From contig JAFTRI010000001.1 in assembly GCA_017462345.1 (NCBI GenBank), positions 1 through 38,262 on the forward strand: DNA of 38,262 nucleotides, given 5' to 3'. Below the pieces are notes generated by a model. That model saw only the letters and a program-made list of their open reading frames with translations, was not told the DNA's origin and did no database searches. Shown here in pieces: positions 1 through 38,262 of the stretch. The translations under genes were made by a program, and so were the position numbers. How positions within the stretch are numbered: the first letter of the stretch is position 1; each line of letters begins with the position of its first letter. The DNA is from Muribaculaceae bacterium. GTDB lineage: Bacteria; Bacteroidota; Bacteroidia; Bacteroidales; Muribaculaceae.

Positions 1-89
1 AGGACATTGACATTGTTAACATGAAAAGGGCTGTGCCCGAACTGAGGACACCGCCCATGGTCAGTTATGGGGTTGTCGGGTCAGATTGA
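1..89 (+). CDS. C-terminal end of an unidentified protein (partial)
   Basis: The only frame open from the left edge (codons from base 3) gives 28 residues ending PPMVSYGVVGSD and a TGA at 87-89. The other two plus frames stop within the first 25 bases. The piece is too short to identify. It is called because it is open to the edge and is followed by a gene-poor stretch with a repeat, as expected after a gene end. A chance open frame of this length is possible. Confidence 0.35.
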   Translation, partial: DIDIVNMKRAVPELRTPPMVSYGVVGSD

Positions 90-121
90 TGTTTTCAGTG
101 TTTCTTACTTTGGGGATGGGA

Positions 122-166
122 GACCCTCTCCGGCACTGCGTGCCACCTCGCCCTCGTAGGGAGAGG
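122..166 (-). repeat. REP-like palindromic repeat, left-edge copy
   Basis: The minus strand of this segment reads as the same unit seen at 37479-37529: a hairpin with arms CCTCTCCCT / AGGG(A/C)GAGG, then a GTGGC-CGCAGTGCC block, then GGAGAGGGTC. It differs from the 37479 copy at only a few positions. It lies in a stretch (90-391) with no convincing gene; an overlapping 72-codon frame is judged spurious. A TATATTTG box at 229-236 could be a promoter for the gene at 392, but I see no good -33 box. Confidence 0.7.
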
Positions 167-391
167 ACTTGTCGCGCGGGCTTATTAAGAAAAATTGACG
201 TGGGGGTGAAAAGCCGGCATTTTATGTATATATTTGCGGTCGGATATTGGAAATTGTGGCTTATCGGTCAAAATCGCTTTGAGATAATCTCGAAATACAA
301 TTAACAGCTTTCTGTAAAACTTCAAATTTTGATGCGGTTGCCCTATGTGTTTAATAGTTTTTATTATAATTCAAAAATACAACGATACTCT

Positions 392-907
392 ATGAAAAAG
401 TTAGTCTTAGTTTTTGTATTGATGCTAATCGCGTCATCTATGCATAGCCAAACTCCTGCGCTATTTTTTGAATCTGCTGTACAAGATACAATAGGGTTCC
501 GTATAGATTCACTTCTAAAAAACTCAACTCGTAATTATGTTTTTTATGGCATAAGAGAATTCTCAAGTAAACCGAGAAAAGTGCTCTATTGTTACAAAGG
601 AGCAAATGAAGAGAAGCCGGATAGCGTAAAACTCATTGTTAGAGTAAAGACTATAATGGTTGGCGCAAATCCTGACTTAGAAATAGAAGGCACACCTCAT
701 TATGAAATAGAGCAGGTGGCAGGTCCTCTTTTAGACATTATGCCATTTTGGAATATAATAGATTCCCGTTCCCCAGAACATGTTTCTAAAGAGGGTGAAA
801 TTCAGGTTAAAATTCCAGACCCTGACCCCAAACGTGGTAATAGACACTATCGAATAAAAAGAGATAACTATAGCAAAGGTATATGGCTGCTTACTCGTAC
901 CTGGTAA
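392..907 (+). CDS. Small secreted protein of unknown function
   Basis: This is a 171-residue protein. The ATG at 392 is chosen over an in-frame ATG at 329 because it opens directly onto a signal peptide: MKK, a hydrophobic core of about 12 residues, then SMHSQ with probable cleavage after Gln20. The mature part is mixed in charge, with a K/D/P-rich C-terminal third and no family motif I recognise. It is flanked by the left-edge repeat and by a terminator hairpin at 932-962, so it is probably monocistronic. It is AT-rich compared with the housekeeping genes that follow, which could mean an accessory origin. A periplasmic or surface location is inferred from the signal peptide only. Confidence 0.7.
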   Translation: MKKLVLVFVLMLIASSMHSQTPALFFESAVQDTIGFRIDSLLKNSTRNYVFYGIREFSSKPRKVLYCYKGANEEKPDSVKLIVRVKTIMVGANPDLEIEGTPHYEIEQVAGPLLDIMPFWNIIDSRSPEHVSKEGEIQVKIPDPDPKRGNRHYRIKRDNYSKGIWLLTRTW

Positions 908-931
908 TTCCTTGCCTTTCCCCATATAGAT

Positions 932-962
932 AGGAGGGTGTCTCAAAATGAGGCATCCTCTT
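932..962 (+). terminator. Terminator hairpin, recurring family copy 1
   Basis: Arms GAGGGTGTCTC (934-944) and GAGGCATCCTC (950-960) pair over 11 positions with two G-U pairs around an AAAAT loop. The stem extends by two pairs and is followed by TTATTG. Its reverse complement matches the hairpin at 37554-37580 at 26 of 27 positions. It lies 25 bases after the stop of the secreted-protein gene. Confidence 0.75.
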
Positions 963-1031
963 ATTGTAGGAATTATGTTGTAAAAACAATTTTGCAGATG
1001 GGGAGAATGGGAAGAATTTGGGGTGAATATG

Positions 1032-1062
1032 GCTGAAATGTGGCGGGGATTGATTAATTTTG
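1032..1062 (+). promoter_or_regulatory. Promoter for lysS (Bacteroidetes -33/-7 type)
   Basis: A perfect -7 box TAATTTTG lies at 1055-1062, with GCTG at 1032-1035 (poor match to TTTG) 19 bases upstream. Transcription would start near 1067, giving a leader of about 20 bases before the ATG at 1090. This argues against the upstream in-frame start at 1060, which lies inside the promoter. Confidence 0.55.
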
Positions 1063-1089
1063 CAAATATTTGATAAACTGCATAGTGAT

Positions 1090-2823
1090 ATGAACTTACT
1101 TGAACTCAGCGAACAGGAGATAGTGCGTCGTGGCAGCCTCGACGAAATGCGGAAAATGGGAATCGACCCTTATCCCGCAGCAGAATATAAGGTTACCGGT
1201 CATACTGATGAGATAAAGGATAATTTCAGTGATGATGCCCCGCAGCGGGAAGTGAGTATTGCGGGACGTATCATGAGCCGCCGTATCATGGGCAAGGCCT
1301 CGTTTATCGAGATACAGGATGCCTGTGGAAGGATACAGGTGTACATAAGCCGCGATGACCTTTGTCCCGATGAGAATAAGGATCTGTACAATGTCGTGTT
1401 CAAGAAACTTCTGGATATAGGGGATTTTGTGGGGATAGAAGGATTTGTGTTCCGTACACAAATGGGAGAGATTACCGTGCATGCCCGCAGCCTGACGGTA
1501 CTGAGCAAGTCATTGCGCCCGTTGCCTATAGTAAAGGTTAAGGACGGAGTGACTTACGACGCGTTTGATGATCCTGAATTGCGTTACCGTCGCCGTTATG
1601 TCGATCTGGTAGTTAATGACGGAGTGAAGGATATTTTTATCAAGCGTACCAAGGTGTTCAATTCTATGCGCCAGTATTTCAATGAACATGGGTATATGGA
1701 GGTGGAGACTCCGATATTGCAGTCGATTCCCGGCGGGGCATCGGCTCGCCCGTTCATCACGCATCATAATGCGCTTGACATTCCGTTGTATCTCAGAATT
1801 GCCGACGAGTTGTATCTCAAACGATTGATTGTGGGCGGTTTTGAGGGTGTCTATGAGTTCTCCAAGAATTTCCGAAACGAGGGGATGGACCGTACTCACA
1901 ATCCGGAGTTTACATGTATGGAGATATATGTTTCGTACAAGGACTACAACTGGATGATGGAGTTCACCGAGAAAATGCTTGAAAAGATATGTCTTGATGT
2001 AAACGGTACCACCGAGGTAAAGGTCGGGGACAATGTGATAGATTTCAAAGCTCCGTACAAGCGTGTCACAATGACCGATGCCATCAAGGAGTTCACGGGT
2101 GTCGATATTACCGGCATGGATGAAGCGCAGTTGCGTGAAGTGTGCAAGACTCTGGATATTGAGGTTGATGAAAGCATGGGTAAAGGAAAGCTCATCGATG
2201 AGATATTCGGAGAAAAGTGTGAGGGTAACTATATCCAGCCAACATTCATCATCGACTATCCGATAGAGATGTCACCGCTCACCAAGCGTCATCGTAACAA
2301 TCCTGAGTTGACCGAACGTTTTGAACTTATGGTTAACGGAAAAGAACTTGCCAATGCCTATTCAGAACTTAATGACCCGATCGACCAGTATGAGCGGTTT
2401 GTAGAGCAGATGCGTCTCGGGGAGAAGGGTGATGACGAGGCGATGATTATCGACAAGGACTTTATACGTGCCCTTGAGTATGGGATGCCTCCTACTTCGG
2501 GCATGGGTATAGGGATGGATCGCCTGACGATGCTCATGACCGGCCAGACCACAATCCAGGAGGTGCTGCTTTTCCCGCAGATGCGTCCTGAAAAGACGCA
2601 ACGCCGCGACAGAGAATCGGCGTATGTGGCTATCGGCGTGCCTTCGGAATGGGTTGCCCCGTTACAGAAAGCCGGTGTGCTTACCGTGGATCAGCTCGGT
2701 GCAGTGGCATCGGCCGGCAAGCTTCATCAGGATCTTTGCGGAATAAACAAGAAATATAAGCTTGAGTTGAAGAATCCTACTGCCGATGAAGTGACCTGCT
2801 GGATCGATTCGGCCAAGAAATAA
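1090..2823 (+). CDS. lysS: Lysine--tRNA ligase, class II
   Basis: This cytoplasmic enzyme charges tRNA-Lys with lysine using ATP. The product is 577 residues. An N-terminal OB-fold anticodon-binding domain (about residues 55-160) precedes the class II catalytic core: motif 2 around residue 260 (FRNEGMDRTHNPEF) and motif 3 around residue 470 (GMGIGMDRL). After motif 3 and the MRPEK segment comes a tail of about 75 residues (PSEWV to TCWID), longer than in E. coli LysS and, as I recall, usual in Bacteroidales. The ATG at 1090 gives MNLLELSEQE, matching the usual family start, and fits the promoter at 1055-1062. It heads a same-strand run with gpsA and pgi. Confidence 0.97.
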   Translation: MNLLELSEQEIVRRGSLDEMRKMGIDPYPAAEYKVTGHTDEIKDNFSDDAPQREVSIAGRIMSRRIMGKASFIEIQDACGRIQVYISRDDLCPDENKDLYNVVFKKLLDIGDFVGIEGFVFRTQMGEITVHARSLTVLSKSLRPLPIVKVKDGVTYDAFDDPELRYRRRYVDLVVNDGVKDIFIKRTKVFNSMRQYFNEHGYMEVETPILQSIPGGASARPFITHHNALDIPLYLRIADELYLKRLIVGGFEGVYEFSKNFRNEGMDRTHNPEFTCMEIYVSYKDYNWMMEFTEKMLEKICLDVNGTTEVKVGDNVIDFKAPYKRVTMTDAIKEFTGVDITGMDEAQLREVCKTLDIEVDESMGKGKLIDEIFGEKCEGNYIQPTFIIDYPIEMSPLTKRHRNNPELTERFELMVNGKELANAYSELNDPIDQYERFVEQMRLGEKGDDEAMIIDKDFIRALEYGMPPTSGMGIGMDRLTMLMTGQTTIQEVLLFPQMRPEKTQRRDRESAYVAIGVPSEWVAPLQKAGVLTVDQLGAVASAGKLHQDLCGINKKYKLELKNPTADEVTCWIDSAKK

Positions 2824-2866
2824 AAGACTACACACCATACAAAGACAACCTCTTTTCAGAAACGCC

Positions 2867-3865
2867 ATGAATTTCCCCGGAAATATAGCTGTGATGGGTG
2901 GCGGTAGCTGGGCTACCGCCCTCGCCAAGCTTTTATTATACAACTGCGAGTCGATACTGTGGTATATGCGCAGGGATGACCGTATTGCCGACTTCAAGCG
3001 TCTCAGGCATAACCCCACATATCTGTCATCGGTTGAACTTGATATCGAACGCATAGAATTTTCTTCGGACATAAATGAGATATGCCGTCAGGCCGACACG
3101 TTGCTGATGGTAATGCCGTCGCCATATTTCAAATCGCATCTTGCCAAACTGACAGTCGATATAAGCGACAAGTACATTGTCTCGGCCGTAAAGGGGATTG
3201 TTCCTGACGAGAATGTAATCATATCGCAATATATGACTGAGAAATATGGTGTTGATCCGAATAAGATGCTTGTTATCAGTGGTCCGTGCCATGCTGAAGA
3301 AGTAGCTCTCGACCGGTTGTCGTTCCTGACAGTGGGCTGTCATGATCTTCCTCATGGTGAGGCTTTTGCCCGTTGTCTTGCCGGCAAGGCGATGAAAACA
3401 ATCACATCGACCGATGTTGACGGAATCGAGTATGCTGCGGTGCTAAAGAATGTGTATTCCATAGCGTCGGGAATTGTCCACGGATTAAAAGCGGGAGATA
3501 ACTTCTCGGCAATGCTCGTTTCCAATGCCCTTAGGGAAATGGAAAGATTCCTTAATGCGGCATGTCCAGGGCAGCGTCAGATATGCGACTCGGTGTATCT
3601 TGGCGACCTGCTTGTGACATCCTATTCCAAGTTCAGCCGCAATCATAATCTTGGGGCAATAATAGGGCGCGGGTATTCGGTGAAGACTGCCATGATGGAG
3701 ATGGAACAGACGGCTGAGGGGTATTATGGGACAAAGTGTATCCATGAAATAAATTCGACCCGTTATCAGGTGTCGATGCCTATCCTTGACGGGGTCTATG
3801 ACATTCTGTACCGCAATATGTCGCCTGAAAAGGTTATCAGCGCGATGTCGGAAACATTCATTTAA
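2867..3865 (+). CDS. gpsA: Glycerol-3-phosphate dehydrogenase [NAD(P)+]
   Basis: This enzyme reduces dihydroxyacetone phosphate to sn-glycerol-3-phosphate, the backbone for phospholipids. At 332 residues the length is typical. The N-terminal Rossmann fold carries the dinucleotide motif GGGSWATALA (from residue 11). SGPCHAEE lies near residue 137, and the catalytic-lysine segment AVLKNVYSIASG is near residue 194. The gene begins 43 bases after lysS and ends 33 bases before pgi on the same strand, with no terminator in either gap, so co-transcription is likely. Confidence 0.96.
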   Translation: MNFPGNIAVMGGGSWATALAKLLLYNCESILWYMRRDDRIADFKRLRHNPTYLSSVELDIERIEFSSDINEICRQADTLLMVMPSPYFKSHLAKLTVDISDKYIVSAVKGIVPDENVIISQYMTEKYGVDPNKMLVISGPCHAEEVALDRLSFLTVGCHDLPHGEAFARCLAGKAMKTITSTDVDGIEYAAVLKNVYSIASGIVHGLKAGDNFSAMLVSNALREMERFLNAACPGQRQICDSVYLGDLLVTSYSKFSRNHNLGAIIGRGYSVKTAMMEMEQTAEGYYGTKCIHEINSTRYQVSMPILDGVYDILYRNMSPEKVISAMSETFI

Positions 3866-3898
3866 TACAACCATTATATCATACAATCAGAAAATACA

Positions 3899-5242
3899 AT
3901 GAGACAGATTCAGATAAACATCAAAAACGCGCTCGGTGCTGTCACCGAAGCTGACATCAACGGTCTTGACGCTTCAGCCGCCAATGCGCTCGACAAGTTG
4001 CACACAGGTTCAGGAGCCGGAAACGATTTTCTGGGATGGCTTGACCTTCCGTCACGTACTCCGGCAGGACTTATCGACGACATACAGGCTACAGCCGTAT
4101 CGCTGCGTAATGACTGCGAGGCGGTTGTGGCGATAGGCATCGGTGGCAGTTATCTCGGGGCAAAGGCAGTGATAGAGGCACTGAGTGATTCTTTTGCGGC
4201 TTACCGTAATGGCAATGGTAACCCGCAGGTGCTTTTTGCGGGACAAAATATAGGTGAAGATTATCTTTATGAACTGCAAAGCTATCTGAAAGGTAAAAAA
4301 TTCGGAATAATCGTAATATCCAAGTCGGGAACAACTACCGAACCGGCAATCGCATTCCGCCTGCTCAAGGAGCAGCTTGAAAGCCAGCTCGGAAAAGCGG
4401 AAGCGTCAAAGCGTATAGTAGCGATCACCGATGCCAAGCGTGGGGCATTACGCCAACTTGCGACAGAGGAGGGTTACAAGACATTTGTGATTGAGGACAG
4501 TGTAGGCGGGCGTTTCTCGGTGTTAAGTCCTGTGGGGCTGCTTCCTATCGCGGTAGCAGGATATGACATCAAGGCATTGGTACAAGGGGCCGCCGACATG
4601 GAGAATGCGACGAAATGCCACTCTGCCGATAATATTGCCGAGGTTTATGCCAAAACACGCAATGCGCTTTATAATGCAGGAAAGAAAATAGAGATACTTG
4701 TCAACTATAATCCGAAGCTGCATTATTTCGGAGAGTGGTGGAAGCAGCTCTATGGGGAGAGTGAAGGTAAAGACCACAAGGGTATATTCCCCGCCGCTGT
4801 CGATAATTCCACGGATCTCCACTCGATGGGACAATGGATTCAGGACGGGGAGAGAACAATATTTGAAACAGTGCTGTCAGTTGAGACACAGGAACATGAA
4901 GTAGTAATCCCGAGTGATGAGGCTAATCTTGACGGGCTGAACTATATTGCCGGCAAGCGAGTGGATGAGGTGAACAAGATGGCTGAACTTGGAACACGTA
5001 TCGCGCATGTGGACGGCGGTGTCCCCAACTTGCGTATCACAATCCCTGCTTTAAAGGAGGAGTATCTCGGACAGCTGATATATTTCTTCGAGAAGGCGTG
5101 CGGAATCAGCGGGTATATCCTCGGTGTAAATCCGTTTAACCAACCGGGAGTCGAGGATTACAAACGCAATATGTTTGCCCTGCTTGCCAAGCCCGGTTAC
5201 GAAAAAGAAACGGAGTCAATCAAGTCGAGAATCGAAGGCTGA
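3899..5242 (+). CDS. pgi: Glucose-6-phosphate isomerase
   Basis: This glycolytic and gluconeogenic enzyme interconverts glucose-6-phosphate and fructose-6-phosphate in the cytoplasm. The product is 447 residues, the short form common in Bacteroidetes and Firmicutes. Visible motifs are [11 protein letters not shown] (near residue 79), the sugar-phosphate-binding SKSGTTTEP (near 140), the catalytic region [18 protein letters not shown] (near 277), and the C-terminal lysine segment [12 protein letters not shown] (near 420). It follows gpsA by 33 bases; mutS starts 51 bases downstream. Confidence 0.97.
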
Positions 5243-5293
5243 CGGGTATCGCAGGCACGCTGACGACAGTATAAAAATACCAAATTCCGGATT

Positions 5294-7909
5294 GTGGCGA
5301 AAACAATAGTAGAAACCCCGTTGATGAAGCAGTATATCGAGATGAAGCAGAAACATCCCGATGCCATTCTGCTTTTCAGGGTGGGGGACTTCTATGAGAC
5401 ATTCTCTGACGACGCCATTGCCTCTTCGGAAATTCTCGGCATAACCCTTACCCGTCGTGCCAACGGAGCTGCTCAGTTTGTAGAACTTGCCGGGTTTCCT
5501 CATCATGCTCTCGATACTTATCTGCCCAAGCTTGTGCGTGCCGGGAAGCGCGTCGCGATATGTGAACAGCTTGAAGATCCGAAACTGACAAAGAAACTTG
5601 TAAAGCGTGGGATTACCGAGCTGGTCACTCCGGGAGTATCGATAAATGACAATATACTGAACCATCGGGAGAATAACTTCGTTGCTGCAGTGCACTTCAC
5701 GCGCACGGTGTGTGGCGTGTCTTTCCTTGATATCAGTACCGGGGAATTTCTTACAGCAGAGGGCAGTATCGACTATATCGACAAACTGTTGGGAAATTTT
5801 GCTCCTAAAGAGCTTCTTGTGGAGCGCGGTAATCGTTCCAAGGTAGAGGAGTCGTTCTCGACCCGTTATTTCACATTTGAGCTTGACGACTGGATTTTTA
5901 CTGAAGATGCGGCCATGGACCGGTTGCTGAAGCAATTTGAGATGAGTAATCTCAAGGGTTTCGGAATCCACCGTATGACTTCAGCAATCATCGCCTCGGG
6001 AGCGATACTGCATTATCTCGATATAACCCAACATACACAGATAAGCCACATCAACCGGCTGTCACGCATAGAAGAGGACCGTTATGTGAGGCTTGACAAG
6101 TTTACGGTACGGAATCTGGAACTTATCGACAGTATGGGAGATGAGGGAAAGAGCCTGCTTGATGTCATCGACCGAACTGTAAGCCCGATGGGAGCAAGGC
6201 TGTTGCGCAGGTGGGTGCTGTTCCCGCTCAAGGAGGTCAAGACAATCAACGACCGTCTTGACGTGGTAGAATATTTTTTCCGTCATCCAGAAGAGCGGGA
6301 AACATTGAAAAATGCGCTTGAGCAGATCGGGGACTTGGAGCGTCTTATCTCGAAAGTTGCCGTTGGGCGTATCACTCCCCGAGAGGTTGTGCAACTGCGC
6401 AATGCACTTACCGCGATAGAGCCGATAAAGAACCTGTGCAGCGGTTCAGAACAGGAAGCGTTGCATGCGATAGGCGAGCAGCTTAATCCGTGTGTGTCGA
6501 TGCGGGACCGGATAGCCCGCGAAATAGTGGACGATGCCCCGACAGCAACCAATAAGGGTACGGTAATAAGAGCCGGTGTGGATGCCGAGCTTGACGAGTT
6601 GCGGGAGATTGCGTTCCAAGGCAAGGATTATCTGATGAGAATCCAAGCGAGAGAAAGTGAAGCGACAGGAATACCGTCGCTGAAAGTGGGGTACAATAAT
6701 GTGTTCGGCTACTATATCGAGGTGACGAACTCCCATAAGAGCAAAGTCCCGTCGGAGTGGATACGCAAACAGACGCTTGTCAATGCGGAACGGTATATCA
6801 CTCAGGAACTGAAAGAGTATGAAGAGAAAATACTCGGGGCACAGGAACGGATACTCATTATAGAGACACGGCTCTATAATGATCTTGTGGCACGTCTTGC
6901 CGAATATATCCCTGCCATACAGCTTGACGCCTCGCTTGTGGCCCGCCTTGACTGCCTCACGGCGTTTACGCGTGTGGCAATGGAAAACCATTATAACCGT
7001 CCTGTTATCGATGACTCGTTGACAATCGATATTGTCGAAGGCCGTCATCCGGTGATTGAAAAAGAACTTCCGGCGGGCGAACCGTATATAACAAATTCCG
7101 TATCATTGTCCAATAACGGTACACAGGTGATGATGATCACCGGGCCTAACATGTCGGGTAAGTCGGCGTTGTTGAGACAGACAGCGTTGAATGTGCTCAT
7201 GGCTCAGATAGGGTGTTTCGTTGCAGCAGAAAGTGCACGTATAGGAGTTGTCGACAAGATATTTACCCGTGTCGGAGCGTCGGACAATATCTCTCTTGGC
7301 GAGTCGACATTCATGGTGGAGATGAATGAAGCGGCTTCGATACTCAACAATATGAGCGAACGCAGCCTCATTCTTTTTGACGAATTGGGACGAGGGACAT
7401 CTACTTATGACGGCATTTCCATTGCATGGGCGATTGTGGAGCATATCCATGAATATGGGAATATGCGGCCGAAAACATTGTTTGCCACGCACTATCATGA
7501 GCTTAATGAGATGGAGAAGAGCTATTCAAGGGTGGTCAACTATAATGTGTCGGTGAAAGAGATAAACGGCAAAGTCGTGTTCCTGCGCAAACTTGCCCGC
7601 GGAGGCAGTGAGCACAGTTTCGGTATTCATGTGGCCAAGCTGGCCGGAATGCCACCATCTATAGTCCAACGTGCCGACGAAGTGTTGCGGCATCTTGAAA
7701 CAAATAACCGCAAGGAATCGATAGGGAAAGACCTTGGAGATGTTGCCGAGCAACGAAGCGGGATGCAGTTGTCGTTTTTCCAGCTTGATGATCCGGTTCT
7801 CAGTCAGGTGCGGGATGAGATTCTTGATCTTGACATAAATAATCTTACTCCAATGTCGGCTCTCAACAAATTGCATGATATAAAGAAAATCATAACAGGT
7901 AAGGACTGA
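5294..7909 (+). CDS. mutS: DNA mismatch repair protein MutS
   Basis: MutS binds base mismatches and small loops in newly replicated DNA and starts methyl-independent repair with MutL. The 871-residue product has the mismatch-wedge motif FYE near residue 34 (GDFYETF), connector and lever domains, a Walker A site [11 protein letters not shown] near residue 616, and Walker B with signature ([16 protein letters not shown]) near residue 692. The start is a GTG at 5294 giving [14 protein letters not shown], which lines up with the usual MutS N-terminus; no in-frame ATG lies nearer. It is full-length and intact, so the A9 run in fprA is not explained by an obviously broken mutS. Confidence 0.96.
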
Positions 7910-7954
7910 TGTCCCTTACACAAAATTGTAAAAATCAAAAACATAATAATATAT

Positions 7955-8530
7955 ATGGAAAGAATAGAAGCCGGAAAATACGTAGAACTCGGATACGATC
8001 TCTACGAAGTGGCTGCAGACGGTAGCCAGAAACTTGTACATCAGACTGACAGCAGTGACCCGGAAAAAATAGTGTTCGGCGTGACACGCGGAATGATAGT
8101 CCCTCTTGAAAAAGCTATCGAAGGACTTGAAGCAGGAGGGAGCTTTGACCTTATAGTAAAAGCCGCTGATGCTTTCGGCCCTCATGATCCGGAACAGGTT
8201 GCGGAACTCGACCGTGAGATATTCGAAGTCGACGGCAAGTTTGACGAAGAACATATAAAGGCCGGGGCTGTAGTCCCTATGATGACAGCCGACGGTTATC
8301 GTATTAACGGGCTTGTCACATCGGTAAGCCTTCAGAAGGTGACAATGGATTTCAATCATCCTCTTGCCGGCAAGGATGTGCGGTTTGCCGGTAAAATCAT
8401 TGCAGTGCGTGATGCGACAGCCGAAGAGCTTCAGCCCGAACACGGCTGTGGATGTGGTTGCGGTTGTCATGATGACGGTTGCGGGGACGATTGCGGCTGT
8501 TCGGGAGACCACTGTGGCGGTTGCCACTAA
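7955..8530 (+). CDS. slyD: FKBP-type peptidyl-prolyl isomerase, SlyD-like, metal-binding tail
   Basis: This cytoplasmic folding helper catalyses prolyl cis-trans isomerisation and has chaperone activity through an inserted flap (IF) domain. The 191 residues comprise an FKBP half at the N-terminus (VFGVTRGMIVPLEKAIEGL), the IF insertion (about 70-120), the return of the FKBP fold (NHPLAGKDVRFAGKI), and a last 30 residues with nine cysteines and four histidines (CGCGCGCH and DCGCSGDHCGGCH blocks). In the family such tails bind nickel or other soft metals. The gene is 45 bases after mutS and 23 bases before the rRNA methyltransferase gene. Confidence 0.92.
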   Translation: MERIEAGKYVELGYDLYEVAADGSQKLVHQTDSSDPEKIVFGVTRGMIVPLEKAIEGLEAGGSFDLIVKAADAFGPHDPEQVAELDREIFEVDGKFDEEHIKAGAVVPMMTADGYRINGLVTSVSLQKVTMDFNHPLAGKDVRFAGKIIAVRDATAEELQPEHGCGCGCGCHDDGCGDDCGCSGDHCGGCH

Positions 8531-8553
8531 TGTGTAAGTGACGGTATCGCACT

Positions 8554-9954
8554 ATGGGAATCCCGCAGGAATTTGTCGCGCAGATAAGGAGCTATGACAG
8601 CCGGCTGCTTGACGGGCTGGTAGAGGCACTTTCCTTGCCACCGGCAGTGTCGGTGAGGTGCAATACGCGGAAGGGTATATCCCGGCCGGCGAGTAGGCGC
8701 GGTGTTGCGTGGTGTGATGCGGGGTTTTATCTTGAAGACCGGGAACAATTCACATTCGACCCGGCGATGCATCAGGGATTGTATTATGTTCAGGATGCTT
8801 CGTCGATGATAATCGGTCATATAGTGAAGCGTCTGACGTCGGGAGGACATAGCCCCATCCGCTATCTTGATGCATGTGCGGCACCCGGAGGGAAGACCAC
8901 TGCCGCGATAGACGCATTACCTGCCGGCTCGCTTGTGGTAGCCAATGAGTATAACCCATCGCGGGCATCGGTGTTGCGGGAGAATATCATCAAATGGGGG
9001 TATCCGTCGTGTGTCGTATGTCGAGGCGATACTGCAAAATTCAGGAGCATACCCGACTTCTTTGATATTGTGGCGGCTGATGTGCCGTGTTCGGGAGAGG
9101 GAATGTTCCGTAAAGATGAGGATGCTGTATCCCAATGGAGTCCGTCGCTTGTCGACGAATGCGTGTCGAGGCAACGCGAAATAATAGATAACCTTTGGGA
9201 AACATTGCGCCCCGGAGGTTATTTTATTTACAGTACCTGTACCTTTAATCGTAAAGAGAATGAGGAAACGGTAGAGTACATCAGCCGGATGTATGGTGCC
9301 GAGAGTATTGACCTGTCACTGCCGGAAACATGGAATATCGCTCCTGGAATAGATACAGGAGTGAAATGCAGTCGTTTCATGCCTCACCGTACCGATGGAG
9401 AGGGACTGTTTGTGGCTGTGCTGCGAAAGCCGGATGATTGTACGGCAAGCTCCCGTCAACCGCGAAAGGGAAAAACCGGAGCAAAACCGGATAATAGGGT
9501 TTTGTCCCAACTACAGACTGTCCGTTCATGGGTAGATGGCTGTGATGTTGACATAAACGTGTCGGATAGGGGCATTATCACGGTGTTCCCAAAGGAACAT
9601 GCTGTTGCCATTCAACTGCTGTCATCGACCCTTGATGTAACCCATGCCGGTGTTACCGCAGGAATGATCAAGGGCAGGGATCTTGTCCCCTCCCAATCGC
9701 TGGCGTTGTCGACAATGCTACATCCTGCGGCATTCCATCGCTGTGAACTGGATTACCGCACGGCAATTGCGTATCTCAGGCATGAAGCTATTGTATTGCC
9801 GGAAGATACGCCTCGCGGCTATGTGGCTGTAACTTACAATGACTATCCGTTAGGTTTTGTCAAGAATATAGGCAATCGTGCCAATAACCTTTATCCGCCG
9901 GAATGGCGCATCCTTTCATCGCATATTCCCGAGGAGATTCCTTCGGTAATATAA
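8554..9954 (+). CDS. rRNA cytosine-C5 methyltransferase, NOL1/NOP2/Sun family (RsmF/RsmB-like)
   Basis: The product is predicted to methylate cytosine C5 in ribosomal RNA from S-adenosylmethionine. Over 466 residues it shows the SAM-binding motif LDACAAPGGKT (near residue 104), motif IV ADVPCSGEGMFRKD (near 175) with the Pro-Cys pair that releases product, and motif VI YSTCTFNRKENEE (near 226) with the catalytic Thr-Cys. The C-terminal third ends in GFVKNIGNRANNLYP, resembling the RNA-binding C-terminus of RsmF-type enzymes. The family is certain; the exact target (for example 16S C1407) cannot be read from the sequence. It is the last gene of the run from lysS. Confidence 0.9.
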   Translation: MGIPQEFVAQIRSYDSRLLDGLVEALSLPPAVSVRCNTRKGISRPASRRGVAWCDAGFYLEDREQFTFDPAMHQGLYYVQDASSMIIGHIVKRLTSGGHSPIRYLDACAAPGGKTTAAIDALPAGSLVVANEYNPSRASVLRENIIKWGYPSCVVCRGDTAKFRSIPDFFDIVAADVPCSGEGMFRKDEDAVSQWSPSLVDECVSRQREIIDNLWETLRPGGYFIYSTCTFNRKENEETVEYISRMYGAESIDLSLPETWNIAPGIDTGVKCSRFMPHRTDGEGLFVAVLRKPDDCTASSRQPRKGKTGAKPDNRVLSQLQTVRSWVDGCDVDINVSDRGIITVFPKEHAVAIQLLSSTLDVTHAGVTAGMIKGRDLVPSQSLALSTMLHPAAFHRCELDYRTAIAYLRHEAIVLPEDTPRGYVAVTYNDYPLGFVKNIGNRANNLYPPEWRILSSHIPEEIPSVI

Positions 9955-10052
9955 ATTTTGTAACTTTGTGAAAGAAAATAACACTATAACCCCATAACAG
10001 TAAATACAATAGAACAGAATTAGTTTGAATAACGACATATAAAGGATTTTTG

Positions 10053-10227
10053 AGCTTTTGGCTCTTATTCTCTCGTCTGAAAACCGCCAAATTTGAAAGT
10101 AGGGGAATAAGCAGGACTCCAAAAGTTCGCACCTGTGCAGGGTGTGAACTGTTTCGTGCTTATCTCTACAAAGGTGCTTGGCGGTACCGCAGACGAAGGT
10201 CGGCAACAAAATGGTTCCACCTTTTTT
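10053..10227 (+). ncRNA. Candidate structured RNA (independent RNA or leader of the HTH gene)
   Basis: A weak promoter (TTTG 10024-10027, 17 bases, GATTTTTG 10045-10052) would start transcription near 10056; a better -7 box TAACTTTG lies at 9961-9968. The segment holds nested complementary blocks: TCGTCTG 10073-10079 with CAGACGA 10190-10196; ACCGCCAA 10083-10090 with TTGGCGGT 10178-10185; ATAAGCA 10107-10113 with TGCTTAT 10157-10163; GTTCGCACC 10125-10133 with GGTGTGAAC 10141-10149 (one G-U). A competing fold pairs CTTTTGG 10055-10061 with CCAAAAG 10119-10125 and CTTATTC 10064-10070 with GAATAAG 10105-10111. AAAGGTG 10170-10176 pairs with CACCTTT 10218-10224, followed by T residues, like a terminator ending just before the HTH start. 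It matches no RNA family I can name (not tmRNA, RNase P or SRP by their conserved blocks). Confidence 0.45.
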
Positions 10228-10452
10228 ATGATACATATAGGACAGCTTATACAGCAGGAATTGTACCGCCAGGAGCGCACACCGGCATGGCTTGCAAAGA
10301 AAATCAATTGCGAGCGTCCTAATGTGTATTATATTTTCCGGCAGGAATCGATCAATACCGACATGCTATTGCGTATTTCGCAAGCTCTTAACCACAATTT
10401 CTTCAAATACTATTCATCACACATCGACACGTCCGATGCTGCACTGGAGTAA
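10228..10452 (+). CDS. Small helix-turn-helix (XRE-like) DNA-binding protein
   Basis: This 74-residue protein is predicted to bind DNA as a regulator. It is one helical domain with the HTH core at residues 16-40 (RTPAWLAKKINCERPNVYYIF) and the usual following helices (INTDMLLRISQALN), ending HNFFKYYSSHIDT. The ATG at 10228 is preferred; an in-frame GTG at 10135 would add 31 residues unlike the family and would lie within the structured RNA region. The start is one base after the T-run of a terminator-like fold, so expression may depend on readthrough. Direct repeats just downstream (10461-10491) could be its operator, which is inference. Confidence 0.75.
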   Translation: MIHIGQLIQQELYRQERTPAWLAKKINCERPNVYYIFRQESINTDMLLRISQALNHNFFKYYSSHIDTSDAALE

Positions 10453-10460
10453 ATTTATTA

Positions 10461-10491
10461 TACGCTTCCGTAAAATCCATTTACGCTTCTG
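10461..10491 (+). promoter_or_regulatory. Direct repeat, possible regulator-binding site
   Basis: TACGCTTCCG (10461-10470) and TACGCTTCTG (10482-10491) match at 9 of 10 positions and are 21 bases apart start to start, two turns of the helix. They lie between the HTH gene and a -7-like box TACCTTTG at 10518-10525, just upstream of where the -33 element would be. This fits an activator or repressor site for the outer-membrane protein gene. Confidence 0.4.
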
Positions 10492-10517
10492 CTGTCATGC
10501 CGTCGTATGCCATGCTG

Positions 10518-10525
10518 TACCTTTG
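10518..10525 (+). promoter_or_regulatory. -7 box for the outer-membrane protein gene
   Basis: TACCTTTG fits the Bacteroidetes -7 consensus TAnnTTTG exactly. No good -33 TTTG is present at the expected distance, consistent with a need for an activator. The predicted leader is about 105 bases and contains the tandem repeat at 10600-10621. Confidence 0.4.
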
Positions 10526-10599
10526 TGAACAAAATTAAAGTACTGTTAAAGGAATTTTCCCTTATGCTGCTGGCAGTAATATCTAACCCTAACAGGACG

Positions 10600-10621
10600 G
10601 ACGTTTGCAGCGACGTTTGCA
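10600..10621 (+). repeat. Tandem 10-base repeat in the leader of the outer-membrane protein gene
   Basis: GACGTTTGCA occurs at 10600-10609 and again at 10612-10621, 12 bases apart and 14 bases before the ATG at 10636. Because it lies near the ribosome entry region it could act in the RNA (binding by a protein or small RNA) as well as in DNA. Function unknown. Confidence 0.5.
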
Positions 10622-10635
10622 ACTTCTAATTTATT

Positions 10636-11343
10636 ATGAAAAAATTAGCGTTAATTTTGTGTTTCATTTGTGCAGGCAGCATGTTGATGCAGGCACAGAT
10701 CTCTACAGGTGAAAGCAGTGCTCAGGTTGTCCGCACAGGAAACAGGGCAGAGAAAGGCGATTTCGGTCTATATTTGGGAGCAACAACCGATATGTTCCAG
10801 AATATCATCGGTAACGGTCCCTCCGACTTCAGTGCCCTTCCTCTCATCAACCTCAAATACATGGTGACAGACAAGGTTGAGGCCCGTCTCGGAATCGAAT
10901 GGTGGAAAGAGTCGGATACTGTTGAGGGTGACGGATTCGAATCGACAAACAAAGAGACAAGCATGTTGTTCTATCCCGGTATCGCCTATCACTTCAACCG
11001 TTCAAATATCCTCGATGTATATGTAGGTGGTGAACTTCCTTTCGGATGGGGTTCCAAGGGTTATGAAGAAGATATTGACGAAGGAGAAGATGTTGACGAA
11101 TCGGCCAACAATTTCAACATCGGTCTTGGTGCATTTATCGGACTTCAGGCATACGTGTGCAATCTTCCTCTTGCCGTAGGTCTGGAATATGGCATCAGTT
11201 GCAAATACACTACCGTCAGTGACGGAACAATCACCAAGGACGGCATGACTACCGAATATAACGTCTCAAAGGATGTTGACAGCAACCGTTTCAAACTCGG
11301 ACATCAGGCTCGCCTGACTCTTACTTATTTCTTTAAACTGTAA
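10636..11343 (+). CDS. Outer-membrane beta-barrel protein
   Basis: This 235-residue protein carries a signal peptide (MKKLALILCFICAGSMLMQAQ, cleavage after about residue 21). The rest alternates in beta-strand fashion (GDFGLYLGATTDMF, KYMVTDKVEARLGIEW, NIGLGAFIGLQAYV) and ends in an aromatic-rich strand, TLTYFFKL, as expected of a barrel inserted by the BAM machinery. A very acidic loop at about residues 138-155 (EEDIDEGEDVDE) probably faces outside or binds divalent cations. The small-porin/OmpW-like superfamily is plausible, but the exact family is not recognised. A lipoprotein gene follows after 4 bases, so the two are co-expressed. Confidence 0.8.
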   Translation: MKKLALILCFICAGSMLMQAQISTGESSAQVVRTGNRAEKGDFGLYLGATTDMFQNIIGNGPSDFSALPLINLKYMVTDKVEARLGIEWWKESDTVEGDGFESTNKETSMLFYPGIAYHFNRSNILDVYVGGELPFGWGSKGYEEDIDEGEDVDESANNFNIGLGAFIGLQAYVCNLPLAVGLEYGISCKYTTVSDGTITKDGMTTEYNVSKDVDSNRFKLGHQARLTLTYFFKL

Positions 11344-11347
11344 TCTC

Positions 11348-11779
11348 ATGAAAATAATTAAAGCTATAGCAATATGCGCAATCACGTTGATTGTGGCATC
11401 ATGCGGCTCGGTGACCAAGAATCAGTCATATTCATTTGATCAGGTGCGTCTTGAAATGAGTATGAATGACTTGAGCTACCTCGGAGAAGCCGAAATCTCA
11501 GTGGAGTACAGTTCATACGTGTATGGACTTTTCAAAAGCATTGAAAAGGTTAACGGTGAAATGTACAACCCTGTACATGAGAAAAAACTGAGCATACCAT
11601 GTCAGGGATGCAAGTTCATGAACAAACACCTTGATATAGCAGCTTACAGTCTTGTGGAGAAGTTCCCTGAGGCAACCTATTTTCAGGTTGTATTCGAGAC
11701 ATCTTCGAAAGAGAAACTTTTTCTTGGAAGCGTAAATAAAGAATACGCCAAGGTAAGGGCATATAAACTAAAACATTAA
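11348..11779 (+). CDS. Lipoprotein of unknown function
   Basis: The 143-residue protein has a lipoprotein signal MKIIKAIAICAITLIVASC, lipidated on Cys19. The mature part is short, contains a CQGC pair (residues about 84-87) and a C-terminal KEYAKVRAYKLK segment. I do not recognise the family. The 4-base spacing from the preceding beta-barrel gene and the terminator hairpin after its stop (11789-11827) define a two-gene operon, suggesting it works with the barrel at the outer membrane. Confidence 0.75.
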   Translation: MKIIKAIAICAITLIVASCGSVTKNQSYSFDQVRLEMSMNDLSYLGEAEISVEYSSYVYGLFKSIEKVNGEMYNPVHEKKLSIPCQGCKFMNKHLDIAAYSLVEKFPEATYFQVVFETSSKEKLFLGSVNKEYAKVRAYKLKH

Positions 11780-11788
11780 ATCAACGTT

Positions 11789-11827
11789 CCGCAAGAGGAT
11801 GACTCGTCTTGAGACACCCTCTTGCGG
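11789..11827 (+). terminator. Terminator hairpin, recurring family copy 2
   Basis: Arms CCGCAAGAGGATGACTC (11789-11805) and GAGACACCCTCTTGCGG (11811-11827) pair at 15 of 17 positions, with loop GTCTT and a TATTTTTC tail. The core 11795-11821 is a diverged copy of the hairpins at 934-960 and 37554-37580. It ends only 9 bases before the start of the next lipoprotein gene. Confidence 0.75.
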
Positions 11828-11836
11828 TATTTTTCT

Positions 11837-12658
11837 ATGAAAACGGTCAAGACCCTATTATTTTCACTCATTACATGCCTGACATTTGTAATGTGTACCG
11901 ACGAGACACCCGATTTGTCGGATGTCGCATTGTTTGTATCACCGGGAAGTGAAACCCGGGTGTCGATAGCGTCCGGAGACAAAGCACAGTATAAAGTGGA
12001 AATATCCACAATCCACGACTGTATTTCCCGATTTACGGTATCATCATTTGATAATCAGTTTGGGCAGACGGTGTATTTGGACTCTATCTGCAATCAGAAA
12101 AACATAACCTGGTCATTCATCTACTCGGCTCCGGAAACTGACCGTGACAGCCTTGATGTGGAATTGAAATTCAGCGCAATCGACAACATTGGCAATACGG
12201 TCGAAGTGACACGTTCAGTATTGGTGACCAACCGTTTCATATCCCTATCGGAAAAAACGGGAATCGTCCTTTACGATCCGGCATCCGGTATGCCTGATGC
12301 CATTTCTCTCGGAGATGTGTCCCAACCGTTTATTCTTGCGGCTGCCCCCGATCCGGCTCTTGCCGATATTTACATCGAGAGTGATCCGGATTTCTCGTCA
12401 ATATCATGGAAAAGCAATACGAAAACAAAATTCATCCGTAATAACTCGTTCAATTATGTTGTAGCGACAGCCGCTAACATAAATTCCGTATACCATGGTT
12501 CGGTAAGGGAAGACTACGTATCGGATATACGCATAAATGACATTATCCTTGTCGGGCATGGTGATACAGCCGAGGGGGTCTTTCAGGTCACGAATATCAT
12601 ACGCAACGGTACTGTTGCATGTATGCAACTAAGTTTCAAAGGGATAAAGCAGCATTAG
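11837..12658 (+). CDS. Lipoprotein with beta-sandwich-like domains, unknown function
   Basis: The 273-residue product starts MKTVKTLLFSLITCLTFVMC; the cysteine at about residue 20 followed by TDE fits a lipobox, and the acidic residues after it suggest surface export in Bacteroidetes. The ATG at 11837 is chosen over an in-frame codon at 11822 because it begins the signal peptide and lies just past the terminator hairpin. The mature part has alternating strands and repeated Asp-Asn turns, consistent with Ig-like folds, but no named family is recognised. No promoter is visible between the hairpin and the start, so transcription probably depends on readthrough from the gene upstream. A strong hairpin closes it at 12688-12732. 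Confidence 0.75.
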   Translation: MKTVKTLLFSLITCLTFVMCTDETPDLSDVALFVSPGSETRVSIASGDKAQYKVEISTIHDCISRFTVSSFDNQFGQTVYLDSICNQKNITWSFIYSAPETDRDSLDVELKFSAIDNIGNTVEVTRSVLVTNRFISLSEKTGIVLYDPASGMPDAISLGDVSQPFILAAAPDPALADIYIESDPDFSSISWKSNTKTKFIRNNSFNYVVATAANINSVYHGSVREDYVSDIRINDIILVGHGDTAEGVFQVTNIIRNGTVACMQLSFKGIKQH

Positions 12659-12687
12659 GTTTCATAATTAATTTTACAAAGTCCCTG

Positions 12688-12732
12688 TCGAGTCCGTACT
12701 GCCTGCGTATAAAGCCGGCAGTACGGACTCGA
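12688..12732 (+). terminator. Strong terminator hairpin
   Basis: CGAGTCCGTACTGCC (12689-12703) and GGCAGTACGGACTCG (12717-12731) form a perfect 15-base inverted repeat around a 13-base loop, extended by one T-A pair and followed by TTCTTGT. It ends the preceding lipoprotein transcript. Confidence 0.85.
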
Positions 12733-12876
12733 TTCTTGTCTGATGTGTAAAAATCCGATGACTATTCCCTGTACAGATTATCTGAAAATCCGCTTGAAAA
12801 AAATCATAAATCAACGGCAAAGGAATTTATGGAAGATTCCTGAAATCCAAACAACTTCTAAATTTGTATAATCGCT

Positions 12877-12907
12877 TCTGATTATTGGTCGAAAAATAAT
12901 AATTTTG
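12877..12907 (+). promoter_or_regulatory. Promoter for the flavodiiron gene
   Basis: TCTG at 12877-12880, 19 bases, then TAATTTTG at 12900-12907, a close match to the Bacteroidetes vegetative promoter. Predicted start is near 12912, about 20 bases before the ATG at 12934. The rest of the 12733-12876 gap shows nothing recognisable. Confidence 0.6.
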
Positions 12908-12933
12908 TATCCGTAATATATAATAATGTAGAG

Positions 12934-13563
12934 ATGAAAAAAAACATAACCGAAGCGATTGAATACATTGGAGTGGATGATACAGATCTTGACCTGTTTG
13001 AAAGTCAATACATAGTGCCCAACGGCATATCATATAATTCGTATTTAATCAAAGATGAGAAGATTGCCATCGTGGATACAGTGGATCGCCGTAAAAGTGC
13101 TGATTGGTGGCAGAACCTCGAAACCGCGCTAAACGGTAAAGAGCCGGACTATCTGATAGTGCAGCACATGGAACCTGATCATGCCGGTAATATTGCCGCT
13201 ACCATAGAACGTTTTCCCGGGGTACGTATAGTTGCATCGGAGCGTGCCATAAAAATGCTGCCGCAATTTTTTGAGGATGTGGATTTCTCTGAGAAAACAA
13301 TATCGGTAAACGAGAATGATACCCTTAATCTCGGAACCCATACGTTGCAGTTTTTTATGGCACCAATGGTTCATTGGCCTGAGGTAATGGTCACTTACGA
13401 TTCTACCGACAAGGTCATATTCTCGGCTGATGCATTCGGAAAGTTCGGAGCGTTGAGTCATGACGAGGATTGGGCTTGCGAAGCCCGTAGGTATTATTTT
13501 AATATATGTGGCAAATACGGTATTCCGGTGCAGGCTCTTCTAAAAAAAAATTGCCGGACTTGA
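12934..13563 (+). CDS. FprA-type flavodiiron protein, N-terminal part (frame ends early in A9 run)
   Basis: A-type flavoproteins reduce oxygen or nitric oxide at a non-heme diiron site fed by FMN, protecting anaerobes. This frame holds the metallo-beta-lactamase-like domain with ligands H78, E80, D82 and H83 (HMEPDH), H147 (VHWPE) and D166 (SADAF). After ALLKK it runs through nine A residues (13542-13550) and stops at NCRT, 209 residues in all. If the run were read as eight A residues the frame would continue ALLKKIAGLEVSVICPLHGP into the next segment, giving a normal protein of about 387 residues. The last metal ligand (His in CPLHGP) and the whole flavodoxin domain lie beyond the break. It is a sequencing error, a phase-variable or slippage-corrected gene, or an early pseudogene. 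Confidence 0.9.
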   Translation: MKKNITEAIEYIGVDDTDLDLFESQYIVPNGISYNSYLIKDEKIAIVDTVDRRKSADWWQNLETALNGKEPDYLIVQHMEPDHAGNIAATIERFPGVRIVASERAIKMLPQFFEDVDFSEKTISVNENDTLNLGTHTLQFFMAPMVHWPEVMVTYDSTDKVIFSADAFGKFGALSHDEDWACEARRYYFNICGKYGIPVQALLKKNCRT

Positions 13564-13564
13564 A

Positions 13565-14098
13565 GTGTCGGTGATATGCCCTCTTCATGGACCCGTATTG
13601 ACCGAAAATCTGTCCTACTACATCGGCTTATATGATTGCTGGAGCAAGTATGAGCCAGAAACCGACGGAGTATTTATCGCGTACGCATCCATACATGGCG
13701 GGACTGCCGAGGCGGCTTTCAAGATGGCCGAAATCCTGAAAAGTAAAGGTGTGGAGAAGGTTACTGTTGCGGATCTCAGTCGCGATGACATGGCGGAAGC
13801 AGTAGAGGACGCTTTCCGTATGAGCCGGTTGATTGTTGCTGCCTCATCATACGATGCGAGTGTATTCCCTCCCATGTATGATTTCCTGCACCATCTTCAA
13901 CTGAAAGGCTTTCAGAACCGTCGAGCCGGAATTATTGAAAACGGTTCATGGGCACCGTGTGCGGGCCGTGTGATGCTCAAAATGCTGGAACAGATGAAAG
14001 GGCTCGATATAGTCAGTCCGATTGTGACCATCCGCTCACGAATGAAACGTGGAGACATCGGTCCGATGGAGGCTCTTGCCGATTCAATCTTGAAATAA
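13565..14098 (+). CDS. FprA-type flavodiiron protein, C-terminal part (flavodoxin domain)
   Basis: This is the continuation of the preceding gene in the +1 frame, 177 residues from a GTG codon that is probably not a real start. It opens with VICPLHGPVLTEN, containing the final diiron histidine, then the FMN-binding flavodoxin domain: AYASIHGGTAEAAF (phosphate loop, residues about 38-51), AASSYDASVFPPM, and IENGSWAPCAGRVM. All family motifs are intact, so any decay is recent or absent. No ribosome-binding site is visible ahead of it; translation as a separate protein is unlikely. Confidence 0.88.
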   Translation: MSVICPLHGPVLTENLSYYIGLYDCWSKYEPETDGVFIAYASIHGGTAEAAFKMAEILKSKGVEKVTVADLSRDDMAEAVEDAFRMSRLIVAASSYDASVFPPMYDFLHHLQLKGFQNRRAGIIENGSWAPCAGRVMLKMLEQMKGLDIVSPIVTIRSRMKRGDIGPMEALADSILK

Positions 14099-14126
14099 TA
14101 TGTTAACCATTAAAACCATACCATAG

Positions 14127-16517
14127 ATGTTTAATATAAGCACATATTTTCGCAAAGCTGCCGTCGGCATGCTTTTGTCCTTTCCGGTAACACTCGCTGC
14201 CGCTACAAGTGAATTTTCGGCCACTACACAGCAAGGACGCACCGTGACCCTGACAGTTATAGATGATGATGTTATCAAGGTTTCAAATACTGCTCCCGGA
14301 GAAACCGTGCCGGTTTCCCATGCTGCAGTCCTGACACCGGGTGATTTCGGTGGAAAAGAAGCGACAATAGGGGAAACACGAGTGGTAACAACCCCGTCAG
14401 GTGTTATCGCGACATTGAATATGAGAACAGGGGAGGTTAACATATCGTCAGGAGGACAGCGGGCGATATGTGACACCGGGGAACGTACGACATCCCGGGG
14501 AAAACAGGAACTGTCGCTATTCACTATGGGGAGCGGTTCATTCTATGGGGCAGGAGAGCGTGGGCATTCGTTCAATCTCTCAGGTGACACGCTTGTCATG
14601 TACAATAAACAGAATTACGGATACAAGAAAGGGGAAGACCGCATCAGCCAGATGAATATTACTATGCCGCTTTTCGTGTCGTCAAATGGTTATGCTGTAC
14701 TCTTTGATGACTATGCAGCGGCAAAAATGGTGTTGGGCAATCCTATAAGATATATCACTGAGAGCCGTGAGCCGGTATCATATTATTTTATAAATGGGTC
14801 GGGCTCGATTGCCAATGTCGTAGAGAAATATACCGGACTTACCGGTCGTCAGGAACTACCGCCATTCTGGTCCCTCGGCTATATTACCTCTAAATACGGG
14901 TATAAAACTGATTCCGAGACACGCGGTGTGATAGATACACTGAAAATGAACGGTTATCCTGTGGACGGTGTTGTTCTCGATTTGTATTGGTATGGAAAAG
15001 AGCAGGATATGGGACGTCTTGCCTGGGAACCGGAACAGTGGCCTGCACATAAAAAGATGCTTGCCGACTTGAAGAAAAAGGGTGTAAACACGGTGATAAT
15101 TTCCCAACCATACGTACTGACAAACGGAAAGGCAATAGATAATTACCGTGAACTGTCCCCGCGAGGAATGTTCTGTCGGGATTCGGTTGGGAATACTCAC
15201 GATGTGACAATATGGGTAGGTAGCGGAGGCATGTTCGATGTCTCCAATCCTGATACGCGCCAGTGGCTGCGTGACCGTTACAAGTTGCTTACCGATGAAG
15301 GGGTAGGCGGATGGTGGGGTGACCTTGGAGAGCCGGAGGTTCATCCCGAGACAATATACCATTATAATGGCAAGACTGCCCGTGAATACCATAATCTATA
15401 CGGGAATGAGTGGAGCCGGATAATATATGAACTCTACAAGGATGAGTACCCTGATACGCGGTTGATGACGCTGATGCGCGGAGGAACTGCAGGGCTGCAA
15501 CGCTATAGTGTCTACCCGTGGTCAACCGATGTTTCCCGTTCATGGGGCGGATTACAGCCACAGGTGACGATTATGCTTAACTCCGGAATGAGTGGTCTCG
15601 GGTATATGTCGCATGATGTGGGTGGTTTTGCGATAACCGAACAGGAGGTGACTGATCCGGAACTGTATGTCCGGTGGCTGCAACTTGGCACATTCTCGCC
15701 GGTTTTACGTACGCATGCCCAGCAGGTTGCCGAGCCATACCGTTACCCCGAACAACAAAATATAATACTTGACTTTGTAAGGGAACGTTATCGTTGGTTG
15801 CCTTATAACTATACCCTTGCATACGAAAATGCCACAAAAGGTTATCCTATGGTACGCCCGTTGAATTTCTACATTCCCGGTTCGTCAAAGTACGATGATC
15901 TTGATGACCAATATCTTTGGGGTCGGGATGTTATGGTCGCTCCCGTAATGGTCAAGGGAGCTACTTCCCGAAAAGTGGTTATGCCAGAAGGACAATGGGT
16001 TGACTATAATAATCCGGTTGATATATATAATGGCAATGACACCATCGACTATGCTTCCCCGTTGGAAATCCTGCCGATGTTTGTAAGAGCCGGTTCATTT
16101 ATCCCTATGGCTGATTATAGGATGGGTAATACTGGCGATTATGATCCTGCCTGTTATACTGTCGCCTATTATCCTGCTGGGATGTCTGAAAGCAGTTATA
16201 CCATGTATGAGGATGACCGCAAGTCTACGGCATCTCTTAATGATAATGCTTACAGTCTCATTACATTTACAGGAAAAAATACTGCGGACGCGACTGTTGT
16301 GGATGTGGTCAGCCGCGGGACATACCCCGGTGCGCCTGCCAAGAAAAAAATGACATTCATTATCCATAATATCACAAAGGCACCCATGTCGGTAACTGTC
16401 AATGGAAAGGAATTGAAGAAAGGGGATGTGAAATATGACGGTTCGGTAGCTACATTGACATTGTCATTCAATTGGGTTGTTGCCAATCCTGTGACAATCA
16501 ATGTCAACAAGGAATAG
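14127..16517 (+). CDS. Glycoside hydrolase family 31 (alpha-glucosidase or 4-alpha-glucosyltransferase-like)
   Basis: The 796-residue enzyme has an N-terminal signal-like segment (residues 10-26, AAVGMLLSFPVTLAAAT), so it is probably periplasmic. An N-terminal GH31 beta-sandwich is followed by the TIM barrel: VVLDLYWYG, nucleophile Asp399 in GWWGDLGEPE, acid/base Asp468 in YPWSTDVSRSWGG, and HDVGGF with a metal-independent sugar pocket. A DUF5110-like C-terminal domain (YTMYEDDRKSTASL) is also visible. The GDLGEPE form of the nucleophile loop recalls the oligosaccharide 4-alpha-glucosyltransferase subgroup (Cellvibrio Agd31B type) more than classic alpha-glucosidases; this is a memory-based comparison. 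No SusC/SusD genes are near. It starts 28 bases after fprA and may share its transcript. Confidence 0.88.
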   Translation: MFNISTYFRKAAVGMLLSFPVTLAAATSEFSATTQQGRTVTLTVIDDDVIKVSNTAPGETVPVSHAAVLTPGDFGGKEATIGETRVVTTPSGVIATLNMRTGEVNISSGGQRAICDTGERTTSRGKQELSLFTMGSGSFYGAGERGHSFNLSGDTLVMYNKQNYGYKKGEDRISQMNITMPLFVSSNGYAVLFDDYAAAKMVLGNPIRYITESREPVSYYFINGSGSIANVVEKYTGLTGRQELPPFWSLGYITSKYGYKTDSETRGVIDTLKMNGYPVDGVVLDLYWYGKEQDMGRLAWEPEQWPAHKKMLADLKKKGVNTVIISQPYVLTNGKAIDNYRELSPRGMFCRDSVGNTHDVTIWVGSGGMFDVSNPDTRQWLRDRYKLLTDEGVGGWWGDLGEPEVHPETIYHYNGKTAREYHNLYGNEWSRIIYELYKDEYPDTRLMTLMRGGTAGLQRYSVYPWSTDVSRSWGGLQPQVTIMLNSGMSGLGYMSHDVGGFAITEQEVTDPELYVRWLQLGTFSPVLRTHAQQVAEPYRYPEQQNIILDFVRERYRWLPYNYTLAYENATKGYPMVRPLNFYIPGSSKYDDLDDQYLWGRDVMVAPVMVKGATSRKVVMPEGQWVDYNNPVDIYNGNDTIDYASPLEILPMFVRAGSFIPMADYRMGNTGDYDPACYTVAYYPAGMSESSYTMYEDDRKSTASLNDNAYSLITFTGKNTADATVVDVVSRGTYPGAPAKKKMTFIIHNITKAPMSVTVNGKELKKGDVKYDGSVATLTLSFNWVVANPVTINVNKE

Positions 16518-16547
16518 TCCTGAAAATTGAAATGCCATAAGTGATCT

Positions 16548-16589
16548 CAGCCGGACTGCCTCAGCTATCGCCAGTGGACAGTCCGGTTG
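16548..16589 (+). terminator. Inverted repeat after the GH31 gene, probable terminator
   Basis: CAGCCGGACTG (16548-16558) pairs with CAGTCCGGTTG (16579-16589) over 11 positions with one G-U pair, around a 20-base loop. It begins 31 bases after the GH31 stop. There is no T-run after it, so termination strength is uncertain. Confidence 0.6.
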
Positions 16590-16694
16590 TGGTCTATAGG
16601 TATTGTATTGGATCAGATGACCGGAATATGTGAAATATTTGATTTATTTAATATTTATTTTCTTTAATTTAACGAGGATGTATGATATAAGCGT

Positions 16695-16702
16695 TATCTT
16701 TG
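16695..16702 (+). promoter_or_regulatory. -7 box for an intergenic transcript
   Basis: TATCTTTG matches TAnnTTTG exactly and is identical to the -7 box of the divIC-like gene. A -33 box is poor (TTTA 23 bases upstream). Transcription would start near 16707, with no gene start for 280 bases. Confidence 0.4.
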
Positions 16703-16706
16703 CATT

Positions 16707-16936
16707 ATCTAACATACTGTGAATTATAAGAAAACCTAATGTCTATATCGTGAATAAACGATTCCTGTCAAGAATATCTTGTAGACTGCACTTATCTTTT
16801 CACTATTAGTGGCGAGTTACGCAGTGGCTGTTGTCATCGGCGTTATTGGTATTGACTTTTTTGTTAGACAATATATATACTTGAATTTTGGTTATGAGGG
16901 AGGTGCGCTTCTGTGAAGAAGTGCACTTTCATTTTA
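16707..16936 (+). ncRNA. Candidate small RNA between the GH31 gene and ribE
   Basis: A -7 box lies at 16695 and a terminator-like hairpin at 16901-16928 (arms GTGCGCTTCT / AGAAGTGCAC, GTGA loop, TTTCATTTT tail), bounding about 220 bases. Near the 5' end a compact three-way junction can be drawn: GTCTA 16741-16745 with TAGAC 16782-16786 enclosing hairpins ATCGT/ACGAT (16747-16762) and CAAGA/TCTTG (16769-16781). No FMN riboswitch blocks are seen despite ribE downstream, and ribE has its own promoter beyond the hairpin. An alternative is a decayed or frameshifted small membrane-protein gene (GTG at 16751; hydrophobic frame to the TGA at 16913-16915). Confidence 0.35.
16901..16936 (+). terminator. 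Terminator hairpin ahead of ribE
   Basis: A 10-base stem (GTGCGCTTCT 16903-16912, AGAAGTGCAC 16917-16926, one G-T wobble) extended by two outer pairs, tetraloop GTGA, followed by TTTCATTTTAT. It separates any intergenic transcript from the ribE promoter. Confidence 0.65.
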
Positions 16937-16963
16937 TAGTGTGCCGGATAATTGCTACTTTTG
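16932..16963 (+). promoter_or_regulatory. Promoter for ribE
   Basis: TTTT at 16932-16935 (weak -33), 20 bases, then TACTTTTG at 16956-16963. The block GGATAATTGCTA at 16946-16957 is nearly the same as that at the coaX promoter (23187-23198). Predicted start near 16968 gives a leader of about 22 bases. Confidence 0.55.
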
Positions 16964-16989
16964 CTTGCGTAAAATAGATAGGGACTAAC

Positions 16990-17598
16990 ATGTTTTCAGG
17001 AATAGTAGAAGAAGCTGCCCGGGTGGTCGCAATCGACCGTGATGGCGGCAATGTACATATTACGGTCGATTGCTCGTTTGCCGGGGAGTTGAAAATAGAT
17101 CAGTCGGTGGCGCACAACGGAGTGTGTCTCACTGTCGTTTCGTTGAATGGCGATGGCACTTATACCGTTACCGCAATACAGGAGACTCTCGACCGCAGTA
17201 ATCTCGGGGATTTGAAACCTGGCGATACCGTTAATCTTGAACGCAGCATGTTGATGAACGGACGCCTTGACGGGCATATCGTGCAGGGGCATGTCGATTG
17301 TACTGCAACATGCGAGGCTATCGAGGAGGCCGACGGGAGCCGTTACTATAAATTCCGCTATCCTGTTGATAAGGAATTAGCGCGCAAAGGGTATGTCACT
17401 GTGGAGAAAGGGTCGGTTACTGTCAACGGAGTAAGTCTCACGGTATGTGATTCGGAACCGGACAGTTTCCGTGTTGCAATCATCCCTTATACATTCGAGC
17501 ATACAAATTTCAAGAATATAGCTGTCGGAACCCGTGTCAATATAGAATTTGACATTATAGGCAAATATCTCAGCCGTCTGATGGAATTTTCACGATAA
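16990..17598 (+). CDS. ribE: Riboflavin synthase, alpha chain
   Basis: This enzyme dismutates two molecules of 6,7-dimethyl-8-ribityllumazine to riboflavin, the last step of vitamin B2 synthesis, in the cytoplasm. At 202 residues it contains two tandem lumazine-binding domains: N-terminal MFSGIVEEAA and SVAHNGVCLTVV, then a second copy from about residue 98 with GHIVQGHVD and SVTVNGVSLTVC. The C-terminus NIEFDIIGKYLSRL is typical. It has its own promoter, and the nitroreductase-like gene follows after 4 bases, so flavin synthesis and a flavoenzyme are co-transcribed. Confidence 0.95.
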   Translation: MFSGIVEEAARVVAIDRDGGNVHITVDCSFAGELKIDQSVAHNGVCLTVVSLNGDGTYTVTAIQETLDRSNLGDLKPGDTVNLERSMLMNGRLDGHIVQGHVDCTATCEAIEEADGSRYYKFRYPVDKELARKGYVTVEKGSVTVNGVSLTVCDSEPDSFRVAIIPYTFEHTNFKNIAVGTRVNIEFDIIGKYLSRLMEFSR

Positions 17599-17602
17599 TT
17601 GT

Positions 17603-18148
17603 ATGGCTTGGATGAAATTCATTGATCTTGCCGAAGCCCGTCAAAGCTGTCGGGCGTATGATGCTAGACGGGAGGTTGAGCGGGACAAGCTGAACCGTAT
17701 CGCGGAGGCGGCGCGTCTTGCACCGTCGGCATGTAATTCACAGCCTTGGCACATTATCACTGTAACTGATCCGGAAAAACGGACGGATGTTGCCGATGCT
17801 CTCGCTTCGATGGGAATGAACCGATGGGCAGGTCAAGCGGCTGCCTATATGGTCATAGTTCAGGAGTCTCCCAATTTCACCGCGCGACTTGGCGGGTGGG
17901 TGAAGAACAAGCATTTTCCGCTTATCGATTGCGGAATTGTCGCATCGTTCATAACTCTTGCCGCAACCGATGAGGGGCTCGGTTCGTGCATCCTCGGATG
18001 GTTTGAGGAGAAAAGACTCCGCCGGGTACTTGGAGTGCCTCGTGGTAAGCGTATACTGATGGTTGTATCTTTAGGTTACGCTGCTGAAGACCATAGGGAG
18101 CATGTGCGACATAGTCTCAGTGAAATTCATAGCTACGAAAGTTATTAG
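17603..18148 (+). CDS. Nitroreductase-family FMN oxidoreductase
   Basis: These enzymes use FMN and NAD(P)H to reduce nitro groups, quinones or other acceptors; the substrate cannot be told here. The 181-residue product has the family N-terminus FIDLAEARQSCRAYDARREV, the FMN-contacting LAPSACNSQPWHIITV (near residue 39), LIDCGIVASFITLAATDEGLG (near 111), and GYAAEDHREHVR near the end. The ATG at 17603 is used; an in-frame ATG at 17612 would remove MAW and is equally plausible. The gene is 4 bases after ribE and converges on the TonB receptor gene with only 2 bases between stop codons. Confidence 0.88.
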   Translation: MAWMKFIDLAEARQSCRAYDARREVERDKLNRIAEAARLAPSACNSQPWHIITVTDPEKRTDVADALASMGMNRWAGQAAAYMVIVQESPNFTARLGGWVKNKHFPLIDCGIVASFITLAATDEGLGSCILGWFEEKRLRRVLGVPRGKRILMVVSLGYAAEDHREHVRHSLSEIHSYESY

Positions 18149-18150
18149 AT

Positions 18151-20025
18151 TCAGAAACTTATTTCAATGCCGCCGATAACAGTCAATCCCGGCATGGGAA
18201 ATCCGGCGTTTATCTCGTATCGGGTGTCGGTGATGTTGTCGGCTTTTACAAATAATGTTGCCGGGAAGTCCTGTTGAATTGTGTATGCAGCGCGGATATT
18301 CAGCAGCGAATAGTTCTCTTTCTTGTCATCTGGTCCTGTGATTGTGTACAGCCCCCAGATGGATTGCGATTCGGCGGAAAAACTGAAATTACCGGGTTTC
18401 CAAGTCAATTCACAGTTGAGTTTATGGCGAGGGGCGGCAAGCAGCGGAGTGCTTGTGTGCAGGTAGCTGTAATTCATGTCTGCTTTCCATTTCATGTCCG
18501 GAGAATATGTGGCATCAAGTTCTATTCCCTTGTTGATGAATGCCCCGGTATTCATGTTATGCGGACGCCCGTCGATAATTTCGGTTTGGATCATGTCCCG
18601 ACCTTCGATGAAAAACAATGCAAGTCCCATGTTGAGCCTGTTTTCCCACAAAAATTGGCGTATTTCCACTTCATAATTGTACAGGTATTCAGGTTTAAGT
18701 CCGGGATTGGCCGCGGCATACAGATAGAGTTCTCTCAAATTGGGGCTGCGGAATCCTTTGCCGAATGAGAATTTAATGGAATTGCCGTGCAATGGACTGA
18801 TGATAAATCCGGCTTGGGGAATCCATTCGTTACCGTACTGGCTGCCATGTTCCCATCGGATACCGGCATTTACGGATACCAGTTTGTCCCATAGTGACTG
18901 TTGTGTCATGACGTATGCCGCAAATTCATGTTCATGCCTGTCAATAATCTCTTTGTCGGGGTTGTTGCCTGATTTCATTTCATTCCAGGAATGACCTCCC
19001 CACTGTTTGAAATCCAGACCTAAGGACAAGTCGTTTCCTTGCCATGGGTTAACCGTCTGGTAGAGTGTCGCTCCGGCATTGTAGTCAGTTGAGCGGAACA
19101 GGTAGTCTCGTGGAGAGCCTCCTACGGTAGGGTATCCGTCGTCAATTTTGTGTCGTCCCCAATTATAGTATGCCTGGATACCGCCCCTGCTGTTCTTGTA
19201 TGAGTCCTTGATGTAAAGCGATGCGGTTCCGCGGAATATCCGGGTCCACATGTCGGACAGCGGTTCATCGATTGTTCCCGGATTGTCAGCGTGGCTCTGT
19301 GTCATATCGACATTTGCCCCTATCTTCCAGTGAGATGACGGTGTGTATTCAAGCTGGGCAAACTGGTTGGACAGCCAAAAACTGCTGTTCACTCGATTGC
19401 CGTCGGAACGGTCGTATGCTACAGAAACGGTTCCGCTCCATTTCCCCTCCTTGAATCCGAGGCTCAAACCATATTTTTGTGTGTAGTGATAGCCCCACAT
19501 CAGTCTTGCCCGGCCGAAGACGCCGTCTTCAATAGGACGCTGTGTCACTATGTTAACTGAGCCTCCCATTGCATTTGAGCCATACAGTAGTGATGAGGGT
19601 CCGCGTACGATTTCCACATGGTCGACCCCATTGGCAACGTATGTGTCGGGCAGTGAGTGACCGAATATCCCTGCCCATTGTGGCTGCCCGTCAATCATGA
19701 ACAGAACCTTATTCCCTTGTCCTACCCCTCGGATGTTGACTTGCCCGGCTGCACCGCCCGATACTCCATAACCCATATAACCCCGTTCAGTAACGAACAG
19801 CCCGGGGACTTTGTTGACAAGTACCGGCAGCAGTGATGATTCGGTGCTGTTCCTTATTTCTTCTTGGGAAACAGTCGTGGTGGAAAGAGGCAAAAGTTTT
19901 ACGTCTGATTTTCCTGTTTCCACAACCTGAACTTCTGTTAACGACAAGGTGTCACGTACAGATAATGCATTTGCCGGCATGACCGTGCCGGAAAGTACAG
20001 CGATGGCAAAAAATAAATGTTTCAT
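18151..20025 (-). CDS. TonB-dependent outer-membrane receptor (BtuB/FepA-like)
   Basis: The 624-residue receptor is predicted to import a scarce nutrient across the outer membrane using TonB energy. Signal peptide MKHLFFAIAVLSGTVMPANA is followed by a short TonB-box region (LTEVQVVETG), the plug domain (LLPVLVNKVPGLFVTERG, NIRGVGQGNKVLFMIDGQ, VEIVRGPSSLLYGSNAMGG), and a 22-strand-type barrel ending in GLTVIGGIEISF with a terminal Phe. Its small size and lack of a SusC carboxypeptidase-like N-terminal domain suggest a metal, corrinoid or siderophore receptor rather than a glycan one. The ATG at 20025 is chosen; a TTG at 20031 would fall inside the promoter. No cobalamin riboswitch is visible, since the transcript appears leaderless. 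Confidence 0.93.
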   Translation of the reverse strand: MKHLFFAIAVLSGTVMPANALSVRDTLSLTEVQVVETGKSDVKLLPLSTTTVSQEEIRNSTESSLLPVLVNKVPGLFVTERGYMGYGVSGGAAGQVNIRGVGQGNKVLFMIDGQPQWAGIFGHSLPDTYVANGVDHVEIVRGPSSLLYGSNAMGGSVNIVTQRPIEDGVFGRARLMWGYHYTQKYGLSLGFKEGKWSGTVSVAYDRSDGNRVNSSFWLSNQFAQLEYTPSSHWKIGANVDMTQSHADNPGTIDEPLSDMWTRIFRGTASLYIKDSYKNSRGGIQAYYNWGRHKIDDGYPTVGGSPRDYLFRSTDYNAGATLYQTVNPWQGNDLSLGLDFKQWGGHSWNEMKSGNNPDKEIIDRHEHEFAAYVMTQQSLWDKLVSVNAGIRWEHGSQYGNEWIPQAGFIISPLHGNSIKFSFGKGFRSPNLRELYLYAAANPGLKPEYLYNYEVEIRQFLWENRLNMGLALFFIEGRDMIQTEIIDGRPHNMNTGAFINKGIELDATYSPDMKWKADMNYSYLHTSTPLLAAPRHKLNCELTWKPGNFSFSAESQSIWGLYTITGPDDKKENYSLLNIRAAYTIQQDFPATLFVKADNITDTRYEINAGFPMPGLTVIGGIEISF

Positions 20026-20028
20026 CCA

Positions 20029-20036
20029 CAAATATA
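20029..20036 (-). promoter_or_regulatory. -7 box for the TonB receptor gene (leaderless transcript)
   Basis: On the minus strand this reads TATATTTG, a perfect -7 box. Transcription would start near 20024-20025, at the A of the start codon, so the mRNA would have essentially no leader. No clear -33 TTTG is present. Confidence 0.5.
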
Positions 20037-20041
20037 ATTAA

Positions 20042-20057
20042 ATTCAGTCAGCTGAAT
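20042..20057. promoter_or_regulatory. Palindrome ATTCAG-N4-CTGAAT, possible operator
   Basis: This is a perfect 6-base inverted repeat with 4-base spacer, just upstream of the TonB receptor -7 box, in the 89-base gap between divergent genes. A second perfect palindrome, TTTACGTAAA, lies at 20086-20095, and TGTATACA at 20105-20112. Binding by a nutrient-responsive repressor is inference. Confidence 0.4.
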
Positions 20058-20114
20058 ATTGAACACTTAACCCATGAAAATAGTTTTTACGTAAAGATAC
20101 ACAATGTATACAAC

Positions 20115-20720
20115 ATGATGAAAAATGATGATTTCTTCAGTGCAGTTGCCGAGGATTGGGATAGGCGCAGTTTCCCTTTACCAATTGAAAAGATTGGCCA
20201 TATTCTTGATATTGCGGGGATCAGGGCTGGGGACAGTGTGCTTGATGCTGGAACGGGAACCGGAGTACTGCTGCCTTTCCTTTCAAAGCGTCAGCGGGGT
20301 CGTGGTGTGCTGCATGCAATCGATTCTTCTGCGTCAATGCTTGGGATCGCACACCGTAAAAATGCCGGGCTTTTGCCTTCTCCTGTCTTTATCCTTGCCG
20401 ACATCGAGACCGATAAAGTGTATGGACGTTTTGACCACATAGTATTGTATTGTGTATTCCCGCACTTGCGTACACCTGTAAAGACAATTGCCGGAATGTT
20501 CTATGGCAATCTGCTTCCCGGTGGCTCGATAACCATTGCCCATCCCATGAGCCGGGATGCAGTAAATGGGATACATGAGAACTCTTCTGTAATGAGCTGT
20601 GGGCTCGAACCTGCAGAAAGTGTCGCTTCCCGACTGGAAAAGGCTGGGGTGCCGGTCAGCTATATTGAGGATTCGGATGATTATTATATCATAAATGCAC
20701 TCAATGTTCATACCTATTAG
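20115..20720 (+). CDS. Class I SAM-dependent methyltransferase
   Basis: The 201-residue protein has a Rossmann-like SAM domain with motif I VLDAGTGTGVLLPFL (near residue 41), the acidic end of strand 2 in AIDSSASML (near 69), motif II region LADIETD, and a post-core HPMSRDAVNGIHEN segment. It resembles UbiE/Methyltransf_11 proteins; the substrate is unknown. It is divergent from the TonB receptor gene with shared upstream sequence, so the methyltransferase may act on the imported ligand or a chelator. The start ATG at 20115 is followed by a second ATG at 20118, and either may be used. Confidence 0.85.
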   Translation: MMKNDDFFSAVAEDWDRRSFPLPIEKIGHILDIAGIRAGDSVLDAGTGTGVLLPFLSKRQRGRGVLHAIDSSASMLGIAHRKNAGLLPSPVFILADIETDKVYGRFDHIVLYCVFPHLRTPVKTIAGMFYGNLLPGGSITIAHPMSRDAVNGIHENSSVMSCGLEPAESVASRLEKAGVPVSYIEDSDDYYIINALNVHTY

Positions 20721-20728
20721 CCTAATGA

Positions 20729-20760
20729 TTTGTGAAAACGCGGGAAAAACAGTATCTTCG
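20729..20760 (+). promoter_or_regulatory. Promoter for the antiporter gene
   Basis: TTTG at 20729-20732, exactly 20 bases, then TATCTTCG at 20753-20760 (one mismatch to TAnnTTTG). Predicted start near 20765 gives a leader of about 24 bases before the ATG at 20789. Confidence 0.6.
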
Positions 20761-20788
20761 GACAAGAAATCACTATTTATAACGACAC

Positions 20789-22297
20789 ATGGAAATTACA
20801 GCCAATAACATAATGCTCATTATTGCCGTGCTTCTATCGCTCAGTGTGCTTGTCGGTAAGGCCGGAAGCCGTTTCGGGATGCCTACGCTGTTGCTGTTCC
20901 TCGGTGTAGGGATGATTGCTGGGAGTGACGGGTTCGGATTGCAATTTGACAGTGCCGAGGCGGCACAGTTCATCGGAATGATTTCGTTGAGCGTTATCCT
21001 GTTCTCGGGTGGTGTCGACACTAATTTTAAGGATATACGCCCGATACTGGGACCGGGTATAGTGTTGGCAACGGTCGGGGTATTCCTTACGACACTGATT
21101 ACAGGCGGTTTTATCTATTATATGTTCCATTGGCTTGCTCCGGAATTTGCATTCGGATGGATCGAATCGATGCTTCTTGCGGCAATCATGTCTTCAACCG
21201 ATTCGGCATCGGTATTTTCCATATTGAATTCTTCGCGCACGGGATTGCGTCAGAACCTCAAACCCACTCTTGAACTTGAGAGTGGAAGTAATGACCCTAT
21301 GGCTTATCTGCTTGTAATCATCCTTATCAGTATAATAGAGGATGGTAGCGGAATCTCCAGCCCGTCATTATGGGGGCACTCGGCGCTGTTATTGGTGATG
21401 CAGCTGTTGCTTGGGGCTGTGGGTGGCGTTGTTATCGGTTTTATTTCGGTCAAGGTTATCAACCGGTTGCGTGTTGACAATGAATTCCTTTATCCGGTGA
21501 TGATGATTGCGTGTGTATTCTTTGCATTCTCTTTGACCGAGCTGGCAGGAGGAAACAGTTATTTGGCTGTGTATATTGCCGGTCTTGTTGTGGGAAATTG
21601 CAAGTTATCCCTAAAACGTACTATCACGACATTTTTCGGCGGATTCACATGGCTTGTGCAGATAATCATGTTCCTTTCGCTTGGGCTTCTTGTCAATCCG
21701 CATGAACTGCTGAACCTGCACGTCATAATTCCGGGTGTGTTGTTGGGTATATTTATGATTGTTATGGCAAGGCCGATTGCCGTGTTTATCTCCCTGTTAC
21801 CTTTCAAATGCTTTACATTCAAGGCTCGACTGTATATCTCATGGGTGGGATTGCGTGGTGCCGTACCCATCATATTTGCCACGTATGCGCTTATGTCTCC
21901 CGATGTGGAGCATGCCCGTTTCATGTTTAACATGGTGTTCTTTATTACGATAATGTCGTTGCTCATCCAGGGGACTACCGTTAACCACATGGCAGGTTGG
22001 CTCGGGTTGAAAGAGCCGATAAAGGAAAAGCAGTTCAATGTGGATTTGCCGGATGAGATTACTGCCGCAATGAATGAGATGGAGGTGAGTGCCGGCCTGC
22101 TGCGTGACGGTGATACATTGAAAGATATAACCCTGCCGCCTGATACACTTGTCATAATGGTGAAGCGTGACGGGCGTTATCTTGTGCCGACAGGTAATAC
22201 TCGCTTGTATCTTAGCGACAAATTATTATTGATATCGGAAGAGGAAAAACATTTGCACACGTTGCTGTCCAACCAGGATATTCCTTATGACACTTAG
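20789..22297 (+). CDS. Potassium/proton antiporter, CPA1 family (NhaP2/CvrA-like)
   Basis: This inner-membrane exchanger expels K+ (or Na+) for H+, adjusting cell pH and volume. Of 502 residues the first 390 or so form about 12 membrane helices, with the ion-site segments SGGVDTNF, STDSASVFSIL (near residue 138) and LESGSNDPMAY (near 162), and the conserved SWVGLRGAVPIIFA (near 353). The last 90 residues are a TrkA-C-like regulatory domain (LRDGDTLKDITLPPDTLVIMVKR split over two strands), as in CvrA/NhaP2. It is transcribed from its own promoter. Confidence 0.93.
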   Translation: MEITANNIMLIIAVLLSLSVLVGKAGSRFGMPTLLLFLGVGMIAGSDGFGLQFDSAEAAQFIGMISLSVILFSGGVDTNFKDIRPILGPGIVLATVGVFLTTLITGGFIYYMFHWLAPEFAFGWIESMLLAAIMSSTDSASVFSILNSSRTGLRQNLKPTLELESGSNDPMAYLLVIILISIIEDGSGISSPSLWGHSALLLVMQLLLGAVGGVVIGFISVKVINRLRVDNEFLYPVMMIACVFFAFSLTELAGGNSYLAVYIAGLVVGNCKLSLKRTITTFFGGFTWLVQIIMFLSLGLLVNPHELLNLHVIIPGVLLGIFMIVMARPIAVFISLLPFKCFTFKARLYISWVGLRGAVPIIFATYALMSPDVEHARFMFNMVFFITIMSLLIQGTTVNHMAGWLGLKEPIKEKQFNVDLPDEITAAMNEMEVSAGLLRDGDTLKDITLPPDTLVIMVKRDGRYLVPTGNTRLYLSDKLLLISEEEKHLHTLLSNQDIPYDT

Positions 22298-22338
22298 TGG
22301 AGTATCTGCGGGCTTATTGTCATAAATATTGTTTATTT

Positions 22339-22370
22339 TCTGTAAGATATAAGACTTTAGCGTATCTTTG
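22339..22370 (+). promoter_or_regulatory. Promoter for the DivIC-like gene (nearly leaderless)
   Basis: TCTG at 22339-22342, 20 bases, TATCTTTG at 22363-22370. The predicted start is about 22374, only one or two bases before the ATG at 22376. Confidence 0.65.
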
Positions 22371-22375
22371 CCATT

Positions 22376-22678
22376 ATGAAAAAAACAGTCAGGGACAGTT
22401 ACAGGTGGTGTCGGCGTTATCTCTCGTTAACGTTGTTTGTAGTCATAGCTTTTATCCTGTTCGTCTTGTTCTTCAACGAAAATTCGATAATGAAGAGCTT
22501 TGAGTATAATGACAGGATTGTGAAATTGAAAGAAGAGATACAGCAGAATGAAGATACTCTGCGATACTACCGGAACTTGAATGACCGCCTTGATACCGAT
22601 AGGGAGGCAATGGAGCGTATTGTCAGGGAGCAATATCACATGCAGCGCCCTAATGAGGATGTATATGTATTTGAATAA
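22376..22678 (+). CDS. Septum-formation initiator, DivIC/FtsB family
   Basis: FtsB/DivIC proteins are small bitopic division proteins that link early and late divisome parts with FtsL and FtsQ/DivIB. The 100-residue product has a basic cytoplasmic N-terminus (KKTVRDSYRWCRRY), one membrane helix (residues 18-36, LTLFVVIAFILFVLFF), and a periplasmic coiled coil (about 44-76) followed by a conserved-looking REQYHMQRPNEDVYVFE tail. It is followed after 10 bases by a small membrane-protein gene. Confidence 0.88.
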   Translation: MKKTVRDSYRWCRRYLSLTLFVVIAFILFVLFFNENSIMKSFEYNDRIVKLKEEIQQNEDTLRYYRNLNDRLDTDREAMERIVREQYHMQRPNEDVYVFE

Positions 22679-22688
22679 TTCTATCCAA

Positions 22689-23105
22689 ATGAAAAAGAAA
22701 ACCGACAAGGCTAAGACTCCGATGCCTGATGATAACCAGCCTTCACCCATTATTTTGTGGCTTATAACCGTCTCAATGCTGATGATTGTGACCGCTACCC
22801 TCATGCCTATAATCCTGCCGGGTAACACTGTTTTCCGTTATGTATATGCAATCGGGGCGGCCGTCCTGCTGGTAAGTCGCATATTTGCGCCTTATCGCGG
22901 AAACGTACTTAGGGTCAAGAGGCTCTACCGTATCGAGTTCTGGAGTTCGATATTCTTCTGTGCCGCAGTTTTCTTCTTGTTCTATGATGATGCACAAAAG
23001 ACCGATTGGCTTGCATTCACCCTTGCCGGCGGTGCGTTACAGATATATACATCAATCATGATACCCCGAGCCATAGCCAGGGCCAATAGGGAGGATAAAG
23101 CGTAA
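22689..23105 (+). CDS. Small membrane protein of unknown function
   Basis: The 138-residue protein begins with a charged cytoplasmic stretch (KKKTDKAKTPMPDDNQ) and then has four predicted membrane helices: about residues 20-42, 47-65, 84-103 and 107-125. It ends in a basic RAIARANREDKA tail. The ATG at 22689 is chosen because it sits 10 bases after the DivIC-like stop; upstream in-frame starts would overlap that gene. It is a recurrent partner of divIC in Bacteroidales as far as I recall. No function can be assigned. Confidence 0.8.
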   Translation: MKKKTDKAKTPMPDDNQPSPIILWLITVSMLMIVTATLMPIILPGNTVFRYVYAIGAAVLLVSRIFAPYRGNVLRVKRLYRIEFWSSIFFCAAVFFLFYDDAQKTDWLAFTLAGGALQIYTSIMIPRAIARANREDKA

Positions 23106-23196
23106 AAATGAGTTAAATATCAGGTCAGAAGCATTGGCCGAGGCTATTACATGTAATTTGAAACGTCAATTAAATGTTTAATTGGTGGATAATTGC

Positions 23197-23204
23197 TAAT
23201 TTTG
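23197..23204 (+). promoter_or_regulatory. -7 box for coaX
   Basis: TAATTTTG, a perfect -7 box, preceded by GGATAATTGC shared with the ribE promoter. The -33 is weak (TTTA, 16 bases upstream). A start near 23209 leaves a leader of about 5 bases and rules out the in-frame TTG at 23193. Confidence 0.5.
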
Positions 23205-23213
23205 TCCTCTGAA

Positions 23214-23939
23214 ATGGGATATTATCTCACAATAGATCAAGGTAACAGTGCCGCAAAGCTGGTTCTCTGGCAAGGAAGTTCAATTGTACATGAATGTAAT
23301 TTTGAACATCTTGACGGCAGTCATATCTTTGATCTGGCTTCACGGTTTCCAGTCGATGCAGCTATCTATTGTTCGGTCGCGGGTGACGGTAACGAAATAG
23401 TGACCGCATTGAAGCAGGTCTGCCGGCAAGTGATGACGCTTTCTCATGATACTCCGGTGCCTGTCAGGATTGGTTATGCTACTCCACGCACTCTTGGTAA
23501 GGACAGGATTGCCGCGGCAGTGGGAGCATGGTCGATGTATTCCGGAAGAACGATATTTGTGGTCGATATGGGTACAGCCGTAACTTATGATGTCGTTACT
23601 GCCGACGGGTGTTTCTTGGGCGGGAATATCGCTCCGGGAGCGCTTATGAGGCTTGATGCCTTAAACCATTTCACTGCCAGGCTGCCACGCGTTGCCATAG
23701 AGGGCGATACGCCGCTGTGGGGAGTTGATACCGAGACAGCTATGCGGTCGGGTGCCATATACGGAATCGCTGCTGAGGTATCCTATTTCCGTAAAAAGTT
23801 ACCCGATGATGCAGTAGTGGTGCTTACGGGTTATCTTAGCGGTAAGGTCGGGGAACTTTTGGATTTCCCGGTGAAGGTAGAGCCGCATTTAGTAACTAAA
23901 GGATTAAACACTATATTGATATATAATGAAACCAAATAA
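23214..23939 (+). CDS. coaX: Type III pantothenate kinase
   Basis: CoaX phosphorylates pantothenate, the first step of coenzyme A synthesis, and differs from CoaA in being insensitive to CoA feedback. The 241-residue ASKHA-fold protein has the phosphate loop IDQGNSAAKL (residues 6-15), GKDRIAAAVGAW (near 98), the adenosine/substrate motif VVDMGTAVTYDVV (near 115), and GGNIAPGALMRLDAL (near 135). The ATG at 23214 gives MGYYLTIDQG, the normal family start. Its 3' end overlaps the next gene by 14 bases, so the two are translationally linked. Confidence 0.94.
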   Translation: MGYYLTIDQGNSAAKLVLWQGSSIVHECNFEHLDGSHIFDLASRFPVDAAIYCSVAGDGNEIVTALKQVCRQVMTLSHDTPVPVRIGYATPRTLGKDRIAAAVGAWSMYSGRTIFVVDMGTAVTYDVVTADGCFLGGNIAPGALMRLDALNHFTARLPRVAIEGDTPLWGVDTETAMRSGAIYGIAAEVSYFRKKLPDDAVVVLTGYLSGKVGELLDFPVKVEPHLVTKGLNTILIYNETK

Positions 23940-25182
23940 ACACATTATCGCAGCCGTTATGGCGGTGTTTGCCATCGTTGGCATCTCGGCTCAGAACACG
24001 ACAAGCCCGTATTCAAAGTTCGGTTACGGATTGTTGAATGACAATGCAACTGCAGCCCAGCGGTCGATGGGAGGTGTCGGCTATGCCATGAACTCCGGTC
24101 GTCAGATTAATGTAATGAATCCGGCTTCGTACGCAGCGATTGACTCGTTGACTTTCCTGTTTGACATGGGGGTTGACATGACAATGTTGTGGTCCAAAGA
24201 GAACGGGGTGTCAGGCAAGGACTTCGGTGGAGGGCTTGATTATATCACCATGCAGTTTCCTTTGGGAAAACGCATGGGGGGAAGTATAGGCCTGTTGCCT
24301 TATTCATCGGTGGGATATTCTTTCGGCAGTGAGATTGTCCACGGGTCAAACAGCCGTGAGGGTTATGGTGGGCTTAACCAGTTGTATCTGGGTCTTAGCG
24401 GACGTATCATTGACGGACTGACGGTGGGTACAAATATCTCCTATCTTTTCGGAACTACCGTCAATGACATGTATGCCTATACCTATACCGGTTCGACATC
24501 CCTTTTTGAACGTGTGATGCAGGTACGTGACTGGCATATACAGATTGGAGCACAGTATTCGTTGGATTTCGACAAGAAAAACCGTGGGACTATAGGAATT
24601 GTCTATACTCCGGGAAAGACATTGCTTGGACACACTTGGGGGGTAAAATATGATATAGGCAGCGATGCCGTTCCCGACACTATCGGCTATACGTCATTGC
24701 GTGACAAGTATTCTCTTCCCGATACTTGGGGTGTAGGATTGAATTACCAGTGGGACAACCGGTTGATGGCTGAAGTCGACTTTACCTATCAGGGGTGGAA
24801 AAACGCGAAGTCAAGTCCGCTGGTTAATGATGAGGGGGAAGCCATATTCGGAAAATCGGTATATGACAACCGGTGGAAGATTGCAGCCGGTGTGCAGTAT
24901 ACGCCCAATGCGCGCGGCAACTATGTGCAGCGCATGAATTACCGCATAGGCGGTTATTTCAATCACGACTACATCATGGTGGGACAGAACAATGTGAGGG
25001 ACTACGGTGTGTCGCTTGGTTTTGGTTTCCCTACCTTGAAGTCAAAGACTGTCATTAATCTCGGATTTGAATACCGTCACCGTCAGGCTTATCCCAATCC
25101 GCTCATACAGGAAGACTATTTCAACATCACCGTTGGTATAAACTTTAACGAATTGTGGTTCTGGCAGAATAAGATCAGATAA
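23926..25182 (+). CDS. Outer-membrane beta-barrel protein (FadL/OmpP1-like)
   Basis: The 418-residue protein has a signal peptide (about residues 1-22, ending GISAQ) and a mature N-terminus NTTSPYSKFGYGLL followed by GGVGYAMNSG and NVMNPASYA, the start characteristic of Bacteroidetes OmpP1/FadL-like transporters. The remainder is repeated amphipathic strands, ending FNITVGINFNELWFW. Such proteins move hydrophobic compounds across the outer membrane; the actual substrate is unknown. It overlaps coaX by 14 bases and is followed 14 bases later by the lptC-like gene. Confidence 0.8.
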   Translation: MKPNKHIIAAVMAVFAIVGISAQNTTSPYSKFGYGLLNDNATAAQRSMGGVGYAMNSGRQINVMNPASYAAIDSLTFLFDMGVDMTMLWSKENGVSGKDFGGGLDYITMQFPLGKRMGGSIGLLPYSSVGYSFGSEIVHGSNSREGYGGLNQLYLGLSGRIIDGLTVGTNISYLFGTTVNDMYAYTYTGSTSLFERVMQVRDWHIQIGAQYSLDFDKKNRGTIGIVYTPGKTLLGHTWGVKYDIGSDAVPDTIGYTSLRDKYSLPDTWGVGLNYQWDNRLMAEVDFTYQGWKNAKSSPLVNDEGEAIFGKSVYDNRWKIAAGVQYTPNARGNYVQRMNYRIGGYFNHDYIMVGQNNVRDYGVSLGFGFPTLKSKTVINLGFEYRHRQAYPNPLIQEDYFNITVGINFNELWFWQNKIR

Positions 25183-25196
25183 TTACCGTTCACAGC

Positions 25197-25922
25197 GTGT
25201 TGTCAACTGTTGGTCACATATATTCATTGAGGGTTCTGCCTGTAATTGCCGCAATCGGTCTTGTTGCGGTAACGGTATCGTCATGTAAGAATGATAACAA
25301 GGAATATGTCTCTGCTGAAATTGACGGGGAAAAGACCCCGACAATGATGACCCGTGATGTGGAAACCTTGATCTCCGATTCCGGCATAACGCGTTATCGC
25401 ATTACTACACCGTTGTGGCTCGTTTTCGACGAGGCCAAAGAGCCGAAGTGGCGGTTTCCCGATGGCCTGTTCCTTGAAAAATACGACATGCAGATGCAAA
25501 GTGATGCTACGGTCGTGTGCGATTCCGCTATTTATTTCAGTCAGCGCAGGTTATGGCGTCTTGACGGGAATGTACGGATGATGAATGTTGCAAAGGACAG
25601 GTTCCTGACACAACAGCTTTTTTGGAATCAGAATGAGCGGAAGGTGTACACCGATTCTTTTATACACATCGAACGTCATGACCGTACGATAGAAGGATAT
25701 GGATTTGTCTCGAATGAGCAGATGACGTCCTACACCGTAAATGAGGTGTCGGGGATATTCCCGGTGAGTGATTTTCGCCGTGATACGACCGACGTGACCG
25801 AATCTCGTGGTGACAGTGCTGCTGTGCTACAGGAACAGGATGCTCCTTTGGCTGGTAATGTGGCTGGCAAAGGGGTAGGGCTTACTCCTGTAAAAGAAGA
25901 ATTAACATCGTTCAGGAAATAA
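25197..25922 (+). CDS. lptC: LptC-like lipopolysaccharide export lipoprotein
   Basis: LptC receives lipopolysaccharide from LptBFG and passes it to LptA across the periplasm. The product is 241 residues from the GTG at 25197, with a lipoprotein signal (VLPVIAAIGLVAVTVSSC) rather than the membrane anchor of E. coli LptC. The LptC/OstA-like beta core covers about residues 50-200 (MTRDVETLISDSGITRYRI; AIYFSQRRLWRLDGNVRM). There is no ATG start: GTG 25197, TTG 25200 or TTG 25227 are possible, the last giving the shortest signal peptide. The tail after residue 200 is low in complexity. The stop at 25920-25922 abuts the next gene's ATG at 25923. Confidence 0.82.
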   Translation: MLSTVGHIYSLRVLPVIAAIGLVAVTVSSCKNDNKEYVSAEIDGEKTPTMMTRDVETLISDSGITRYRITTPLWLVFDEAKEPKWRFPDGLFLEKYDMQMQSDATVVCDSAIYFSQRRLWRLDGNVRMMNVAKDRFLTQQLFWNQNERKVYTDSFIHIERHDRTIEGYGFVSNEQMTSYTVNEVSGIFPVSDFRRDTTDVTESRGDSAAVLQEQDAPLAGNVAGKGVGLTPVKEELTSFRK

Positions 25923-27206
25923 ATGGAAATTACAGTCTGGCTGACAATATCATTAATTTCATTGGTGTTCTCCGCATTGTTTTCAGGAGTGGAGATTGCT
26001 TTTATTACTTCTGACCGTGTCCGTGTCGGGCTTGACGTGAAGAAGGGTGGTGTTATAAGCAGTATAATTAACCGCTACTATTCCAATCAGGAGTTCTTTA
26101 TATCGACAATCCTTGTCGGGAACAATATAATGCTTGTTGTCTACGGTATGGGGGCGGCTGCTTTGCTGGAACCCTGGTTGGCGACTATATATCCCAATGA
26201 GGTGTTCATTCTGGTAATGCAGACACTTATATCGACAGGAATAATCCTGCTTACCGGCGAGTTTTTCCCAAAATCGGTATTCCGTATTAATCCCAATCGT
26301 TCACTCAAGCTGTTTGCCATTCCGGTATATATCTTTTATCTTGTGTTGTATCCGGTATCTATGTTTACCACAGGCTTGTCGAAGTTGCTGATGCGTCTTT
26401 GCGGAGTGAAAAATCAGGACAAGGCTACCGGAGAGCTGTCCATCGGGGAGCTGAACCGGTATATCGAAAGGACAATTGATGATCAGGAGACGGAACGGAA
26501 CACAGTTGAAAACGAAGTGAAAATTTTTCATAATGCGCTTGATTTTTCATCGACTCACTTACGTGACTGCATGATACCGCGTAATGAAATTGTTGCCGTA
26601 AATATTGATACGGTAACACGGCAGGAACTGAGCGAATTGTTCACGGCATCCGGACGCTCCAAGATTGTTGTCTTTCGTGACGATATTGATAATGTACTTG
26701 GCTACATACATGTAAGCGAATTGTTTGATACGGCGCTTGACTGGAAAGAACGGCTAAAGCCCGTTGTGTTTGCACCGGAGTCATTGTTGGCCAATAAGAT
26801 GATGAGGCGTCTCTTGGCCGAGAAACGCTCGATGGCTGTCGTTGTGGATGAGTTTGGCGGCACTTCCGGGCTGATAACCCTTGAGGATCTTGTGGAAGAG
26901 ATTTTCGGTGATATTCAGGACGAGCATGACCACAAACGCATCTCTATTCATGAGGTCGCTCCCGGTATCTATGAATCGTCTGGTCGAATAGAGATTGCCG
27001 AATTGAATGAAAACTATCATCTAAATATACCTGAGGATGATGAGTATCAGACTCTTGCCGGCTATATCCTGTTTAATACCGGTACTATTCCGGCTCAGGG
27101 TGCGAAAATCGATCTTGATAATTTGACTTTTGAGATACTTAAAAAGTCGGCAACACGGCTTGAGACTATCAGGATAACTAAGTCAACTCCTTCTGATAAC
27201 GAATAG
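25923..27206 (+). CDS. HlyC/CorC (CNNM-type) CBS-domain membrane protein, GldE-like
   Basis: The 427-residue inner-membrane protein has a DUF21 transmembrane region (residues about 5-170; SALFSGVEIAFITSDR, FFISTILVGNNIMLVV), a CBS pair (about 210-340; LRDCMIPRNEIVAVN, VVDEFGGTSGLITLEDLVEEIFGD split at domain edges), and a C-terminal CorC/HlyC domain (about 345-425). Relatives are linked to magnesium or cobalt efflux and, in Bacteroidetes, to GldE of gliding or type IX secretion strains. Which of these applies is not shown. It is the last gene of the coaX operon and ends at the bidirectional terminator. Confidence 0.88.
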   Translation: MEITVWLTISLISLVFSALFSGVEIAFITSDRVRVGLDVKKGGVISSIINRYYSNQEFFISTILVGNNIMLVVYGMGAAALLEPWLATIYPNEVFILVMQTLISTGIILLTGEFFPKSVFRINPNRSLKLFAIPVYIFYLVLYPVSMFTTGLSKLLMRLCGVKNQDKATGELSIGELNRYIERTIDDQETERNTVENEVKIFHNALDFSSTHLRDCMIPRNEIVAVNIDTVTRQELSELFTASGRSKIVVFRDDIDNVLGYIHVSELFDTALDWKERLKPVVFAPESLLANKMMRRLLAEKRSMAVVVDEFGGTSGLITLEDLVEEIFGDIQDEHDHKRISIHEVAPGIYESSGRIEIAELNENYHLNIPEDDEYQTLAGYILFNTGTIPAQGAKIDLDNLTFEILKKSATRLETIRITKSTPSDNE

Positions 27207-27216
27207 TAAGTGTAAA

Positions 27217-27259
27217 AAAGAGGCAGCTGTCCGGAAAAATACCGGAACGCTGCCTCTTT
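27217..27259. terminator. Bidirectional terminator
   Basis: AAAGAGGCAGC (27217-27227) and GCTGCCTCTTT (27249-27259) pair perfectly, with an inner TCCGG/CCGGA stem. A-run before and T-run after make it usable from both strands. It separates the convergent gldE-like gene and cysS. Confidence 0.9.
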
Positions 27260-27277
27260 GCAAGGTGTTATAGGACC

Positions 27278-28765
27278 TTATTTTCTGATTGACCATTCAA
27301 ACCCGTCTTTGGTGTCTTTCACATCAAACCCTATTTCGGTGAGACGGTTGCGAATGAGGTCACTGGTTGCCCAGTCTTTCTTGGCTTTGGACTCGGAGCG
27401 TATCTGCAATAACAGATCCACAGCCTCTTCAAACGGACGCATTACATCGCTGCTGCCGGTGCCGGCAACAAGCTCGGTGTGTATGCCGAGTATCTCCACG
27501 AGGAACGTGTTGAACAGCTCTTTCAGTGTGTCGATGTCCTGGGATGTCGCTGTGGCGTTCCCGTCGTTCACCTGGTTGATGAGACGGCATGCCTCAAACA
27601 GGTGTGCGATCACGATGGGAGTGTTCAGGTCATCATCGAGTGCTTCATAGCATTTGTCCTTCAGGGAACTTGTATCGATTGTCGAGGTGTCTGAGGCTTT
27701 CAGCTCCTGAAGGCGTTTCCAGCCTTCGAGCATACGTTGTAATGCCTTTTCAGAGGCCTGTAGCGCTTCATTGCTGAAGTCGACAGTACTGCGGTATTGG
27801 GCTTGAAGGATGAAGAATCTTATTGTCATTGGTGAATAGGCTTGGGTAAGCAACTTGTGTGAGCCGTTGAAGAACTCGTCAAGCGTAATGAAATTGCCCA
27901 ATGATTTACCCATTTTCTGCCCGTTGATTGTAATCATGTTGTTGTGCATCCAGTAACGGACGGTCTCTTTACCGTTGTGGGCTACCGACTGGGCAATCTC
28001 GCATTCATGGTGCGGGAACATGAGATCCATGCCTCCTCCGTGAATGTCAAATTGTTCGCCAAGGTATTTTTCTCCCATGGTCGAGCATTCCAGATGCCAT
28101 CCGGGAAAGCCTTCACTCCAGGGTGACGGCCAGTGCATGATATGTTCCGGAGCAGCTTTTTTCCATAGGGCGAAATCGGCTGGATTGCGCTTTTCCTGTT
28201 GCCCGTCAAGAGCGCGGGTTGTGGCAAGCAGTTCATCTACATTGCGTCCGGAAAGTTTTCCATAGTGGAAATCCTTATTGAATTTGGGTACATCGAAATA
28301 CACCGACCCCTCGCTTTCATAGGCATATCCGCTATCGAGAATCTTTTTGATATACTCGATCTGCTCGATGATGTGCCCCGATGCGTGTGGCTCAATCGAT
28401 GGGGGCAGTACGTTCAGTTTCTCCATCGCCGCATGGTAGCGGTTGAGGTAGAATTGTACCACCTCCATTGGCTCAAGCTGTTCAAGCCGGGCTTTCTTGG
28501 CGATTTTATCCTCGCCCTCATCGGCATCATGTTCCAGATGCCCCACGTCTGTTATATTGCGTACGTAACGTACTTTATAGCCGAGGTGCTTGAGATAGCG
28601 GTAAAGGATGTCAAAAGTGATTGCCGGACGGGCATGTCCGAGATGTCCGTCTCCGTACACGGTGGGTCCGCAAACGTACATCCCCACTCTCCCTTCATGT
28701 AGAGGCTTGAACAGCTCTTTCCTACGAGACAGGGAGTTGTATATCATCAGATTGTTTTTAATCAT
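27278..28765 (-). CDS. cysS: Cysteine--tRNA ligase, class I
   Basis: CysRS attaches cysteine to tRNA-Cys. The 495-residue product shows [17 protein letters not shown] (near residue 30, the HIGH-type motif as HLGH, with a zinc-ligand Cys), LECSTM (near 222) and HHECE (near 250) for the remaining zinc ligands, and the KMSKS-type motif as [10 protein letters not shown] (near 278). The C-terminal part is the helical anticodon-binding domain. Start at 28765 ([10 protein letters not shown]) or in-frame ATG at 28747 ([10 protein letters not shown]) are both possible. It follows the DUF3467 gene by 20 bases. Confidence 0.96.
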
Positions 28766-28785
28766 ATCTCCGGATATTTTCTTGA

Positions 28786-29115
28786 TTAGGCGTTGCCTCC
28801 CATGATGAACGGGTTGGGAAGTTCTCCGTTGTTCTTGTTATTATTGTTGAGCGGCAGTTTGCGCTCTATTTCGCCGAATGTGGATTCGTATTTCTGAAGA
28901 TTGTCCCGAAGGGCAAACAGCAGGTTTTTGGCATTTTCGGGTGTCATGATTATACGGCTCTGCACTTTGGCTTGAGGCATGTTGGGTGCAACCGTGATGA
29001 AGTCAACAAAGAACTCTCCTGCCGAGTGGGATATTACGGCAAGGTTGGAGTAATGTCCGTTGGCCACTTCAGGTGTAAGCTCGATTTTTATTTCATTTTT
29101 CTTGTTGTTCTCCAT
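28786..29115 (-). CDS. DUF3467 protein
   Basis: The 109-residue cytoplasmic protein shows the DUF3467 pattern: [32 protein letters not shown], and [20 protein letters not shown]. Function in the family is unknown. The C-terminus has an Asn-rich linker ([10 protein letters not shown]) and a short PNPFIMGG tail. It lies between the NigD-like lipoprotein and cysS, close enough (20 bases) to be co-transcribed with cysS. Confidence 0.85.
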
Positions 29116-29140
29116 AATGCGTCGTTTTTTTAGTGGTTAA

Positions 29141-29812
29141 TTATTTTGTGAATGTATATGTATCAGTCTCTAAATTAGAATCGTTGAGATGGATTGTCAC
29201 CCCTTGGCATTCAGGTTTGTCCCAGATCGCTGATATGTCAAATGATGCGTATGCCCTGCGGGTGAAATTGTCGGGCTGCCCCAGCATGTCGTGTATAAGA
29301 TACAGCTGCGGAATGTCGTCACCGCTTGTCGCTTCATCCATCATAAGCGCAAACCGGCGTTTTTCCGATGATTGGTCGACACGGAAATAGATGTTGATGA
29401 ATGTTCCCGTGCGCCATATACTGTTAAGGTATATGTCATCGGTGTCCCAGCCCGACAGCTTTTCCGTGTCTCCGGTTTTCAGCACGCCATTGTTTATTGC
29501 CGATATTCCGGTCAGGGTGATGTTCCCTGACGAGTAAGGCTCTCCGTTTGCAGGATAGTAGCTTATGAGTACGCGGCATCCGGGAGAATACAGGCTCTCG
29601 TCTATTTGTCGGCCTGCTGCGGTGAGTGTTATTTCCGGAGAATCGTTCTGGCGTTGGAATGTGAATATTGCTCCGTTCGGTGTTGTCTCTTTATAGGTGA
29701 CGATGTCGGCCAGTTCGGCACTGCTGTTGTACGGTTCGTCATCACCGCACGATGACAGCAATATTGGGATGAGTATTGCGATTGCCTTGATATGTCTTGG
29801 GATTGCCTTCAT
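29141..29812 (-). CDS. NigD-like lipoprotein
   Basis: The 223-residue protein starts with a lipoprotein signal (HIKAIAILIPILLSSC) followed by GDDE, an acidic stretch compatible with export to the cell surface. The middle has GWDTDDIYLNSIWRTGTFIN, the part that recalls NigD-like proteins of Bacteroides, which were named from a nig bacteriocin-linked locus but have no settled role. It ends IHLNDSNLETDTYTFTK. It lies 7 bases downstream of the LolD-type ATPase gene and probably shares its transcript. Confidence 0.72.
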   Translation of the reverse strand: MKAIPRHIKAIAILIPILLSSCGDDEPYNSSAELADIVTYKETTPNGAIFTFQRQNDSPEITLTAAGRQIDESLYSPGCRVLISYYPANGEPYSSGNITLTGISAINNGVLKTGDTEKLSGWDTDDIYLNSIWRTGTFINIYFRVDQSSEKRRFALMMDEATSGDDIPQLYLIHDMLGQPDNFTRRAYASFDISAIWDKPECQGVTIHLNDSNLETDTYTFTK

Positions 29813-29819
29813 CGTAATT

Positions 29820-30500
29820 TTATCTTATAGCGTTGCTGTTGGTCTCTATGTCGGTTATGGTACCGTCATGCATGTGTATTATGCGGTCGGTGTCATTGGC
29901 AAGTGACTCATCATGTGTGACAATCACGAATGTCTGTCCCATATCACGCCTGAGATCAAAGAACAGGCGGTGCAGCTCGGTGCGGTTGCGGCTGTCAAGG
30001 CTGCCCGACGGCTCGTCGGCAAGTATTAGTTTAGGCCCGTTAACGAGAGCCCGTGCTACGGCTGTACGTTGCCGTTCTCCGCCCGAGAGCTGTGCCGGGC
30101 GATGAGTGAGGCGTCCGCCGAGACCGAGATAGTCTATCAGCGCGGTAGCTCTCTTGAATGCCTCATTCCGGCTTATTCCCTGTATGAGAGCCGGCATGGC
30201 AACATTTTCCAATACGGAAAATTCCGGTAGCAACTGATGGAACTGGAAGACGAATCCTATATTCTTGTTGCGGAACTGTGCCAGCTTGGTGTCTTTCAGG
30301 GAGAATATGTCCTCTCCGTCGTAGCACACGCATCCCGTGTCGGGACGCTCAAGTGAGCCTATTATCTGCAAAAGTGTGGTCTTTCCGGCTCCGCTTGGTC
30401 CCACGATGGAGACAATCTCACCATGGTTGACGGTAAGGTTTATCCCTTTCAGGACTTTGAGCTTGTCAAAACTTTTTTCTATGTCGCGGATCTCTATCAT
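29820..30500 (-). CDS. ABC transporter ATPase, LolD/MacB type
   Basis: The 226-residue ATPase has Walker [11 protein letters not shown] (near residue 37), Q-loop [18 protein letters not shown] (near 84), signature [15 protein letters not shown] (near 138), Walker [13 protein letters not shown] and the H-loop VTHD. The QFHQLLPEF block is characteristic of LolD, which powers lipoprotein release to the outer membrane. No permease gene (LolC/E type) is adjacent. The ATG at 30500 ([10 protein letters not shown]) is chosen over an in-frame codon at 30596, because the short form matches the family and gives a 4-base ATGA overlap with tcdA. Confidence 0.88.
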
Positions 30501-31225
30501 AGTTGTCCGGTAAGTCGGTTTATCGTATATGCAGCAAGCATCATGCCAAAAGTTGCGGGTAGCCATGCCACCGTGCCGAAACTTGACACTTTGCATTGCA
30601 TTTCGTCGGTGTGTATCAGTGCATGGCGGCGGGGCTGTTCACTGCTGAACACGGTTTTTATGCCATGTGTTATGCCGCGCTGCTTGAGACGTTGCCTAAC
30701 TGCACGTGCCAGTCCGTCATGGTAGGTGTCGGAGATGTCGGCATATTTTACCTGTGTCGGGTCTATGCGTCCTCCTGCACCCATTGAGGAGATTAGCATG
30801 AGTTTTCTTCGGTAACACTGTTCGATGAGTGCCACTTTGGGGCTTACCGAGTCGATGGCGTCTATTACTGAATCGGGAGCGTGGCTGTCAAGAATCTCAC
30901 CGGTATTTTCAGGCGATAGGAACATCTCTATGGCATTGACGCGGCATGAGGGGTTGATGTCGAGAATACGGCGTTTCATCACTTCGGTTTTCGGTTCTCC
31001 CACTGTCGAGACAAGTGCCGGCAGTTGCCGGTTTATGTTGCTCGGGGCTACCTTGTCGGCATCGATGATGGTTATCTGTCCTATTCCGCTGCGTGCAATC
31101 ATTTCCACGGCATAGCTCCCTACACCGCCAACACCCGCAACCATCACATGCCGTTCGGCAAGCAATGTCACAGCCTCCTCTCCGAGAAGCAGTGCCGTCC
31201 GCTGGTTGTACTCTGTAACACTCAT
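30497..31225 (-). CDS. tcdA: tRNA threonylcarbamoyladenosine dehydratase (TcdA/CsdL), ThiF family
   Basis: TcdA uses ATP to cyclise t6A at position 37 of ANN-decoding tRNAs to ct6A. The 242-residue E1-like protein carries the nucleotide-binding loop [19 protein letters not shown] (near residue 30), [14 protein letters not shown] (near 54), the [11 protein letters not shown] helix and the [14 protein letters not shown] segment. The C-terminal VFSSEQPR and [16 protein letters not shown] are typical of CsdL rather than MoeB or ThiF. It overlaps the downstream LolD-type gene by 4 bases. Confidence 0.92.
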
Positions 31226-31286
31226 CGTTCAGAACATTATTTCAGTGTTATTTTGTTGTGTAAAGCGAACAACTTTAGGCATACTA

Positions 31287-31294
31287 CAAAGATA
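31287..31294 (-). promoter_or_regulatory. -7 box for tcdA
   Basis: On the minus strand this reads TATCTTTG, a perfect -7 box; no clear -33 is present. Predicted start near 31282 leaves a leader of about 57 bases before tcdA. Confidence 0.45.
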
Positions 31295-31330
31295 GCTATT
31301 TTCAGAGTTATTTTCGCTTTACTGATAAAC

Positions 31331-31798
31331 TTATTTCAGCCGGTCGAGCAGTTCGGATGCTGTGGCGCCGAGACGGGGATGCCGCCATGTGGGAGCGAGA
31401 TACGCCATTGGGACGAGGACAAAGTCACGCAGGTGCATCCGCGGATGAGGAAGTGTCAGATCTTTGCTGCTGACAGCCATTTCATCTATTGCAATGATGT
31501 CGATGTCGATTTCCCTGTCAAGGTAATTGCCGTCGGCATCTCGGTGAGGGCTGGGGGAAATGAGGTGTTCTATTGAGCGGAACGCTTGTAAAAGACCTGT
31601 TGGAGGAATGTCTGTTTCGATTGCAATCCCCAGGTTTGTGTAGTCCGATACCGACTCGTAACCCCACGACTTCGAATGGTATAGTGGCGCACGTTGCGCC
31701 TGAGCCCCGCACAGATGCTCGATATGGGCAACTGCCTGCTCTATCAGTGCAGGACTGTCACCCATATTCGAGCCTATGTTTATGTAGGCTGTAGGCAT
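31331..31798 (-). CDS. folK: 2-amino-4-hydroxy-6-hydroxymethyldihydropteridine diphosphokinase
   Basis: FolK transfers pyrophosphate from ATP to 6-hydroxymethyl-dihydropterin in folate synthesis. The 155-residue protein has the N-terminal AYINIGSNMGD, the central REIDIDIIAID (metal-binding aspartates, residues about 90-100), and LPHPRMHLRDFVLVP. It starts 8 bases after the infB stop, so it is probably the last gene of the rimP-nusA-infB transcript, an uncommon place for a folate gene. Confidence 0.93.
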   Translation of the reverse strand: MPTAYINIGSNMGDSPALIEQAVAHIEHLCGAQAQRAPLYHSKSWGYESVSDYTNLGIAIETDIPPTGLLQAFRSIEHLISPSPHRDADGNYLDREIDIDIIAIDEMAVSSKDLTLPHPRMHLRDFVLVPMAYLAPTWRHPRLGATASELLDRLK

Positions 31799-31806
31799 TG
31801 GCTGTA

Positions 31807-34644
31807 CTAAAGGGTTTTCTTTACTTCTACCTCCTCGTATGCCTCGATTATGTCACCTTCTTGGATGTCGTTGTAGCCGGCGATGTTAAGGCCGCAGTCA
31901 TATCCTGAAACTACCTCCTTGGCATCATCCTTGAAACGTTTCAGCGAACCGAGTTCTCCGGTGTAGCGCACGATGCCGTCGCGTATCAGGCGCACCTTGC
32001 AGGTCCGCTTGATTTTGCCTTCACGCACGATTGCTCCGGCAATTGTGCCAACTTTTGATATATGGTAGGTCTGGAGCACTTCGGCTGTTCCGGTAACCTC
32101 CTCTTTGATCTCCGGTGCAAGCATTCCTGCCATTGCGTCCTTGACCTCCTCGATTGCCTGATAGATTACGGAGTAGAGGCGTATTTCGACTCCTTCGCGT
32201 TCTGCGGCACGGCGGGCGGTCTGTGACGGGCGCACCTGGAATCCGATGATGATGGCATCCGAGGCTGCTGCAAGGGTTACATCGCTTTCCGATATTTCGC
32301 CGACTGCCTTGTGCAGCACGTTGACCTGAATCTCTTCGGTCGACAGCTTGATGAGTGAGTCTGACAACGCTTCGATCGAGCCGTCGACATCTCCCTTGAC
32401 TATGATGTTGAGCTCTTGGAAGTTGCCGATTGCACGGCGGCGGCCTATATCTTCAAGGGTGAGTATCTTCTTCGTGCGCAGCCCGAGTTCTCGTTGCAGC
32501 TGTTCACGTTTGTTGGCAATTTCGCGTGCCTCCTGTTCCGAGTCCATCACGTTGAATGCGTCACCGGCCTGGGGCGCTCCGTTAAGACCGAGAATCAGCA
32601 CCGGTGTTGCCGGGCCGGCCTCCTTTATGCGCTGGTTGCGCTCGTTGAACATCGCCTTGACTTTCCCGAAATGTGTGCCGGCAAGGATAACGTCTCCTAC
32701 ATGCAGTGTCCCGTTCTGTACAAGCACGGTGGCGACATATCCGCGGCCCTTGTCGAGTGATGACTCTATTATCGAACCCACTGCATTGCGGTCGGGATTG
32801 GCTTTAAGGTCAAGCATCTCTGCCTCGAGCAGTACTTTCTCCATAAGCTCGTCCACTCCGAGACCTTTTTTGGCCGAAATATCCTGCGACTGGTACTTTC
32901 CTCCCCAGTCTTCGACAAGATAGTTCATGTTGGCGAGTTCCTCCTTGATTTTGTCAGGGTTGGCTGTCGGCTTGTCTATCTTGTTGATTGCAAATACGAT
33001 TGGTACGCCGGCTGCCGATGCATGGTTGATCGCCTCGACGGTCTGCGGCATCACGCTGTCATCGGCTGCGACGATGATGATACACAGGTCTGTGATTTTT
33101 GCTCCGCGGGCACGCATGGCTGTAAATGCCTCGTGACCGGGGGTGTCGAGGAAAGTGATGCGGCGTCCGTCAGCCAGTTTTACATTGTATGCTCCGATGT
33201 GCTGGGTGATACCACCGGCCTCTCCGGCGATAACGTTGGCTTGGCGTATGTAGTCGAGCAGTGATGTCTTACCGTGATCCACGTGACCCATAACGGTCAC
33301 GATAGGAGGACGTGTGGTAAGATCCTCCTCGTTGTCCTCCTCTTGGGTGATGGCTTCTACCACTTCTGCCGATACATACTCGGTCTGGAATCCGAATTCC
33401 TCGGCCACGATATTGATGGTTTCTGCGTCGAGACGCTGGTTGATTGATACCATCACGCCTATGTTCATGCAGGTGGCGATTACATTGTTGATGGGTACAT
33501 CCATCATTACCGCAAGATCGTTGGCTGTTACGAACTCGGTCAGTTTCAGTGTCTTGCTCTCTGCTTCCTCAAGCTCGGCGGCTTCACGTTCACGCGATGC
33601 GAACGCTTCGCGTTTCTCCTTGCGCCATTTTGCACCCTTCTTCTGCCCCTTGTCTTTGCTTGTTAGGCGGGCGAGTGTTTCCTTTACCTGTTTCTGTACA
33701 TCCTCTTCGTTTACCTCTGAGTGGACGGGGCGTTTTGCGCGGGCATCCTTATTGTTGCCCTTGTTGCCGCCTTTGTCGCGGCGGTGGTCGCGGTCATTGC
33801 CCGCCTGCATCGAAGTCTTTTCGATGTCGATTTTCTCTTTGCCTCCTATGCGTTTGCGCTTTTTGCGGTCGCCTGCTTGTCCTGGCGCCCCGGCATTCTG
33901 TCCCTGGGGGGCATTCTTGTCTTTGGCGAGACGCTCGTTGCGTTTCTCCTCTTTGGTCTTCTTCTTGGGACGAGTCTGTTGGTTGATAGCCGAGAGATCT
34001 ATTTTGCCTACCACATTGATCGTCGGGCCTGAGATGGTACGGTTCATTGTGAAGATCTCCTCCTCCTTTTCCGTCGGTGCGGGTTCTTCCTTTTTTGTCT
34101 CCGCTTTTACCGGCTCTTCAGGTTTCTTCTCTACAGGCTTTGCCGGTTGTGGTTCGGGTTGCTGCACTGTCGTTTCCGCGGGTTCTTCCTGCTTTTCCGC
34201 TCTCTCTGCCTTTGTCTCGGGCTTCTTCTCCTCTGCAACGGCTGCCTTGGGCTGCTCTGCCTCCTTTTTCTCGGCGACAGGAGCGGGTTTGGACTCTTGT
34301 GCTTTGGGGGCGGGCTTTCCGATGCTGTCGATGTCGATTTTGCCTATGATCTTGGGCTGGGCGGCGGGCTCTGCCTTGATTTTCACCTCCTCGACAGGCT
34401 TTGGTGACTCCTTGGGCGCAGGTTTTGTTCTCTCTTTCTGGCGTTCGGAGGAGAATTGTTCCGACTTGCTTTTCAAGTCTTTGTCGCTCTTGAATTCTTT
34501 AACTAAGAGGTCATAGACATCATCCTCAATGCGGGCATTGGGGTTGTCGTCGATGGTGATGTCTTTTTTACGCAAAAACTCGATTACCGTGGGGAGTGCC
34601 ACATTAAGATCTTTCGCTACTTTACTTATTTTTGTTCTCGCCAT
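31807..34644 (-). CDS. infB: Translation initiation factor IF-2
   Basis: IF-2 is the GTPase that brings fMet-tRNA to the 30S subunit and joins 50S. The 945-residue product has the N-terminal IF2_N domain ([20 protein letters not shown]), a long Lys/Glu/Pro/Ala-rich linker (about residues 55-320), then the G domain: G1 GHVDHGKTS (near residue 451), G3 DTPGHEAF, G4 NKID (near 553) and G5 SAKKG. Domains II to IV follow and the end is EEVEVKKTL. It lies 62 bases after nusA. The shadow frames on the opposite strand are produced by the biased linker and are not genes. Confidence 0.97.
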
Positions 34645-34706
34645 ATATTGTTGGATGGTTTTACTTTGTTTTTTTGAGAAGAAAGGGGTAGGGACGTACT
34701 TGTCGT

Positions 34707-35963
34707 TTAGTCCTCGAACTCGGCCTTGAGTATTGCGAGTACCGAGTCGACTGTGTCTTCTTCAAGGTCAGCCTTCTCTATGATGGTCTCGCGCGGGGTC
34801 GAAAGCACGGCCTTGGCTGTGACGCAGCCCATATTCTTGAGCGCATCGATAACCCAGCTGTCGATTTCGTCCTTGAACTCGTCAAGGTAGATGTCCTCTT
34901 CGTAAGCCTCTTCGGTGTCGCGGTACACGTCGATTACATATCCGGTGAGCATCGATGCGAGCTTGATATTCAATCCCCCCTTGCCTATCGCGAGTGACAC
35001 CTCTTCGGGACGCAGGAACACTTCTGCTTTCTTCTCTTCCGTGTCAAGGCGTATGGATGAGATTTTGGCCGGGCTGAGGGCACGTTGGATAAACAGTGAC
35101 GGGTTGGATGTATAGTTGATTACGTCTATGTTCTCGTTGCGGAGCTCGCGCACTATGCCGTGGATGCGTGAGCCTTTCACCCCTACACATGCCCCTACAG
35201 GATCGATACGGTCGTCGTAGCTCTCTACTGCGATTTTGGCGCGTTCTCCCGGAATGCGGGCCACGGCGCGTATGTTGATGAGTCCGTCGTGGATTTCGGG
35301 GACTTCAAGCTCAAACAGACGGCGCAGGAAGTTCTCGCTTGTGCGGGATACGGTGATCTTGGGATTGTTGTTCTTGTTGTCGACATTGGCGATCACTGCT
35401 CTCACTGTCTCTCCTTTGCGGAAGAAGTCTCCGGGTATTGACTCGCTCTTGGGTAGCAGTAGCTCGTTCTTGTCATCGTCGAGAAGCAGGGTCTCTTTTG
35501 ACCATGTCTGATAGACTTCACCTGAGATGAGCTCGCCTTCAAGTTCCTTGAACTTTGTGTAGATGGCCTCCTTTTGCAGGTCGAGAATCTTTGACTGGAG
35601 CGTTTGGCGGAGGTTGAGGATTGCACGGCGCCCGAAGTCGGCAAAGAAAATCTCTTTGGTGTGTTCCTCACCGATCTCTACGTCCGGATCCTGGTCGGCT
35701 CGTGCGTCGCTGAGGCTTATCTGGGTGTTGGGGTTGGTTACCTCTCCGTCTGCGACCACTTCAAGGTTCTGGAAAATCTGTACGTCGCCTTTGTCGGGAT
35801 TCATGATTACGTCAAGGTTCTCGTCTGTGCCGAACATCTTTGACAGCACGTTGCGGAATGACTCTTCCAAGACGCTGATCATTGTGGTCTTGTCGATATT
35901 CTTCAGTTCTTTAAACTCGGCAAAACGCTCCACCATATTGGGAGCTTCCTCTTTCTTAGCCAT
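34707..35963 (-). CDS. nusA: Transcription termination/antitermination factor NusA
   Basis: NusA binds RNA polymerase and nascent RNA to control pausing, termination and antitermination. At 418 residues it has the N-terminal polymerase-binding domain (about 1-130), S1 domain (about 135-205, ending [16 protein letters not shown]) and two KH domains ([37 protein letters not shown]), then a short acidic tail of about 65 residues. It lacks the two full C-terminal acidic repeats of E. coli NusA, as usual outside Proteobacteria. It is 13 bases after rimP. Confidence 0.96.
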
Positions 35964-35976
35964 AGGGAGAATGTCT

Positions 35977-36444
35977 TTATTTGAATTGTATTAAATATTT
36001 TACTTGTTTAGTCTCGTCCATTTTAAGCGTCATGGGCTCCATTACCGTTGTCGGGCGTTTGGCTCCCGGTTCTTTGACCTTCTTGGCAATTTCCATTGTG
36101 AACGCGTCTTCCGCGACATCGGTGAGTGTCCCGTGCAGCTTCCTGCCGTCCTTGGTGAGCACTTCGATCTCATTGCCGATATTCTTCAGGTACTGGCCGC
36201 GGACCTTGAACGGTGACGTAAGCCCGGCCGAACCCACTTCCAGCTCGTAGTCCTCGGCATCACGGTCAAACACGCTTTCGATTTTGCGTGTGATGCCGGC
36301 ACACGTGTCGATGTCGATCCCTTCGGGGCTGTCGATCTCGACTACTATCGAGTTCCCTGCGTTGACCTGTATGTCCACGAGGAATATCGTGGTGTCGGCA
36401 ATCGCTTCTTCTACTGTACGGGTTAATAATTGCTTGTCGATCAT
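35977..36444 (-). CDS. rimP: Ribosome maturation factor RimP
   Basis: RimP assists maturation of the 30S subunit and is classically the first gene before nusA and infB. From the ATG at 36444 the product is 155 residues: MIDKQLLTRTVEEAI, then IVVEIDSPEGIDIDTCAGITRKIE (in two strands), YELEVGSAGLTSPFKVRGQY, and a C-terminal SH3-like domain ending VKYLIQFK. An in-frame ATG at 36507 would add 21 residues rich in Asn, Pro and Lys; the shorter form matches the family better, but the longer one is not excluded. It is transcribed from the promoter at 36565-36596. Confidence 0.93.
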   Translation of the reverse strand: MIDKQLLTRTVEEAIADTTIFLVDIQVNAGNSIVVEIDSPEGIDIDTCAGITRKIESVFDRDAEDYELEVGSAGLTSPFKVRGQYLKNIGNEIEVLTKDGRKLHGTLTDVAEDAFTMEIAKKVKEPGAKRPTTVMEPMTLKMDETKQVKYLIQFK

Positions 36445-36524
36445 TTGCGTCTTGGGTCGGTTTGGGTTTGTCTTTACGGTTTCCGGTCGTGCGGAGTCCT
36501 TGTTCATTACGCTTGATTAAACAA

Positions 36525-36550
36525 TCGGAGGGAGCTCCTGCCCCCTCCGG
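36525..36550 (-). promoter_or_regulatory. Hairpin in the rimP-nusA-infB leader
   Basis: CGGAGGG (36526-36532) and CCCTCCG (36543-36549) form a 7-base GC-rich stem just after the predicted start of transcription (about 36560). It could be an attenuator or a stability element. There is no T-run after it on the minus strand. Confidence 0.4.
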
Positions 36551-36564
36551 TTCTTAATCGCCTG

Positions 36565-36596
36565 CAAATTTACGTTTTTTTTTGTCCTTTTGCAAG
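36565..36596 (-). promoter_or_regulatory. Promoter for the rimP-nusA-infB-folK operon
   Basis: On the minus strand: CTTG (36593-36596), 20 bases, TAAATTTG (36565-36572). The -7 box is perfect and the -33 has one mismatch to TTTG. Predicted start is near 36560. Confidence 0.6.
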
Positions 36597-36692
36597 AAAC
36601 TGAAGTGGAATAGTGTGGCTTTATTGGTTGGAGGGGTGTAATATTAACAGTTGGGACTGAATATTTAGGTAAATTTAACCTGCCGGTGCGGT

Positions 36693-37049
36693 TTAGAGTG
36701 CAACATGTATCCATTTTCCGTTCCCTTCCCATATCAGTTCCGTGTGGGGCAGTCGTGAAAGGATTGCGAGTAGTCGGCGGTTGCCGATGATTGTTCCGGT
36801 GGTGACATCTGCGGCGCGTCCGGTAAGGTGATATGAATTTTGAGCACCGCCCACGGCCTTGTTCAGTTCCTTGCTTCGGTAGCCGCTGTTTACCTTGATG
36901 GGGCATCCTGCTTTCTCTCTGGCGGGGTCGAGTACGGTGTTGACAAGTCTGGTCATGTTTACGGTTGCCTCGTCATCGGGTGTATTGTCGATATTGAGAC
37001 GCTTTGCTGTTTCGCTTGCAGTCAGTTCTTCGGTTGAGAAATGTTTCAT
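36693..37049 (-). CDS. M15-type D-Ala-D-Ala carboxypeptidase-like protein, no signal peptide
   Basis: The 118-residue protein is a compact zinc peptidase of the M15_3 type, as found in phage endolysins and VanY relatives that cut peptidoglycan cross-bridges. NSGYRSKELNKAVGGAQN leads into the zinc motif SYHLTGRAADV (His and Asp), and ELIWEG plus WIHVAL supply the catalytic Glu and the last His. The ATG at 37049 (MKHFSTEELTAS) is chosen: the promoter -7 box at 37080-37087 overlaps the alternative start at 37082. With no signal peptide or membrane helix it needs a holin-like route or cell lysis to reach the wall, suggesting a domesticated prophage gene. No other phage genes are seen. Confidence 0.85.
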   Translation of the reverse strand: MKHFSTEELTASETAKRLNIDNTPDDEATVNMTRLVNTVLDPAREKAGCPIKVNSGYRSKELNKAVGGAQNSYHLTGRAADVTTGTIIGNRRLLAILSRLPHTELIWEGNGKWIHVAL

Positions 37050-37079
37050 GGCGTTTTCCGTTGTCGTGTTTTTCTGTTG

Positions 37080-37087
37080 CAAAGGTA
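37080..37087 (-). promoter_or_regulatory. -7 box for the M15 gene
   Basis: The minus strand reads TACCTTTG, a perfect -7 box. A start near 37075 leaves about 25 bases before the ATG at 37049. Confidence 0.5.
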
Positions 37088-37134
37088 ATACAGCAGCTGC
37101 CGGTAAATATGCGATCCTGTCACATCTCTTCCGG

Positions 37135-37223
37135 CAGTTGTATCCCCTGCAAATTCCCGTCGAGCCTTCCGGACAATTCCTCTCCCTCGTAGGGAGAGGT
37201 GGCGCGCTGTGCCGGAGAGGGTC
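37135..37223 (+). repeat. REP-like repeat unit with 5' extension, copy A
   Basis: CAGTTGTATCC, then AAATTCCCGTCGAGCCTTCC and GGACAATT lead into the hairpin CCTCTCCCTCGTAGGGAGAGG-type core and GTGGCGCGCTGTGCC, GGAGAGGGTC. About 90 percent of it is repeated at 37440-37529. No gene is seen in 37083-37605. Confidence 0.85.
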
Positions 37224-37288
37224 ACGTTCAAGCGACTTGGTGGAGAGCCTCGACTCCCATATATTTCTACATCGGCTTTGTCACATAA

Positions 37289-37352
37289 CCCCCTCAGTCA
37301 CTCCGTGACAGCTCCCCCTTGTAGGGGGAGCACTTGCTGGGAGACAAGTGCT
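37289..37352 (+). repeat. Diverged REP-like unit plus hairpin
   Basis: CCCCCTCAGTCACTCCGTGA is followed by a CTCCCCCT / AGGGGGAG hairpin, a related but distinct variant in the opposite sense to copy A. It runs into a second perfect hairpin AGCACTTG (37329-37336) / CAAGTGCT (37345-37352). Confidence 0.65.
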
Positions 37353-37383
37353 ACGACATTAGCCTATAGTATCGGTGGAAAGT

Positions 37384-37426
37384 CCTCTCCCTACAAGGGA
37401 GAGGTGCCCGTAGGGCGGAGAGGGTC
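37384..37426 (+). repeat. REP-like repeat core, copy C
   Basis: The hairpin CCTCTCCCT-ACA-AGGGAGAGG is followed by a shorter GTGCCCGTAGGGC block and GGAGAGGGTC. It lacks the upstream extension of copies A and B. Confidence 0.75.
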
Positions 37427-37439
37427 TCCGCTTGCCTGC

Positions 37440-37529
37440 CAGTTGTATCCTCGGTAAAATTCCCGTCGAGCCTTCCGGACAATTCCTCTCCCTACGAGGG
37501 AGAGGTGGCGCGCAGTGCCGGAGAGGGTC
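37440..37529 (+). repeat. REP-like repeat unit with 5' extension, copy B
   Basis: Same order as copy A: CAGTTGTATCC, the CCCGTCGAGCCTTCC segment, the CCTCTCCCT-ACG-AGGGAGAGG hairpin, GTGGCGCGCAGTGCC, GGAGAGGGTC. It also matches the left-edge copy at 122-166 (opposite strand). Confidence 0.85.
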
Positions 37530-37553
37530 TCCTTCGCAGGCGGAGAAATAAAA

Positions 37554-37580
37554 GAGGATGCCTCGTTTTGAGACACCCTC
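37554..37580 (-). terminator. Terminator hairpin, recurring family copy 3
   Basis: On the minus strand arms GAGGGTGTCTC and GAGGCATCCTC surround an AAAAC loop, followed by TTTTATTT. It lies 25 bases beyond the stop of the right-edge gene and is nearly identical to the hairpin at 934-960. Confidence 0.8.
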
Positions 37581-37605
37581 GTGAAGTGTGATATATGGTT
37601 CAGTA

Positions 37606-38262
37606 TCAGATTACGGCTTTCACCGCCTGGGTAGTGCCGTCGGCAGCAGTTGCACGGATAATGTACATCCCGTTGCCGAGACCGTCGAGTGCGACCGAAC
37701 CTCCGGCAGCAACCTCAACCGACAATTCCACTGCCCCGCTGATGCTGTAGACCGTGACGGTCACATCCCCGCTCGCGCTGATGCTCTTGCCCGCCACATT
37801 GATGATCCCGGGCGATGTGCCATCGAGTGCTATCTGCTCCATGCCGGCGGGATCGAAATCCTTCACGGCAAGTCCATAGACCTCTATGTCCTCCGAAAGG
37901 TATGAGACGGTGGGCGTACCAGTGGCAGGAATCATCTTGATGCCGCTCTTGAGCCCCGAGCCTTCCTCGGCTATGTAGCTCCAGTAGATGTAGTTGCCGT
38001 CACCGGTAATCTGGCGCACGTGGACTCCCTCACTGGTGGTGTTGTTTTCCGGGCTTGCGGGTGAGTCATCGATCAGTTCCCATGCCGTATTATTGACAAA
38101 ATAGGAGTCCCCGCTGTCGCTGATTGAAGAGAGAGCTATACGGTAAAGTCCGTATTTCTCTGTCATTGTCGAGAACAGGTACAGGTAACCGTTTGCCTCG
38201 TCGATGTACATTGCCGAATATGGGTCGTCCGAAAAGTGTGAGTTGTCACATGCCACAATGCC
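37606..38262 (-). CDS. Secreted protein with T9SS-like C-terminal domain (partial, runs off right edge)
   Basis: The frame is open through the right edge and ends at a TGA at 37606-37608, giving about 218 C-terminal residues. The first two thirds contain Tyr/Asp-rich strand segments (SAMYIDEANGYLYLFSTM, GNYIYWSYIAEEGSGLKSG) like a propeller or solute-binding surface protein. The last 70 residues (SGDVTVTVYSISGAVELSVE, then LGNGMYIIRATAADG, ending QAVKAVI) resemble the C-terminal sorting domains of type IX secretion cargo. That assignment is by pattern only. The N-terminus and signal are outside the window. The hairpin at 37554-37580 is its terminator. Confidence 0.75.
   Translation of the reverse strand, partial: GIVACDNSHFSDDPYSAMYIDEANGYLYLFSTMTEKYGLYRIALSSISDSGDSYFVNNTAWELIDDSPASPENNTTSEGVHVRQITGDGNYIYWSYIAEEGSGLKSGIKMIPATGTPTVSYLSEDIEVYGLAVKDFDPAGMEQIALDGTSPGIINVAGKSISASGDVTVTVYSISGAVELSVEVAAGGSVALDGLGNGMYIIRATAADGTTQAVKAVI

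Follow-up and report, generated by a model that had tools for sequence, protein, structure and literature searches.

In trp-type attenuators the leader transcript carries four strands (1–4) that pair either as 1:2 together with 3:4 or as 2:3, with a T-run after 3:4. The RNA described here has the same arrangement, including a 3:4 stem followed by a T-run, but differs from the trp type in that no leader peptide is indicated, in that the 2:3 rod is extended by two helices (P1 and P2) whose strands sit inside the 1:2 and 3:4 hairpins, and in that the downstream genes are varied, with no biosynthetic theme seen. It also resembles riboswitches with terminator platforms, which combine two exclusive folds, a terminator-like platform and conserved internal-loop letters (in the present family these include GAAA and GGU...ACC); unlike riboswitches, it has no known ligand, no common metabolic gene theme was seen and there is no Rfam match.

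Among RNAs of the Bacteroidota, the FopS and GibS sRNAs (PMC11697453) are, like the leader, multi-copy and equipped with a terminator. In the sections of that paper dealing with their form, the FopS sRNAs of B. thetaiotaomicron act in trans and are ∼65–70 nt long, with a single-stranded 5′ part (the seed) and one terminator hairpin, and identity with FopS was rejected on comparing this published shape with the ∼180 nt, multi-helix leader. Four palindromic Bacteroidetes candidates (HMP2_4078, HMP2_4205, HMP2_1065 and HMP2_1032, three of the four predicted to be terminators), as outlined in the relevant part of PMC8040213, are likewise structured but measure 80–132 bp and lie near phage-type, TPR, RuvA and TonB genes; this comparison is by description and the two sets may overlap. 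PMC7366714 reports leader-like ORFs as well as long 5′ UTRs for B. thetaiotaomicron, and nothing in the passages concerned is recognizable as the leader RNA; no description of it was recognized in the open-licence full texts searched. The suggestion in the preliminary description that this might be a new RNA agrees with the Rfam search (4227 families), in which neither the window nor the relatives tested matched a known RNA: the window had no match at the gathering score, positions 9900–10320 had none at E ≤ 10, and 40 further relative loci had none on the RNA (20 at E ≤ 1 and 20 at E ≤ 0.1). Hits to AaHKsRNA41 (L103 243–390) and mir-2319 (L160 1041–1102, both strands), both below threshold, and to a tRNA (L409 1026–1109) fell outside the RNA, and Bacteroidales-1 RNA (RF01693) had no matches in the window's own genome (84% complete). 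We consider it probable that the leader is a cis-acting two-state transcription attenuator and a member of a large family for which no description was found.

Fold and parts of the leader RNA

The window, the whole stretch of 38 262 nt that was analysed, contains the leader on the forward strand at 10046–10228, as matched by two covariance models (R1, 167 bits; R2, 142 bits) whose training sets both include the window. R1 was built from 18 leaders in an alignment made on sequence alone (A1) and R2 from 98 RNAs. The segment 10053–10227 folds at −65.8 kcal/mol compared with −46.1 ± 4.2 kcal/mol for 200 dinucleotide shuffles (z = −4.68), none of which was as good, in line with the preliminary description, which had judged pairing of this density unlikely in an ordinary gap. 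The reverse strand is structured as well (z = −3.64), as expected because the leader is a near-palindrome.

Four nested helices had also been proposed, and direct reading of the letters confirms them all: P1 (TCGTCTG at 10073–10079 with CAGACGA at 10190–10196), P2 (ACCGCCAA at 10083–10090 with TTGGCGGT at 10178–10185), P3 (10099–10113 with 10157–10169, containing a two-base bulge) and an apical helix (GTTCGCACC at 10125–10133 with GGTGTGAAC at 10141–10149). Together these form a long rod, in which P3 corresponds to the pairing of segments e (10099–10113, strand 2) and f (10157–10169, strand 3), and the apical helix to that of segment a (10125–10133, strand 2, the 5′ arm of the apical hairpin) with segment b (10141–10154, strand 3). 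A small hairpin (h; 10052–10064) at the 5′ end pairs GAGC (10052–10055) with GCTC (10061–10064) and is followed by segment d (10064–10072, strand 1), whose partner lies within e at 10103–10111. Towards the 3′ end, a GGTG/TACC apical hairpin (10173–10188) holds the 3′ strand of P2 in its loop, and segment c (10209–10221, strand 4), the 3′ half of a terminator-like stem, leads directly into a T-run at 10222–10227. From 5′ to 3′ the strands thus follow in the order d, P1, P2, e and a, b and f, P2′, P1′, g and c, T-run. In many relatives f also pairs with g; the window copy contains no clear f:g helix. The terminator-like stem reported earlier, AAAGGTG with CACCTTT, exists and is followed by the T-run, but the relatives support a different pairing there, that of GGTGTGAACTGTTT (b, 10141–10154) with AAATGGTTCCACC (c, 10209–10221).

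The RNA appears able to adopt either of two exclusive folds, the rod (P1, P2, e:f and a:b) or two hairpins (d:e, and b and f with g and c), the second of which enters the T-run. Exclusive folds that share strands, combined with a terminator-like stem at a T-run, give the logic of an attenuator, and attenuation between two conserved folds is, on balance, the reading that the sequences favour. RNA polymerase would start upstream, transcribing first an A-rich lead and then the switch itself. As long as the 3′ half is missing, d would pair with e (hairpin 1). Later the rod, by keeping b and f apart from c, would compete with hairpin 2, where c (and g) would be paired with b (in many relatives also with f) right before the T-run. 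The rod would correspond to read-through, with the gene on, and hairpins 1 and 2 together to termination, with the gene off, the outcome depending on some factor or condition that tips the balance towards hairpin 1 or towards the rod. The controlled gene would be a small HTH-like regulator in the window and elsewhere a surface protein, a lipoprotein, a restriction-modification enzyme or another regulator. Here we infer transcription, termination and the direction of control; the two-state leader is probably an on/off switch for the downstream gene.

Equilibrium predictions for growing chains of 282 RNAs place d:e in 99% of them at the 5′-half stage and P2 in 100% once P2′ exists. At full length, P2 is predicted in 93% of the RNAs and the terminator stem in 9%. 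The two end states have mean predicted energies of −55.6 kcal/mol (rod) and −52.7 kcal/mol (two hairpins), with a median difference of 2.6 kcal/mol, and for 189 of the 282 RNAs the rod is predicted to have the lower energy. The rod would thus be the predicted equilibrium default, so that something would have to favour hairpin 1 for termination to occur; kinetics could alter this picture.

Comparative evidence for the two folds

Covariation, the check proposed in the preliminary description for its helices, is present among the homologues. In A1 (18 relatives), 16 of the 33 pairs of the rod and hairpin h are changed on both sides, as are 13 of the 22 alternative pairs of d:e and b:c. Each fold was equalled by none of 500 shuffles on four measures and by one or two of 500 on a fifth, and both collapse when the partners are slid. 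Five loci judged by eye to be too divergent (L013, L014, L016, L017 and L019) were left out of A1, L024 and L025 being second pieces of loci already in it; R2 later recovered the RNA at the places of L014 and L019 (as L047 and L041) and not at that of L013 (L038). The larger alignments were made to R1 (A3–A6) or R2 (A7). Both models hold the rod and neither holds d:e, f:g or b:c, so that counts for the rod on these alignments lean towards it.

An alignment-free swap test, in which the duplex of a strand with its own partner is compared with those formed with the partners from other RNAs, was run on 282 RNAs (A3–A7 minus duplicates, overlapping antisense hits and truncated copies). The own partner wins in 99% of cases for P1, 87% for P2, 96% for e:f and 98% for the whole rod arm, and in 86% for d:e, 93% for b and f with g and c, and 85% for f:g; the controls d:f, e:g and h5:f give 45, 50 and 49%, and a further control, L1:R2 (68%), is spoiled by the energy assigned where no duplex forms (swapped mean +23.8). 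A run on 147 RNAs agreed with these results.

A tree-aware pair test of our own design was applied to 98 RNAs. Of the 22 single pairs that it yielded at E < 0.1, the model (rod and h) accounts for 17, extensions of the rod for three and the P2′ hairpin for one, the last being indirect; in this test d:e, f:g and b:c had no pair that was significant by itself. At the level of whole helices, under a tree-aware null on the same 98 RNAs, P1, P2, the lower part of e:f, h, a:b and the GGU/ACC hairpin were matched by none of 200 nulls, and the same holds for d:e and f:g of the alternative fold. Part 1 of b:c scored 0/200 by covariation and 1/200 by G, and its inner part 2 is weak (5/200 and 35/200, respectively); the upper part of e:f scored 5/200. 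The controls d:f, e:g and a:c scored 160/200, 143/200 and 171/200. The P2′ hairpin is paired in 93% of cases and its own partner wins 64% of swaps. Segments d and g passed by columns (0/200) and reached 52% in the swap test, which suggests that some of the complementarity may be transitive. Like d:g, a 5′–3′ closing stem (h5:c3; 61% of swaps, 2/200 by columns) lies outside our claim. A stem around the 5′ strand of P2, in which GAAAU/AUUUC looked convincing by eye, was not supported (58% of swaps, 27/200). At changed positions in e, pairing with both of the alternative partners exceeds expectation (35 against 22.8), and no such excess of dual pairing was found for changed bases in f (25 against 25.2) or b (3 against 4.3). 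Comparison of the relatives thus supports both folds, the rod strongly and pair by pair, and the two-hairpin fold at the level of whole helices only.

In contrast to the other helices, P2 contains no G–U among 766 standard-pair cells in A3, though its sequence varies; a protein or a tight loop–loop contact may demand Watson–Crick pairs there. Strict Watson–Crick pairing would also suit an element that works as DNA, such as a cruciform, a recombination site or a protein-binding site, and the near-palindromic sequence, the dispersed copies, the range of 1 to 22 matches among congeners and the cargo-like genes behind them point the same way. We nevertheless regard a DNA-level element as very improbable, since G–U makes up 17–21% of the standard pairs in a:b, f:g, part 1 of b:c and the P2′ hairpin, the promoter motif and T-run are oriented, and antisense matches score far lower.

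Flanking signals and downstream genes

The sequence ahead of the leader was searched for TAnnTTTG, which we take to be a promoter (−7) motif type. In 172 of 279 copies the motif is present in the 120 nt ahead of the RNA, compared with 18.3 expected and 35 for its reversed form, and the commonest distance is 50–59 nt. In the window, the likely −7 element is TAACTTTG at 9961–9968 on the forward strand, 77 nt ahead of the model start. A promoter at 10024–10052, as put forward in the preliminary description, may be present as well, the motif type backed by the relatives being the one at 9961–9968. Just 5′ of the RNA is a GACATA box (10034–10039); GACATA is found in 44 of 146 upstream stretches (4.4 expected), and in 35 of these 44 it starts 5–14 nt before the model start. 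Attenuation by a leader peptide with an ATG start was rejected: ATG is scarcer before the RNA than expected (138 against 182), and no leader peptide is therefore indicated; an ATG ORF of 5–30 codons runs over strand 1 in 55 of 145 copies, with scattered stops.

At the 3′ end, 256 of 281 copies have at least five T in 7 nt, compared with 22% of random nearby places, and this T-richness sits where the window has its T-run. In 237 of 273 copies an ORF on the same strand lies within the next 300 nt; 48 of these ORFs are small and HTH-like, at a median distance of 0 nt, and for the other 189 the median is 55 nt. The T-run of the window copy adjoins the ATG of a small HTH-like gene (74 aa, 10228–10452, forward strand), read as the ORF behind the leader and assigned to HTH weakly. 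Between the RNA and its downstream gene, TAnnTTTG shows no enrichment, being present at 3 of 189 loci (8.6 expected). The preliminary description had offered a cis-acting leader as one of two possibilities, and the adjoining start codon, the placement of the motif upstream of the RNA and not between RNA and gene, and the frequency of a downstream ORF make it likely, judged from sequence, that the leader acts in cis.

The other possibility, a free-standing sRNA gene, would make the T-run the 3′ end of an sRNA, with the gene behind it served by its own promoter or by leaky read-through. The leader has a promoter motif of its own and an end like that of an intrinsic terminator, it shares its multi-copy nature with the FopS sRNAs published for B. 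thetaiotaomicron (in the part of PMC11697453 that describes them), and for 36 of 273 copies the next 300 nt contain no ORF on the same strand; against this, the motif is not found between RNA and gene beyond expectation, a same-strand gene follows most copies, and FopS itself, at ∼65–70 nt with a single-stranded 5′ part, is unlike the leader. In the HTH copies there is, moreover, no room for a promoter of the TAnnTTTG type because the ATG touches the RNA. An sRNA is on this evidence an unlikely reading, though less so for the 36 copies that lack such an ORF. Alternatively, the fold might hide or expose the start-codon region or be cut by a double-strand nuclease, the T-run being incidental. 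Strand c does end within about 10 nt of the ATG in many relatives of the window, in several of which the T-run is short, and short T-runs are also seen in several copies that are linked to HTH genes and come from other genera than that of the window. In the 189 non-HTH copies, by contrast, the ATG lies at the median of 55 nt past the RNA, and T-richness is general among the copies, so that a translational or stability leader seems distinctly improbable and the attenuator remains our preferred reading.

The HTH-like protein was found in 88 of 149 genomes of the window's family. HTH_26 was matched at E ≤ 0.05 by 14 of 24 members of the protein family (best 0.0011), the window protein having no Pfam match over the cut-off; a search for solved chains, made for the question of a Cro/C1-type fold, found none at E < 0.05. 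Of 30 HTH loci (best of 30 family genomes), 19 have the RNA just upstream at E ≤ 10⁻⁴ and 11 do not. Among the five HTH copies of the window's own genome, the RNA is clear for that in the window and for C20 and C10, weak for C12 (27.5 bits, E = 0.0039) and without a match for C17. The leader is not tied to the HTH gene; the HTH-like family is a recurrent partner. Four HTH loci without an RNA match (L045, L048, L049 and L055) have in common, by eye, the stretch GGCAATTCGG ... ACTGAAA ... GGA.CGGC upstream of their HTH paralogues, which could be a leader of another kind or a highly diverged one. Immediately downstream of the HTH gene in the window, positions 10468–10485 (CCGTAAAATCCATTTACG) are repeat-like, and the promoter motif of the next gene (TACCTTTG, 10518–10525) lies beyond this stretch; some relatives show CGTAAAA repeats ∼21 nt apart at the corresponding place (by eye). 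The repeat-like stretch could represent putative operator sites of the HTH protein.

A Pfam scan covered 118 of the 189 non-HTH downstream proteins (53 families found, 25 listed). Nineteen of the 118 match BspA-type LRR_5, and fewer match BACON, DNA methylases, restriction subunits, LytTR, response-regulator domains or a T9SS sorting tail. By a simple pattern, 122 of the 189 look secreted, 31 of them with a lipobox. In four viral contigs (L327, L336, L340 and L346), the leader lies 55–70 nt before similar genes, the start of which resembles, by inspection, that of a type I restriction HSDR_N protein; two HSDR_N_2 matches occur among the 118 scanned proteins, a set that contains the L340 protein.

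Distribution and significance

When the leader and HTH gene were used together as a DNA query, 21 of 149 genomes from the family to which the window belongs gave a match, whole or partial. R1 matches were found in 210 of 297 genomes of this family (Muribaculaceae) and, at the level of the order, in 136 of 393 genomes and 81 of 206 genera; R2 matches were found in 68 of 395 genomes across the phylum. In the window's genus, all 12 genomes have R2 matches (1 to 22 each, including a few antisense duplicates), and the window's own genome has 22 separate places with an R2 match at E ≤ 0.001. Searches over more than 40 genomes scored 6–9 candidates per genome, so that the copy numbers from these are lower bounds. 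Conservation of the segment, which the preliminary description had named as a check, is thus that of a large multi-copy family across the phylum, and the leader is very likely a member of a large, conserved and widespread RNA family. The range of 1 to 22 matches among the 12 congeners points to rapid gain and loss. As examples among the congeners, G033 (99% complete) has two matches and G053 (92% complete) 21. Paired copies ∼0.3–3 kb apart occur within single loci, codirectional in L152, L270 and L271 and opposed in L275, which gives the impression that leader–gene units could be neighbours.

A pattern scan found at least 119 stretches, and R1 confirmed 72 of 80 among the matches listed. Confirmed loci include those of Paraprevotella clara, Hoylesella loescheii, Chryseobacterium gregarium and Dysgonomonas, as well as Maribellus, Draconibacterium, Prevotella and Alistipes, and it is from these organism names that the phylum is called Bacteroidota. 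For Paraprevotella clara YIT 11840 there are eight matches, one being the antisense counterpart of another. The eight stretches that failed R1 are all labelled as other phyla and so provide a useful control of specificity. Five confirmed loci carry labels from outside the Bacteroidota (one Deltaproteobacteria, three Kiritimatiellae/Kiritimatiellia and one Lentisphaerae); all five are from metagenome bins, and misbinning is therefore possible. A sixth is labelled Kapaibacterium. On viral contigs (phages or prophage edges), 25 of 28 loci passed R1.

The leader most likely represents an undescribed class of attenuator leaders for genes of surface proteins, restriction-modification systems and small regulators. 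More tentatively, its copies may form a phylum-wide RNA regulon, in which the conserved internal loops of as many as about twenty leaders per genome would sense one common signal, protein or ligand. Through strand exchange between the rod and the two hairpins, it would control a changing repertoire of genes for surface, defence and small regulator functions in Bacteroidota and in their phages, with the complementary strands of P2 held in loops. If true, such a regulon would constitute a new class of regulatory leader and perhaps a new kind of trigger. Present in 210 of the 297 family genomes searched, with 22 places in a single genome, the leader would rank among the more frequent regulatory RNAs of the Bacteroidota. 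A single genome of gut or environmental Bacteroidota can contain about twenty copies, and the genes downstream (BspA-type repeat proteins, lipoproteins, restriction-modification enzymes and small regulators) shape encounters with hosts, phages and foreign DNA; the trigger, once found, would name a signal common to all of the leader-linked genes.
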